NCBI GenBank assembly: GCA_031180805.1
Contig: JAPSLL010000003.1
Span: 117,574-181,573, forward strand
Origin: Bacillus sp. (in: firmicutes)
Lineage (GTDB): Bacteria > Bacillota > Bacilli > Bacillales > Bacillaceae
Length of the DNA stretch: 64,000 nt
Direction: 5' to 3'
Part shown: positions 1 to 64,000 of the stretch, piece by piece
How positions within the stretch are numbered: position 1 is the stretch's first letter
How the letters are laid out: every line of letters begins with the position of its first letter
The notes under the pieces: generated by a model
The model's input: only the letters and a program-made list of their open reading frames with translations
The model's database searches: none
Told to the model about the DNA's origin: nothing
Translations under genes and position numbers: made by a program

Positions 1-69
1 AATAGAATGAAATATTCCCTTAAAACCCTGATTATTCTTAGGACGAAATACTTATCTTAGCTTCATTTT

Positions 70-115
70 AGCAATCGCTTTCAATTCAAGGAATACCAAA
101 ATGAAAGCGATTAAT
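70..115. promoter_or_regulatory. Two inverted cre-like sites at the left window edge
   Basis: agcaatcgctttca (70-83) and tgaaagcgattaat (102-115). Confidence 0.45.
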
Positions 116-282
116 TGCTTGAATCAAAGATTCCTTTTTTAAAACTGATTGATAATAGTGATAGGTGAAAATAAATGTGACCAAAAAATCCCAATCTTAC
201 CTAAAAACACACAACAATAGCTTAGTAAGCTGGAGAGACCATATGCTTATTCACCGTTTCAGAATGTTATAATCTCCTTAAC

Positions 283-319
283 AAAAAAATGCTACCTCAT
301 TTGTTGAAATAGCATTTTT
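283..319 (-). terminator. Rho-independent terminator downstream of GH78
   Basis: aaaaaaatgcta ... tagcattttt stem, T-rich on both strands. Confidence 0.75.
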
Positions 320-355
320 CTTACTAACTATCTATTTTTCTGACAAAGAATATTT

Positions 356-3223
356 TCAACTCAAGATTTGACTGAATTTCATTTCAATCTTTTCTAATCT
401 TACTTTAGTGACTTCCGATTCTTCTTCTTTAGTCAATATTTCTTCTAATGTCTTTAATTCATATTCATTCATTAAATATGGTGGTATTACCTTAATTTCA
501 TGGATTTCGTTCAAAACATAATTTTTTATTGGAGGTATACTTAGTAGTTCCTTTAGCTTAGATTTTCTATTAAAAACCTTAATATATGATGTATCAGGTA
601 AATAGGTAAAGCTCCAGCTTCCACTATTTAAGGAAACGACCACTTCTGATCCATTCTGCTCCATATTCACTAAATCACCTTCAACACTAATAAGCCTACT
701 ATTGGCATCAGGAAGAATTAGTGTTGCTGTTGAGTTAAAAGGAATTTCAACCTTAACATCCAATAATCCATCTTCTTGAATATGCCATGAAACAAAATAA
801 GCACCAGACGCTGTATTCAATTTTCCCTTTGCCCACTTCATTCTCCAATGAGGTTTTGGAGCAATAATAGCATGCTTAAATCCAGGTACAGTTTCATTTG
901 GCTTAATTCCTACCATATATCGATACATCCACTCAACAATCGAACCATAAGCATAATGATTAAGTGAATTCATGCCTTCAGGATTCATCTTGCCATCTGG
1001 TAAAACAGAATTCCATCTTTCCCAAACGGTAGTTGCACCTAGCTTTACTGCATACAACCAACTAGGATAATCATCATTCAACAGTAGCGTATATGCCAAA
1101 TCATTATGTCCATACTCTGATAATACCTGACAGAGATAAGGTGTACCGACAAACCCTGTTTTTAAATGTTTATTATCTTTTATAATCCGATTTGCTAAAT
1201 CATCTGCTACACGCTGTTTCTGTTCATTAGGTACAAGGTTCATAAATAAGGCTAATACATAGGCTGTTTGCGTATCAATCGTCATTCGTCCATTTGGAGA
1301 GATATATTCGTTTTGGATCGCCTGCCGAATCTCCTGTGCTAATTGGTGATATTCACGCTCAATCTCTTGTTTCCCTAATACCCCTGCTGCCTTTGAAACA
1401 ATGTCTGCTGAATAATAATAAAAAGCAGATGCGATAAAAAAATTATCTGTCTTTCCCATCGGCAGCTTTGGATTTTCCCCATCTAAAGCTAACCAATCTC
1501 CAAAATGAAATCCATTTTTCCATAAGCGATGCCCATCTGATGTATCATCAAGCTTTTTAATATAATCAACCCAAGCTTTCATACTTTCAAACTGTTGCTT
1601 TAAGATTGAGTCATCACCATAGAATAGGTACATATTCCAAGGAATGATCGTCGCTGCATCCCCCCAAGCACTTGAACTACTTTCAGGGTTAAAAGGCGAG
1701 GGAATATCCGGCACTGTCATTGGAACTGCTCCATCTCTTTCTTTCTGCTCTAACCATAAATCATAGCCATACTTCGTAAAGAAAGAATAAACGTCCATAT
1801 TAAAGGCAGCAGTTCCAGAAAATACCTGTGCATCCCCAGTCCACCCCATGCGTTCATCTCTTTGTGGACAGTCTGTAGGAATATCAAGGAAGTTACCCTT
1901 TTGGCTCCACATGACATTATAAAATAATTTATTTACTAATGAGTTACTTGTCTTTATAAAACCAGTTTGTTCAAGATCAGAGTAAATGACACAGCCAGTA
2001 AAATCATGCAAATCTAATTCACTTTGCCAGCCACATACTTTAACATAACGGAATCCATAGAAGGTAAAATGAGGCCGTACCGTTTTTTCTTGTCCATCTG
2101 AAATGTATGTAAATTCTGCTTTTGCTTCACGAAGATTATCTCGATAGAAGTTTCCATCTTGAAGAATTTCCCCGAATTGTAAGGTTACCTTTTTCCCCTT
2201 AGAAAGACGGTTTTTAAACTGTATCCACCCAACCATATTTTGCCCCATATCAATAACTGATTCTCCTGCAGGTGTTTTTATTAATTGAAGTGGTTTTATT
2301 TTTTCCTTTATAACAACAGGTAAGCTGAGTCGAGCAGTTAATCGTTCATAACCTAAATATATTTCACTTACACCATACTCTACAGAATCTATGAATGTGT
2401 CATCATACACTTCACCATCATAAATTTCACTTTCTATTACCTTACTTTTCCAAACCTTCCATGACGTATCTGTTGCAATAATCTCTTTTGTACCATCCTT
2501 ATAAGAAAGATGAATCTCTGCTAATATAGCAAATTTGTCACCATAAATGTTTACATGTCCACCCTCGAATCCAAATCTACCTTTATACCAGCCATTTCCC
2601 AACAGAATATTCACTTTATTTTCACCGTTAATAAAGTTATCTGTAATATCATATGTTTGGTACTGCAACCAATTATCATAGTCGTTATTAAATGGTGTTA
2701 AATACTCATTACCAACCTTTTTTTCATTAATATACATCTCATATAGTCCCAAACCACAGATGTATACTCGTGCATTTTCTACCTCCTTTGATATCTGGAC
2801 TTTTTTCTCAAAAACAGGATGTATGTCAGGTGCGAGGTTGGGAGTAATCCACTTGCCAATCCATTTTTCATCTATTTTTGCTGTTTCAAAATAGGAAACA
2901 TCACTTGTTGCAACGTCTCCATAATCCCCCCAAACCTTTACACGCCAAAAATATCTTGTACGTGGAGAGAGAGAAAGCTTACATCGATGAGATAGGCTAT
3001 TAAGGTTCTCCTCTCTCTTGGTATCATAAATAATCTCTTCAAAAGTTGGTGATAAGGCAACTTGAATTTGTGCTGCTACTTGTTGCTTACTACTCGTATC
3101 AGTTACTTTATAAGAAAATGTAAGATTGTTATCTAAATGAAATCCAATTGGATTAGTAATATGATTAGTTTTTAAGTCTATGATTTTCAATGATTCTTCC
3201 TCCTTAATCTCGTTAAAAAGCAT
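356..3223 (-). CDS. Alpha-L-rhamnosidase, GH78 family (no signal peptide)
   Basis: 955-aa ORF; GH78-type motifs such as YFWRVKVWGD, DIPTDCPQRDERMGWTGDAQVFSGTAAFNMD, W.RWNSVLPDG and LNHYAYGS; preceded by a TTCCTCC (GGAGGAA) SD. Confidence 0.93.
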   Translation of the reverse strand: MLFNEIKEEESLKIIDLKTNHITNPIGFHLDNNLTFSYKVTDTSSKQQVAAQIQVALSPTFEEIIYDTKREENLNSLSHRCKLSLSPRTRYFWRVKVWGDYGDVATSDVSYFETAKIDEKWIGKWITPNLAPDIHPVFEKKVQISKEVENARVYICGLGLYEMYINEKKVGNEYLTPFNNDYDNWLQYQTYDITDNFINGENKVNILLGNGWYKGRFGFEGGHVNIYGDKFAILAEIHLSYKDGTKEIIATDTSWKVWKSKVIESEIYDGEVYDDTFIDSVEYGVSEIYLGYERLTARLSLPVVIKEKIKPLQLIKTPAGESVIDMGQNMVGWIQFKNRLSKGKKVTLQFGEILQDGNFYRDNLREAKAEFTYISDGQEKTVRPHFTFYGFRYVKVCGWQSELDLHDFTGCVIYSDLEQTGFIKTSNSLVNKLFYNVMWSQKGNFLDIPTDCPQRDERMGWTGDAQVFSGTAAFNMDVYSFFTKYGYDLWLEQKERDGAVPMTVPDIPSPFNPESSSSAWGDAATIIPWNMYLFYGDDSILKQQFESMKAWVDYIKKLDDTSDGHRLWKNGFHFGDWLALDGENPKLPMGKTDNFFIASAFYYYSADIVSKAAGVLGKQEIEREYHQLAQEIRQAIQNEYISPNGRMTIDTQTAYVLALFMNLVPNEQKQRVADDLANRIIKDNKHLKTGFVGTPYLCQVLSEYGHNDLAYTLLLNDDYPSWLYAVKLGATTVWERWNSVLPDGKMNPEGMNSLNHYAYGSIVEWMYRYMVGIKPNETVPGFKHAIIAPKPHWRMKWAKGKLNTASGAYFVSWHIQEDGLLDVKVEIPFNSTATLILPDANSRLISVEGDLVNMEQNGSEVVVSLNSGSWSFTYLPDTSYIKVFNRKSKLKELLSIPPIKNYVLNEIHEIKVIPPYLMNEYELKTLEEILTKEEESEVTKVRLEKIEMKFSQILS

Positions 3224-3241
3224 TCCCTATTATATTATTTT

Positions 3242-3255
3242 AGCAATCGTTTACA
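3242..3255 (-). promoter_or_regulatory. CcpA cre-like site upstream of GH78
   Basis: TGTAAACGATTGCT (minus strand), 12/14 to TGWAANCGNTNWCA, about 20 bp upstream of the ATG. Confidence 0.6.
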
Positions 3256-3523
3256 ATAGCTGATATAACAAAAACGAGTATATGTTTGCTCGAATCAAAC
3301 ATTCAATTCTAGAGAATAGATAGAACTCCTTGATGTTGCTAGGAATTTTGAATAACTTCTTTTAAAAAGATTGATCCTTTCCTATATTCAATCATTTAAA
3401 AATCACTTCAATATATTGAGCATATCCTAATTTGTTTTCACTTCAAATTTTATAAAAATTACTTATTATCAGGTTATTTCGCTTTGACAAAATGCCTTAC
3501 AAGTTTTTGCTGAGTTTACATAT

Positions 3524-3560
3524 AAAAAGGAAGCACTAAATATAACTATTTAGTGCTTCC
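3524..3560 (-). terminator. Terminator of the pspA-like operon
   Basis: GGAAGCACTAAA-8 nt-TTTAGTGCTTCC followed by TTTTTATA on the minus strand. Confidence 0.85.
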
Positions 3561-3571
3561 AATCATTCCCC

Positions 3572-4261
3572 TTAATCTTGCTTAACCTGACTCTCCTTTT
3601 CACCTTTTAGCTTTGCTATCTCCTGATTTAATTCTTCTTCATTCACATAATTGTGATAGAAAGCCTCCTGCTGTGCTAAAGGATTCATAAATTGATTCCC
3701 CGCCTGCACCTCTGCCTCCATTAATGAAATTCGCTCTTCGGCGCGTGCAACTCCTTTCGTAATCGCATCCATTTGGAAGGAGGCAGTAGCATTCTGAATT
3801 TGTTTAATTGATTGTGCCACATTAGCGCGTGACGCTAATAACACCTTTTTATGCTGTAACTCTCTGTAAATATCCTGAAGCTCTTGTAGCTTTTCTTTAA
3901 GAATTTGCGTTTGTCCCTGAATCGCTTCATATTGTTGCTGATAGACAGCAAGTTGTTTCTCGTGAATTAATTTTTCTTGCACAGCTAATCTTGCCATATC
4001 ATCCTCTTTATGAATAATTGCAAGCTTAGCCTGTCTCGTTCTTTTGTCGACTAAGCTTTTCGTTTCCAAAATAAGTGTAGCTTGTTTATTTTCTACAAAA
4101 ATTTGCCGAGACAGTGCTTTTTGAGCCTTCAACATTTCCTGTTCCATTTCTCGAGAATATTCATTTAACAACGCTATCGGATCTTCAATATTATCTAAAA
4201 GACGATTTATATCAGCCTTCGCAATTGTTTTTATTCTTTTAAAAATCCCCATTTTAGTCAT
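3572..4261 (-). CDS. PspA/IM30 (LiaH-like) family protein
   Basis: 229-aa coiled-coil protein starting MGIFKRIKTIAKADINRLLDNIEDP, typical of PspA. Confidence 0.85.
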   Translation of the reverse strand: MTKMGIFKRIKTIAKADINRLLDNIEDPIALLNEYSREMEQEMLKAQKALSRQIFVENKQATLILETKSLVDKRTRQAKLAIIHKEDDMARLAVQEKLIHEKQLAVYQQQYEAIQGQTQILKEKLQELQDIYRELQHKKVLLASRANVAQSIKQIQNATASFQMDAITKGVARAEERISLMEAEVQAGNQFMNPLAQQEAFYHNYVNEEELNQEIAKLKGEKESQVKQD

Positions 4262-4661
4262 TCTCCTTTTTAGTTGTTAGATTTCTTTCCCATTGATCTA
4301 AAATTGTTTCATCTTGATTCATCGGTTTGTGAGAGCTCATTAATGATGTATCGATTAGCTGTTGCATTGAGGACGTCTGTGATTTCTTTCTTAACCATTT
4401 CATTAAGAACATAACAATCACAATTCCAATAATTAGGAATATGAAAAAACCTATCAAAGAAATCCCTCCTCCATGATGAGGACCCTCGATCATCCTACCT
4501 CCACCAAAGCCTCCTCTTGGCCCCATGCTATCAGGTCCATGTCCGTGCGGTCCCATTGCTAGAGCATTATAGCCTCCAAACAAAAAGTAGATTCCCAAAA
4601 CAAATATAGTAATTATCGAACCCCAAGCTATCGTTTTTTTCATTTTCATTTCTCCTTTCAT
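4254..4661 (-). CDS. Small two-TM membrane protein with His/Gly-rich linker, translationally coupled to pspA-like gene
   Basis: MGPHGHGPDSMGPRGGFGGGRMIEGPHHGGG between two hydrophobic segments; 8-bp overlap with the next ORF; good SD. Confidence 0.7.
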   Translation of the reverse strand: MKGEMKMKKTIAWGSIITIFVLGIYFLFGGYNALAMGPHGHGPDSMGPRGGFGGGRMIEGPHHGGGISLIGFFIFLIIGIVIVMFLMKWLRKKSQTSSMQQLIDTSLMSSHKPMNQDETILDQWERNLTTKKEND

Positions 4662-4762
4662 TGTTGATGGGTATAGTTTAGTAGGCTTTGGTGAAAAATT
4701 GGTGAAAGTGCCTGTCTAATATAAAAAATTATGGGGAACATTAATCGTTTTGTAGATTTCAA

Positions 4763-4807
4763 GAAAAAAAAGAGTCAATACATAGAAATGTATAAACTCT
4801 CTTTTTA
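4763..4807. terminator. Bidirectional terminator after the MFS gene
   Basis: AAAAAGAGT..ATACAT-AGAA-ATGTAT..ACTCTcTTTTT. Confidence 0.75.
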
Positions 4808-4843
4808 AAACAATATTTTTACTATTACCTTGTATTTAATATT

Positions 4844-6019
4844 CTAAACTACTATTTTATTTCGATTAAAAGCAAAGATGACCATTATGAAACTTAAAAT
4901 AGCACATATCATATACATAAATGAATATGAGGAAAAGTCAACTACTGGACCCATGATAATTCCACCTAAAGAGACCCCTAAATCTGCCATTGCAATAAAT
5001 AAGCCAAGTAGCACATTACGATTCATCTCTGGCAAAACGAACGTTAAAAACGTTGTTAATGTTGGATAAAGGATTGCTTGAGCTATCCCAATTAATATTG
5101 CCCCTAAATAAAAGAAGAATATCCCTCCTATTATTGAGAAACTTACACATTGTGCAGCGATCGCTAAAAGAAGCATTGTTCCCATAATAAAATATGAATG
5201 CCATTTGCCATCTGAAGGAATGTTTTTTCTTAGCGTAAAGCGAGTAATGACAACAGTTCCTCCCTGTAGCATAAGGAAAATTCCTGCATTACCGTATTTC
5301 AACTGTGCAGCATAAAGTGGGATAAATGCAGTAATAGCCCCAAATACAATCGAAGCCACTAACATCAATATACTGCATTTAAATAAAAATGGGTTTTTCA
5401 CTAACTGGCTAAATGACTTTAATGTGCTTACATCATAATCTTCTTGTGATGAAACAATATCCTCCTTGCCATTTCTTATTTTGGCACTATAGCCAAACAC
5501 TCCTGTAAAAATAGCAATGGCGATCATCACCACTGTAAAATAGTTCATTCCTCCCTGCCAAATACCTAAAGCCAACAATGGACCGAATATACCTGGTAGA
5601 TAAGAAAATAAGGAATATAAGGATATCCCCTGTGATCGTTCCTTTTCTGGAAGGGCATCAATAATCCCTATTTGTAGTGCCATTGAAAAAAAAGCAGTCG
5701 ACACCCCTTGTAACATACGAGCAATTAAATAGCCCCCTAATCCAGTAAATGTATATAGAATTAAGGCAAAGCCGTTAATAATTAAAATAATTCGCAACAC
5801 TTTTATTGGTCCATGCTTTTGAATAATTTGACCTGCCCATGGTCGAAAGAACATGGTTGTTAACAAATATGCCCCCATAATCAAGCCGATTTTAGTATTG
5901 CTTGCTCCTAACACTTCTCCTTGTAAAGGAATAAGGACGTTTAGTATAGAGTTGCCACTAAAATAAAGGAGGACTAGCAAATACAATCGTAAAAAAGGCC
6001 AAGACAAAGCTCCACTCAC
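4844..6019 (-). CDS. cntE: MFS transporter, CntE-like (opine metallophore exporter candidate)
   Basis: 12-TM MFS sequence; last gene of a cntABCDFE-like order. Confidence 0.6.
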   Translation of the reverse strand: MSGALSWPFLRLYLLVLLYFSGNSILNVLIPLQGEVLGASNTKIGLIMGAYLLTTMFFRPWAGQIIQKHGPIKVLRIILIINGFALILYTFTGLGGYLIARMLQGVSTAFFSMALQIGIIDALPEKERSQGISLYSLFSYLPGIFGPLLALGIWQGGMNYFTVVMIAIAIFTGVFGYSAKIRNGKEDIVSSQEDYDVSTLKSFSQLVKNPFLFKCSILMLVASIVFGAITAFIPLYAAQLKYGNAGIFLMLQGGTVVITRFTLRKNIPSDGKWHSYFIMGTMLLLAIAAQCVSFSIIGGIFFFYLGAILIGIAQAILYPTLTTFLTFVLPEMNRNVLLGLFIAMADLGVSLGGIIMGPVVDFSSYSFMYMICAILSFIMVIFAFNRNKIVV

Positions 6020-6083
6020 ATTTTCCTCCTTCTAAAAATCATGTAACTAGATTTTTACAATATTTTATTACATAATAAAATCT

Positions 6084-6830
6084 TTAGAGCGTTAGTAACG
6101 TCTGTAATAATGTTCTTGCGTATTCTGAATGCACATTGTTTAACTGTTCGATTTCAGAAATTTCCTCAATCTGACCATTTTTAAAGAAAATAACTCTATC
6201 ACAAATATAAGCAGCTGCCTGTATGTCATGAGTAATAAAAATATAGCCCATTTTATAAATTCTTTTTAAATTTAGTAATAACTCTAAAACCTGTGTTTGA
6301 ACAGATACATCTAAAGAACTGATTGCTTCATCTAATAGAATACATCTAGGCTCTGTTGAAATAGCTCTTGCAATGCATACCCTTTGCACCTCACCACCGG
6401 ATAACTCATGAGGATACCTGTTTTTGTAGGAAGGATCCAAGCCAACCTGAGTTAATAACAAATCAATTTTTCTTTTATTGTCTTCAACGCCTTTATTTTG
6501 AGTCTTTAATGGCTCCATTATGGCCTCTTCTACTGTAAAAAAGGGATTAATAGAAGACTTATAATCTTGAAAAACTGCGCTTAAGTTACCTAATCTTACC
6601 TTTCTATCTTCTACACTTTTTCCATCAAATAAAATTGTTCCACGATCAGGCTTTTCAATACCTAGTATTAAACGACCAAGTGTTGATTTTCCACTTCCAC
6701 TTTCTCCAATAATACCGAGACATTCACCATCCTTACATTCAAAGCTAATATTTTTCAAGACATCTTGTTTGTTTAACGAAAATACTCCCCCTTTTTTATA
6801 GGATTTTTCCACCCGTTCAACCTTCAGCAA
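6084..6830 (-). CDS. cntF: Oligopeptide/nickel/metallophore ABC transporter ATPase (CntF-like)
   Basis: Walker A GESGSGKST, signature LSGGEVQR; overlaps the upstream ATPase gene. Confidence 0.75.
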   Translation of the reverse strand: MLKVERVEKSYKKGGVFSLNKQDVLKNISFECKDGECLGIIGESGSGKSTLGRLILGIEKPDRGTILFDGKSVEDRKVRLGNLSAVFQDYKSSINPFFTVEEAIMEPLKTQNKGVEDNKRKIDLLLTQVGLDPSYKNRYPHELSGGEVQRVCIARAISTEPRCILLDEAISSLDVSVQTQVLELLLNLKRIYKMGYIFITHDIQAAAYICDRVIFFKNGQIEEISEIEQLNNVHSEYARTLLQTLLTL

Positions 6831-7644
6831 CTTTAGATTCTCCTCTCATGATTCTTTCAAAGTTATGGCTCAGTGCTAGTCTGGTAGATACTAAATATTT
6901 TGTATATTCATGCTTAGCCTCTGAAAAAATAGCGTTAGTATGACCTCTCTCTATAATATTGCCATCCTTCATAACTAAAACATCGTCAGCTATTTTCTTA
7001 ACAACACCTAAATCGTGTGAAATAAAAATCATTGAGGTGCCCATTTTTTCCCGTAGCTTCATAAATTGATCAACAACCTCAAATTGCGATACTGAATCAA
7101 GTGCTGTAGTTGGCTCATCAGCAATAATAAGGTCAGGTTCTAAAACAATTGCCAACGCAATCATAATCCGTTGCAGCATTCCTCCGGATAGTTGATGAGG
7201 ATATTTATTCATAATTTCTATAGGATTTTTTAGCATAACACTTTCCATAGCCGCTTTCATTTTTTCTTCAATTTCATGTTTCCCCCAGACAAAATGCTCA
7301 TATAGTGTTTCTTTTAAATGAACCCCAATGACACATGTAGGGTCAAATGCCTTCATCCCATTTTGAACAATCATACATACGTTTTTTCCTCTTATCTTTC
7401 TGATCGCTTTTTTGGAAAGATTACTTACATTTTCCCCTTTGAAAAAAATCTCGCCAGATTGAAGAAGCGGGAATTGATTTAACTGCAAAATAGCTCTGCA
7501 TGTGACAGATTTTCCACTTCCACTTTCCCCCACAATTGCTAAGCAGCTACCCTTTTCTAAATTAAATGAACTATTATTAACAATTACTTTATTGGTGTTA
7601 ACATCCGATATTGTTAGATTTTTCACCATTAATATATTTTCCAT
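6817..7644 (-). CDS. cntD: Oligopeptide/nickel/metallophore ABC transporter ATPase (CntD-like)
   Basis: Walker A GESGSGKSV, LSGGMLQR, DEPTTALD. Confidence 0.75.
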   Translation of the reverse strand: MENILMVKNLTISDVNTNKVIVNNSSFNLEKGSCLAIVGESGSGKSVTCRAILQLNQFPLLQSGEIFFKGENVSNLSKKAIRKIRGKNVCMIVQNGMKAFDPTCVIGVHLKETLYEHFVWGKHEIEEKMKAAMESVMLKNPIEIMNKYPHQLSGGMLQRIMIALAIVLEPDLIIADEPTTALDSVSQFEVVDQFMKLREKMGTSMIFISHDLGVVKKIADDVLVMKDGNIIERGHTNAIFSEAKHEYTKYLVSTRLALSHNFERIMRGESKVAEG

Positions 7645-8528
7645 TAATTAGCCACCTCTTTTTCTTGCAGCTTAATGGCAGTCATCTTATGATTTTTTTT
7701 AGAATTCACTAGTCTAGGGTCTAAAGCTATTTGAAGTGAATCTGACAAAAAATTAAATGCTACTACGACAATAATAATCGCTAAACCAGGAGCTAACATT
7801 AACTCTGGTCTTGTAAACATAACTTCCCTCGCTTCATTTAACATCATTCCCCATTCAGCATTTGGTGCTTGAATTCCTAAACCAAGAAAGGAAAACCCTG
7901 AAATTTGTAATATCATTGAGCCGATGGAGCTGCTAGAAAGAACAACTATATCTGAAAACGTAACAGATATAATATGCTTATAGATTATTTTAAAATCAGT
8001 AATACCAACTGCTTTAGAAAATTTCACATAGTCTAATTCGGCATACTGCATAACTGACGTTCGAATAACCCTCGCAAACCAGGCCCACTTAATTAGAACA
8101 AATGCAATTAAAATATTTTCAAGACCTACGCCTAAAATTCCGATAATTGCCAATGCCATTACGTACCCTGGAAAGGAAAGCATGACATCACAAATTCTCA
8201 TGATAATGGCATCTACATATCCTCTAAAATACCCTGCTAAAAACCCCAAAATTGTTCCAACTAAAACAGATATTATTAATGCAGCCAAAACAGCTAAAAC
8301 GCTAGGTCGTATTCCATAAGTTATTCTCGATAAAATGCATCTACCTAAATGATCGTTACCTAACAGATATTCCCATGAGGGGCTTTCATAACGAAGGCTC
8401 ATATTTACTTCATTTGGTTCATGTGGGGCAATGAACGGCGCCAATATCCCTACTAAAATTACTACCCCAATGACAAATATCGACATAACTGCTAATTTAT
8501 CATTCCATATATTCTTTAATCGTTTCAT
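7644..8528 (-). CDS. cntC: ABC transporter permease (CntC/OppC-type)
   Basis: OppC-like N-terminus, YLLGNDHLGRCILSRITYG and the EAA-loop region. Confidence 0.75.
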   Translation of the reverse strand: MKRLKNIWNDKLAVMSIFVIGVVILVGILAPFIAPHEPNEVNMSLRYESPSWEYLLGNDHLGRCILSRITYGIRPSVLAVLAALIISVLVGTILGFLAGYFRGYVDAIIMRICDVMLSFPGYVMALAIIGILGVGLENILIAFVLIKWAWFARVIRTSVMQYAELDYVKFSKAVGITDFKIIYKHIISVTFSDIVVLSSSSIGSMILQISGFSFLGLGIQAPNAEWGMMLNEAREVMFTRPELMLAPGLAIIIVVVAFNFLSDSLQIALDPRLVNSKKNHKMTAIKLQEKEVAN

Positions 8529-9461
8529 TTAGATTTCATTCCTTAATTTAGGATTCATACCAGCATTCACAATATCTGAAATTGTATTAAACAAGACAAA
8601 AGCAACTGCTAATATAAGAACATACGCTTGAATAACAGGTAAATCTCTGCTAAGTATGGATTTGATACTTAAACTTCCTAATCCAGGCCAGGCAAAAACG
8701 TTTTCAATAACGACCGTACTTCCTAATATTATCGGAATAGCCATACAAAAAATCGAAATGGCTACTTGCAAAGAATTTCTTAATATATGTTTGATGATAA
8801 TCCTCTCTTTTAAACCACATGCTCTCCCATATAGCACATAGTCTTCATATAAATTGCTTAACATTGAACTTCTAACCATCCTAAAATAGATACCTGCGTA
8901 GCTTATCGTAATGACAACAACTGGTAAAATATAGCTCTTATATGATTCCATCCCACTTGTCGGCAAGAGATCCAATTTAACGGAAAAATACCAAATAACA
9001 AGCGATGCTAGCCAGTATGATGGCATCGCAGTTAGGAAAAATGAGAATCCCCTTACTGACTTATCAAGTAATCTTCCTTCATTCATTGCACAGATTACAC
9101 CTAAAAAGATTGACATCATAATAATCGCTACCGACGAAACAAACGTTAGCTTGAACGTATTTAGAAACGCAGGACCTATTATTGACCAAACTGATTTACC
9201 TGTCACATAGGAATTCCCAAAATCCAACTGTAAGCAGGATAAAATCCAATCAAAGTAACGAATGATAAATGGTTTATCCATTCCCAACTCCACTTTTGTT
9301 TGTGCAATTAATTCATCTGATATGTTTGGAACACCTTGAGCTTGTAATACGACTTCAGCTTGATCTAATGGAGATAGATTCATTAACAGAAATGTAAAAA
9401 AAGAAATAACTAACAGTAGTGGGATTGTTATGAATAACCTTTTCATTATGAAACTGCCCAT
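8529..9461 (-). CDS. cntB: ABC transporter permease (CntB/OppB-type)
   Basis: OppB-like FIMKRLFITIPLLLVISFFTFLLMNLSP, GLKERIIIKHILRNS. Confidence 0.75.
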   Translation of the reverse strand: MGSFIMKRLFITIPLLLVISFFTFLLMNLSPLDQAEVVLQAQGVPNISDELIAQTKVELGMDKPFIIRYFDWILSCLQLDFGNSYVTGKSVWSIIGPAFLNTFKLTFVSSVAIIMMSIFLGVICAMNEGRLLDKSVRGFSFFLTAMPSYWLASLVIWYFSVKLDLLPTSGMESYKSYILPVVVITISYAGIYFRMVRSSMLSNLYEDYVLYGRACGLKERIIIKHILRNSLQVAISIFCMAIPIILGSTVVIENVFAWPGLGSLSIKSILSRDLPVIQAYVLILAVAFVLFNTISDIVNAGMNPKLRNEI

Positions 9462-9612
9462 ATATAATCTCCTTCTTATCCAAAAATCACTTAGAAAACA
9501 GAAGTGGTATCCATTCTGATATTAATCAACTACTTAATTCATACACGAATATCCCCCATTTATAAAGGATGCATGGTATAAACAAATCTATAGTTAGAAC
9601 ATCTCTTTTATT

Positions 9613-11232
9613 TTATTTAAAATTCATTCTTTCAAACGGCAATTCAAATTGGGTTTGTTTAAATGAAATGTCTTGTAAATTCTCTGGTGCAATAACAGTT
9701 ACACTTCCATTTGAAATTGGAATAAAAACTGCTTCATCATGCACAATTGTTAATATATCAGCATATAAAGCTTTTCTTGTCCCCTCTTCCGTTGACTTCA
9801 TAACGCTTTCAATTTTCTCGTAAAATTCATCTGCTTTTGAAATCCCCTTTGTTGTATGTAAATAAGAAGCTTCAGATGTAAAGGCTGCAATTGTACTCTG
9901 TGGGTCATAGGCTAGTCCCCATGTTTGATTGAATAATAAATCATAGTCACCAGTTGCTCTTCTATTTGCAATTGAAGTTGATTCCTCACCAATGATTTCT
10001 ATCTGTATCCCTACTTCATGTAATGAGCTTTGAATAAATTCAGACTGTGCTTTTTGGGATGTAGAGTTTACATCATAATAAAGTCTCATTGCTAATTTAT
10101 TCCCTTTTTTAGTTCTTACATCTGAACCACTCTCAAATACCCACCCTGCAGCTTCTAAGATTTCTTCGGCTTTTTCTATATCATATCCTCGTTTCTTCAA
10201 ATCAATGTCTGCATAATTAACGTTTTTAGAAAACAGTGTATGAGCAACTGTTTCTGTACTATTTAAAATATCCTTACTTATTGTTTCCCTATCAATTGAA
10301 TACCAAATGGCTTCTCGAACTGCCTTTTCACTCACAGGATTATTGGATTTACTGCTATTTGCTACAATCATTTTAGTATTCATCGGATCACTTCTAATAA
10401 GTTGATAGTTTCCTGAATCAACTAATTGATTCATTGCTTCCACATCTAATCCATCCGTGCCACGATCATCAGTAAAAACAAAGTTTACCTCCCCTTTCCG
10501 TAATGCTAAAAATGTTGTTTCTCCTGCTGGTAAAACTTTAGATGTAATTTTCTTCATTTTCGGTGAACCGCCCCAATAATCTTCATTTGCTTCAAAGGTA
10601 GCATACTCATCTGTCTTATGTTCTGTAAGAATATACGGTCCTGTCCCATTGAATCCACTTACACCCTCTTTCGTTTCCCCGTTAATAAAATCTTTTGGTG
10701 AGATGAAAACATATGGTCTCGTCATTGATAATTCTACTAAAGTTGGATAATATGCTTCTGTTAAAACTAATTCAACCGTATACTCATCAACTACTCTGCA
10801 ACTCTCTATTTTGGTTGATAGCTTAATCCAAGAATGCTTTTCTGCATTCCTTTGCACAGCATCAATATTTTGCTTTACTGCTTTTGCATTAAATGGTTCG
10901 CCGTCATGGAATTTTATATCTTTTCTTAGATGAAACGTATAAACCTTTCCATCTTGAGAAACCTCCCATGATTCAGCAAGTAAGGGCTTAATTCCTTCTT
11001 TCGTATTTTCAACTAAGGATTCATATACCATCCCTTGTGCAGACATTGAACCAGTGTACAAGTGGGGGTTCATATCGTTAATATCTTTAGAGGTTGCATA
11101 TATTATTTCATTGTCTAAAATCGCTCCGTTATTTTCTTTTTTATCGTTTCCTGTAGTTGCTGAGCATCCTGCTAGAATAGCTACGGCCATAAAAGCAATC
11201 GTAATAGCTTTATATAATCTAATATTTAACAA
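9613..11232 (-). CDS. cntA: Nickel/cobalt/zinc-opine substrate-binding lipoprotein (CntA-like, SBP_bac_5)
   Basis: Lipobox LAGCSA; DINDMNPHLYTGSMSAQGMVYESLV, YTFHLRKDIKFHDG, DLLFNQTWGLAYDPQSTIAAF strongly resemble S. aureus CntA as recalled. Confidence 0.8.
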   Translation of the reverse strand: MLNIRLYKAITIAFMAVAILAGCSATTGNDKKENNGAILDNEIIYATSKDINDMNPHLYTGSMSAQGMVYESLVENTKEGIKPLLAESWEVSQDGKVYTFHLRKDIKFHDGEPFNAKAVKQNIDAVQRNAEKHSWIKLSTKIESCRVVDEYTVELVLTEAYYPTLVELSMTRPYVFISPKDFINGETKEGVSGFNGTGPYILTEHKTDEYATFEANEDYWGGSPKMKKITSKVLPAGETTFLALRKGEVNFVFTDDRGTDGLDVEAMNQLVDSGNYQLIRSDPMNTKMIVANSSKSNNPVSEKAVREAIWYSIDRETISKDILNSTETVAHTLFSKNVNYADIDLKKRGYDIEKAEEILEAAGWVFESGSDVRTKKGNKLAMRLYYDVNSTSQKAQSEFIQSSLHEVGIQIEIIGEESTSIANRRATGDYDLLFNQTWGLAYDPQSTIAAFTSEASYLHTTKGISKADEFYEKIESVMKSTEEGTRKALYADILTIVHDEAVFIPISNGSVTVIAPENLQDISFKQTQFELPFERMNFK

Positions 11233-11287
11233 GATTTACCTCTCCTCTGAAATCATCTTTAACTAAATGATTAAATAAAATAATTAA

Positions 11288-11302
11288 ACGTAATTATTAC
11301 GA
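11288..11302 (-). promoter_or_regulatory. Zur-type box 1 upstream of cntA-like gene
   Basis: TCGTAATAATTACGT (minus strand), 14/15 to the Bacillus Zur consensus TCGTAATNATTACGA; about 56 bp upstream of the ATG. Confidence 0.75.
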
Positions 11303-11550
11303 TTTATTAAATAAAAAAATACTATTTAATATAAAACAAATGATATATCTCTTCCATTTCTTATCTAATTCGTTGCAAATGGAAATTCCTTAAATAAACT
11401 TTCAAAAACAATCTTTTTAAATATATTTCCTTAAATGCTTTTTAACCATAATCAGAGTAGCCAAATTTTATGTCAGTTTATTATGTAATTCAATTAAGAT
11501 TTCATCACAACTCACACCTTTACAATTTTTTATATAATTACCAAAACAAA

Positions 11551-11565
11551 TCGTAATTATTTCGA
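11551..11565. promoter_or_regulatory. Zur-type box 2
   Basis: TCGTAATTATTTCGA, 14/15 to TCGTAATNATTACGA, embedded in AAATCGTAATTATTTCGATTT. Confidence 0.7.
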
Positions 11566-11833
11566 TTTAAACTGAATTATATCACGTTGTAAGATACTGT
11601 CAATAACTATGTAAACTCAAATCGAATACTATTAGAAGCAATTAATTCGACATTTCTTCCTTTGTATAATACTACTGAGATTTCTACTCTTAAGCCTAAA
11701 TAAAAATCCTTCATAAAAAAAGAAGTTTTCGGAAAAAAATCGAGATGACCTTTTAAATGTAAATCGTAATAAGCTTTACTATGAAATACTATAATATTAT
11801 TTTGATTATCTACGAAACCTATAAAACAAAAAA

Positions 11834-11854
11834 CCGACAAGATTAACCTGTCGG
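11834..11854 (-). terminator. Terminator of SDR gene
   Basis: CCGACA...TGTCGG stem followed by TTTTTTG on the minus strand. Confidence 0.75.
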
Positions 11855-11877
11855 CAAAATATAGCTAGTTCATTTAA

Positions 11878-12636
11878 TTAAAATGCTGTCCAACCAGCAT
11901 CTCCTGTTATGACTGTTCCGTTTACAAAGCTTGATTCATCAGAAGCTAAAAATAGAGCAATATTCGCAATATCCTCAGGCTTTCCTACACGTGGATTTAT
12001 AGCTAATCCAGGTTGAATTCGTTCCATTCCAAATTGGTTAACACCAGTCATAGAAGAACTGATATTTGTTTCTACTCCACCAGGGGCAATTGCGTTGCAA
12101 CGAATCCCTTTTGTCGCATACATGTATCCAGTATTTTTAGTGAAACCAACAACAGCATGCTTAGAAGCAGTATAAGCGGCACCTGCTCTTGCCCCTTGTA
12201 GTCCACCTGCAGAGGCAACATTAATAATGACACCAGATTGTTTTTCTAAGAAAATTGATAATGCTTTACGTGTCGCTCTCATAACACTTGTCGTATTGAT
12301 AGCAAAAATTCTTTCCCATTTTTCATCTTCAATATCACTAGCAGGTTCAAAGTTATCCATAATACCGGCATTATTCACTAGAATATCTAAAGTACCGTAT
12401 TGATTCACGGCAGTATCGATTAAATTTTGAATATCTTCCTCTTTAGCAACATTGGCTAATACCGCAATTGCATCTCCGCCATTTGTTTTTATTTCCTCTA
12501 CTGTTTGATTTGCAGCCTCTAAATTGATATCAGAAACGACTACTTTTGCCCCTTCTTTTGCATATAGAATTGCAATTGCTTTCCCCATACCTGATGCTGC
12601 CCCTGTCACGACCGCTACCTTATTTTGAAGTCTCAT
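11878..12636 (-). CDS. SDR-family oxidoreductase
   Basis: VTGAASGMGKA, NNAG, YTASKHAVVG; likely start MRLQNKVAV inside the longer ORF (12651). Confidence 0.88.
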   Translation of the reverse strand: MRLQNKVAVVTGAASGMGKAIAILYAKEGAKVVVSDINLEAANQTVEEIKTNGGDAIAVLANVAKEEDIQNLIDTAVNQYGTLDILVNNAGIMDNFEPASDIEDEKWERIFAINTTSVMRATRKALSIFLEKQSGVIINVASAGGLQGARAGAAYTASKHAVVGFTKNTGYMYATKGIRCNAIAPGGVETNISSSMTGVNQFGMERIQPGLAINPRVGKPEDIANIALFLASDESSFVNGTVITGDAGWTAF

Positions 12637-12763
12637 AATCCATTCCTCCAAATTCTATAAAAAGTTTGTTCGTTTTTTAATAAACAGTTGTTGATTAGAT
12701 AACTACTAACTATAGTATAATTACCTTTAAAGAGAAAAAACAATCAGCAAAAAATGGGGAAAT

Positions 12764-12780
12764 TGTCTATTAATAAACAG
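12764..12780. promoter_or_regulatory. Putative TetR operator in the SDR/TetR divergent region
   Basis: TGTCTATTAATAAACA near-palindrome; TTAATAAACAG also occurs at 12677-12687. Confidence 0.4.
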
Positions 12781-12832
12781 ATTCACATACTAATGTACAA
12801 TAAAAAATTATAATGAATATCGGAGCAGAAAA

Positions 12833-13444
12833 ATGTCTAACAAAAATGACTACATTGACAGAAGAATTGTGAAATCTAAGAAGGCCATGAAAGATGCAAT
12901 TTTATCATTAATGAAAGAGAAGGATTTTAAAGAAATATCCATAACTGATATTGTCCGTTTCGCAGATTTAAACAGAGGAACATTTTACAAGCATTATCAA
13001 TATAAAGAAGACTTATTAAATGAAATCATAGATGAAGTGCTCACAAGCCTAGTTGATTCATATCGTGAACCATACAGAGGCATTCATATACTAGAAGTAA
13101 ATAAACTTACTACGTCAGCAGTCAAAGTGTTTGACCATGTTCAGGAATATTCAAATTTTTACTCACTTATTGTTCAACCAAATGTGTTAACAGGATTTCA
13201 ACAAAAATTTTGCGCTGTCTTAAAAGACATAACCTTGAATGACTTAAACGACTCCTTACCAAATCCGAAAGTAAACAGAGAGCTACATGCTAGTTATCAA
13301 GCATATGCTATTTTAGGTTTAATTATAGAATGGATAAACGGAGGCTTTATTTATAGTTCAACTTATATGGCCGAACAATTGTTAGAAATTTTAAAGCATA
13401 GTATTGTCTCTTCAGTTGTAAAAGCAAATTTTGAAACTAATTAA
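12833..13444 (+). CDS. TetR/AcrR family regulator
   Basis: HTH region ISITDIVRFADLNRGTFYKHYQYKEDLLNEI; divergent from SDR. Confidence 0.87.
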   Translation: MSNKNDYIDRRIVKSKKAMKDAILSLMKEKDFKEISITDIVRFADLNRGTFYKHYQYKEDLLNEIIDEVLTSLVDSYREPYRGIHILEVNKLTTSAVKVFDHVQEYSNFYSLIVQPNVLTGFQQKFCAVLKDITLNDLNDSLPNPKVNRELHASYQAYAILGLIIEWINGGFIYSSTYMAEQLLEILKHSIVSSVVKANFETN

Positions 13445-13782
13445 TCGAGAGAAGTATCATTTTATAACAAAAAATCTGAAGCTCTTAATTAGCAAGAGTT
13501 TCAGATTACAAATTACCTACCTATTAAAGGATATGATTTGAACTACATGTTCGGCATTTACCTTACAAATTCAGAACAATTATTTTTATTACTCAAGAAG
13601 AGAATTTTTAAAATAGTCATTTTTCTAAGCGCTTATAGCTAACTAGAACTCTAAGCTTGTTTTAATCAAAAATCCCATTCATATTAAACAAAATCCTTTA
13701 TTCCCTTTTCAACTTTTTTCTTTTCCACTAAGTCATCATTAATGACATATCACATTTAATTATCTTTTATGCTTTTTTCATT

Positions 13783-14718
13783 TCAATTCGAATGTAAAAA
13801 ATCTTGTAATGCTTGTTTGTTTTTGTCCAAGTCAATTTTTAGCACTGCTCCAACGTCTACCGTTTCGTCTTCGTAGGAATCTTTAACTGGTATGCGAATC
13901 GTTTCTGTTGATTTTGATTTGCCAGTAATTAATCCCTTTCCTATTGATATTAGAGTTGAAGCATCTACATTTGTATCAATATAAGGGTCAGCCATTCCAA
14001 GTATCTTTGGAAGGTTTACTATATTATGAATACTTATCGCCTGATCTTTAATCTTTGAAACTACTTCTTGCTGTCTTTGTACTCTACCAAAATCACTCAA
14101 TCGATCGTGACGAAAACGAACATATCCTAACAATTCATCTCCTCGTAGCACTTGAGTACCTGGGTGAAGTGTCATTCCTATCCCATAACTCATTTCATAA
14201 GGTATATCAACTTCAATCCCATCTGGTGCAATAAGATCTACAATTTTGGTAAATCCCTCAAAATCAACAATTGCATAGTAGTTAATATCTATATCAAAAT
14301 TATTTTTAATTGTCTTCCTAACTAGCTCTGGTCCACCAAAGGCAAATGCAGCATTGATTTTTTGCATTCCATGATCTGGAATCTCTACATATGTATCTCT
14401 CATAATCGAAGCTATCTTCATTTTATGAGTGTTTTGATTATAGTGGGCAATCATTAATGTATCAGAACGAGCTTGTTTCTCTCCTCTTGAGTCACTTCCA
14501 ATTAATAATATGTTTATTTCTCCAAATTGAGGCTCAGCTCCTTGGAAGTCACCAAATAGATTTCCATCATCTTTATATAAGCCATTCCTAGCTTCAGATA
14601 AACCACTCTTATATTGATAGATGCAATAGCCAGTTATCGCTACACAAACTATAAGAAGTATTGTCACTATCCTTTTTATCCGCTTCCTCTTTTTCCTTAT
14701 AGGTTTTTCTTTCACCAT
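13783..14718 (-). CDS. LytR-CpsA-Psr (LCP) family cell-wall glycopolymer transferase
   Basis: N-terminal TM; NILLIGSDSRGEKQARSDTLMIAHYN, SIMRDTYVEIPDHGMQKINAAFAFGG, GRVQRQQEVV. Confidence 0.92.
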   Translation of the reverse strand: MVKEKPIRKKRKRIKRIVTILLIVCVAITGYCIYQYKSGLSEARNGLYKDDGNLFGDFQGAEPQFGEINILLIGSDSRGEKQARSDTLMIAHYNQNTHKMKIASIMRDTYVEIPDHGMQKINAAFAFGGPELVRKTIKNNFDIDINYYAIVDFEGFTKIVDLIAPDGIEVDIPYEMSYGIGMTLHPGTQVLRGDELLGYVRFRHDRLSDFGRVQRQQEVVSKIKDQAISIHNIVNLPKILGMADPYIDTNVDASTLISIGKGLITGKSKSTETIRIPVKDSYEDETVDVGAVLKIDLDKNKQALQDFLHSN

Positions 14719-14736
14719 AATGCATACATCTCCTAG

Positions 14737-15393
14737 TTATATGTTGAATATATCATTTTTCCCATTTAATAGGTTTAACGATAGTTTCACTGCTACTGCA
14801 TCGTCCAAATATCCAAGTGGAAAGAGATAATCAGGCATGACATCTACTGCAGTAATAAAATAAATGAGTGCACTTCCCATTATTACTAATTCTAATGTTG
14901 TGCCTTTTCTCATTCGAAACCTCTCAAACATTCCCTTTAGTTGATTAATAAACGGACCAATACTTCCTGTTTTTTGTACCTTCGTCTCAAAATTACTAAG
15001 AATATTCTCTTTTCCTTCATCTGTTTGCGAATACTGCTGATAATTTTGCAGCTTTTCTTTAATTCGCTCAATTGAAAATGAGTCATTATATGCTCCTGAA
15101 GCTTGAAGAGTACTTTGAATAATTTCAAGAGATGCATAGATATCCGTGTTCTCTTGTTGCTGATTTAATTCATAACCAGCAGCAACAAATAATTCATACA
15201 CTGGTAACTCCAGACACCTTGCAAATTCTTGTAAATGCTCTGGTTTTGCCTTTCTTTTACCATTAATAATTCTTGATATAGACGCAGCATCAATTGATGT
15301 CATTTCACTAAATTTCCTTATGGAAATTGAACGTTCTTTTAATAAATCCTTTAGCAACGTACCGAGTTTATTCTCTAAAGTTTGTTCTGACAC
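14737..15393 (-). CDS. XRE-family HTH protein fused to DUF1232 (YkvA-like) membrane domain
   Basis: N-terminal HTH_3 (ISIRKFSEMTSIDAASISRIINGKRKAKPEHL); C-terminal ALIYFITAVDVMPDYLFPLGYLDDAVAV. Confidence 0.85.
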   Translation of the reverse strand: MSEQTLENKLGTLLKDLLKERSISIRKFSEMTSIDAASISRIINGKRKAKPEHLQEFARCLELPVYELFVAAGYELNQQQENTDIYASLEIIQSTLQASGAYNDSFSIERIKEKLQNYQQYSQTDEGKENILSNFETKVQKTGSIGPFINQLKGMFERFRMRKGTTLELVIMGSALIYFITAVDVMPDYLFPLGYLDDAVAVKLSLNLLNGKNDIFNI

Positions 15394-15480
15394 TTTAGCT
15401 CATCACCTTTCTTAATAATTCCTCTTGAGCATTTTATTTTAAAGACACATTTTCTGGATTAGAGTTTTAAAATCTTTATG

Positions 15481-15525
15481 AAATATAACCGAACGTTGAC
15501 ACTTTGTCAACGTTCGGTTATATTT
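15481..15525. promoter_or_regulatory. 45-bp palindrome with mirror-image divergent promoters
   Basis: AAATATAACCGAACGTTGACA-CTT-TGTCAACGTTCGGTTATATTT; each strand reads TTGACA-N17-TATATT. Confidence 0.8.
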
Positions 15526-15606
15526 ACAACATCTAAAAAAATAACTACTATTACATGAATTTTGACGTATTGTCAATGAATTACAAATAGATAAGGTGTG
15601 TAAAGC

Positions 15607-16167
15607 TTGAAAAATTCTATTCTATATATCTTGTTATTATTGTCATTTATAATAAACATCTTTTTTACTATTACATCAGCTTTAGATGGCGAGTCGGACG
15701 TAAACGACACAAAATTATCCTTTTCACTAAGTGATATTAAAGGGAATCCAGAGAAAGAACTATTAAAAGTCATTCATAATACGAAAAAGGAGCTTAACAT
15801 TGCCATTTACAACTTTGATAATGAACAAATTTTAGATGCAATACTGAATGCTAAGAAAAGAGGGGTATCTATTAGAATTATTACTGATGCAAAAAAGGCA
15901 GAAAACAACGATAGTAGGGCTATCTTTCAAAATCTCAAAGAGCACAACATACCTATTAAGATTAATAAAGAACAGAAGATGCATATGAAATTATCAATCT
16001 CTGATAAAAAAACTGTTGTAACAGGCTCTTTTAACTATACAAAAAAATCAGCGGAAGAGAATCAAGAAATACTTCTATCTATAAATGACATCAAGATGGC
16101 AAAATCAATGAATAAAGTATTTATGGAATTGTGGGAAAGTGATTCATTAGAGGAATTGGATTTGTAA
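15607..16167 (+). CDS. Secreted/membrane-anchored single-HKD phospholipase D-like (Nuc-type) protein
   Basis: N-terminal hydrophobic signal; HMKLSISDKKTVVTGSFNYTKKSAEENQE contains HxKx4D. Confidence 0.85.
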   Translation: MKNSILYILLLLSFIINIFFTITSALDGESDVNDTKLSFSLSDIKGNPEKELLKVIHNTKKELNIAIYNFDNEQILDAILNAKKRGVSIRIITDAKKAENNDSRAIFQNLKEHNIPIKINKEQKMHMKLSISDKKTVVTGSFNYTKKSAEENQEILLSINDIKMAKSMNKVFMELWESDSLEELDL

Positions 16168-16368
16168 CTGAAAGATTTATACTACTATAAACGACTTATT
16201 TATTATAATTTATCGTCAGTTTTAACATATTGTTGATAGTATCAATAATTTGTATAACTGCCTACTTTTGTACAGGATTTTTTCAGTTACTTATCTTCTC
16301 CTTACATCTGCTGTAAGCCTATTGCACACTATACTAAGGTGTAATCTGAGAATAAGAAAAAGCTACTT

Positions 16369-16409
16369 TAGAATAGAACGTATCATTACCTTCTTTCCAA
16401 AGTAGCTTT
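16369..16409 (-). terminator. Terminator of PL11 gene
   Basis: AAAGCTACTTT...AAAGTAGCTTT, T-rich on the minus strand. Confidence 0.7.
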
Positions 16410-16440
16410 ATAAAATGTTCATTGCCAATTCGTTTACAAA

Positions 16441-19020
16441 CTATGAGCCCATATTTTCTAAATTTAAAATTAATTGGTCAGCTTTAGCTATTAAGATAGA
16501 TTTCGCCTTCTCCGTTACCTCATCCTTTTTATTCTTTTGCTCTAGCTGTCTAATGAATTTTTCTAAAAACGAATTCCCTTTAGAATAAGAACCTTTATTA
16601 ATATGATGCTGAGCTTGCTTTAACGAGTTCTCAAGCTGAGACGCTAGCGAGCCTTTAATATCACCTTTTTCTACATACGAAGCTACTAAACTATTTAATG
16701 CTCCAAGTTCACTTGGCATCCAAATAGTAGGTGTCGGTACTTTTCCCCAATCCGTGTCTGAAGCGAAATAATAACTAGGATAGGACGGCTGATTGTATCC
16801 GACATTTTGCCAAGCAATACCTGTTCGATATTGGGCATCATGCATTAACGTATATAATTTTCGATCCGTTACTTCCGTACTCAAGTAAATCCGAATTGCC
16901 TGACTATCTTCCGTTCGAACAAGCAGCTCTTCTCGCCAATCTCCAAATATATCTGCTACTAAGGATGGATTTCCCTTTGTGTAGTTATTGGTTCTCGTAT
17001 TTGATGCTGTTAGAACTGTTCCTTTTTTCCAATCCTGGATAGTTGGAGTCTGGTCAATAGAGCCATTGACAATTTGTGTTGTCATATCTGCAGACCATTT
17101 AATATTCATATTTGTTCCTGGAGCATTAGTACTAAGCCTTTTTCCATCTGCTGTCCATAGACCTACCGCCCATGTCTCCAATCCTTCCTGTTCTGGAATA
17201 ACATCTCCAATCATCCCTCTACCTGTATCCTTCCCTGTATACCCACCATAAATGACCTCACCGGTTGCAGCATCTCTTAGAGAATATCCATATGGAGCAT
17301 AGCTACCACCTTCATGTACCATAAAAATCTCTAATCCTGCTCTATTCGGATCGATATCAGCTACGTGTAATGCATCACCATGACCTAATCCTGCTGTTAC
17401 ACCTGGTGTCGCACTTTCCGGTGGCATGACATCACTTGAGCTATATAACAAGGAGCCATCATGATCAATTGTTGCCGATCCGTAAATAATTTCCTGCTTC
17501 CCATCACCATCAACGTCTGCAGTGCTTAGTGAATGAGCACCTTGAGTTGTAAGGGATCCATATTCCTCGCTTGTTCCCAAGCGACCGTGCGGACCATCAT
17601 TAAACGGATTTGTCATAGGAGTCCAGCCACTATCAACATCCCATTCTTCTTTAAGATGCTTTCCATCCCAGCTATAAGAAACCATTGTTGTTCTAGTATA
17701 GTACCCTCTAGAAAAGACTGCATAGGGCTTCTTCCCATCTAAATAAGCGACACCAGCTAGGAACCGGTCAACTCGATTACCAGGCTCAATTCGGGACATT
17801 GCATAATCTCCCCACATAAGCCCGTCATCATGACGTTCATATTTATAACGAATTGTCTCCATTTCGGCTCCTGTTTCTCCATTAAAAACCGTTAAGTACT
17901 CTGGGCCATTAAGGATAAAGCCCTCAAAATCTCTTAAATCATTGCGCGCACTTCTACTTGGAGCATATACATCAATAAAATAGTCTGCTAATTTTTTCGC
18001 ATCTTCAGTAGACAATGGATAATTATATTGCTTCTCAATACCAAAGCATTCCTCAAGTGTTGCCGGCCAATTTCCATTAACAACCTCTTTTTGGGTATGC
18101 CAATTTTTGAACATGTCCACCAGATGATAATAGTAATCTTCACTGTTCATACGATAATCATCTTCATGGCTGTACCCAGCTTGTTTATCCTCCTTGAGCA
18201 TCGTAATAAATTGTTCAGACACTACCTCACCTTTTTTGTTGTACTTAATGACTTTTGTTCCTGGTGCTGTTTTAAACATAAGTTCTGATTTTCCGTCACC
18301 ATCAAAATCATATACGAGAAATTGTGTATAATGAGCGCCTGCTCGGATATTGACTCCTAGGTCTATACGATAAAGCAATGTACCGTCCATTTTGTAGCAA
18401 TCAATATACGTTTTACCTGTATATCCTTTTTGAGAGACGTCCTTTGAATTTGTCGGATCCCACTTAACAAAAAATTCGTATTGTCCGTCACCATCGACAT
18501 CTCCGACACTCATGTCATTTGCTGTGTATGAATAAGCCTCCCCACTTGGCGTAACACCATCTGCAGGTTTTTTCAGCTTTAAATCAAAGTATGTATCGTC
18601 CCAAGGTGCAGTTTCAGCGCTTTGATCAATTTCTTTGCCATTTTTAACAGCCGCTACATAATACTTTGATGTAGCAGACACACTGTCATCTATAAAGTTT
18701 GTACTATCCTTTACTGTGGCAATTTTTTTACCATCTCGATAAACATTGAAATCAACACCTGTTAAACCTGATTCTGAATGACCTGATACTTCATTAGCTA
18801 AAAGCCTCCAGCTTAAAAATATACCTTCAGAACTAGTCGCAGCAACTAGCCCTCTATCAAGATATTCTAGTTGGATCAAACTGCGTTGTTTAGAACGTTC
18901 AGTTTCAGAAGCTTTGACTAAAGGTGCTGAAAACGGTGCAATTCCAGATAATGTGGAAGTTAACATAACCGTACTCATTAATACAGATATTCTTTTTACT
19001 ATTCCTTTACCCACTTTCAT
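16441..19020 (-). CDS. yesW: Secreted rhamnogalacturonan endolyase, PL11 (YesW-like), with C-terminal FIMAH-like helical domain
   Basis: Signal peptide; LEYLDRGLVAATSSEGIFLSWRLLANE; DVDGDG repeats; FLEKFIRQLEQ...ILIAKADQLI at the C-terminus. Confidence 0.92.
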   Translation of the reverse strand: MKVGKGIVKRISVLMSTVMLTSTLSGIAPFSAPLVKASETERSKQRSLIQLEYLDRGLVAATSSEGIFLSWRLLANEVSGHSESGLTGVDFNVYRDGKKIATVKDSTNFIDDSVSATSKYYVAAVKNGKEIDQSAETAPWDDTYFDLKLKKPADGVTPSGEAYSYTANDMSVGDVDGDGQYEFFVKWDPTNSKDVSQKGYTGKTYIDCYKMDGTLLYRIDLGVNIRAGAHYTQFLVYDFDGDGKSELMFKTAPGTKVIKYNKKGEVVSEQFITMLKEDKQAGYSHEDDYRMNSEDYYYHLVDMFKNWHTQKEVVNGNWPATLEECFGIEKQYNYPLSTEDAKKLADYFIDVYAPSRSARNDLRDFEGFILNGPEYLTVFNGETGAEMETIRYKYERHDDGLMWGDYAMSRIEPGNRVDRFLAGVAYLDGKKPYAVFSRGYYTRTTMVSYSWDGKHLKEEWDVDSGWTPMTNPFNDGPHGRLGTSEEYGSLTTQGAHSLSTADVDGDGKQEIIYGSATIDHDGSLLYSSSDVMPPESATPGVTAGLGHGDALHVADIDPNRAGLEIFMVHEGGSYAPYGYSLRDAATGEVIYGGYTGKDTGRGMIGDVIPEQEGLETWAVGLWTADGKRLSTNAPGTNMNIKWSADMTTQIVNGSIDQTPTIQDWKKGTVLTASNTRTNNYTKGNPSLVADIFGDWREELLVRTEDSQAIRIYLSTEVTDRKLYTLMHDAQYRTGIAWQNVGYNQPSYPSYYFASDTDWGKVPTPTIWMPSELGALNSLVASYVEKGDIKGSLASQLENSLKQAQHHINKGSYSKGNSFLEKFIRQLEQKNKKDEVTEKAKSILIAKADQLILNLENMGS

Positions 19021-19102
19021 TTACCTCCCCATTTTTCATCCCCAAATGCCGTATTTTCTAATATTGACTATTTTACTTGAGAGTCACCACCTCCAAACAA
19101 TA

Positions 19103-19116
19103 TGAAAACCCTTACA
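19103..19116. promoter_or_regulatory. cre-like site upstream of PL11 gene
   Basis: TGAAAACCCTTACA, 13/14 to cre consensus. Confidence 0.5.
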
Positions 19117-19257
19117 TTTTGTTGTTTACTCAAAGATGAAATCTTGGTTATTTTAATAGAATTGACTAGAGAAAAACAGATAGATATCAGAGTTTAATGT
19201 TTAAAAAACAGTGAAGTTTGATTTACTATAGAGTATGTAAAGATTTAGGTTGCAAGT

Positions 19258-19298
19258 AAAAGGGGATAAAGCTCTCAAAATTAGCTTTATCCCCTTTT
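19258..19298. terminator. Bidirectional terminator after yesO-like gene
   Basis: AAAAGGGGATAAAGCT-9 nt-AGCTTTATCCCCTTTT. Confidence 0.9.
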
Positions 19299-19369
19299 GC
19301 TTGAACCAATTGAACCTACTAAAGGATTTGTCAGACACTTTTGGATCAGTAGCATCTTTATTAAAATTG

Positions 19370-20668
19370 TTATTGTGCTAAAATACTTTCAGCTTGCTGT
19401 CTAAATTGTTTTGCAGCATCTTCTGGTTTCATAACTCCATAAGCCATTTGATCAGCGAAGTTCTTTAGAAGATTTATCACTTCGCCTGCTTCAGTCGGAT
19501 CTGGTCCATTATAAGGTGAACTATGTTCCCCAGCCCAAGCGACATAGTTGAATACTTGTTTTTGTGACGGAGTCAATAACGGCAATAATGCTTCTTGGAC
19601 TTTCGGAGAGCCAGGAACACCGCGATCACCAAGCATTAATTTATTCGCCTCAATATCGTTCGTTAAGAAGTCAATAAATTTAGCAGCTTCAGCTTTATGC
19701 TTGGAGCTTTCAGCAACAGACCAAAACAAACTCGGCTTTAGGAATAGGCCTTTATCTGCATTTGGTCCTGGCAAATTAGTCATTTCAAGTGGACGATTTG
19801 ATGCTTCTTGGATCCCGACAAACTGATTAGACCACTGAATAAGACCAATAGATTGTTGTTTAACAACAGGATCATCCTCTAGTCCTTTAACTTGTGCGCT
19901 TGCATCAGGTGGTTGAATCGCCTTTTCTTTCACTAAGTCAGAATACATCTTAAAGAAATCCACAAATAACTTGTCATCATCATAGCCCAATGCTGTACCC
20001 TCTTCACTATAAAGTCTTTTTCCATTCGTTCTTAAATAATAATTAAAAGATACATCTGGTGCCGTTCCTGGTCCATTTTCAAAATAAAGTCCTTCTTTAG
20101 CTGCCTTTTTAGCCATGTCGATATAATCATCCCATGTCCAATTATCAGGAATTTTGTCTTCGCCAATTTTTTTTAGCAATGCAGGATCATATTGATAACT
20201 AAGAGCATTTACCCCACCGTTAAGTCCATAATATTTATCACCAATTTTTCCACCATCGAGAAAGTCCTGGCTGAGATCTTCGGTATTAATTTCTTTACCT
20301 AAGAATGGTTTTAAATCAGCTAGTTGATTGTTATTTGCATACTGTGTAATATAAGAAAGGTCCATTTGAATAATATCAGGAAGCTTATTCGCTGTTGCTT
20401 GAGGAGCCATCTTCTTCCAATAATCATCCCAGCTTGCATATTCAGGTTGGATTTTCACGTTAGGATGCTGTTTTTCATACATTTCAATAATTTTTAGTGT
20501 ATAATCATGTCTTGGATCTGATCCCCACCATGCCATACGAAGTGTAATTTTTTCATCTTTACTAGCCCCTGAATCCGAATTTGACTCACTAGACGTACTA
20601 TTACTATTACAAGCTGCTAACGAAAACACTATGATTGCAGATAAAACTAACAGTAACCACTTTTTTAT
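19370..20668 (-). CDS. yesO: Sugar-binding lipoprotein (YesO-like); annotated from an ATA codon that restores a complete signal peptide (ORF track starts at GTG 20629)
   Basis: LRMAWWGSDPRHDYTLKIIEMYEKQHP; reading from ATA gives (M)KKWLLLVLSAIIVFSLAACNS with SD GGGGGAG 6 nt upstream. Confidence 0.8.
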   Translation of the reverse strand: MKKWLLLVLSAIIVFSLAACNSNSTSSESNSDSGASKDEKITLRMAWWGSDPRHDYTLKIIEMYEKQHPNVKIQPEYASWDDYWKKMAPQATANKLPDIIQMDLSYITQYANNNQLADLKPFLGKEINTEDLSQDFLDGGKIGDKYYGLNGGVNALSYQYDPALLKKIGEDKIPDNWTWDDYIDMAKKAAKEGLYFENGPGTAPDVSFNYYLRTNGKRLYSEEGTALGYDDDKLFVDFFKMYSDLVKEKAIQPPDASAQVKGLEDDPVVKQQSIGLIQWSNQFVGIQEASNRPLEMTNLPGPNADKGLFLKPSLFWSVAESSKHKAEAAKFIDFLTNDIEANKLMLGDRGVPGSPKVQEALLPLLTPSQKQVFNYVAWAGEHSSPYNGPDPTEAGEVINLLKNFADQMAYGVMKPEDAAKQFRQQAESILAQ

Positions 20669-20794
20669 TTCTAACTCCCCCTTGTTCTTTTTTAATCCCC
20701 TTACATTTAATTTAGATTTATCACCTCCTCTAAAAAGCTTTAAAACCTATTGATTTTCTTTATGTTCATAATCCCTTATATTTACCTCTACTAT

Positions 20795-20808
20795 TTTAAG
20801 CGCTTTCA
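20795..20808. promoter_or_regulatory. cre-like site upstream of yesO-like gene
   Basis: TGAAAGCGCTTAAA (minus strand), 13/14 to cre consensus. Confidence 0.65.
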
Positions 20809-21253
20809 TAATATTTTTTATAAAATGAGACACAACTTTCTCTTATTGAATAATTCAGCACATCATTTTCCTTGTCTTTCTTATAGTTAATTTAATTTAT
20901 TCAAGAGTTGAAAATATCATGCGTAACACCAAATTTCTTAACTATGTTTGCAAAATAAAAATCCCAAGTAGTAACCCAGCTTTATAGCTTGATTGTTGAT
21001 TTTTGATATGACTTTTAAACTATTGATGTATATGAAATATTGTAAATGTAATGTTTATTTGAATTATAAATTATTGAAGGTTCGATGCTCAGAGACAGGG
21101 AACATATAGTGTAGGTTAATGTAGATGATTTTTTATCTTAAGTAGATGTGAAAATTAATGAAAATGCGCAAATTTATATGCTATACTGCAGCAACAATGA
21201 GAAAAGAATATATTAAATTGGAAATGCACCACTTTGATTCTAACAAAGAAAAA

Positions 21254-21277
21254 GAGGCTAATATCAATATATGCCTC
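21254..21277 (-). terminator. Terminator of esterase gene
   Basis: GAGGC...GCCTC stem with TTTTTC on the minus strand. Confidence 0.65.
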
Positions 21278-21319
21278 CTATTACATCCTCATCTTTAAAT
21301 CATATATTTCAACTCTTTT

Positions 21320-22117
21320 CTAATTAAAACCAAATCCTTGTTTACTTAGCCATGCTTGACATAAATCTGTCCATTTATTAACGATTGGATCTTCCTCAGC
21401 AAGACCTAAGCCATGACGTCCGCTCGGGAAAATATGCATTTCAAATGATACCTTTTGTTTACTTAATGCTTGTGCGAACATAAGGCTGTTCTCAACAGGA
21501 ACTGCTGCATCATCAGCTGTATGCCAAAGAAAAATTGGCGGTGTAGCTTCAGAAACATTTCTTTCACTTGATAATAAAAGTCGCTGATCTGTACTAGCAT
21601 TTTCTCCTAATAAGTTAATGATTGACCCTTCATGATACGATTCCATAAAAGAAATAACCGGATAGCAAAGAACCGCAAAATCCGGCTTGCTGCTTTCCTT
21701 TTCAATCAAATCACTTGCACTTTTGTTACCGCTATCAAATTGAGTAGCTGCTGTTGAGACAAGGTGACCCCCTGCAGAAAAGCCAAGTAATCCAATTTTT
21801 TGTTTATCAAGATTCCATTTCTCTGCATGATAGCGCACATATCTGATTGCGCGCTGCAGGTCATGTAGTGGAACAGGATGTTTATAAGGCGCAACTCGAT
21901 AATTTAGAACAAACGCAGATATACCGAGACGATTCAACCATTTTGCAACAGGCTCTCCTTCATGATCAGCCCGTCTCGCATATCCTCCTCCTGGACAAAC
22001 AATAATTGCGCCATGTTTTCCTTGCTTCTCCAATAAATAAGCTGTAATAATTGGTTCCTCTTCCCCATTTTCCCCTTGATTATAAGGCACGTTATCCTGC
22101 CATAATTTATGGATCAA
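21320..22117 (-). CDS. Alpha/beta hydrolase, acetyl-esterase-like
   Basis: IIVCPGGGYARRADHEGEPVA, GLLGFSAGGHLVST, FPSGRHGLGLA. Confidence 0.85.
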   Translation of the reverse strand: MIHKLWQDNVPYNQGENGEEEPIITAYLLEKQGKHGAIIVCPGGGYARRADHEGEPVAKWLNRLGISAFVLNYRVAPYKHPVPLHDLQRAIRYVRYHAEKWNLDKQKIGLLGFSAGGHLVSTAATQFDSGNKSASDLIEKESSKPDFAVLCYPVISFMESYHEGSIINLLGENASTDQRLLLSSERNVSEATPPIFLWHTADDAAVPVENSLMFAQALSKQKVSFEMHIFPSGRHGLGLAEEDPIVNKWTDLCQAWLSKQGFGFN

Positions 22118-22269
22118 ATGAAGCCCCCCTTAACAAGTTTACTTTTCATAGAAAAATCCTTTTACTCTATAATTCTATTTATTTCAGATTTCCCCTCTTT
22201 CTTTTCGTTATCTGCCTTAACAATTAATCCGAGTTACCTTCAGTACAACAGAATTTGTCTTCAAAGCAG

Positions 22270-22680
22270 CTATTTACTAATGACAATTGACAGTTTATAG
22301 TTTACATATTTATTTAGCCCTTTTAAAAATTCATCCAATTGTTCATTTGAAGGAAATTTACACTCAAGAAGGTAACAGCTATCTCCGCCAATTTTATAAT
22401 TATTTATTACATACTTCTGATGCTCTTTTAAATATGTATAATATGGATCATGGACTGCACTTTTTGTATAAATATGAATAAATGCATGAATATTAAGGCC
22501 AAGTTTTATATGATTGACCTTAATTGTATACCCCTCAATGATTCCGTTATCTTCTAATTTTGCTACACGAGCTGAAGTCGCTTGTCCTGTTAAATGGACT
22601 TTTTCACCCAATTCTTTCATTTTAATACGACTGTTCTTTGATAGCTCTTCGATAATTCGTAAATCAGTGTGATCTAACAT
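22270..22680 (-). CDS. Lrp/AsnC family regulator
   Basis: LDHTDLRIIEELSKNSRIKMKELGEKVHLTGQATSARVAKLEDNGIIEGY. Confidence 0.92.
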   Translation of the reverse strand: MLDHTDLRIIEELSKNSRIKMKELGEKVHLTGQATSARVAKLEDNGIIEGYTIKVNHIKLGLNIHAFIHIYTKSAVHDPYYTYLKEHQKYVINNYKIGGDSCYLLECKFPSNEQLDEFLKGLNKYVNYKLSIVISK

Positions 22681-22697
22681 GATAAACTCCTTTCATT

Positions 22698-22727
22698 AAT
22701 CAAGTTAAATGCCAAAAAGACTTGATT
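22698..22727. promoter_or_regulatory. Inverted repeat in Lrp/MBL intergenic region (operator candidate)
   Basis: AATCAAGT-N14-ACTTGATT. Confidence 0.45.
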
Positions 22728-22790
22728 TGATCTATGTATCTCGTAATTGGTCCTAGTATAAACTATACGTAGTTCAAAGAAAAGGAGTAC

Positions 22791-23558
22791 ATGAAAATGA
22801 AAATACAACTTATTCGAAATGCAACACTTGTTGTCCAATATGCAAATAAAAAGTTTTTAATTGATCCATTTTTAGCTGACAAGGGGGCATATCCGGCGTT
22901 TCCTAATTCAATAAGACAGGGGCAGAGGAATCCTTTGGTTCAATTACCAATACCAATTAACAAGATTATTCATCAGGTAGATGCTGTCATTGTTACTCAT
23001 CTGCATTTAGATCACTGGGATGAAGTTGCTAAGGAGGTGCTTCCAAAGGATATCAAAATGTTCATCCAAAATGATGATGATGCTAAAGAAGTACAGAACG
23101 CTGGTTTTCAGAATGTAGAGGTTCTAGAAGAAAATACTGTTTTCGAAGGAATTCATTTAACGAAAACAAAGGGTGAGCATGGTAGAGGAGACATCTTAAA
23201 ATTAGCTGGTCTCGTGTGTGGTATTGTCTTTCGTCATCAAAGCGAAAAAACGCTATACGTTGCTGGAGATACTGTTTGGTATGATGGCGTTCAGGATGTG
23301 ATTGAAACACATCATCCAGATATAATTGTAGTTAATGGTGGAGATAATCAATTCCTCGAAGGAGGATCACTAGTAATGGACAAAGATGATATTTATGAAG
23401 TGTGTAAAGCTGCACCTCATGCAAAAATTATTTCTGTTCATATGGAAGCTGTTAATCATTGGACATTATCAAGAAATGAATTAAAAAACTTTATAAAAGA
23501 AAAAGGGATCTCTTCAAATGTGTTAGTGCCTGATGACGGAGACTCTTATATTTTTTAA
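22791..23558 (+). CDS. MBL-fold metallohydrolase
   Basis: VIVTHLHLDHWDEV, KGEHGRGD, YVAGDTVWYDGV. Confidence 0.88.
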   Translation: MKMKIQLIRNATLVVQYANKKFLIDPFLADKGAYPAFPNSIRQGQRNPLVQLPIPINKIIHQVDAVIVTHLHLDHWDEVAKEVLPKDIKMFIQNDDDAKEVQNAGFQNVEVLEENTVFEGIHLTKTKGEHGRGDILKLAGLVCGIVFRHQSEKTLYVAGDTVWYDGVQDVIETHHPDIIVVNGGDNQFLEGGSLVMDKDDIYEVCKAAPHAKIISVHMEAVNHWTLSRNELKNFIKEKGISSNVLVPDDGDSYIF

Positions 23559-23615
23559 TGAAGAAATCGATAGAAAGTTAGCTTCCTAACTTAGCTAGCT
23601 TCTTATTTTATCTAA

Positions 23616-23660
23616 CTAGAAGTGCCTCACAAAATATAGTATGGCACTTCTAGTTTTATT
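23616..23660 (+). terminator. Terminator after MBL gene
   Basis: CTAGAAGTGCC...GGCACTTCTAG-TTTTATTTT. Confidence 0.85.
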
Positions 23661-23672
23661 TTACCTTTTCAC

Positions 23673-25142
<1,470 letters not shown>

Positions 25143-25224
25143 TCAAAAAGTTTGGCTATTTTTGTATACTTTGAACTTTTTCAATATCCCACTCATAAAC
25201 AGTGTTGAATATCATTGCAAATGC

Positions 25225-25345
25225 GAAAGCGGACGAGTTCATTAGCCTCTTTATTCTTTACTGTGCTCGCTATAAAGGTACATTCAGGTACCTTTGACGC
25301 TTGTTTCCCTCACAAGAGTCTCTTTGCTTGCACCCCAATCAACCT
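25225..25345. repeat. Decayed Bacillaceae intergenic repeat (copy 1, weak)
   Basis: GCGAAAGCGGACGAG..TAGCCTCTTT..CACAAGAGTCTCTTTGC. Confidence 0.4.
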
Positions 25346-25404
25346 CTGCTTAAATTAAGGGAAAAGCTTTAATATAAGTTCATCATACTACTGGAAAACA
25401 ATAA

Positions 25405-25429
25405 AAACTGGTCTCTTTTAGACCAGTTT
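25405..25429 (-). terminator. Terminator of RpiR gene
   Basis: AAACTGGTCT-5 nt-AGACCAGTTT. Confidence 0.85.
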
Positions 25430-25434
25430 GACGG

Positions 25435-26229
25435 CTAGTTAGGACTATGTTCATGCTGAAAACGATATGTCAATACATCAAATATCCGTAAAAGCGTATA
25501 GCTGCTAACACTGCTATTTTCAACTTTTCCGCATTGTAATATTTCATCAAATATTCCCAATTCTCGAGGTTTATGTGAAAAAGTTATTAGCAATTTATGT
25601 CCTTTAGCTTTTTTTATTTTTTCCACGATTGGAGAATTTTTCGAAACGAGGTTTCCTTGAATCGAAATGGTGATAATCATATCTTCATCAGAAATTTTAG
25701 CTAACGTATCAATTTGTTTAAATAAATTTGTTCCACATTCACAAAGCTTTCCTAAAAGAAATAACTTCTTTTGCAGCTCCACCGCCTGAACCTGATGTTT
25801 TTCAAAGCCTAATATAACGATTCTTCTCGATTGCTTTAGTTGATTGACAATCCTATCAATTTGTTCTATAGGTATTTTCTCAATTAGCTCAATATTTTCA
25901 TTTAATTGTTTCAAAAAAGTATTTGTATGTAACTCTGAATCATGACTTTCATGTATGGCCATTTCATTTGAAAAGGCAATGCTGTTTCGCAAGGAGGAAA
26001 AATTTTTAAACCCGATTCTCTTGCAAAAGCGGTTAATCGTAGATGGAGATACATGACATGCCTCAGCAACGCTATCTAATGAAAAACTCTCTAACTTATC
26101 GATATGTTTTAAAAAGCTTTTAGCTAAATCATAATTAATATCCTTATTTAGGGAATTATTTAAATATGCTAAAAGTGTATATATCAGTTGATCCAATTTC
26201 CCCACCTCTAATGAATGATTAATCATCAC
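25435..26229 (-). CDS. RpiR (MurR) family regulator
   Basis: LDSVAEACHVSPSTINRFCKRIGFKNFSSLR HTH plus C-terminal SIS-like region. Confidence 0.88.
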   Translation of the reverse strand: MMINHSLEVGKLDQLIYTLLAYLNNSLNKDINYDLAKSFLKHIDKLESFSLDSVAEACHVSPSTINRFCKRIGFKNFSSLRNSIAFSNEMAIHESHDSELHTNTFLKQLNENIELIEKIPIEQIDRIVNQLKQSRRIVILGFEKHQVQAVELQKKLFLLGKLCECGTNLFKQIDTLAKISDEDMIITISIQGNLVSKNSPIVEKIKKAKGHKLLITFSHKPRELGIFDEILQCGKVENSSVSSYTLLRIFDVLTYRFQHEHSPN

Positions 26230-26344
26230 TGAATACCAAAATTTATACTATTATTTACTAGCATTACTGTATTGAATATATAAAATCTTATAAAAAATTG
26301 TAGACAATAACTCTTTGTTTGATTTGTTAAACTTTGTTGTTGAT

Positions 26345-26465
26345 TTCAGCACGAGGCATTCGTTTTCCGCGGGAGCTTCGGGAGCCTCCTTGTAGCTGCT
26401 TTGACATTTGGGTCCCCTTTTACAAGCTACTCAAAGCAGGAGTCTCATGGTTCACTTTACTCAAC
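26345..26465. repeat. Decayed Bacillaceae intergenic repeat (copy 2)
   Basis: TTGTTGATTTCAGCACGAGGCATTCGTTTTCCGCGGGAGC..GGAGCCTCCTTG..AAGCAGGAGTCTC..TCAACAA. Confidence 0.6.
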
Positions 26466-26664
26466 AATAATCTTTAATATAGCCTTTATTTAAAAGCTAA
26501 ATCCAAAAAATAAAGATAATTCTAGGTTTCATTCACTATCTACCTATAAAAATTATCATACATATAAAGTAACTACTAGGTTTAATTTGAAGATAATAAC
26601 TCATAATAAATATGAGCATTACCCTTGACAAAATATTAATGTTCATATAATAATAAATATTGAA

Positions 26665-26679
26665 TTAGAATTATTATTA
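26665..26679. promoter_or_regulatory. PerR-like box upstream of ahpC
   Basis: TTAGAATTATTATTA, 13/15 to TTATAATNATTATAA; TTGACA at 26625. Confidence 0.65.
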
Positions 26680-26717
26680 TCAAATACTAAAATTTATTAT
26701 ATCAGGAGGAAGATATT

Positions 26718-27281
26718 ATGTCTTTAATTGGAAAAGAAGTATTACCATTCACAGCACAAGCATTTCACAACGGTGAGTTCATCGAGGTAACTGAGGAAAA
26801 CTTCAAAGGTAAATGGAGCGTTGTTTGCTTCTACCCAGCTGACTTTACATTTGTTTGCCCTACTGAACTTGAAGATTTACAAAACGAATATGCAACTTTG
26901 AAAGAACTTGGAGTTGAAGTATATTCAGTATCAACCGATACACACTTTACACATAAAGCATGGCATGACCATTCAGAAGCAATTGGCAAAATCGAGTACA
27001 TAATGATCGGTGACCCTTCTCAAAGAATTTCTCGTAACTTTGATGTTCTTAACGAAGAAGAAGGATTAGCAGACCGTGGTACTTTCATCATCGACCCAGA
27101 TGGTATCATTCAAACTGTTGAAATTAATGCAGGTGGAATCGGCCGTGACGCAAGCACACTTGTAAACAAAATTAAAGCAGCACAATATGTTCGTAACAAT
27201 CCAGGTGAAGTTTGCCCAGCTAAATGGCAAGAAGGTTCTGAAACACTTAAGCCAAGCCTTGATTTAGTAGGTAAAATTTAA
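26718..27281 (+). CDS. ahpC: Alkyl hydroperoxide reductase subunit C (peroxiredoxin)
   Basis: [26 protein letters not shown]. Confidence 0.98.
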
Positions 27282-27293
27282 GGAGTGCAATCA

Positions 27294-28823
27294 ATGATTT
27301 TAGAAGCAGATATAAAAGCACAATTAGCCCAATATCTCCAAATGATGGAAGGCGATGTGTTACTTAAAGTTAGCGCGGGAGACGATAATGTATCACGTGA
27401 CATGCTTGCTTTAGTTGATGAATTAGCTACTATGTCACAAAGAATTAAAGTTGAACACGCACAATTACAGAAAACACCTAGCTTTAGTGTAAACCGTATC
27501 GGAGAAGATACTGGTGTAACTTTTGCAGGTATTCCACTTGGTCATGAATTCACTTCATTAGTACTTGCTTTACTGCAAGTAAGTGGAAGAGCACCAAAGG
27601 TTGATCAAAAACTTATTGACCAAATTAAGAACATTAAGGGCGAATATCATTTTGAGACATATGTTAGCTTAACTTGTCACAACTGTCCTGATGTCGTTCA
27701 AGCTCTTAACGTTATGAGCGTTCTTAACCCTGGTATCACACATACAATGATTGATGGTGCAGCGTTTAAGGAAGAAGTAGAAAGCAAAAATATCATGGCT
27801 GTACCTACTGTATTCCTAAACGGCGAGACGTTCGGCAGTGGTCGTATGTCATTAGAGGAAATCCTTTCTAAGTTAGGTAGCACACCAGATGCATCCGAGT
27901 TTGCTAATAAGGATCCTTATGATGTACTTGTTGTTGGTGGCGGACCAGCTGGTGCTAGTGCAGCGATTTATGCAGCACGTAAAGGTATTCGTACTGGTAT
28001 CGTTGCTGAACGCTTCGGTGGTCAAGTTATGGATACGATGGGCATTGAGAATTTTATCAGTAACAAATATACTGAAGGTCCTAAACTCGTAGCAAGTCTT
28101 GAGGAACATGTCAAAGACTATGATATCGATGTCATGAACTTGCAACGTGCTAAAGGCTTAGAAAAGAAAGACCTCATTGAAGTAGAGCTTGAAAATGGTG
28201 CAGTTCTCAAGAGTAAAACTGTTATCATTTCAACTGGTGCACGCTGGCGTAATATCGGCGTTCCTGGTGAAGCTGAGTTCAAGAATAAAGGTGTGGCATA
28301 CTGTCCTCACTGTGATGGTCCATTATTTGAAGGTAAGCATGTTGCCGTTATCGGCGGAGGTAATTCCGGTATTGAAGCAGCGATTGACCTTGCTGGAATA
28401 GTCAAGCATGTTACAGTACTAGAATTTATGCCAGAATTGAAGGCTGACTCTGTATTACAAGATCGTCTAAATAGCTTACCAAATGTAACTGTCCTTAAGA
28501 ACGTTCAAACGAAAGAAATTACAGGTACTGATAAAGTGAACGGTATTTCTTACGTTGATCGCGAAACAGGAGAAGAACATCATATTGAACTTCAAGGTGT
28601 ATTTGTTCAAATCGGTCTTGTCCCTAATACTGACTGGTTAGGTGACACAGTTGAACGTACGCGCTTCGGTGAAATTATTGTTGATAAGCATGGTGCTACA
28701 AACATTCCTGGAGTATTTGCTGCAGGTGACTGTACAGATAGTGCTTATAAACAGATTATTATTTCGATGGGATCAGGTGCTACAGCTTCCTTAGGAGCTT
28801 TCGATTACCTAATCCGCAATTAA
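27294..28823 (+). CDS. ahpF: Alkyl hydroperoxide reductase subunit F
   Basis: [57 protein letters not shown]; start taken at ATG 27294 after AAGGAG. Confidence 0.97.
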
Positions 28824-28858
28824 TAATCTTTCAATAATAATAAATAAATATAATCATA

Positions 28859-28896
28859 AAGTCACTTTACTGTAAAAAGTAAAGTGACTTTTTTAT
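28859..28896 (+). terminator. Terminator of ahpCF
   Basis: AAGTCACTTTAC-8 nt-GTAAAGTGACTTTTTTATT. Confidence 0.9.
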
Positions 28897-28898
28897 TA

Positions 28899-29057
28899 GG
28901 TGCTGCTTTTAAGCTAAACTTTGTAAAGATTGATTGAAGCGAAAGTGCAAGACTCTTGCTTAAAAAGCGATTCAAGGGTAGACATGCGGAGGAAGGCTCC
29001 TGGACCACCCACGGAAGTACTCCTGTAGCAGAATAAACAACTAAGCTTAACAGCACC
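28899..29057 (-). repeat. Decayed Bacillaceae intergenic repeat (copy 3) with imperfect terminal inverted repeats
   Basis: GGTGCTGCTTTTAAGCT...AAGCTTAACAGCACC flanking GATTGAAGCGAAAGTGCAAGACTCTTGC..CGGAGGAAGGCTCCTGGACCACCCACGGAAG. Confidence 0.6.
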
Positions 29058-29273
29058 TTTAATGGAAACAAACTTCACTTTTCAAAACAAAGTGCTCCAA
29101 TTAGTGTTATAATCACAAAATAGCTTCAATAGTAAACGATGAAACAATGAAATTTACTAATTCAATACTATATCCTTGAACTAATGACGCTATTGTTATA
29201 TATTGGGCTTCGTCATCTTATATAACTTATGACAATTAAATAATTGAACGAACAATAGAAAGGTGTATGTATA

Positions 29274-30485
29274 ATGCAAGAGAATCCAACATTAAAACAA
29301 CGGCTGGGATTAGCGTTTTTGCTAAGTATGCTTGGCGCTTTAGGCCCGCTAAACATTGATATGTACTTACCATCCTTCCCTGATATTGCAAATGACTTGG
29401 AGGCTCATGCTTCGCTCGTTCAAATGAGTCTAACAGCATGCTTAATTGGACTTGCGACAGGACAACTAGTAGTAGGACCAGTCAGTGATGCTTATGGTCG
29501 TAGGAGACCATTGTTAATTTCAATTACATTATTTGTACTTGCTACATTACTATGTGCCTTTGCACCTTCAATTGAAATTTTGATTGCTGGTCGCTTCTTA
29601 CAAGGACTGACTGCTTCTGCTGGTGTTGTCATTTCACGTGCAGTCGTTCGGGATAGTTTCAGTGGTAGAGAATTAACAAAGTTTTTCTCTCTCTTAATGG
29701 TTATTAATGCTGTTGCACCATTAGCCGCACCAATTGCTGGGGGCGGGATTTTATGGTTCCCAAATGCTACTTGGAATACAATTTTCTTTGTACTATCAAT
29801 CATCGGATTGATTATCGTAATCACTATTTATTTCAAATTGAAAGAAACACTCCCCGTCGAAAAACGCATGCCAAGCTCTTTCGGACATACAATTCGTACG
29901 ATGGGATCCTTAATGAAGGATCGGTCGTTTATCGGCTATGCCCTTACACTAGGCTTTGTACATGGTGGTAGCTTTGCTTATGTATCAGGTACACCATTTG
30001 TGTATCAAGGTATATACGGTGTTTCACCACAAATGTTTAGTATACTATTTGGTATTAATGGAATTGCGATTATAACGGGTAGCTTTCTTGTTGGTCGCTT
30101 AGCAGGAATTATTGAGGAAAAGCAATTACTAAAAATTGGTGTAGTTACGGCAACGTGTGCAGCTGCATTTTTATTTGCCATGACTATCATTAAAGGACCC
30201 CTTGCACTTATTGTTATTCCAATTTTTATTTATATGACTTGTATGGGAATCGTACTGACAAGCTCCTTTACCGTTGCCATAGCCAAACAAGGGCATCGCG
30301 CAGGCAGTGCGAGTGCATTACTCGGAATGCTCCCTTTATTTATTGGCTCAATCGTTTCACCGCTCGCTGGAATAAATGAAGCTTCCGCTGTGCCAATGGG
30401 AACAATTATCTTTACTACAACACTTCTCGGCTCAGCCGCTTTATTTCTATTAGGGGAAAAGTCACCTTCTCTGAGTAAAGAGTAG
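29274..30485 (+). CDS. Bcr/CflA-type multidrug MFS transporter
   Basis: LNIDMYLPSFPDIANDL, GQLVVGPVSDAYGRRRPLL, RFLQGLTASAGVVISRAVVRD. Confidence 0.9.
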   Translation: MQENPTLKQRLGLAFLLSMLGALGPLNIDMYLPSFPDIANDLEAHASLVQMSLTACLIGLATGQLVVGPVSDAYGRRRPLLISITLFVLATLLCAFAPSIEILIAGRFLQGLTASAGVVISRAVVRDSFSGRELTKFFSLLMVINAVAPLAAPIAGGGILWFPNATWNTIFFVLSIIGLIIVITIYFKLKETLPVEKRMPSSFGHTIRTMGSLMKDRSFIGYALTLGFVHGGSFAYVSGTPFVYQGIYGVSPQMFSILFGINGIAIITGSFLVGRLAGIIEEKQLLKIGVVTATCAAAFLFAMTIIKGPLALIVIPIFIYMTCMGIVLTSSFTVAIAKQGHRAGSASALLGMLPLFIGSIVSPLAGINEASAVPMGTIIFTTTLLGSAALFLLGEKSPSLSKE

Positions 30486-30649
30486 AATACACATACTATT
30501 TTTATAGATAAGCATATACGACAAGTGCTAAAATCAATTACATTTATAGACTGGTTTGATATTCTCAAGTGTTTTTCAACCCAAAAAACTTAATCCTGGA
30601 CAAAACAAATTTGGCCATGGTTAGAGCCGAATAATATGTAGCAAAAAGC

Positions 30650-30704
30650 CCCGAGCTAACACACAATTCTAATTTAGAATTACACATGAAAGCTCGGGTT
30701 TTTT
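30650..30704 (+). terminator. Two-tier hairpin terminator
   Basis: CCCGAGCT...[AATTCTAA-T-TTAGAATT]...AGCTCGGGTTTTTT. Confidence 0.85.
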
Positions 30705-30817
30705 CGGCTGAATACTTTTATCCCAGGCACTTTGTTTATTAAACTATAATTGTTTTTTTAATAAGTACTTTTAAATGAAAAAGCATAAAAATATATTTAT
30801 TAAAAAGATTTCCTTAT

Positions 30818-31228
30818 TTATTTTTTAAATTTATTCAATGATTCTGCTAATTTTTTGTTTTGGGATTTTGAATAAAAATAAAATGCAATTATATGTCCTA
30901 CCAAGGTCAATAAAATAAATAATACTACATATTCTTTTATTAAGTGAAACATGTCGGTTGAAAAAAGATACACTACTAATAAACTACCAAATGAATTGAT
31001 AAGTGTACTGATAATGATATTTATTGATGCCTTAAACGTTGAATACCCCCATAAATAGGGATAAATAATACCGAATATAATCCCAGAAATCACGCCAATC
31101 CCTATTAAATTCCAAACATAATTAAATGGTATATTCAGCCCATTGTATACTAAAGTAGCTAATAAAAAAACCCATATAATACTCCCGAATGCTGCTTGGG
31201 TAAAACTTTGTCTTAAATGATTAATCAT
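30818..31228 (-). CDS. DUF3021 four-TM membrane protein
   Basis: 136 aa, hydrophobic, coupled to LytTR gene (4-bp overlap). Confidence 0.75.
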   Translation of the reverse strand: MINHLRQSFTQAAFGSIIWVFLLATLVYNGLNIPFNYVWNLIGIGVISGIIFGIIYPYLWGYSTFKASINIIISTLINSFGSLLVVYLFSTDMFHLIKEYVVLFILLTLVGHIIAFYFYSKSQNKKLAESLNKFKK

Positions 31229-31665
31229 GATAATCTCTCCTTTATCATTTTTGCATAATGTCTACTAACTAAATATTTTTTATTATTTTTTGTAAATACC
31301 TCTAATCGTGCATGCTTACCAGACTTAAAAGATGTAACTTGAGATAGGTTTAAAATGGTTGAATTGTTTATTCTATATAGTCCATTCGCTTCCAAATCCT
31401 GCAACTCTTTTAGTCGTTTCTCATGTAGATATTCTTCGTTATTTGCTAATACTATTTTAGTTAGATGCCCTAAAGATTCAATAACTTCAACTTGTTGAAT
31501 ATCTATGCGAAGTTTTCTATTGTTCTTAGGATTTTGAACATTTAATGTTTTGTCTGAAAATAACCTATCTTTAAGTGAAGCTAACTTTTCTTTATGAACT
31601 GGATTTGATATGATTTCTATTTCATCAATTGTCCGTTCTCTATCCCAATTAAAGATTAATTTCAT
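31225..31665 (-). CDS. LytTR DNA-binding domain regulator
   Basis: LYRINNSTILNLSQVTSFKSGKHARLEVFTKNNKKYLVSRHYAKMIKERL; likely start MKLIFNWD. Confidence 0.85.
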   Translation of the reverse strand: MKLIFNWDRERTIDEIEIISNPVHKEKLASLKDRLFSDKTLNVQNPKNNRKLRIDIQQVEVIESLGHLTKIVLANNEEYLHEKRLKELQDLEANGLYRINNSTILNLSQVTSFKSGKHARLEVFTKNNKKYLVSRHYAKMIKERLS

Positions 31666-31869
31666 TATGGCCTCCTTTCTTATTTCAAGAATAACAATCA
31701 CATTAAGGAATGGATATATTTAATTGTTTTGTTACAAAAAAACTACCTCTTCTTGCATTAAGCTGATTTATGAAAAATACTGATACAGTATAATTCTCAT
31801 GTTCATCCCTTGTAAATGATAACGCAAGCCATATCCTTAAGGTATTCCGAACTGCAATAGGGATATGTA

Positions 31870-32152
31870 AAAGTGAAGCGCACAAAAGAGAAAACAAATG
31901 CCATTTATAAAAACGCAAAAATTGATGTGGAACCATTATTGGATTCTCAATTTTCTGTAAAAGGGAAAATCAGTAGAGATATGAAATGTACCCCGCGTTA
32001 ATAGTAGTGAATGTAAGAAAATTTACCGCCATTAAACTAGGGATTTTGAAGAAATTCACAAACAAAATAGAGAAAGGTGAATTTGAGTACCCTCAAATTC
32101 ACCTTTCTCTCTATTCGAAGCTAGTTATTTCCCAGCCTCTAACTTATTTTTA
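31870..32152 (+). pseudogene. Transposase C-terminal relic (frameshifted)
   Basis: VKRTKEKTNAIYKNAKIDVEP..FSVKGKISRD then, in another frame, ALIVVNVRKFTAIKLGILKKF...SQPLTYF*. Confidence 0.5.
32075..32109 (-). terminator. Terminator of GH43 gene
   Basis: AAAGGTGAATTTGAG-TACC-CTCAAATTCACCTTT. Confidence 0.8.
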
Positions 32153-33157
32153 GCCATGTAAATCAGCTCTAGGTTTTATTACCTTAAAGCTGTTCTCCGT
32201 TTCTTCTACTTCATAAATCTTAGCTCGAGACTCTGGTGTACTAAATGGTTGATGTAGAATAAGCATCCAATCATCATAAAATGTTTTGAAAAGCATTCCA
32301 TGTCCACTATCACCTTCAACTAATGGTTCAAGCTGTTCCCAAGGTCCCATTAGCCTCCCTGACTTTGATCTAGCGATTGTCTGGACATAGCTATCATTTT
32401 TATAGCTCGACCATAGCATTACAAGATGTCCGCCTTTTGTACGGTACAATTGACAGCCATCAGAAACATAAACAGTAGGCTTTACATCTGGCTTTCGTTC
32501 AGCATTTATCCACGGTGCATCTGACGCTTTAAATAGATGAAGAGGTTCACCATCTGCGCAAGACAAATCAGCCTTAAGCGGAACCGCCTCAAATGTCCCA
32601 TCGATTACTTGAATCCATTCATGACAATATATCATCCATGGATTTCCATCCTCATCTACATACAAAGTGCCATCTAATGTCATGAAATTGCTAGGAGGAA
32701 CTGGGCCATCCGTTTTTAGTAATTCAAACGGACCGTCCGGTGAATTAGATACGGCAATACTAGTACCTCGAAGATGATTGGTTTTCCAAACCTCTGGTGG
32801 CTCTGCAAGTATCTTATCTCTATTATGAAGTGTGACGAATAAATAATATTTCCCATCGTACTGATGAACCTCAGGTGCCCATGTCCCATGCTGTGGATGT
32901 GCCCACGTTCCATCCGGTACTTCAAAAATGACATAAGGACCCTCCCAGTTTAGTAGGTCTTTGCTTTTATAAACTAGTACACTACTTTTCTCTAAATCTG
33001 TTAATTCTGGAATTCCTGTCGTATAAAGATAGTAAGTATTTGTTTCTTTATGTGATAAAACAAATGGGTCATGAGCAGGAATATTTTTCAGCCTATGTCC
33101 CTTTCTAGGATATGTTGTATCTGACGCTTTGTTATACGGCATTTTAAGCATCTCCAA
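32150..33157 (-). CDS. GH43 family glycosidase (arabinosidase/xylosidase-like, cytoplasmic)
   Basis: AHDPFVLSHKETNTYYLYTTG, GTWAPEVHQYDGKYYLFVTLHN, DGTLYVDEDGNPWMIYCHEW, GDSGHGMLFKTF. Confidence 0.88.
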   Translation of the reverse strand: MEMLKMPYNKASDTTYPRKGHRLKNIPAHDPFVLSHKETNTYYLYTTGIPELTDLEKSSVLVYKSKDLLNWEGPYVIFEVPDGTWAHPQHGTWAPEVHQYDGKYYLFVTLHNRDKILAEPPEVWKTNHLRGTSIAVSNSPDGPFELLKTDGPVPPSNFMTLDGTLYVDEDGNPWMIYCHEWIQVIDGTFEAVPLKADLSCADGEPLHLFKASDAPWINAERKPDVKPTVYVSDGCQLYRTKGGHLVMLWSSYKNDSYVQTIARSKSGRLMGPWEQLEPLVEGDSGHGMLFKTFYDDWMLILHQPFSTPESRAKIYEVEETENSFKVIKPRADLHG

Positions 33158-33296
33158 ACAATTATTTTTATTCTTTTAGCTTCTCACCTATGTCGAAGGT
33201 TCTGTTTCCAAGTACTATTGCTTAAATGAGAGTTCTTTAAGCTCCTCTGTCCTTTCGTGTGATCACACTTCTAAAGATTTAAAGAAAGTAACAATA

Positions 33297-35666
33297 TTAT
33301 CCAACATTAATTTCAACAGATGAGCTTTCCAAGCCAACAGATGATGTTTTTAATGTAATGGTTCCTGCTTTGTCAGTAGACTTCACATATATTAATAATT
33401 TCCCATTGTAGGCTTTTCTCTTTGCTTCTTTATAATTCTGATGACTTATAGGGTTACTGCACTCAATTCCGATAATTTCACCAGGTCCCTCAATCTCACA
33501 TTCAATTTGATTATCTGCATCATAGACAAGGGTATTGTTCTTATCAAGGATTTGAACTTCTACATGTGCTACATCTTGTTTGTTAGCTTTTAGTGTAATC
33601 GTATCTGAAAGTAACTCTAACTTAAAAGGCTCATCAGCTGTCTTTAATTCATATGAACAGCAAATGCTACCGTTCCTTTTACCTATAGCCTTAATTGTCC
33701 CTTTAGCGTATGGAATGTCCCAATAGATCGTTCCATCTGGAAAATCTTTACGCTTTTTTATACCTAACGATTCACCATTTAAAAGTAAGTCCACTTCAGG
33801 ACAATTAGTACAACAAGCGACTCTTACACTCTCTCCTTCATTTCCCTTCCAAGCACCGACAACTTCATGGTCCCAATAAATTTGCCCTGGATTCTCTTCC
33901 TTGATAGGTGTCAAGCCGATATAGACCATGTCGTGATTAGACCATTCGCTTTGTTTAAAATAGTATAGCGGCTTTTTGAAGCCAGCAAGATCGAGCATTC
34001 CAGATGTTGCGTGGCGTACTGGCCATCCACGTGCTTCTCCCAAATAATCAATCCCTGTCCAGATAAACTGACCTGATATAAAATCATTTTGTTCGACAGC
34101 CATCCATACATCGTGATTTCTTCCATTTTCGCTTCCGTAAATCACTCTATTAGGGTATTTTTTATGGTCTTCAATATAACGAAATTCTTGATAGTTATAA
34201 CCAACTACATCAAGAGCATCTGGAAACTCAGTTTCATTTGACATTATGACACTTGCTAAAGCTGCTGTTACAGGTCGGGTTGGATCATAATGCTTTACAA
34301 CACTCGCCAGCCTTTTGGCGATTTCCCCCATTCTCTTTGCATCAGGTTTTTCAGCATTATAACGCTCTTCAAGTACTGGGTGTGAATAAGGATCATTCGG
34401 GTAATCAATTTCATTCCCAATACTCCAAAAAATAATCGACGGATGGTTTCGGTCTCTTAACACCATGTCCTTCAAATCCGTTTCTGCCCATTCAGCAAAT
34501 TCAGAAGCATAGCCATCTAAAGCTGGTTCGCCTCTATTCCATCCCTCTACCCACTTATTTTTAGGAAATTCCCACTCATCAAATGCTTCATCCTGAACTA
34601 AAAATCCATATGAATCACACATATCTAACAATTCTGGTGCAGGGGGATTATGACTCATTCTAATCGCATTCACACCAGCCTCTTTTAAGAGCCGCAAACG
34701 ACGATGCCAAACCTTTTCAGGAACAGCCGCTCCTAGACAGCCCGCATCATGATGGATACATACACCTTTTAACTTCATGCTTTTACCATTAAGATAAAAG
34801 CCTGAATCCACATCGAAATGAAATGACCGAACACCAAGCGGCGTGGTCACCACATCTATCACTTCACCATTTTTTATCATTTTCGTTTCAACACTATATA
34901 AATACGGATGATCAGGTGACCAAAGATTTGGTTGTTCAAGGAAGACAGAATGCTCCAAGTCAAGTTCGTCATTTGCTGGAATCTTCTCGATAGATGAACA
35001 GGAGAGCATTTCTTTTCCTTTAGCATCTTTAATATGATGTTCTATTTGAATTGTAGCTTCGTTTTGATATTCATTTTTCACACTTGTTTGAATATGGATT
35101 TCAGCCTCTTGTGTTGATATGTTCGGTGTCGTAACAAATATTCCATATGGCTTGATATACACATTATCCGTTATATTGATGAATACATTTCGGTAAATAC
35201 CAGAGCCTGGATACCAACGAGAATCAGCAAAATCAGAGTGATCTACTTTTATAGCAAGTACATTTTCCTTTGTTTCAAAATTCACATATGGAGTCAGGTC
35301 ATAATGAAATGAGCTGTAACCATATGGTCGTTTACCAAGAAAGTGTTCATTGATCCAGACTTCACTATTTTTATAAATTCCATCAAACTGAATAAATAGC
35401 TTCTTTCCCTTAATACTATTAGGTATAGTGAATTTCTTTCGATACCAACCGATCCCACCTGGTAAATACCCTGTTGAGCTTGCATATTCCTTCTTAAACG
35501 GACCTTCAATACTCCAATCATGTGGCAAATCTAATGTACGCCAAGCTGAATCATCAAACTGAATTTTATACGCATCAGAATTGTTTCCTTTTAAGAATTT
35601 CCAATCAAAGTTAAACATTCTACTTTTTACAGACAGATTCCAGTCTTGAGTTAGTACATTTGACAT
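33297..35666 (-). CDS. GH2 family glycosidase (beta-galactosidase/glucuronidase-like)
   Basis: FNFDWKFLKGN, LDLPHDWSIEGPF, VNAIRMSHNPPAPELLDMCDSYGFLVQDEAFDEW, WSIGNEIDYPN; likely start MSNVLTQDW. Confidence 0.92.
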   Translation of the reverse strand: MSNVLTQDWNLSVKSRMFNFDWKFLKGNNSDAYKIQFDDSAWRTLDLPHDWSIEGPFKKEYASSTGYLPGGIGWYRKKFTIPNSIKGKKLFIQFDGIYKNSEVWINEHFLGKRPYGYSSFHYDLTPYVNFETKENVLAIKVDHSDFADSRWYPGSGIYRNVFINITDNVYIKPYGIFVTTPNISTQEAEIHIQTSVKNEYQNEATIQIEHHIKDAKGKEMLSCSSIEKIPANDELDLEHSVFLEQPNLWSPDHPYLYSVETKMIKNGEVIDVVTTPLGVRSFHFDVDSGFYLNGKSMKLKGVCIHHDAGCLGAAVPEKVWHRRLRLLKEAGVNAIRMSHNPPAPELLDMCDSYGFLVQDEAFDEWEFPKNKWVEGWNRGEPALDGYASEFAEWAETDLKDMVLRDRNHPSIIFWSIGNEIDYPNDPYSHPVLEERYNAEKPDAKRMGEIAKRLASVVKHYDPTRPVTAALASVIMSNETEFPDALDVVGYNYQEFRYIEDHKKYPNRVIYGSENGRNHDVWMAVEQNDFISGQFIWTGIDYLGEARGWPVRHATSGMLDLAGFKKPLYYFKQSEWSNHDMVYIGLTPIKEENPGQIYWDHEVVGAWKGNEGESVRVACCTNCPEVDLLLNGESLGIKKRKDFPDGTIYWDIPYAKGTIKAIGKRNGSICCSYELKTADEPFKLELLSDTITLKANKQDVAHVEVQILDKNNTLVYDADNQIECEIEGPGEIIGIECSNPISHQNYKEAKRKAYNGKLLIYVKSTDKAGTITLKTSSVGLESSSVEINVG

Positions 35667-35732
35667 AATCGCTGCACCCCTTAACAAGTGATTGTAAGTG
35701 TTTATTTAAAGCGTATTTAGACTGATAGAATA

Positions 35733-35760
35733 AGGGCTATCAAGCAAGTATGATAGCCCT
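35733..35760 (-). terminator. Terminator after the ABC transporter operon
   Basis: AGGGCTATCA-8 nt-TGATAGCCCT. Confidence 0.75.
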
Positions 35761-35786
35761 CTTTTCACTTAACTTTCATCGTTAGA

Positions 35787-37367
35787 TTAATTGCCCTCTA
35801 CAAGCTTTTTATATTCATCCATTTGCTTTTGGATTTCATTTAATACCTTCTCATACCCTGCTGCTTCTAATCTCTTACGCAAATCTTCAACAGCTTTTTC
35901 TGGGTCTCCTGCTTTACCGAAGGCAATTGCGGGTACCATTTGAGCAGTTACTTGTGATAATGCGGCAAGCTCTGCTTCTACAGGAGTACTATCGAAAACA
36001 AATTGTCCATATGGATATGGCTTCTTAATTTTATCGTACTCCGCGTAAATCTCAGACATTCCTTCCCACTTATCAGCACTTGGGATTTCAAACTTGTCAA
36101 CACGTCCACCCCAGAAGTTAGAAGCGAAGGAATGCTTTGTTTCATCATAGCCTTCAGGACGAACACGTTTGCCGTCTTTTATTTCATATTGTACGCCTTC
36201 AATACCATAGTTAAATAGCTTGTAAATTTCCTCATCATTGCGAAGTAAGTCGTATACCATTAACGCCCGTTCTGGGTTTTTACTATGCGATCCAACAGCA
36301 GTAGCTCCGTGAGTAATCGACATTGAAATTAAATTGTCTCGTGTATCAGACCATGCAAACATATCGATTTCTGATCCTGGTTGTTTTATGTCCATTTGTG
36401 GACGTAATCCTGAAAATGTTTCAGTATGATGCTGGTCAGCTCCTGTCTTGCCAGCCTGGAATAATGCACGAGTATCTCCTTTGTAGTTTAATACATCTGC
36501 ACGCCAGTAACCTTTATCTGCCCAATCTTTCATCAGTTTTGCATAATCTACAAAAATATCTTCGAACACCGGACTCATAATTGTATATGGATCATCATAC
36601 GATTTAGCCCAATAAATCGGGAATACTCCTGTAGCGATTGGAATTTCAATCGCATCTGAATAAGAAGTTGTATACCCCCATGCAGTTGTAACATTTGTTC
36701 CTGGTGTATCCCATGGAATGACACCTGGTTTATTATCGATAATACCCTGGAAGTACTTACCTAATGTTTCAAAATCCTTAATAGGTTCTGTTATTCCAAA
36801 TTCCTTTGCCCAATCTGTACGGTAGAAAAAGCCATGGTTTACCCATTGTGTAAAGGAGTCCTCAGGAATCATCACAATTTTGTCTTTATATTTTGTTTGC
36901 TCCCAATTTTCTTCAGATACTTCCTCCCATGTTTTAGGGGCATATGTTGGAAGAAGCTCAGTAATATCCATGAATGCACCTTTTTGTGCATTTCCCCAAG
37001 CATCTAACCAGTCAGTTGCTGTAATAATTAAATCAATAGGTTCTCCAGAAGCAAGAGTTAGATTATACTTTGTCATATAATCCGCCCATTCAATCCACTT
37101 TATTTCAAGATGAGCGTTTACTTTTTCTTTTAATTTAGCATTTACTTGTTCCATTACTTTTTCTAATTGACCGTTTGTCGGTTTATCTCCCAATGTCATC
37201 ATCGTAATCGTAACAAATTCAGAAGTATCAATTTTCCCATCTTCATTTACCTTTGTGCTTGGATTTGAGTTTTCTGAATTCGTTTGACTAGATCCATTGC
37301 AGGCCACAAGGCTAAAGGTCAACAGCATTGCCATGAACAGTACTAACAACTCTTTCATCTTTAACAT
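35787..37367 (-). CDS. Carbohydrate ABC transporter substrate-binding lipoprotein (LplA-like)
   Basis: Signal peptide with lipobox SLVACNG; ADYMTKYNLTLASGEPIDLIITATDW. Confidence 0.9.
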   Translation of the reverse strand: MLKMKELLVLFMAMLLTFSLVACNGSSQTNSENSNPSTKVNEDGKIDTSEFVTITMMTLGDKPTNGQLEKVMEQVNAKLKEKVNAHLEIKWIEWADYMTKYNLTLASGEPIDLIITATDWLDAWGNAQKGAFMDITELLPTYAPKTWEEVSEENWEQTKYKDKIVMIPEDSFTQWVNHGFFYRTDWAKEFGITEPIKDFETLGKYFQGIIDNKPGVIPWDTPGTNVTTAWGYTTSYSDAIEIPIATGVFPIYWAKSYDDPYTIMSPVFEDIFVDYAKLMKDWADKGYWRADVLNYKGDTRALFQAGKTGADQHHTETFSGLRPQMDIKQPGSEIDMFAWSDTRDNLISMSITHGATAVGSHSKNPERALMVYDLLRNDEEIYKLFNYGIEGVQYEIKDGKRVRPEGYDETKHSFASNFWGGRVDKFEIPSADKWEGMSEIYAEYDKIKKPYPYGQFVFDSTPVEAELAALSQVTAQMVPAIAFGKAGDPEKAVEDLRKRLEAAGYEKVLNEIQKQMDEYKKLVEGN

Positions 37368-37435
37368 ATAATTGCCTCCCTTTACTTAATTGTTAAATTC
37401 TATGAAATGAGGATGTTCCCTCAGGCCATAACCAA

Positions 37436-38344
37436 TTATCCTTTTACTGCTCCAACCGTAATCCCTTTAATAAAGAATCGTTGTACAAAAGGATAGAAGA
37501 GAATAACCGGACCAGTTGCAATCACTGCTGTTGCCATTTTCATCGTTTCCAAAGGTATTTCCTGTGGTGCTACATTTGAAGCTGCTGCAGAATTCCTTAT
37601 GAAATCAGCACTTGTAATAACGTTATAAAGGAATAACTGTAACGGTCGATATTCCATGTTCGGTGATAGGAATAGCATTGAGTTGTACCATTCATTCCAA
37701 TAGCCTAACGCAATAAAGAGACCAATAGTAGCCAGAGCTGGTGTTGACATTGGAAGAATTAATCTGAGAAAAATCGTAAAATCACCTGCACCATCCATTT
37801 TCGCTGATTCTGTAATTTCATGTGGTATCGACTTAGTAAACGCTTTCATCATAATGATTAAAAACGGACTTAATAATCCAGGAAGAAGTACTGCAAGATA
37901 ATTATCTTTAAGATGCAAATACTGTGAGATTAACAGATAAAACGGCACTAACCCACCAGAAAAAAGTGTTGTGAAGTAAATATAAAATGAAATCTTATTT
38001 CGATAGTGGAAGTCCACTCGTTGTAGTGCATAGCCTGTCATAGCGACAATAAACAAACCTAATGCTGTACCAACAATCGTAATTCCAAACGTTACAGCAT
38101 ATGAACCTATAATAAGTCTAGGATTTCTAAAAACAATTTCGTATGCAAACGTTGTGAAATCTAGCGGCCATAAGGAAAATCCATTTTCCATAATCGCTTG
38201 CTCTGATGAGAAGGAAGAAGAAACGATTAACACAAAGGGTAAAAGACAACATAAGGAAAAAATCCCGATAAACCCATAACCGATTATACGAACCATTATG
38301 GTCGATAAGTCTATATTCCGTCTACTCGTACTTTGCATAAACAT
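37436..38344 (-). CDS. Carbohydrate ABC permease (LplC/YtcP-like)
   Basis: EAA loop HEITESAKMDGAGDFTIFLRLILPMSTPALATIGLF. Confidence 0.9.
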   Translation of the reverse strand: MFMQSTSRRNIDLSTIMVRIIGYGFIGIFSLCCLLPFVLIVSSSFSSEQAIMENGFSLWPLDFTTFAYEIVFRNPRLIIGSYAVTFGITIVGTALGLFIVAMTGYALQRVDFHYRNKISFYIYFTTLFSGGLVPFYLLISQYLHLKDNYLAVLLPGLLSPFLIIMMKAFTKSIPHEITESAKMDGAGDFTIFLRLILPMSTPALATIGLFIALGYWNEWYNSMLFLSPNMEYRPLQLFLYNVITSADFIRNSAAASNVAPQEIPLETMKMATAVIATGPVILFYPFVQRFFIKGITVGAVKG

Positions 38345-38354
38345 TTCCCTCCTT

Positions 38355-39323
38355 CTAAAACAATGAGTTTTCTGGCGAGAATTTTTTAACTAGCCAGTTT
38401 GCAGTAATGACGATAATAAATCCAAATACGGATTGATATAAACTAACAGCACTTCCAAGAGAGAAGTTGAAATTTGTCATTAATGTACGAAACACATACG
38501 TCTCAATAATGTCCGTCGACTCATAAAGCATTGTATTATTTGCCCCAACTAAATTGTAGAACAAGCCGAAGTTCCCTCGTAATACTCCACCTAAAGAGAA
38601 TAGGAGTAAAATGATGAAGGTCGGTTTTAGCCAAGGAATAATAATATATCGAATTCGTTGAAATGCATTTGCTCCATCAATTTCTGCCGCTTCTAAAATC
38701 GATTTGTCCAGACCCATAATGGCAGCAAAATAGACAATTGAGCCATAGCCTGTAGATTGCCAAAGGAAGGTTACAACGATGATATATGGCCATATTGCAG
38801 GATTAGAATATGTTTGAACTGGATCCATTCCGATTGATTTCAAAAATGAATTTAGCGTACCATAATCGTAGCTAAGAATGTTATATGCTAGTAAACCAAT
38901 CAGAACTGCGGATATAAAATGCGGGAGAAACATAATTGTTTGTGATACTTTTTTGAACCATTTACTTCGAAGTTCGTTTAACATAATTGCGACACCGATT
39001 TGTAGGAAGTTACCGAGAATAATAAATGCTAGGTTATAAGCAACTGTATTAAAGGTTAGCTTCCATAAATCTCCTGTCATAATTAAAAAGCGAAAATTCT
39101 CTAAGCCAACAAAAGCGCTTTCAAATATCCCGAGTGAATAATCATAATTTACGAATGCAAGATATAATCCTGGCATTGGTAGATAAGCAAATATAGCAAA
39201 GAAAATAATTGCAGGTAAACACATTAGCAATAGGGTTCGGTTCTTCCACATTCTTTTAAATACAGACTCTTTCTTCTGTTTTTCAACAATTGTTGTCTGT
39301 GACTGCACAGTTACGGTTTTCAT
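38355..39323 (-). CDS. Carbohydrate ABC permease (LplB-like)
   Basis: EAAEIDGANAFQRIRYIIIPWLKPTFIILLLFSLGG; likely start MKTVTVQS. Confidence 0.9.
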   Translation of the reverse strand: MKTVTVQSQTTIVEKQKKESVFKRMWKNRTLLLMCLPAIIFFAIFAYLPMPGLYLAFVNYDYSLGIFESAFVGLENFRFLIMTGDLWKLTFNTVAYNLAFIILGNFLQIGVAIMLNELRSKWFKKVSQTIMFLPHFISAVLIGLLAYNILSYDYGTLNSFLKSIGMDPVQTYSNPAIWPYIIVVTFLWQSTGYGSIVYFAAIMGLDKSILEAAEIDGANAFQRIRYIIIPWLKPTFIILLLFSLGGVLRGNFGLFYNLVGANNTMLYESTDIIETYVFRTLMTNFNFSLGSAVSLYQSVFGFIIVITANWLVKKFSPENSLF

Positions 39324-39509
39324 ATAAATCCCCCCTAACAACATAATCTTAAATAATGTAGCAGCAACCAACTTAACAAAATAAAGCGACAATGTTATCT
39401 AGTTGATTACTAATCTCTTACCATACGCAATATTTAAAAAGACTTTCTTATATAATAGAAAGGCTTGTTATATGTATATGGAGAAGAAAAATGTAATATA
39501 AACTAGAAA

Positions 39510-39523
39510 TGAAATGGGTTTCA
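39510..39523. promoter_or_regulatory. LacI-type operator copy 1
   Basis: TGAAATGGGTTTCA upstream of the ABC operon. Confidence 0.7.
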
Positions 39524-39591
39524 AAAATCGACAATAAAAATATGGATGACTAATTGATTAACACTTTTTTGCATGATTTCTAGGAAGGATA

Positions 39592-39605
39592 TGAAATGGG
39601 TTTCA
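39592..39605. promoter_or_regulatory. LacI-type operator copy 2
   Basis: TGAAATGGGTTTCA, identical to copy 1. Confidence 0.7.
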
Positions 39606-39771
39606 AAAATTAATTACAGTGTTTCTTATACATCATTTTGATTTGTAATACCAACTTTGTAAGCGGTTACTACAATTCCCATTATATTCATACGACAAAT
39701 AAAAGTAAATACAATTATTTTGACAAATTTCTATGAAATTTTTAGACTCTCCTCCTGGAAGGCGTGAATAT

Positions 39772-39785
39772 TGAAACGGGTTTCT
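39772..39785. promoter_or_regulatory. LacI-type operator copy 3
   Basis: TGAAACGGGTTTCT. Confidence 0.55.
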
Positions 39786-39796
39786 AAATGCACTCA

Positions 39797-39843
39797 TTAG
39801 CTGTTCCCTCGCCCTACATGAACTAATCCAAGGGAACAGCTAA
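39797..39843 (-). terminator. Terminator after lacZ
   Basis: TTAGCTGTTCCCT...AGGGAACAGCTAA. Confidence 0.75.
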
Positions 39844-39902
39844 ACTTCTTAGTATGAATGATTAAATACTCATTTGCTCATATGTGAAATCTTTACGAGA
39901 AG

Positions 39903-43097
<3,195 letters not shown>

Positions 43098-43100
43098 TTA

Positions 43101-43114
43101 TGAAACCCATTTCA
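43101..43114. promoter_or_regulatory. LacI-type operator copy 4
   Basis: TGAAACCCATTTCA upstream of lacZ. Confidence 0.7.
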
Positions 43115-43191
43115 TCAATACTCAAATCAAAGGAATAGAGAATTTTATCATAGTAATATTCATTTCTATTACATTATATTCCTTTTAACAA

Positions 43192-43205
43192 GAAACCCTT
43201 TTCAT
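43192..43205. promoter_or_regulatory. LacI-type operator copy 5 (degenerate)
   Basis: AGAAACCCTTTTCA. Confidence 0.5.
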
Positions 43206-43251
43206 GATTATCGTACCTTACTCTTAGGTAATAAGCAATATTTTCCACATA

Positions 43252-44286
43252 TTATTCAGAAAATAATTTACAAGAATCTCTTAATATGAGTGAAGTTGGA
43301 ACAACCGTTTCTCTCTCTGCATCCCTTTCATTAATTAAATCCACTAGAACATTGATAGCAGTTTCCCCTAACAAATCATAATTTTGACTTACAGTCGTAA
43401 TCCCAGGAGGGAAATGCTCTGCCAAATAAATATCGTCAAACCCAACAACAGAAACATCATCCGGAACCTTTAGACCAAACTTTGTTAGGACTTTTATTAC
43501 TCCAATCGCTACAAAATCATTTGCACAGATTACAGCAGTTGGTCTTTCTTTTAAATAGAGCAGCTGTGCAGCAACCTCTTCACCAGATTCAATGCTAAAC
43601 CCATTGCAAAAAACCCAATCTTTATTGACATCTAATCCTTTATTATTCATCATTTTAACAAACGTGTTCTTTTTTACATCTGTTGAACTTATTCCTTCTA
43701 TTCCACCGAGGAACCCAATCTTTTTATGATTTAGATTAACTAATAATTCAACAAGCTTTTCCATTCCCGATTCTTCATCCGTTCTTACAATATGTGCATC
43801 GACTCCTGTCATCTGCCCATTCACAAAAACGACAGGTATTCTATCCATCACTTTCTTCATTTCATCTGCGTACTTTTGTTCGGTGTCAGTGTCATTAATT
43901 CTTCCACCTAAATAAATGATCCCATCCACCTGTTTTTCTATCAAGCTTTGCAAATATTTTGATTCATTTTCCGAGCTGTTCATCGTATTGCACAAAAATG
44001 ACGTATACCCTAATTCCAAAGCATGTGCTTCACTTTTTTGCACTAATGTTGAAAAAAATGGGTGATTGATATCCGGTAGAATAAAACCAATCGTCTTCGA
44101 TTGCTTGTGTAATAAGCTCCTTGCTAAACTATTAGGCCGAAAATTATATTTTTCAATTACATCAACGATTTTTCGCATTGTCTGTGGACGAACCTTCGCA
44201 TTTCCCGTAAGTACTCTCGAAACTGTAGCAGGAGATACATTCGCTTCTTTCGCAATATCATAGATTGTTATGTTTTCTTTTTTCAT
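43252..44286 (-). CDS. LacI family transcriptional regulator
   Basis: ITIYDIAKEANVSPATVSRVLTGNAKVRPQTMRKIVDVIEKYNFRPNSLARSL. Confidence 0.96.
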   Translation of the reverse strand: MKKENITIYDIAKEANVSPATVSRVLTGNAKVRPQTMRKIVDVIEKYNFRPNSLARSLLHKQSKTIGFILPDINHPFFSTLVQKSEAHALELGYTSFLCNTMNSSENESKYLQSLIEKQVDGIIYLGGRINDTDTEQKYADEMKKVMDRIPVVFVNGQMTGVDAHIVRTDEESGMEKLVELLVNLNHKKIGFLGGIEGISSTDVKKNTFVKMMNNKGLDVNKDWVFCNGFSIESGEEVAAQLLYLKERPTAVICANDFVAIGVIKVLTKFGLKVPDDVSVVGFDDIYLAEHFPPGITTVSQNYDLLGETAINVLVDLINERDAERETVVPTSLILRDSCKLFSE

Positions 44287-44333
44287 AGCTTTCCTCCATC
44301 GCGTATAATTTCATTGCAATCTTGAAGGTATTT

Positions 44334-44347
44334 TGAAACCCATTTCA
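44334..44347. promoter_or_regulatory. LacI-type operator copy 6 (autoregulatory)
   Basis: TGAAACCCATTTCA upstream of the lacI-type gene. Confidence 0.7.
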
Positions 44348-44632
44348 TTTAATTTAAATGCAATATTATCCATAAGTCAATAAGTATCTTGATTCAACTA
44401 CCTTTTAAACTATTTATCGTTTCTTTTTAACGCTCTCTTTTTTCAAATGAATGGTCATAGTCCTTGTTTCATAAATTGCCTACCTCTTGTCTATACACTA
44501 CTATTATTCCTTCGATCAAGTATGTGCCATAAACTTTATACATCGGGATTACTTTTTACACCTAAAAATCTCCTACATCTAGACTTTCAATAAAGTTTTC
44601 TCTATATTAGTTTTTAAATAGGGGGTTGTTTA

Positions 44633-45208
44633 ATGAAAAATAAAATTGATTCACGTGAAAAAATACTTCAAACTGCCTCACGTCTCTTTCAATTACAGGG
44701 TTACCACGCAACTGGATTAAATCAGATTATAAAAGAAAGTGGTGCACCTAAAGGCTCGCTTTATCACTACTTTCCAAATGGAAAAGAGGAATTAGCTATT
44801 GAAGCAGTTAAATATACAGCATTATTTATTGAAAATAAAATGAAACAAACGTTGGATAGCTGTTCTGATCCAATTGAAGCGATTCAGCTTTTTATTCGAG
44901 AAACTGCCAGTCAGTTTGATAATCCAGAAACGATAGAGGGAATTCCCGTAGGACTCGTTGCAAGTGAAACTGCACTATTAAGCGAGAATTTACGTGAAGT
45001 ATGTATGAATGCGTTTAAAAGCTGGGAATCAATCTTCACTGAAAAATTAGTTCGAAATGGTTATGAGTTAGAAGAAGCCCAAAAGGCAAGCATGCTAATA
45101 AATACGATGATTGAAGGAGGGATTATGCTCTCAATTACCCATAAAAACAAATCGTATCTCTTACTAATTGAGGAGCAAATCCCACACTTAATTAGGAAAA
45201 AAGGATAA
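44633..45208 (+). CDS. TetR family regulator (LmrA/QdoR-like)
   Basis: RLFQLQGYHATGLNQIIKESGAPKGSLYHYFPNGKEELAIEAV; adjacent to qdoI-like gene. Confidence 0.85.
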   Translation: MKNKIDSREKILQTASRLFQLQGYHATGLNQIIKESGAPKGSLYHYFPNGKEELAIEAVKYTALFIENKMKQTLDSCSDPIEAIQLFIRETASQFDNPETIEGIPVGLVASETALLSENLREVCMNAFKSWESIFTEKLVRNGYELEEAQKASMLINTMIEGGIMLSITHKNKSYLLLIEEQIPHLIRKKG

Positions 45209-45226
45209 TATTCATTTATCCTTTTT
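45197..45226 (+). terminator. Terminator overlapping the tetR stop codon
   Basis: AAAAAGGATAA...TTATCCTTTTT. Confidence 0.7.
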
Positions 45227-45235
45227 GATGGTATT

Positions 45236-45250
45236 ATATAGACTGGTCTA
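45236..45250. promoter_or_regulatory. LmrA/QdoR-type box upstream of quercetinase gene
   Basis: ATATAGACTGGTCTA matches the recalled B. subtilis LmrA/YxaF box core; half-site TAGTCTATA at 45269-45277. Confidence 0.65.
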
Positions 45251-45287
45251 ATTAGTATGATTCCCAACTAGTCTATAGGAGGTCTTT

Positions 45288-46307
45288 ATGACAACATTAT
45301 TTAAGCACTCCCTTCAGGAAGAAAAGGTTCCTTATTTACTAAGAAGTGGTGAAGGTAAACGATATTTATTTGGCAGACAGGTTGCAACAGTTATGGCTGA
45401 TGAAAAGAGTACTGGTCAGCTTTTTGAACAGGTATTAATTGCAGGAGGGAAAGGTGATCAGTTTCCTTTACATCTTCATAAATCGACTCATGAAGCAATT
45501 CTAGTTCTTGATGGGAAGCTTAGGTTGACGCTAGATGGTGAAAATCACCTTCTATTGCCTGGTGATTTTGCCAATATTCCCGCTGGTACTATTCATTGCT
45601 ATCAAATGGAAAGTCATCGGACGAGATTTGTTTCATACACAATGGGAGGAAATCTTACTGCGATTTATTCAACTATCGGTATACCTTATGAAAGGATAGA
45701 ATACCCTCCACACGTGAATCAAGAAATTTCAAACTCACTGTTAGAAAAGACTGAATCAATTGCAGATGTTAAACTATTTCTCAATGAGCAGCCACCATCT
45801 AAAACAGCAGTGCTTGTTGAAAATGCCACTCTACCAAGAGAAGTTGTTCCATATGTATTAGAATCTGGAGAAGGTGATCGGCTTCTAACAGGTGATCAGC
45901 TCCACCGGATTGTTGCAACACAAGAGAATACAAATGGGCAATTTATCGTCGTTGTGTCAGAGGGTCCAATAGGAGAAAAAATTCCTGAGCATTACCATGA
46001 AAAACATACTGAAACCTTTTTTTGCCTAGAGGGTCAAATGACAATGTGGGCAAATGGAGAGGAAATCAGGTTAAATCCAGGGGATTTTCTTCACGTTCCT
46101 GCTAATACCGTTCATTCTTATCGTCTTGATTCACATTATACAAAGGTTGTTGGTCTACTTGTTTCTGGTTTATTTGAACCATTTTTCCGAACATTAGGTG
46201 ATCCATACGAGCATTATATTTTCCCAAGTGAGCCTCAACCATTACGATTTGATCGAGTCATTCAAAATATTGAGCAATTAGACTTAAAGGTAATCGGCAA
46301 AAAATAA
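45288..46307 (+). CDS. qdoI: Bicupin quercetin 2,3-dioxygenase (QdoI-like)
   Basis: Two cupin domains (FPLHLHKSTHEAILVLDGKLRL; IPEHYHEKHTETFFCLEGQMTMW); 339 aa. Confidence 0.85.
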   Translation: MTTLFKHSLQEEKVPYLLRSGEGKRYLFGRQVATVMADEKSTGQLFEQVLIAGGKGDQFPLHLHKSTHEAILVLDGKLRLTLDGENHLLLPGDFANIPAGTIHCYQMESHRTRFVSYTMGGNLTAIYSTIGIPYERIEYPPHVNQEISNSLLEKTESIADVKLFLNEQPPSKTAVLVENATLPREVVPYVLESGEGDRLLTGDQLHRIVATQENTNGQFIVVVSEGPIGEKIPEHYHEKHTETFFCLEGQMTMWANGEEIRLNPGDFLHVPANTVHSYRLDSHYTKVVGLLVSGLFEPFFRTLGDPYEHYIFPSEPQPLRFDRVIQNIEQLDLKVIGKK

Positions 46308-46521
46308 TTAAGTAGATTTAAGTGTAAACAAGAGACGTTTAGTAGAAACCTAATCTTTTTATGCATGTTTGAGTAAAGCTACCAATGTCTTAGTACCACT
46401 TATGTGTAAAACCAAAAAAACACTTAGATAGCTCTACAATGACCAACGTTTGCTGTTAGGAAGAGAGAGTATTTAGGCTCTCTTTAGGTCAAACATGAAT
46501 TCTCTTGCAATCTATGTGAAA

Positions 46522-46550
46522 AAGCCTACATGTATTCTACATGTAGGCTT
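46522..46550 (-). terminator. Terminator of the sorbitol operon
   Basis: AAGCCTACATGTA-TTC-TACATGTAGGCTT, T-run on the minus strand. Confidence 0.9.
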
Positions 46551-46584
46551 ATCCTTATTAATCAACGAACAAGTCAATTGAACA

Positions 46585-47256
46585 TTAAACATACAAAGAA
46601 TCAATAATTTCAATTACCTTTGAAAGCTCTTTTTCCTTCATGCTATTTAACCTCATGTGAAAGGTTTCAAATTGTAGATTTTCAGTTATTTTATTAGGAA
46701 CAATTACACATTTCAATCCTGCAGCAATGGCAGCCTTTGATCCGTTGACGGAATCTTCAAAGGCAATTGCCTCATATGGTTCTATTCCAAAATAATTAAT
46801 GACATTTTGATAAAGCGCAGGATCTGGTTTCACTTTTTCTACGTCATCTCGAGTTTGGATGACATCAAAATAGTCAAGAAGATTTAACTTTTTTAAAAAA
46901 TACGTTACCCACTCTCTATTTGAGCTTGAAGCTAACCCTATTTTCAGCCCTCTAGCCTTTGCTTCCTTTAAATAATCTTCAACACCATCTCGCGCAATAG
47001 GAGACTCAAGCCTTTTCTTATGTAGTGTATGTGATTTTTCAACGACCTCCTCCTGTGTCATTTCACCGTTTGTTGTATTCACTATATATTGATAAAGCTC
47101 TGTGGAATCAGTCCCTATATATTTAGCATATTCATTAATTGGTAAATCTCCAGAATTTATGTTTAGCAAATCACAAAATGATTCGTATAGTGCGAATTCG
47201 GTATCAATAATTAACCCATCAAAATCACAAACAATCGCCTTAATCATGTTTCTCAC
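46585..47256 (-). CDS. HAD-superfamily sugar phosphatase / beta-phosphoglucomutase-like
   Basis: AIVCDFDGLIIDTEFALYESF, GLASSSNREWV, FEDSVNGSKAAIAAG. Confidence 0.88.
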   Translation of the reverse strand: MRNMIKAIVCDFDGLIIDTEFALYESFCDLLNINSGDLPINEYAKYIGTDSTELYQYIVNTTNGEMTQEEVVEKSHTLHKKRLESPIARDGVEDYLKEAKARGLKIGLASSSNREWVTYFLKKLNLLDYFDVIQTRDDVEKVKPDPALYQNVINYFGIEPYEAIAFEDSVNGSKAAIAAGLKCVIVPNKITENLQFETFHMRLNSMKEKELSKVIEIIDSLYV

Positions 47257-47288
47257 CTTCAGCTTTCTTCAATAGATTTACCACCGGA

Positions 47289-47969
47289 TTATTTTGTTAC
47301 TTTTATGAAGCTATCTTCACCGTATTGGTCGAGCCAGTCTTTTCTAAATTTATCAACATTCTCCTCAATTGAAGGGTGTGCAATAAGTGCCTCTATTAAT
47401 TCAGGTGCTGCAGTAATTCCGTGGGCGCCTGCTAAACAAACGTTATGAATTTGTTGAACATTTTTAAAGCTTGCTGCTAATACTTTACAAGATAAATGAT
47501 GGCGAGAGTATAATTCTGTAATTTCACTAACTACCTTTACACCATTTCCTGTCAAATTATCAATTCGATTCACATAAGGGGCAACATATTCGGCACCTGC
47601 TTTAGCAGCTAAATAAGCATTCATCGGAGTATATACTGTTGTTGCTAATGTACGAATTCCTTCTTGTTTAAGTAGTTTAATCGTTTTAATGCCTTCCTTA
47701 GTTACGGGAACCTTTATAATTATATTTCCAGATAACGTTTCGCAAATATATTTTGCTTCTTCTACCATATCTGTCGCATTTTTAGAAATTACTTGAACAA
47801 AAAGCTCTTTTTTATTACCAATTACAGTTCTTATTTCTTTTAATAAGGGTAAGTACGGCTTTTTCTCATTTACAATAATACTTGGATTTGTTGTAACTCC
47901 ATCGATCGGAAAAAATTCAATTAACTTATTAATCTTTTCAATATTCGCTGAATCAATTACTAATTGCAT
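47289..47969 (-). CDS. fsa: Transaldolase-like fructose-6-phosphate aldolase
   Basis: MQLVIDSANIEKI, GVTTNPSIIV, IIIKVPVTKEGIKTIKLLKQEGI, YVAPYVNRIDN. Confidence 0.85.
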   Translation of the reverse strand: MQLVIDSANIEKINKLIEFFPIDGVTTNPSIIVNEKKPYLPLLKEIRTVIGNKKELFVQVISKNATDMVEEAKYICETLSGNIIIKVPVTKEGIKTIKLLKQEGIRTLATTVYTPMNAYLAAKAGAEYVAPYVNRIDNLTGNGVKVVSEITELYSRHHLSCKVLAASFKNVQQIHNVCLAGAHGITAAPELIEALIAHPSIEENVDKFRKDWLDQYGEDSFIKVTK

Positions 47970-48069
47970 ACATACTACTCCCTTTCTAAGATAGAATAAT
48001 AGCTTAACTCTTGCTATTCATTTTCTTTTAAAGACGCTACAAAAGTTAAGCTAGTATTCATTCATCGTT

Positions 48070-48453
48070 TTATGAGAAAATTTGAATTTTATCTCCTATT
48101 TTTACTTCTTTAATCTCAGTCTCTTCTAAATATAATGTTCCAGGTAATTCAGGAGTCTGCGAACCATCAAATTTTAAAGTAATATGACCTAGTGAGGATA
48201 AATTCTTTTTAACCGCGTCACCTACAGCGGTAATTCTATATTCATTGTTACCTAATTGAAGCGTGTCACCAATTTTAATGTCATCTTCAACAGCATTCAC
48301 ATCAATTAAAAGGCAATATTCAGCTAGTTCTGCTGGTGCATTTTCACCAAATAAAATTAACATTTTTTCACCAAGGAAATCTGATACCGATGGACCGATT
48401 TTATTAATTTGTGTTTCAAATTTAGTTTGCATTGAAAAAACACTCCTTTTCAT
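48070..48453 (-). CDS. srlB: PTS glucitol/sorbitol-specific IIA
   Basis: 127 aa; LILFGENAPAELAEYCLLIDV..GDTLQLGNNEYRITAVGDAVKKNLSSLGHITLKFDG. Confidence 0.9.
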   Translation of the reverse strand: MKRSVFSMQTKFETQINKIGPSVSDFLGEKMLILFGENAPAELAEYCLLIDVNAVEDDIKIGDTLQLGNNEYRITAVGDAVKKNLSSLGHITLKFDGSQTPELPGTLYLEETEIKEVKIGDKIQIFS

Positions 48454-48486
48454 TCATAATTTTCTTATAGGAATCGATTTCATCTT

Positions 48487-48519
48487 GACAGGCTCCTCCA
48501 AAAGTGGAGGAATCCTGTC
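48487..48519. other. Intra-operon GC-rich hairpin between IIBC and IIA genes
   Basis: GACAGG-CT-CCTCCA-AAAG-TGGAGG-AAT-CCTGTC, no T-run on the transcribed strand. Confidence 0.7.
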
Positions 48520-48567
48520 CTTATTTATATTTTAGCTGCTTTAAAACTTAAGAATAAAGTGAAAATA

Positions 48568-49593
48568 TTAACTATCGTATAAACCAAAGCTTGCTAGCCA
48601 CGCTATAAAGACTGTTGGTGCACCAGTTAGGAACCTTGAATAGAGAACCGACGGAACTCCTACCTCTACTGTTTCAACATCCGCTTCTGCCAATCCAAGA
48701 CCTACTGGCACGAAGTCAGCTGCTGCTTGTGCATTAATGGCAAATAGAGCAGGTAATGCTAAATGAGCTGGAATATTCCCCTTTCCAATCTCAACCCCAA
48801 TAAGGGTACCAACTACCTGAGCAATAACAGCACCAGGTCCTAAAAATGGAGATAGTAGTGGGAACGAACATACTAGAGCTATGACAATTAATCCCCATAT
48901 CGAACCTGCAAACGGTGATAAGAATTTCGCAAAAAGATCACCGATACCAGACTCAAGAATAACACCGATAAGCATTGCAACAAACGCCATAAACGGAAGA
49001 ATTGTTTTGATTACTGTATCAATTGCTTCACGGCCAGCTTGATAAAAAACACTAGTAATCGAGCCCATTGCCATACCAACTCGTGCCATAATACCTTTTG
49101 GCTTTTGTTGTTCACTTATTTTCTTGCTCGCATCATATTTAGGCTCTTTTACTGAGCTATCATTGCCCTCTTGAACAGCAGCTACTGTTGTTTCTACTGC
49201 ACTGCCACCGTCTGCCAATTGAATATTTTCAGACTTAACACCTGAAACATAGATATCCTCAGTAATATGCTTAGCTAATGGACCACTTTGTCCTGTAGGC
49301 ATAATATTAATTGTTGGAATTCGTTTTTGAGGATATAGTCCACAACGTAACGTACCCCCACAGTCTATAATTACACATGCCATTTCGCTTTCAGGAACAG
49401 ATGTTTTAAACCCATCGACAAGCTCGCAACCAGTTAGTTCTGCAATTCTCTCTGCGATATCTGGTCTTTGTCCCCCTGTAATATAAACAACCTTATTTTT
49501 TTCTGCTGTCGGAGTAATGACTAATGGTCCGCCGAAGCCACCTGCACCTTTTGTTATTTTAATTGATTGAAAATTTGTCATTTTTCCCACCAC
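48568..49593 (-). CDS. srlE: PTS glucitol/sorbitol-specific IIBC
   Basis: [40 protein letters not shown]. Confidence 0.93.
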
Positions 49594-50139
49594 CTATAAT
49601 TGAACTGTATCTTTTAATTTCACATTTTGCTGTTTAGCAACATACGCTGTTGTTAAATCTGTTACCCAACCCCTTAAAAAGTTTGTTACAATCCCTACTA
49701 AGAAGTAACGAAGTGCTAATTCTGTCACATCATGTCCTAATGTCGTAATCCCTGCTGAAATCCCAAGGAAAACAAATAACTCACCTGGATTTACGTGTGG
49801 AAACAATCCATTATGCGTATGACATGAGTAAGATGCTGCAGCATAGTAACTCGGTTTATATTTTTCCGGCAAAAATCTTCCAAGTGATAGTGTCATCGGA
49901 TTCGCTAAGACAAACGTTCCAATGACAGGAAGAATAAAATATCTTGTAAATGGGTTTTTTCCCGATTTTCTAGCAAGTTTTTCGACCCGCTCTTCACCAA
50001 CTAAACGAACAAGTGCATTCATCGCAACTAATAACATGATCAATAACGGTACAATATCTGTAACTAGACCAACAAATGTTTCTCCACCTTTACGGAATAA
50101 ATCCATAAAGCCTTCTGCTAAATTAATAATAATATCCAT
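49594..50139 (-). CDS. srlA: PTS glucitol/sorbitol-specific IIC
   Basis: [46 protein letters not shown]. Confidence 0.93.
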
Positions 50140-50143
50140 AATT

Positions 50144-50584
50144 TCAACCCCTTCTCATTTCTTTCTTTTTAGGAATTAAAAAGTCTATCCAACCTTTTTT
50201 CACTTGCAGCTCTCCACCTTTAGAAATAATGTCATAACTTCTAAGAGCGTCTGCAATCGCTAGTCTTGTTAATTTATCAACACCTTGAAAATCTTCTTCA
50301 GAAATTTTCAATAAGTATTTGCCTTCAAACCCCTTTAACTCTTTAACTCGAGAAAATACGGTCACACCTTGCATTTTTGCTGCCCTTAAGATTTTATTTC
50401 TTTTATCAATGGCAAGCATAACAACTGTCCCGGCACGAAATGCCCCTGTTTTCTTTCCAATTGCTACTCTTCCCAAAGCTCGCATTTCAGCATATTTTTT
50501 GTTAAAATGTCTAATTTGCATAAATCCTAGAATACTTTGTACAAGCCATGCAGCTCCAATTAAAATAATTAAATATAAAATCAT
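50144..50584 (-). CDS. gutM: Glucitol operon activator protein GutM
   Basis: 146 aa with N-terminal [36 protein letters not shown]; genomic context. Confidence 0.88.
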
Positions 50585-50616
50585 CTACTCTTTTTCCCCT
50601 TTCATGATGTTCCTTA

Positions 50617-52548
50617 TTAGTTGCTCGACTGTTCAATCACCTGCGTAAATTGTTCATAAGTGCTTACATTCGTTAATTGATTAATAATTTCTTGGTTATT
50701 AGCAATACGTATAATTTCGTCGTAAATCTTAACAATTAAATTTTCATTATGATCATTTTGTCGTTCTGGCAGGCCAAGCAAGAAAACAAGCTTTACTTCC
50801 TTCCCATCTGCAACAACCTTTTCAGGAAATACTCCAATTGCAAGCTCAATTGATTCTGAACGATTGTTAAAAGTATGCGGAAAGGCAATATAGCGATCAA
50901 ACACCATGGATCCTTGCTCTTCTCTTTCTTTCAAACGCTCTTTAAACCCAGCATCGAGATGACCATCCTCTACTAAATGTTCAATCATTTCTAGAACATT
51001 TTCTTGATAGCCTTTAGTCGAGTCTAATAAGAAAAATTTCTCCTTTGTAACAAGATGCGTAATCATGGATTGATAGTCATTAGCATTATGAATTTTCAAT
51101 TTTTTCATATATGTTACTTTTTCGATTTCTCTAGAGACATTACTTTCATCAAAAATCTCATTAATCATAATAAAAGGAGCACTCGTTTCAAAGGACAGCT
51201 TCACTGTTGAAAAAACAAGATCGTATTTATCCAATATTACTTTTGTTGCTTCTTTTTCTGAGAACAGATCTATTTCTGTACTTTGATTGAGTACGCGTTG
51301 TAATTGGATCGCTACTAATTTTGCTGTTCCTCTACCAGTTCCACATACAACAGCTGCTCTTCGAAATCTTTTTACTTTTAAATCACTTTGGCCAATAAAC
51401 ACTCCAAAATAGAAAGCTAAATAACCTAATTCATCTTCCGGTACTTTAAGCCCATATCTATTCTCAACAACTTGACCAGCAATCTCTGCCATCTTGTAAG
51501 CAACGAAGTATTTTTCCTTCACATCAGCTAGTAAGGGATTCTTCAAACGTAATCCAAAAATTAAGCGGTTTAACATGAAAGTTAGATGATATTGGAGATC
51601 TTTAAAAAAAGACTCATTTTCATAAATAATTTCTTTCTTAAAGCCAACATGCTCAATGATTTGCTCTAATAATCTTTGCACATCCTGTGTAATTGTGATG
51701 TCTGCTAATGTCCGATTGTTTGTAGGTGTTCTTCTCCCGGCAATCGGTAGAGTGATAAACAAAATTTCAGCCTGTGGAATCTTAACGGGAAGCTGATTTT
51801 CTATTTTCTGTACAATCTCTAATGAAATTTGATAATCCATTGTACCCAATAATTTCTTATGTTTTTCATCTACTTCTGAAATTGGATGATCCTTCAAGAT
51901 TCGATCCAGCATAATAATAATAAATTCCATTAATCTAGCTTGAGTTGTCGATTCTAGGTTATGCTTATTCGATATCATCTCAATTGCTTCAATAATGTCT
52001 GTATCTAGTGGGTAATCTCCATACAAAACATCATAAATATTATCAAGAATGTAGAATCGGAGATCCAATTCCTTCCCCTTCAGCTCCATACCTCTGTTTG
52101 GCTTTCCTTGAATGGTAAGACTATAAGTTTCCAAGGAAACAGCTGCCTTTTTAATCTCATTGACCAATGTTGTTCTACCAATATGCATTTCAGAGGCTAG
52201 ATCATCAAGTGTATACGTCTCTTCATTATTAATTAAACGGTCGATAATAAAGGCAATTCTCCCCTTTTGAGAGTTTAGTGTATCGTCCTTTATTCTGTTT
52301 TTTGCTAGTAAAGATTCGAACACTTGTTTATCAACGATATCTAAACGGTATCCTCTACCTCTTTCATTTATAATTGAAGCTATTCCTACTAAATCAGCAT
52401 TTAATTGCTTAATATAATTTCGAACAGACCTTGTACTTACGTCCAACGCATCAGCAAATTCTTCAAGAGAATGGTATTTGCTTGTTCGAGCAATTTCAAG
52501 AATTTGAGCTATTCTTTCATCAATCATTATGTCTGACATTGTTAGCAC
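50617..52548 (-). CDS. PRD-containing transcriptional activator (BglG/MtlR type) of the sorbitol operon
   Basis: 643 aa; two HTHs, PRDs, IIB-like (VVCGTGRGTAKLVAIQLQ) and IIA-like (FDRYIAFPHTFNN) domains. Confidence 0.9.
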   Translation of the reverse strand: MLTMSDIMIDERIAQILEIARTSKYHSLEEFADALDVSTRSVRNYIKQLNADLVGIASIINERGRGYRLDIVDKQVFESLLAKNRIKDDTLNSQKGRIAFIIDRLINNEETYTLDDLASEMHIGRTTLVNEIKKAAVSLETYSLTIQGKPNRGMELKGKELDLRFYILDNIYDVLYGDYPLDTDIIEAIEMISNKHNLESTTQARLMEFIIIMLDRILKDHPISEVDEKHKKLLGTMDYQISLEIVQKIENQLPVKIPQAEILFITLPIAGRRTPTNNRTLADITITQDVQRLLEQIIEHVGFKKEIIYENESFFKDLQYHLTFMLNRLIFGLRLKNPLLADVKEKYFVAYKMAEIAGQVVENRYGLKVPEDELGYLAFYFGVFIGQSDLKVKRFRRAAVVCGTGRGTAKLVAIQLQRVLNQSTEIDLFSEKEATKVILDKYDLVFSTVKLSFETSAPFIMINEIFDESNVSREIEKVTYMKKLKIHNANDYQSMITHLVTKEKFFLLDSTKGYQENVLEMIEHLVEDGHLDAGFKERLKEREEQGSMVFDRYIAFPHTFNNRSESIELAIGVFPEKVVADGKEVKLVFLLGLPERQNDHNENLIVKIYDEIIRIANNQEIINQLTNVSTYEQFTQVIEQSSN

Positions 52549-52629
52549 CTCTTTCTAAAATGGATGCCATTATATAGTTTTCCCCTTACGAATTGGCATC
52601 CATAGAGGCTTGATTCGACCCTTATGCCA

Positions 52630-53430
52630 TCAACCGCGGGATTTACCGCCTGAGATATTAAATGTTGTACCTGTTATATAACTTGCACGATCAGAGGACA
52701 AGTAAGAAACGAGATCAGCAATTTCGGTAAGTTTCCCCTCACGCCCTAAAGGAATAGATTTACTATAATCTGTCGATAAACCATCTACGGTTACACCGCG
52801 AGTATATGCCAATGCTTCATTATAAGCATCTGTTCTCAATCCAGTAGTTTCAATAATTCCAGGCGCAATTGCAACAACACGAATATTATGTTTTCCTAAT
52901 TCCTTTGCCCAAGCACGTGTAAATGCAATTACAGCTCCTTTTGTAGCAGAGTAACAACTTTGTCCTGCAGACCCTTCCTGACCAGCTTCAGAAGAAACAT
53001 TTATAATGACACCATTACCTTTCTTTAACATCTCTTTAGCAGATGCTTGCGCGAAAAGATATGGACCTTTTTGATTAACCGCAACCATAAAATCAAAATC
53101 TTTTTCACTTAATTCATATTCAGGTTTTTCACCCTTATCGTCAACTAAAAGTCTTGGAAGATTGACACCTGCATTATTTACTAGGATATCCAATGAACCA
53201 AATAACTCTACCGTTTTTGAAACTGTTTTATCAACACTTACCTTATTTGTTACATCACATTTAATAAAGTAAGAGCCATTAGATTGTTGTCCCTCTTCTC
53301 CATTCAGATCCGCAACAACTACTTTCACACCATTGTTTAAAAGCTCATTCGTTATATTTAAGCCGATGCCAGAAGCACCACCAGTAACGATAGCAACTTT
53401 CCCTTCTAATCCAAGCCAAGAACTACTCAT
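52630..53430 (-). CDS. srlD: SDR, sorbitol-6-phosphate 2-dehydrogenase
   Basis: VTGGASGIGLNIT, NNAGVNLPRLLVDDKGEKPEYELSEKDFDFM; start taken near MSSSWLGLEGK; operon head. Confidence 0.85.
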   Translation of the reverse strand: MSSSWLGLEGKVAIVTGGASGIGLNITNELLNNGVKVVVADLNGEEGQQSNGSYFIKCDVTNKVSVDKTVSKTVELFGSLDILVNNAGVNLPRLLVDDKGEKPEYELSEKDFDFMVAVNQKGPYLFAQASAKEMLKKGNGVIINVSSEAGQEGSAGQSCYSATKGAVIAFTRAWAKELGKHNIRVVAIAPGIIETTGLRTDAYNEALAYTRGVTVDGLSTDYSKSIPLGREGKLTEIADLVSYLSSDRASYITGTTFNISGGKSRG

Positions 53431-53459
53431 TTGTAATTCCTCCTTCTTTATACTTTTTA

Positions 53460-53473
53460 TGAAAGCCATTTCA
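53460..53473. promoter_or_regulatory. cre/LacI-like palindrome upstream of srlD
   Basis: TGAAAGCCATTTCA. Confidence 0.5.
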
Positions 53474-53848
53474 ATTACAAACTCAGTATAATCATAGAGC
53501 TATGAATATTTAATACAGTCTTTTTCACACTTAAGTGAAAACGGCTGTATTATTAAGCTTGTCAATTACTAGATTAAAAAAGATTGGAATGTAATGCTGC
53601 TTTTTTCTAATATAAAAATACCGGGTTGCAAAATGATTGCACCCCGGTATTTTAAATATTAGAAGTATTCATTTACAAATCTGTTTTCTTACGTTTTCGG
53701 GCTAATGGTTTTATCAAAGCTGTGCAAAATTACTTGATTTCAGTAGTTACTAGTCTAATAGAAAGGACATAAAAATTATTACTAAGGATTTTTAGTAAAC
53801 CTATTAAAGGGAGAATACTCGTTTTTTAGAATTTTACAAAACAGCTTT

Positions 53849-54769
53849 TTATATATTACTTCCCCCATATGCTTTCACCAAAGCGTTGTACTCATCTATT
53901 GTTATTGGCATCACACCACCATGCTTAGAATTTACAGGAATATCTAAATCCTCTTTACTTCTTGTAAACTGTGCTGATTGTAAATCTGTCGTGTAATAAG
54001 GGATATATTTCTTCTCAATCGCATAATGGTCAAGTAATAAACACCACTTATCGCCTTCTTTTAATTTGAAACAAGCGGGGCCCTCAACTCCGATAATTTC
54101 GTTTAGATTGGTCTCGAGAGTTGTGAACTCGCCTAGTAAAGAATCAGAAACTTCTAAAGTGATGCTTTTAACAGTTTCATCCTTTGAAAAACGATAATAT
54201 ATACCGTCCTCTTCAATAATCGTTGTATCAATAACATGATTGCTTCTTTCAATATAAATTTTTGGCTCAGTAAAGCTTTTAAAATCCTTTGTTTTTGAAA
54301 AATATATTTTTTGTTTATCAGCACCAAAGTTTTCTCTTGATGCCCAAAACACTAGAAAATCATCAGTCTCTTTATCATATATTGCTTCAGGAGCCCAAAC
54401 ACACCCTGCAGTTTCAGGTCCAACCTTAACTAAGCGTTGTTCCGACCAATTAATCAAATCAGTAGACTCCCACACAACAATATTCTGACTGCCCGATCTT
54501 TGTACCTCATCCCAATCCTTTCGAAAATGCATAGATAAATCTGTACCTATTATGTAAAATTTATGATCGATTGGAGAACGGACAATAAATGGATCTCTTA
54601 CACCTAGTTCACCTAGCTTTGAGGTTAAAATAGGCTTCCTATCATTTAAAGTCTCCCATCTTATTCCATCCTGACTAATCGAAAAATACACCTGCTCCAG
54701 GTCTTCCCTGCTTTCATTCTCATGAATAAAATGGACAAATAAATATGCATGATTTTCAACATTTATCAC
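53849..54769 (-). CDS. GH43-like glycosidase
   Basis: LGVRDPFIVRSPIDHKFYIIGTDLSMH, GCVWAPEAIYDKETDDFLVFWASR, HGGVMPI. Confidence 0.75.
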   Translation of the reverse strand: MINVENHAYLFVHFIHENESREDLEQVYFSISQDGIRWETLNDRKPILTSKLGELGVRDPFIVRSPIDHKFYIIGTDLSMHFRKDWDEVQRSGSQNIVVWESTDLINWSEQRLVKVGPETAGCVWAPEAIYDKETDDFLVFWASRENFGADKQKIYFSKTKDFKSFTEPKIYIERSNHVIDTTIIEEDGIYYRFSKDETVKSITLEVSDSLLGEFTTLETNLNEIIGVEGPACFKLKEGDKWCLLLDHYAIEKKYIPYYTTDLQSAQFTRSKEDLDIPVNSKHGGVMPITIDEYNALVKAYGGSNI

Positions 54770-54856
54770 TATGTTTTCTCCCCTCTGATTAACCAGTAGA
54801 ATCTTAAATTCTAGGTTTCTTAAAAAGTAACAAATTTCCCACCATTCACCTCAGTG

Positions 54857-54870
54857 TGTAATCGTTTACA
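54857..54870. promoter_or_regulatory. Perfect cre site (CcpA)
   Basis: TGTAATCGTTTACA, 14/14 to TGWAANCGNTNWCA, in a divergent intergenic region. Confidence 0.85.
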
Positions 54871-55032
54871 GCCTAAGTTATTATCCATTATAAGAATACA
54901 TTCACATGATATCAATAATAATCGTTTATGAAAGGGAGATTCTGTACATGAATTAAACTTTTTTGTGTCGCAATTCTGAATAAAATTGTTCGTATTCATG
55001 CAATCTAAAAAAAGCATTCATCGTTTCAATAA

Positions 55033-55908
55033 ATGAGAATGGGGTACTCACATATGACAGGAATTCTTTTAGCCATCCTTGCAGCCGTTACATGGGGCAG
55101 CATAGTATTTGTCAGTAATAAGCTTGGTGGAGATGAAGACAGCCAGACACTTGGTACAACAGTTGGTGCCTTAATATTTGCGATTGGTGTGTATTTTTAT
55201 AAAATGCCTCATTTATCATCTGTCACCTGGGCAATAGGCTTTATTTCAGGGTTATTTTGGTGCATAGGACAAAAAAATCAATTCGGAGCAGTTCGATACT
55301 TAGGTGTTGCAAAAACAGCTCCAATGTCAACTGGGCTACAGCTTATTGGAACAACCTTTTTCGGTGTTTTTATTTTTAAGGAATGGGGAACAACAAAGAG
55401 TATTGTGATCGGGCTTGCTGCGCTTGCTTGTATTATTACAGGTGCGATTCTTACATCTATCAAGCAAGGGAATGATAAAGGACAAGCTAAAAGTAGAAAA
55501 AAGGGATTTCTTCTCTTGCTTATATCTACAGTAGGATATGTTACATATGTCGTATTAATTCGCTGGTTTAATATTGATGGCTGGGCAGCTATACTACCAC
55601 AAGCGATCGGAATGGTAGCAGGAGCTTTCTTTATCACTTTACGGGATAAGCCATACAATAAGTATGCTGTTCGAAATATTTTAACAGGCCTTCTTTGGAG
55701 CACAGGAAACCTTGGACTATTACTTGCTTTACCGAAGATCGGCGTGGCGACAAGCTTTTCCCTTTCGCAAACAGGCATTGTTATTTCAACAATCGGCGGT
55801 CTTTTCTTTTTAAACGAGCGCAAAAGCAAAAAGCAGGTATGGCTTGTTTTACTTGGATGCTTGTTTATTATCATTGGCGGAGTTTTATTAGGCTTTACAA
55901 AAACATAA
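55033..55908 (+). CDS. glcU: GRP-family sugar uptake protein (GlcU-like)
   Basis: 10-TM; GILLAILAAVTWGSIVFVSNKLGG; operon with gdh. Confidence 0.88.
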   Translation: MRMGYSHMTGILLAILAAVTWGSIVFVSNKLGGDEDSQTLGTTVGALIFAIGVYFYKMPHLSSVTWAIGFISGLFWCIGQKNQFGAVRYLGVAKTAPMSTGLQLIGTTFFGVFIFKEWGTTKSIVIGLAALACIITGAILTSIKQGNDKGQAKSRKKGFLLLLISTVGYVTYVVLIRWFNIDGWAAILPQAIGMVAGAFFITLRDKPYNKYAVRNILTGLLWSTGNLGLLLALPKIGVATSFSLSQTGIVISTIGGLFFLNERKSKKQVWLVLLGCLFIIIGGVLLGFTKT

Positions 55909-56706
<798 letters not shown>

Positions 56707-56712
56707 AGATGA

Positions 56713-56746
56713 AAAGCAGCCAAAAAAGGGAGTCTTTGGCTGCTTT
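56713..56746 (+). terminator. Terminator of glcU-gdh
   Basis: AAAGCAGCCAAA...TTTGGCTGCTTT. Confidence 0.85.
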
Positions 56747-56789
56747 AAAATATAATTTTTATTAAAGTCTAATGATTGTTTTTTTCATT

Positions 56790-57944
56790 TCAAAGAAAGC
56801 TCTCGTGTAAAAACTCTGATAAGCAAAGAATAGCAAGTGATTGTCCATATGGCATATTCGTAACTTTAATCTTTTTATAAAAATCTAAACTATCACCCAT
56901 CCCTGTACCAACTGACACCTTTTGTAAAGCACCTTCATCATTGATTTCATTCACAATCCCTTTAATTGCTTTTAAGGCTACACCCTTGTATTCTTCACTA
57001 ATATATTGTTTATGAACTGACTTTAAAATCCCATAAGCAAAACCAGCAGTTGCAGAAGCTTCTAAGTAAGAGGATCTATCATTAATTAATGTATGCCATA
57101 AGCCGCTCTCATCCTGATAATTAGCAAGTGCCTCAATTTGTCTAGTTAAGGTATTGATTAGAAACTCTCTTAAAAAGTCCCCTACCTTTAAATCCAATAT
57201 TTCGATAATCTCTGGGATTGCGATTGTAATCCAACAATTCCCTCTTCCCCATAAAGCTTCAGCGTAATTATGATTCTCTTCAAATGTCCAACCATGATAC
57301 CATAATCCTGTTTTTCGGTCTGTTAAGTATTTAATATGGATTAAAAATTGTTGCTTAGCTTCTTCAATATATTTATCTTTATTGAAAAGCCTTCCAATTT
57401 TTGCGAGAGGCAGCACAGTCATCATTAATGTGTCATCCCAAAGCTGGTTTTTATTTTCTGGTCCGTATGTCATATGCTGCAGTCCATTTTCCTTCGTACG
57501 TGGCATATCGTTCATGACCCACTCAGCCCATTCTTCTAAATAAGGAATAAGTGTAGGGTCCTTTGTTTCTTCATATAAAAATGCTAATGTTAATAGCGGT
57601 GCCATTGTGTTTACATTTTTCGGAGGAACCCCTTCCTCAAATCTAGCTTCAAACCAGTCATTAATAATTTTTAAAGCCCTTTGGTTATTTGTTAACTTCC
57701 AATATTTAAATATTCCATACAGCCCAACACCTTGCGGCCAATTCCATACATTCCAACTTTTATCATCAACTACAAGTCCATCGAAGTTTAATAAGTATTC
57801 TCCTGTACTGTCCTTAATTTGTGAAAGATTATCCATTAGCAGTTCAATATAAGTATTAACTTCACTTTTATTAATATGCTCGGTTTGATTCATTTTATCT
57901 TCCCCTTTAAAATGATAATATTTTTCTAGTACTTGCGCTTTCAA
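56790..57944 (-). CDS. GH105 unsaturated rhamnogalacturonyl hydrolase (YteR/YesR-like)
   Basis: WNWPQGVGLYGIFKYW, DDTLMMTVLPLAKIGR, HGWTFEENHNYAEALWGRGNCW. Confidence 0.88.
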   Translation of the reverse strand: MKAQVLEKYYHFKGEDKMNQTEHINKSEVNTYIELLMDNLSQIKDSTGEYLLNFDGLVVDDKSWNVWNWPQGVGLYGIFKYWKLTNNQRALKIINDWFEARFEEGVPPKNVNTMAPLLTLAFLYEETKDPTLIPYLEEWAEWVMNDMPRTKENGLQHMTYGPENKNQLWDDTLMMTVLPLAKIGRLFNKDKYIEEAKQQFLIHIKYLTDRKTGLWYHGWTFEENHNYAEALWGRGNCWITIAIPEIIEILDLKVGDFLREFLINTLTRQIEALANYQDESGLWHTLINDRSSYLEASATAGFAYGILKSVHKQYISEEYKGVALKAIKGIVNEINDEGALQKVSVGTGMGDSLDFYKKIKVTNMPYGQSLAILCLSEFLHESFL

Positions 57945-57951
57945 ATCTTCA

Positions 57952-60516
57952 TCATTCTTGAGATAGATAAGATTTTTTATCGTTCTTATTCGAATCTACC
58001 ATGTAATGATGGCTTTTTTCCTTTTTACATAAATGTGCCTCAAAAGTAATTGGCCCAATTAATCCAGATGGTAAACGAGCATTATCCATTTCATTTGCCC
58101 GATTGTTTGTAACTTCGACTGTTAGTTTATTAACACCTTTTATGACATAAGCCGGATTCACTTCAAAGTGATACGGAGCCCACATTTTCACACCAACCTC
58201 ATAATCATTTAAAACCACCTTTACGATTTCATATACTTCACCTAAATTCAGGAAAATCTTTTTTATAGAATCTATTTCGTCTAATGTAAATAGATTTTCA
58301 TAGACGACTGTCCCAGAAAATGATTCCATTCCCTTCCAAAGATGCCAGGATTCTAAAGCGAATAATTGATGATTATTTACATACCAGTTTTTATCGAGCT
58401 CCAATTTTTCAATGTATAGATCGGCTGGTACCTCTTCCTTGATTAGAGGTTTTTGATTTATTTGAACTGCATAGACAATCGAAGCTCTTCTTTCAAGTAA
58501 CATCGGAACAACTAAATTGCCTTCCTGATTCCTCAGATTCACTTTTTCAATACTACAAGTCCAAGCATCCCATTTTTCAACACTACCTTTTTCCTTTAAG
58601 ACAAAGCTTCCATTGTAGTTTTCTTCTCCTTCATTAACAAAAAAATAAAATAGCTGAGAATCTTTAACGATTTTACTAACTCTTATATCCTTGCATCTTG
58701 GAGAAATCATAACTTCTTCACGATGAACGATAGATAGTGTGTCAATGACTTCTTCAGCCCTATCGATGGTTTTCACTCCTTTAATTGTTGGCGTTTCGTC
58801 TACATTTATGAGAGAAATGACTTCCCCTCCACCTTGAATGAATACTTCAAGCTTCTCTAGTACAGTGTCTTGTAGCTTTGAACTATCCTCTATTATCAAA
58901 GTGTTATATACTTGATTTTCAATCTTAATTTGTCCTTCTGTTAACAGACTTGTTGAGGAAAATAAAGAATCCTCAAGGTAATTAAATTCAATTTGATTTT
59001 CGTACAGTTGTTTTGCAATTTTCCACGGTAAATAATCTTCTCCACAAAGAATAGCGATTCTCGATTGATTTATACTATCAGTCATTAGCCAGCTAAGACG
59101 TTTCATATATTGAGCAAACTGTTTATAATGGGGCCACCATAAGTTATTCGGTCCAACGTCTGGTGGACGTTCGTGACTTCTCTTCTTTCCATCAATTGAA
59201 TAATAAAAGGCATGTGGACAAAGAAGATTAACTCCTCTAACTAAGAGCCAATCGATATACCACTTCATATCACCTGGAGTAAGTGCCCACGGACTTTCTT
59301 TACTACAAACACCCAAAAATTCATTCAGATTCCGTCTTCTTCCTCTATGTCTTGCAGCGTCTGCTGAACATTTTCCGGCTGTCGAGTGTTCGCCTTCTGT
59401 CGCTTTTCCATCCTCAGGTGCAACCCAACGCCACACGACATCCTGACCAGGAATATGAAAATGCTCGAGCAAACCAATGTCACTGCTTCCTGCCGGATGA
59501 CCTGTTAAGGCAATTCCATGACGTTCACACCATTTACTTATTTGCTCGTAATAAGCTTCAGTTAGTCTTGAATTGACAGCCTTTCGATAGTTGTTTCGAT
59601 GTGTTTCTGTCTCTTCTCCAGTATAAAACCACAAGGAGGCTAGATGCTCTTCTTCGTTCCCATGCTGTTTAAAATAGGAGAGAAAATCTCTAGTCCAAGG
59701 CTTTAAACCAGGCTTTGACCCTCTCCCTAAAATATCTGGTTCATCAGTAAACATGGCAATGACAGTATTTCCAAAATAATCTTTCAATCTATCATAGTAT
59801 CTATCATGTGTAATCTGAATAAACTTTGCCACTGCTTCGGGATTTAGTAAATCAGCAGATGCTGGTGCATGCTCTTCTCCATCGTCTTCCCCAAAATGGA
59901 TCCCACGAATGCTTCCTCCAGTATATGCTTCAACAAAAACGAGAATGGACCAGTTCCCGTCATCAGGAGGATAAAATGATATTTTACCGTTATGGACCAT
60001 TAACTTTTTCGAGGATGATAAATCTATTGCTTCGGGTGATAATTTATTGACTGCTTGAGCAGAAACTAATGATTCCTTTTCAAATAAATCAATCCTCATT
60101 TCTTCATTCTTATTACAAGGATACTCAATCATTTTTAATCCTTTACTTGCATATTCCGGATTATCTTTTACAACTAAACCTTTCGCTGAACCAGAAGGAT
60201 ACATTGCTTCATCATATAAAATCACCAGCATCCCAAGTCGTTTTGCTTCTTCAACGGCTGTGTGGACAAATTCAAAATAGGAGTCCGATAAATAAACGAT
60301 TTCCTCTGGAATACCAATCCTTGGATGTAAAACAAATCCCGTTACACCTTTGTCATAGAAATCATTGATTTGTCTAATGATTTCCTCTTTCGTTAAACGA
60401 TCATTCCAAAACCAGAAAGGAATCGGAGTGAATTCCTCTGGAGGGTTTAAAAATTGTTGATGCAACGTGCTCACCATTCTATTAACACTCCTTTCTAATG
60501 AAAGAGAAAAGACCAT
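57952..60516 (-). CDS. Large glycoside hydrolase, GH106-like, with C-terminal galactose-binding-like beta-sandwich; no signal peptide
   Basis: PFWFWNDRLTKEEIIRQINDFYDKGVTGFVLHPRIGI, ILYDEAMYPSGSAKGLV, AMFTDEPDI, FLNLGEVYEIVKVVLNDYEVGVKMWAPYHFEV; family from memory. Confidence 0.6.
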   Translation of the reverse strand: MVFSLSLERSVNRMVSTLHQQFLNPPEEFTPIPFWFWNDRLTKEEIIRQINDFYDKGVTGFVLHPRIGIPEEIVYLSDSYFEFVHTAVEEAKRLGMLVILYDEAMYPSGSAKGLVVKDNPEYASKGLKMIEYPCNKNEEMRIDLFEKESLVSAQAVNKLSPEAIDLSSSKKLMVHNGKISFYPPDDGNWSILVFVEAYTGGSIRGIHFGEDDGEEHAPASADLLNPEAVAKFIQITHDRYYDRLKDYFGNTVIAMFTDEPDILGRGSKPGLKPWTRDFLSYFKQHGNEEEHLASLWFYTGEETETHRNNYRKAVNSRLTEAYYEQISKWCERHGIALTGHPAGSSDIGLLEHFHIPGQDVVWRWVAPEDGKATEGEHSTAGKCSADAARHRGRRRNLNEFLGVCSKESPWALTPGDMKWYIDWLLVRGVNLLCPHAFYYSIDGKKRSHERPPDVGPNNLWWPHYKQFAQYMKRLSWLMTDSINQSRIAILCGEDYLPWKIAKQLYENQIEFNYLEDSLFSSTSLLTEGQIKIENQVYNTLIIEDSSKLQDTVLEKLEVFIQGGGEVISLINVDETPTIKGVKTIDRAEEVIDTLSIVHREEVMISPRCKDIRVSKIVKDSQLFYFFVNEGEENYNGSFVLKEKGSVEKWDAWTCSIEKVNLRNQEGNLVVPMLLERRASIVYAVQINQKPLIKEEVPADLYIEKLELDKNWYVNNHQLFALESWHLWKGMESFSGTVVYENLFTLDEIDSIKKIFLNLGEVYEIVKVVLNDYEVGVKMWAPYHFEVNPAYVIKGVNKLTVEVTNNRANEMDNARLPSGLIGPITFEAHLCKKEKSHHYMVDSNKNDKKSYLSQE

Positions 60517-60548
60517 AATCCCCTCACATTTTTATTTACTAAAACATT

Positions 60549-61829
60549 TTAAAACTTAATCAATTCATCTACTTTTACAGCCTGACCTGTATTAAGTGAA
60601 ATATTTCCCGCAATACCTGTTAAAATCGACATCGCTCCATCAACATGAGATGCAGCACGATTGAATTCGTCTTTAACAGGAGTTCCAAAAATATCTTGTA
60701 ACAGAATTGGATCTCCTCCACCGTGTCCGCCTTTTCCTTCTATAACCTCAACCTCATAAGGCTTGCCAAACATTGGCATTACAATGATTGATTTTTCCTT
60801 TACTCTTCCTTCTTCATCCTTACTTCCGCCTGAATTAATGTAAGACTGTTCACGAATGCGAACTTCTATTCTTCCTTTCGTACCGTTAAAGGAAACCATG
60901 TATCCTTCCCACGGTAAATAAGCATTTAACGAATAGTTTAAGATCGCTTTGTTTTTATATGTAACTAAAACACCAAGTGTATCCTCTATGTTAATTCCAT
61001 CTCCAAAAACACTTTGATCACGTTGGTATCCATCTTCTTTTTCCGCATCCAAATACATAGCTTTTAAATGATCATTTCCCTCTAAATGAATCGCAAATGG
61101 ATCATTTTTAGCATACTCACTCCCATATGCACGTTGATAAAACTGTGTAACTCCTCTTGCTTCGGCATTTTCTCTACCATAAAAACGCAGTCCTCCAGTT
61201 GCATAAACCGTCTCTGGCTTTGTATCTAACCAAAAGTTTACTAAGTCAAAATGATGTGTTGATTTATGAACAAGCAATCCTCCACTATTTCGCTTATCTC
61301 GATGCCACCTTCGGAAATAATCAGCTCCATGCTGTGTATCCAACGCCCACTCAAAATGAACAGAATTTACTTGGCCAATGACATCATTCATGATTAGCTC
61401 GCGAATTTTCGTATTATGTGGGGCATAACGATAGTTAAAAGCAACGCGAACCTCTTTTCCGGTTCTTTTCGTAGCATCAATAATCGCTTGGCATTTTTCA
61501 GCGTCCACTGTCATTGGTTTTTCGGTAATGACATGGCAACCTAGCTCCATTGCTTTTATAATGTACGTATGATGTGTTCGGTCAACTGTCGTAACAACAA
61601 CCGTATCAGGCTTTTCAAGCTCTATCATTTTTTCAAAATCAGTATGCACGTATGTGTTTATTTTAGGGTGATTGTATCTCTCTTCTAGTAAACGATTCGC
61701 GTAATCCATTCTTGTTTGATTCAAATCACAAAACGCCACAAGCTTACACGTTTCTCTGAAATCCCTTACAATTGCTCCATAAAAAAATTCGGCTCTTCCT
61801 CCTGTTCCAACTAAAACATATTTTTTCAT
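60549..61829 (-). CDS. Gfo/Idh/MocA family oxidoreductase
   Basis: VLVGTGGRAEFFYGAIVRDF, CHVITEKPMTVDAEKCQAIIDA. Confidence 0.93.
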   Translation of the reverse strand: MKKYVLVGTGGRAEFFYGAIVRDFRETCKLVAFCDLNQTRMDYANRLLEERYNHPKINTYVHTDFEKMIELEKPDTVVVTTVDRTHHTYIIKAMELGCHVITEKPMTVDAEKCQAIIDATKRTGKEVRVAFNYRYAPHNTKIRELIMNDVIGQVNSVHFEWALDTQHGADYFRRWHRDKRNSGGLLVHKSTHHFDLVNFWLDTKPETVYATGGLRFYGRENAEARGVTQFYQRAYGSEYAKNDPFAIHLEGNDHLKAMYLDAEKEDGYQRDQSVFGDGINIEDTLGVLVTYKNKAILNYSLNAYLPWEGYMVSFNGTKGRIEVRIREQSYINSGGSKDEEGRVKEKSIIVMPMFGKPYEVEVIEGKGGHGGGDPILLQDIFGTPVKDEFNRAASHVDGAMSILTGIAGNISLNTGQAVKVDELIKF

Positions 61830-61935
61830 TCCTATTCTCCTCCTTTATTACCGAAATAATTTCCTTATAAAATTTGAGTTTCTATAATGACCTTTTTGAA
61901 AAAATATTAGTTAATACAATATTCTCTCCTCATAT

Positions 61936-61949
61936 CGTAAACCCTTTCA
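61936..61949. promoter_or_regulatory. cre-like site upstream of the Gfo/Idh operon
   Basis: TGAAAGGGTTTACG (minus strand), 12/14 to cre consensus. Confidence 0.4.
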
Positions 61950-62347
61950 AAATGATGAGAGTTTATCTCTAATACTTAGTTTTATATTTCGAAGATATAA
62001 TCCAAAATTTGAAACTTATAAAAAAGAGCTCTTTTCACCTCATTTATTGATTTGGTTCCATCTAATCGTTACCAGAAGAACCATATGGAGTTCATTCTCT
62101 CTTTCTACGTTAGTACCTTAACAAATTTCCGACAATAGTACTTTTTTGAAAAAGAGGGTATATGGGTAATATTTTTTATTATTGTAGATAAAATATAATT
62201 TTTATAGATAAGTAATAGCGGATAATCCCACTCGATTATTATTCAAGCCTTTTCAAAAGAAGCATTTGCTTTTTATATGGGAATATATATCTCCTACTCT
62301 TCATATGTACAAAATGACCCTTTATATTGCTATCTTTTAATAAAAAA

Positions 62348-62379
62348 GCTTCAATCCCTTTCTACAAAGAGATTGAAGC
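62348..62379 (-). terminator. Terminator downstream of IIA-Glc gene
   Basis: GCTTCAATC...GATTGAAGC with TTTTTTA on the minus strand. Confidence 0.75.
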
Positions 62380-62570
62380 ATTTAGTCTTGAAGCTGTCCA
62401 AAATAACCGTTCACTATCCAATTATCTTCTAACTTCGATTATTGGCTCCCCAAAATTAACTGTTTTATTATCATCAGGAAGAATATCATTAAAATCATTC
62501 ATATTTGTTAGGATGAATTTGCTGATAATTTTTGGTGTACAGAATTTTATCATTCTAAATAATCACTATT

Positions 62571-63062
62571 TTATTTTAATTTACAAGTAAATAGTAACTC
62601 TTCTCTTCCTATTTCACCCTGAGCATTTTGGTTAATATTATCCACTTTCTCATCAGTATTCGTGATAATGATCGGGGTAACAATTTCTTTATTTTCACTT
62701 TGTAAATATTGAATATCAAAGTTTATTAAAGCATCTCCCACTTTAACACTTTGTCCTTTTTTAACAAATACTTCAAAACCTTCACCATCGAGCTCTACCG
62801 TCTCTAAGCCAATATGAATTAATACTTCTAACCCATTAATAGATTTTATTCCAATCGCATGTTTAGTGTGGAATACTTGAATAATTTCCCCTTCAACCGG
62901 GGATACTAGCACTCCTGATGTAGGAATTATCGCCATACCGTCACCCATCATTTTTTGTGAAAAAACCGGATCAGGTACTTTTTCTAACCGAATCACATCG
63001 CCTTGAAGTGGAGAAAATATCTCTTCTTCTTTCACTTTCTTCTTGAAAAATTTCTCTAGCAT
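62571..63062 (-). CDS. crr: PTS glucose-type IIA (Crr), stand-alone
   Basis: FSPLQGDVIRLEKVPDPVFSQKMMGDGMAIIP, HTKHAIGIKSINGLEVLIHIGLETVELDGEGF; likely start MLEKFFKKK. Confidence 0.95.
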   Translation of the reverse strand: MLEKFFKKKVKEEEIFSPLQGDVIRLEKVPDPVFSQKMMGDGMAIIPTSGVLVSPVEGEIIQVFHTKHAIGIKSINGLEVLIHIGLETVELDGEGFEVFVKKGQSVKVGDALINFDIQYLQSENKEIVTPIIITNTDEKVDNINQNAQGEIGREELLFTCKLK

Positions 63063-63159
63063 TTTACCAATTTCCCTTCTAAATAATTTTAAAATACGTT
63101 CCAATGCTTGAATATTAGATGAATAAAATGATTTTTTTAATGAGACAAAACCTATATTG

Positions 63160-63630
63160 ATTATTGATATTTTTCTAATATTACTTTTCCAATAAATCCA
63201 CTAGGCTGAAGCACTCGATATTGAGATAAAAAACCTTTTTGCTCTGTACCTAATGTGTTTGTTACTTGAACTTTAAGGTTGTTTTTCCCCTTTTGAACAA
63301 GATTGGTAACATCAAATTTGTATGGTTTTTGCTATTCTCGTTCCAACACTTTCATTATTCACAAAAACCTCTGCAATCTCATAGACCTCACCTAAGTCCA
63401 ATTGATAGCTGCTTAATTCATCATGTTCAAGGTCAAACTCTATCTCATATTGAATTGTACCAGAGAAATTAGGATACAATGAAGGATTTGATATGTTTTC
63501 TAGCTCTTTAATAGTGAAATTATTTGTAAAAACAGGATACTCATTTGCTGTAGCTAATGATACCTTCCATGTTCCTTCGTTTTCTACTTCCTCAATAAGC
63601 TCTTCGATCCAATTAAATTGAATAGGAGTT
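63160..63630 (-). pseudogene. C-terminal relic of a GH106-like glycosidase (frameshifted, truncated)
   Basis: LDLGEVYEIAEVFVNNESVGTRIAK(frameshift)PYKFDVTNLVQKGKNNLKVQVTNTLG...LQPSGFIGKVILEKYQ*, colinear with the C-terminus of 57952..60516. Confidence 0.8.
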
Positions 63631-63686
63631 TAAACTTATAAAACGTAAGTTTCTTAGGTATTGATTCATAAAACATTTCAAAAAAT

Positions 63687-63721
63687 GGCCAGCTTCGAGA
63701 GTGAATACTTGGAAGCTGGCC
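63687..63721 (-). terminator. Terminator of the surface-protein gene
   Basis: GGCCAGCTTC...GAAGCTGGCC followed by ATTTTTTG on the minus strand. Confidence 0.9.
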
Positions 63722-63739
63722 TTTAGTAAGGTATGAATA

Positions 63740-64000
63740 TTAATTTTCTTTCATTCTTCTTACACTGAACACAAGTACGATACCTGCAGCAGCTATAATT
63801 ATTCCAAATAATAAAATATTGTATATGCTTGTAGCAGTACTAGGAAGTTCTTCCCCCATATCGATTCTTGTTGGATTCTTACCATTTACCTGATTTGTCG
63901 GGTTCTCTCCTTCACCCGGTTTTGTTGGATTCTCTCCCTCACCTGGCTTTGTCGGGTTCTCTCCCTCACCTGGCTTTGTCGGGTTCTCTCCCTCACCTGG
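63740..64000 (-). CDS. C-terminus of a cell-wall-anchored surface protein (partial; continues past the right edge)
   Basis: (PGEGENPTK)n...GEELPSTATSIYNILLFGIIIAAAGIVLVFSVRRMKEN*: LPxTx motif, TM segment, positive tail. Confidence 0.85.
   Translation of the reverse strand, partial: PGEGENPTKPGEGENPTKPGEGENPTKPGEGENPTNQVNGKNPTRIDMGEELPSTATSIYNILLFGIIIAAAGIVLVFSVRRMKEN
63893..64000 (-). repeat. 27-bp tandem repeat encoding PGEGENPTK (at least 4 copies in window)
   Basis: Units 63893-63919, 63920-63946, 63947-63973, 63974-64000; the last two are identical. Confidence 0.9.

Follow-up and report, generated by a model that had tools for sequence, protein, structure and literature searches.

A perfect 45-bp palindrome with predicted mirror-image promoters around a conserved candidate operator of XRE-DUF1232 regulators in Bacillales

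Autoregulated XRE (HTH_3) regulators such as RM C proteins, ClgR and RghR combine an XRE helix-turn-helix with divergent promoters and a short dyad operator at their own promoter. The regulator considered here, termed XRED, shares the helix-turn-helix and is predicted to share the other two features, but differs in its C-terminal DUF1232 domain and in the company of cell-wall genes. In Bacillus subtilis, lipid-II-cycle and LCP genes are controlled by the envelope-stress regulons of sigma M, sigma X and LiaRS. These are ECF sigma factors or a two-component system, whereas XRED combines XRE and DUF1232 domains and has TTGACA-N3-TGTCAA as its candidate operator. BcrR of Enterococcus faecalis is, like XRED, an XRE-type one-component regulator, with a link to antibiotic stress at the cell wall. 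An UppP is encoded in the BcrR operon, and the BcrR half-sites, GACA...TGTC, are spaced by N7; they would resemble those of the XRED core, where the spacing is N3. To our knowledge BcrR has no DUF1232. BcrR has been described as transmembrane (PMC3968067). Bidirectional promoters arising from DNA sequence symmetry in bacteria were reported by Warman et al. 2021, as cited in PMC12340889. As far as that citation describes them, they share with the present case the use of one symmetric DNA element in two directions (predicted here), but in our case two full predicted promoters are mirrored, from -35 to -10, around a candidate operator.

Our searches of the open-access literature returned no functional paper on XRE-DUF1232 proteins or on DUF1232 with a helix-turn-helix, the DUF1232 papers found being on plant RING proteins. 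The operator letters were absent from the open-access papers searched, XRE together with LCP gave one unrelated paper, and the RghR literature was uninformative on the core site. The kind of system, an autoregulated XRE regulator with divergent promoters, is already known; no description of the XRED regulator, operator and regulon was found in the literature searched, which was mostly without subscription papers.

The window analysed is a stretch of 64,000 nucleotides from Bacillus sp. The XRED gene (14737-15393, minus strand, GTG start) encodes 218 amino acids with HTH_3 (PF01381, 34.9 bits) and DUF1232 (PF06803, 37.7 bits) domains, both above the Pfam cut-off of 23. It is followed by a gene for an LCP-family glycopolymer transferase (13783-14718, minus strand), and since the gap is only 18 bp both probably form one operon. 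In the opposite direction lies a PLD/HKD gene (15607-16167, plus strand, TTG start) for a 186-aa protein with a NucT/Nuc-like single HKD motif. This protein is probably secreted or anchored, judging by eye from its hydrophobic N-terminal segment. The flanking genes are thus those named in the earlier note. The HKD-XRED linkage was found in two species only. In the named genome collection the sole relative found was Metabacillus niabensis, with an XRED 93% identical. The predicted model of XRED has moderate confidence overall (mean pLDDT 75), with a weak stretch around residues 181-200. Its best structural matches, RghR, C.BclI, C.Esp1396I, ClgR and HigA, cover the HTH part only and are weak (best E 1.2e-3). 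Where the BcrR family is marked by several transmembrane helices after the XRE domain, XRED shows one hydrophobic segment, recognized by eye within DUF1232, which suggests that XRED may contact the membrane.

The palindrome between XRED and HKD (15481-15525, no strand) consists of 21-bp arms at 15481-15501 and 15505-15525, which are 100% complementary around a 3-nt CTT centre (AAATATAACCGAACGTTGACA-CTT-TGTCAACGTTCGGTTATATTT), exactly as first noticed. About 1e-6 perfect arms of at least 21 bp with a short loop are expected by chance in 64 kb at 35% GC. Its inner part has no other match in the window and was matched in 0 of 100 shuffles. Even with 3 mismatches allowed, the 4.58-Mb genome has no second copy of the whole element, which rules out a repeat family or mobile element. 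A single strand has a strong predicted fold (-30.3 kcal/mol, z = -10), as a terminator or RNA hairpin would. Likewise, in three Metabacillus genomes (L051, L053 and L056, ~1501-1515) the 15-letter core discussed below lies inside a conserved terminator-like hairpin, GGCAGTTGACACGATGTCAACTGCC, adjoining a gene, and therefore the core alone can also arise there by chance. At the present locus, however, neither arm is followed by a T-run, no terminator was called, both genes point away so that the element is downstream of neither, and the orthologous cores mostly lack long arms. A role as terminator or RNA hairpin is hence scarcely credible, in line with the view taken in the earlier note.

The same element contains consensus-like sigma-A-type promoter elements on both strands. 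The predicted rightward promoter (15496-15524, plus strand) has its -35 TTGACA at 15496-15501 and its -10 TATATT at 15519-15524, with a predicted start near 15531; the predicted leftward one (15482-15510, minus strand) has TTGACA at 15510-15505 and TATATT at 15487-15482, with a predicted start near 15475. Both read TTGACA-N17-TATATT and match 11 of 12 consensus positions, 5 of 6 in each -10, and the predicted leaders are ~76 and 82 nt long. The proposal of a mirror-image promoter pair is therefore borne out by the letters. Its -35 boxes had been described as interlocking; each does lie inside the spacer of the opposite promoter, but the hexamers do not overlap and are 3 bp apart.

Comparison with related genomes separates a conserved core from variable arms. 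The palindrome is near-intact in M. niabensis, with one mismatch outside both -10 and -35 boxes. In other genera, XRED orthologues of 35-58% identity keep the core GTTGACA-N3-TGTCAAC just upstream, and the outer arms are not shared. This core, O1 (GTTGACACTTTGTCAAC, 15495-15511, no strand), is the predicted XRED site, on the grounds of its conservation upstream of XRED, LCP and SEDS genes and its genomic co-occurrence. Across an alignment of 39 operators, drawn in part from related genomes, the bases 3-7 bp from the centre are all but invariant, the adjoining C is kept in 87%, and almost no information is found beyond 9 bp. The conserved half-site thus comprises ~8-9 bp, GTTGACA with a weak purine/pyrimidine preference outside it. 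The half-site suggested earlier, CGAACGTTGACA, is too long, because neither its CGAAC part nor the outer arms add appreciable information in this alignment; as an exact dyad with a 1-7 bp gap it occurred in 0 of 99 relatives. At the orthologous operators the first half-site usually doubles as -35 box, and the leftward promoter layout recurs at most of them. One-way operators have the better -10 match on the gene side (4.2 versus 3.3 of 6, P = 0.003, with rows not all independent).

A weaker second operator with 1 mismatch, O2 (TTGACGTATTGTCAA, 15562-15576, no strand), lies ~30-45 nt into the predicted HKD transcript, in the HKD leader. Its 15 bases are all identical in M. niabensis, and two operator sites are likewise present at the loci of two sister Metabacillus species (G016 and G007). 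Searched at 0-1 mismatch, the core does not recur elsewhere in the source genome. Sites with 2 mismatches were near background (16 versus 12 for the reversed control) and gave no further targets there; the most symmetric of them, L043, proved to be a small hairpin-like dyad whose neighbour encodes an AI-2E transporter and is no cell-wall gene.

XRED orthologues are split by one branch (support 100/95) marked by residue 47, which directly follows the recognition helix and is R in 30 and Q in 12 of them. The transcription units of all 30 R47 genes examined, which come from 15 genera of Bacillales, are headed by the core at no more than one mismatch, 26 of them directly and 4 (L090, L091, L096 and L097) via a leading LCP gene. 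At this stringency it is absent from all 12 Q47 genes. Three genomes (G429, G391 and G207) encode one XRED of each type, and the rule holds in all of them. Among 399 genomes of Bacillales, the exact 14-letter core was present in 17 of 35 with XRED versus 5 of 364 without (Fisher P = 3e-16, a value in which shared ancestry overstates independence); the reversed control pattern occurred in 3 of the 399. Since the core tracks R47 genes, is concentrated in genomes with XRED and is missing from Q47 genes, XRED is most likely the protein that binds it, and probably acts as an autorepressor. The earlier guess that the XRE protein binds the palindrome gains support from the conservation of the core across 15 genera.

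An indirect association, with the core being the site of another regulator, could account for the cores in genomes without XRED and for two of the 17 genomes (G028 and G065, both Q47), in which the core is away from the XRED locus; without these two P is 6e-14. Yet stray cores of this kind are about as frequent as matches to the reversed control, several of them fall within reading frames or hairpins, no other gene is common to the core loci as consistently as XRED, and Q47 paralogues in the same genomes lack the core. We therefore regard another regulator as very unlikely and XRED as the candidate binding protein.

Upstream of four Q47 genes (L111, L115, L116 and L117) weak TGAT-N5-ATCA-like dyads are found where R47 genes have TGAC-N5-GTCA. 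This is suggestive of a change in operator base specificity between R47 and Q47, from TGAC to TGAT, but was set aside, since Q47 is one clade, its absence of the core counts as one evolutionary event, and the candidate sites are weak. Manganese-related membrane genes (Mntp-family, Nramp) stand beside several XRED genes, mostly Q47 (L104 3679-4260; L092 5068-5715; L111 2228-3550), and by eye the gene upstream in L113 and L115-L117 resembles YtaF/Mntp. The Q47 subfamily may control other targets. In L097 (G232), the region 3682-4900 has two core sites ~785 bp apart and an apparently broken or rearranged LCP gene ahead of XRED.

Beyond XRED itself, the core is linked to a limited set of genes. 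LCP ligases are found under it in the XRED operon, divergent from XRED (L098) or separate (L119, L121 and L122), and LCP genes in leading (L090, L091 and L096), divergent or separate positions relative to XRED have a core of their own. SEDS genes (FtsW/RodA/SpoVE) follow XRED in L095, L106, L112, L114, L118, L120 and L123, and are by themselves under the core in L058 and L114. In G438 and G279, BacA/UppP diverges from SEDS at the core, and in G438 a UptA-like DedA protein, below the curated UptA cut-off, is encoded after XRED. The slot divergent from XRED-LCP is occupied by HKD in the lineage of the window and by SEDS in G016 and G007, where the SEDS gene has its own core-containing promoter, TTGACA-17-TATAGT. 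Apart from HKD, the partners all act in the undecaprenyl-phosphate/lipid-II cycle or draw on its products, pointing to a cell-wall regulon of this cycle. Because the source genome has the core once, this regulon is seen in relatives only. The original account had the idea of an XRE operator but missed both the second operator and this regulon. A ComK-family gene diverges from an XRED-LCP-SEDS unit and its operator in L099 (5561-6076, G286).

Taken together, we consider it likely, from sequence evidence, that the palindrome acts as a sigma-A-type promoter in both directions, with a single operator at its heart to which XRED binds, repressing both. An XRED dimer would bind GTTGACA-N3-TGTCAAC at O1 and cover both -35 boxes at once. 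As the half-sites are both -35 boxes, one binding event would silence XRED-LCP leftward and HKD rightward. Repression would be by occlusion, resulting in autorepression of XRED and co-repression of HKD, and O2 might add occupancy or act as a roadblock. In the absence of repressor, the 3-bp distance between the -35 boxes suggests that one polymerase would be accommodated at a time, so that the two directions would compete. Given that the regulon appears to serve the undecaprenyl-phosphate/lipid-II cycle, stress on the envelope or the lipid carrier is the probable inducing signal. Activation by XRED from O1 has a precedent in BcrR, which as XRE-type bacitracin-resistance regulator mediates bacitracin-dependent induction (PMC3968067). 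However, O1 coincides with a well-spaced consensus -35, so that XRED bound there would be expected to block polymerase and an activator would be unneeded, which makes activation quite improbable and repression the preferred reading.

The length of the arms calls for a separate consideration. With one mismatch allowed, arms are longest in the window (22), L131 (21) and L098 (16) and measure 7-14 at 35 other operators. Those three are independent operators common to two candidate target genes, and the chance of their being top is 1.2e-4, although they were chosen after looking and the two-operator loci of G016 and G007 were counted with the others. That long arms go with operators shared by two target genes is hence a lead and not a test. 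Two members of one genus differ, in that G438 has 20-bp arms and G279 lacks arms of this length; two-way use in G438 is uncertain because a candidate promoter of bacA itself lies nearby. Quasipalindromes are known to become perfect through template switching (PMC7202029), which at an operator might create a second -10 in one step. By the same route, with template switching during replication copying the -10 to the other side, the rightward promoter might be a by-product with no selected role, only the leftward XRED-LCP promoter being functional. Most orthologous operators do serve one direction with arms ending at the core, the outer arm sequences differ between lineages, and the long arms in G438 exist despite the candidate promoter of bacA. 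On the other hand, M. niabensis retains the rightward -10 (TATATT, 5 of 6, 17 bp), its lone arm mismatch avoiding the promoter boxes; the promoter scan gave no better promoter for HKD at a sensible distance; and in L098, an independent case, the core shared by XRED and LCP is flanked by a good -10 on either side. A by-product without function is accordingly unlikely in our judgement, and two-way use remains the reading that we favour.

The palindrome observed at the outset is confirmed, and its interpretation is partly supported and extended. A broader picture, which we hold to be possible but rather doubtful, is that a membrane-associated XRED senses the undecaprenyl-phosphate/lipid-II cycle, governs an undescribed multi-family Bacillales regulon and has repeatedly gained two-way promoters by template switching; if true, a divergent neighbour would join the regulon in one mutational step. 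The locus may offer a testable case of a bidirectional promoter arising through the perfecting of an operator palindrome. For the XRE-DUF1232 family, the analysis gives a concrete predicted operator, regulator and target set, and would tie the family to recycling of the lipid carrier and polymerisation of the cell wall, both of them antibiotic targets.
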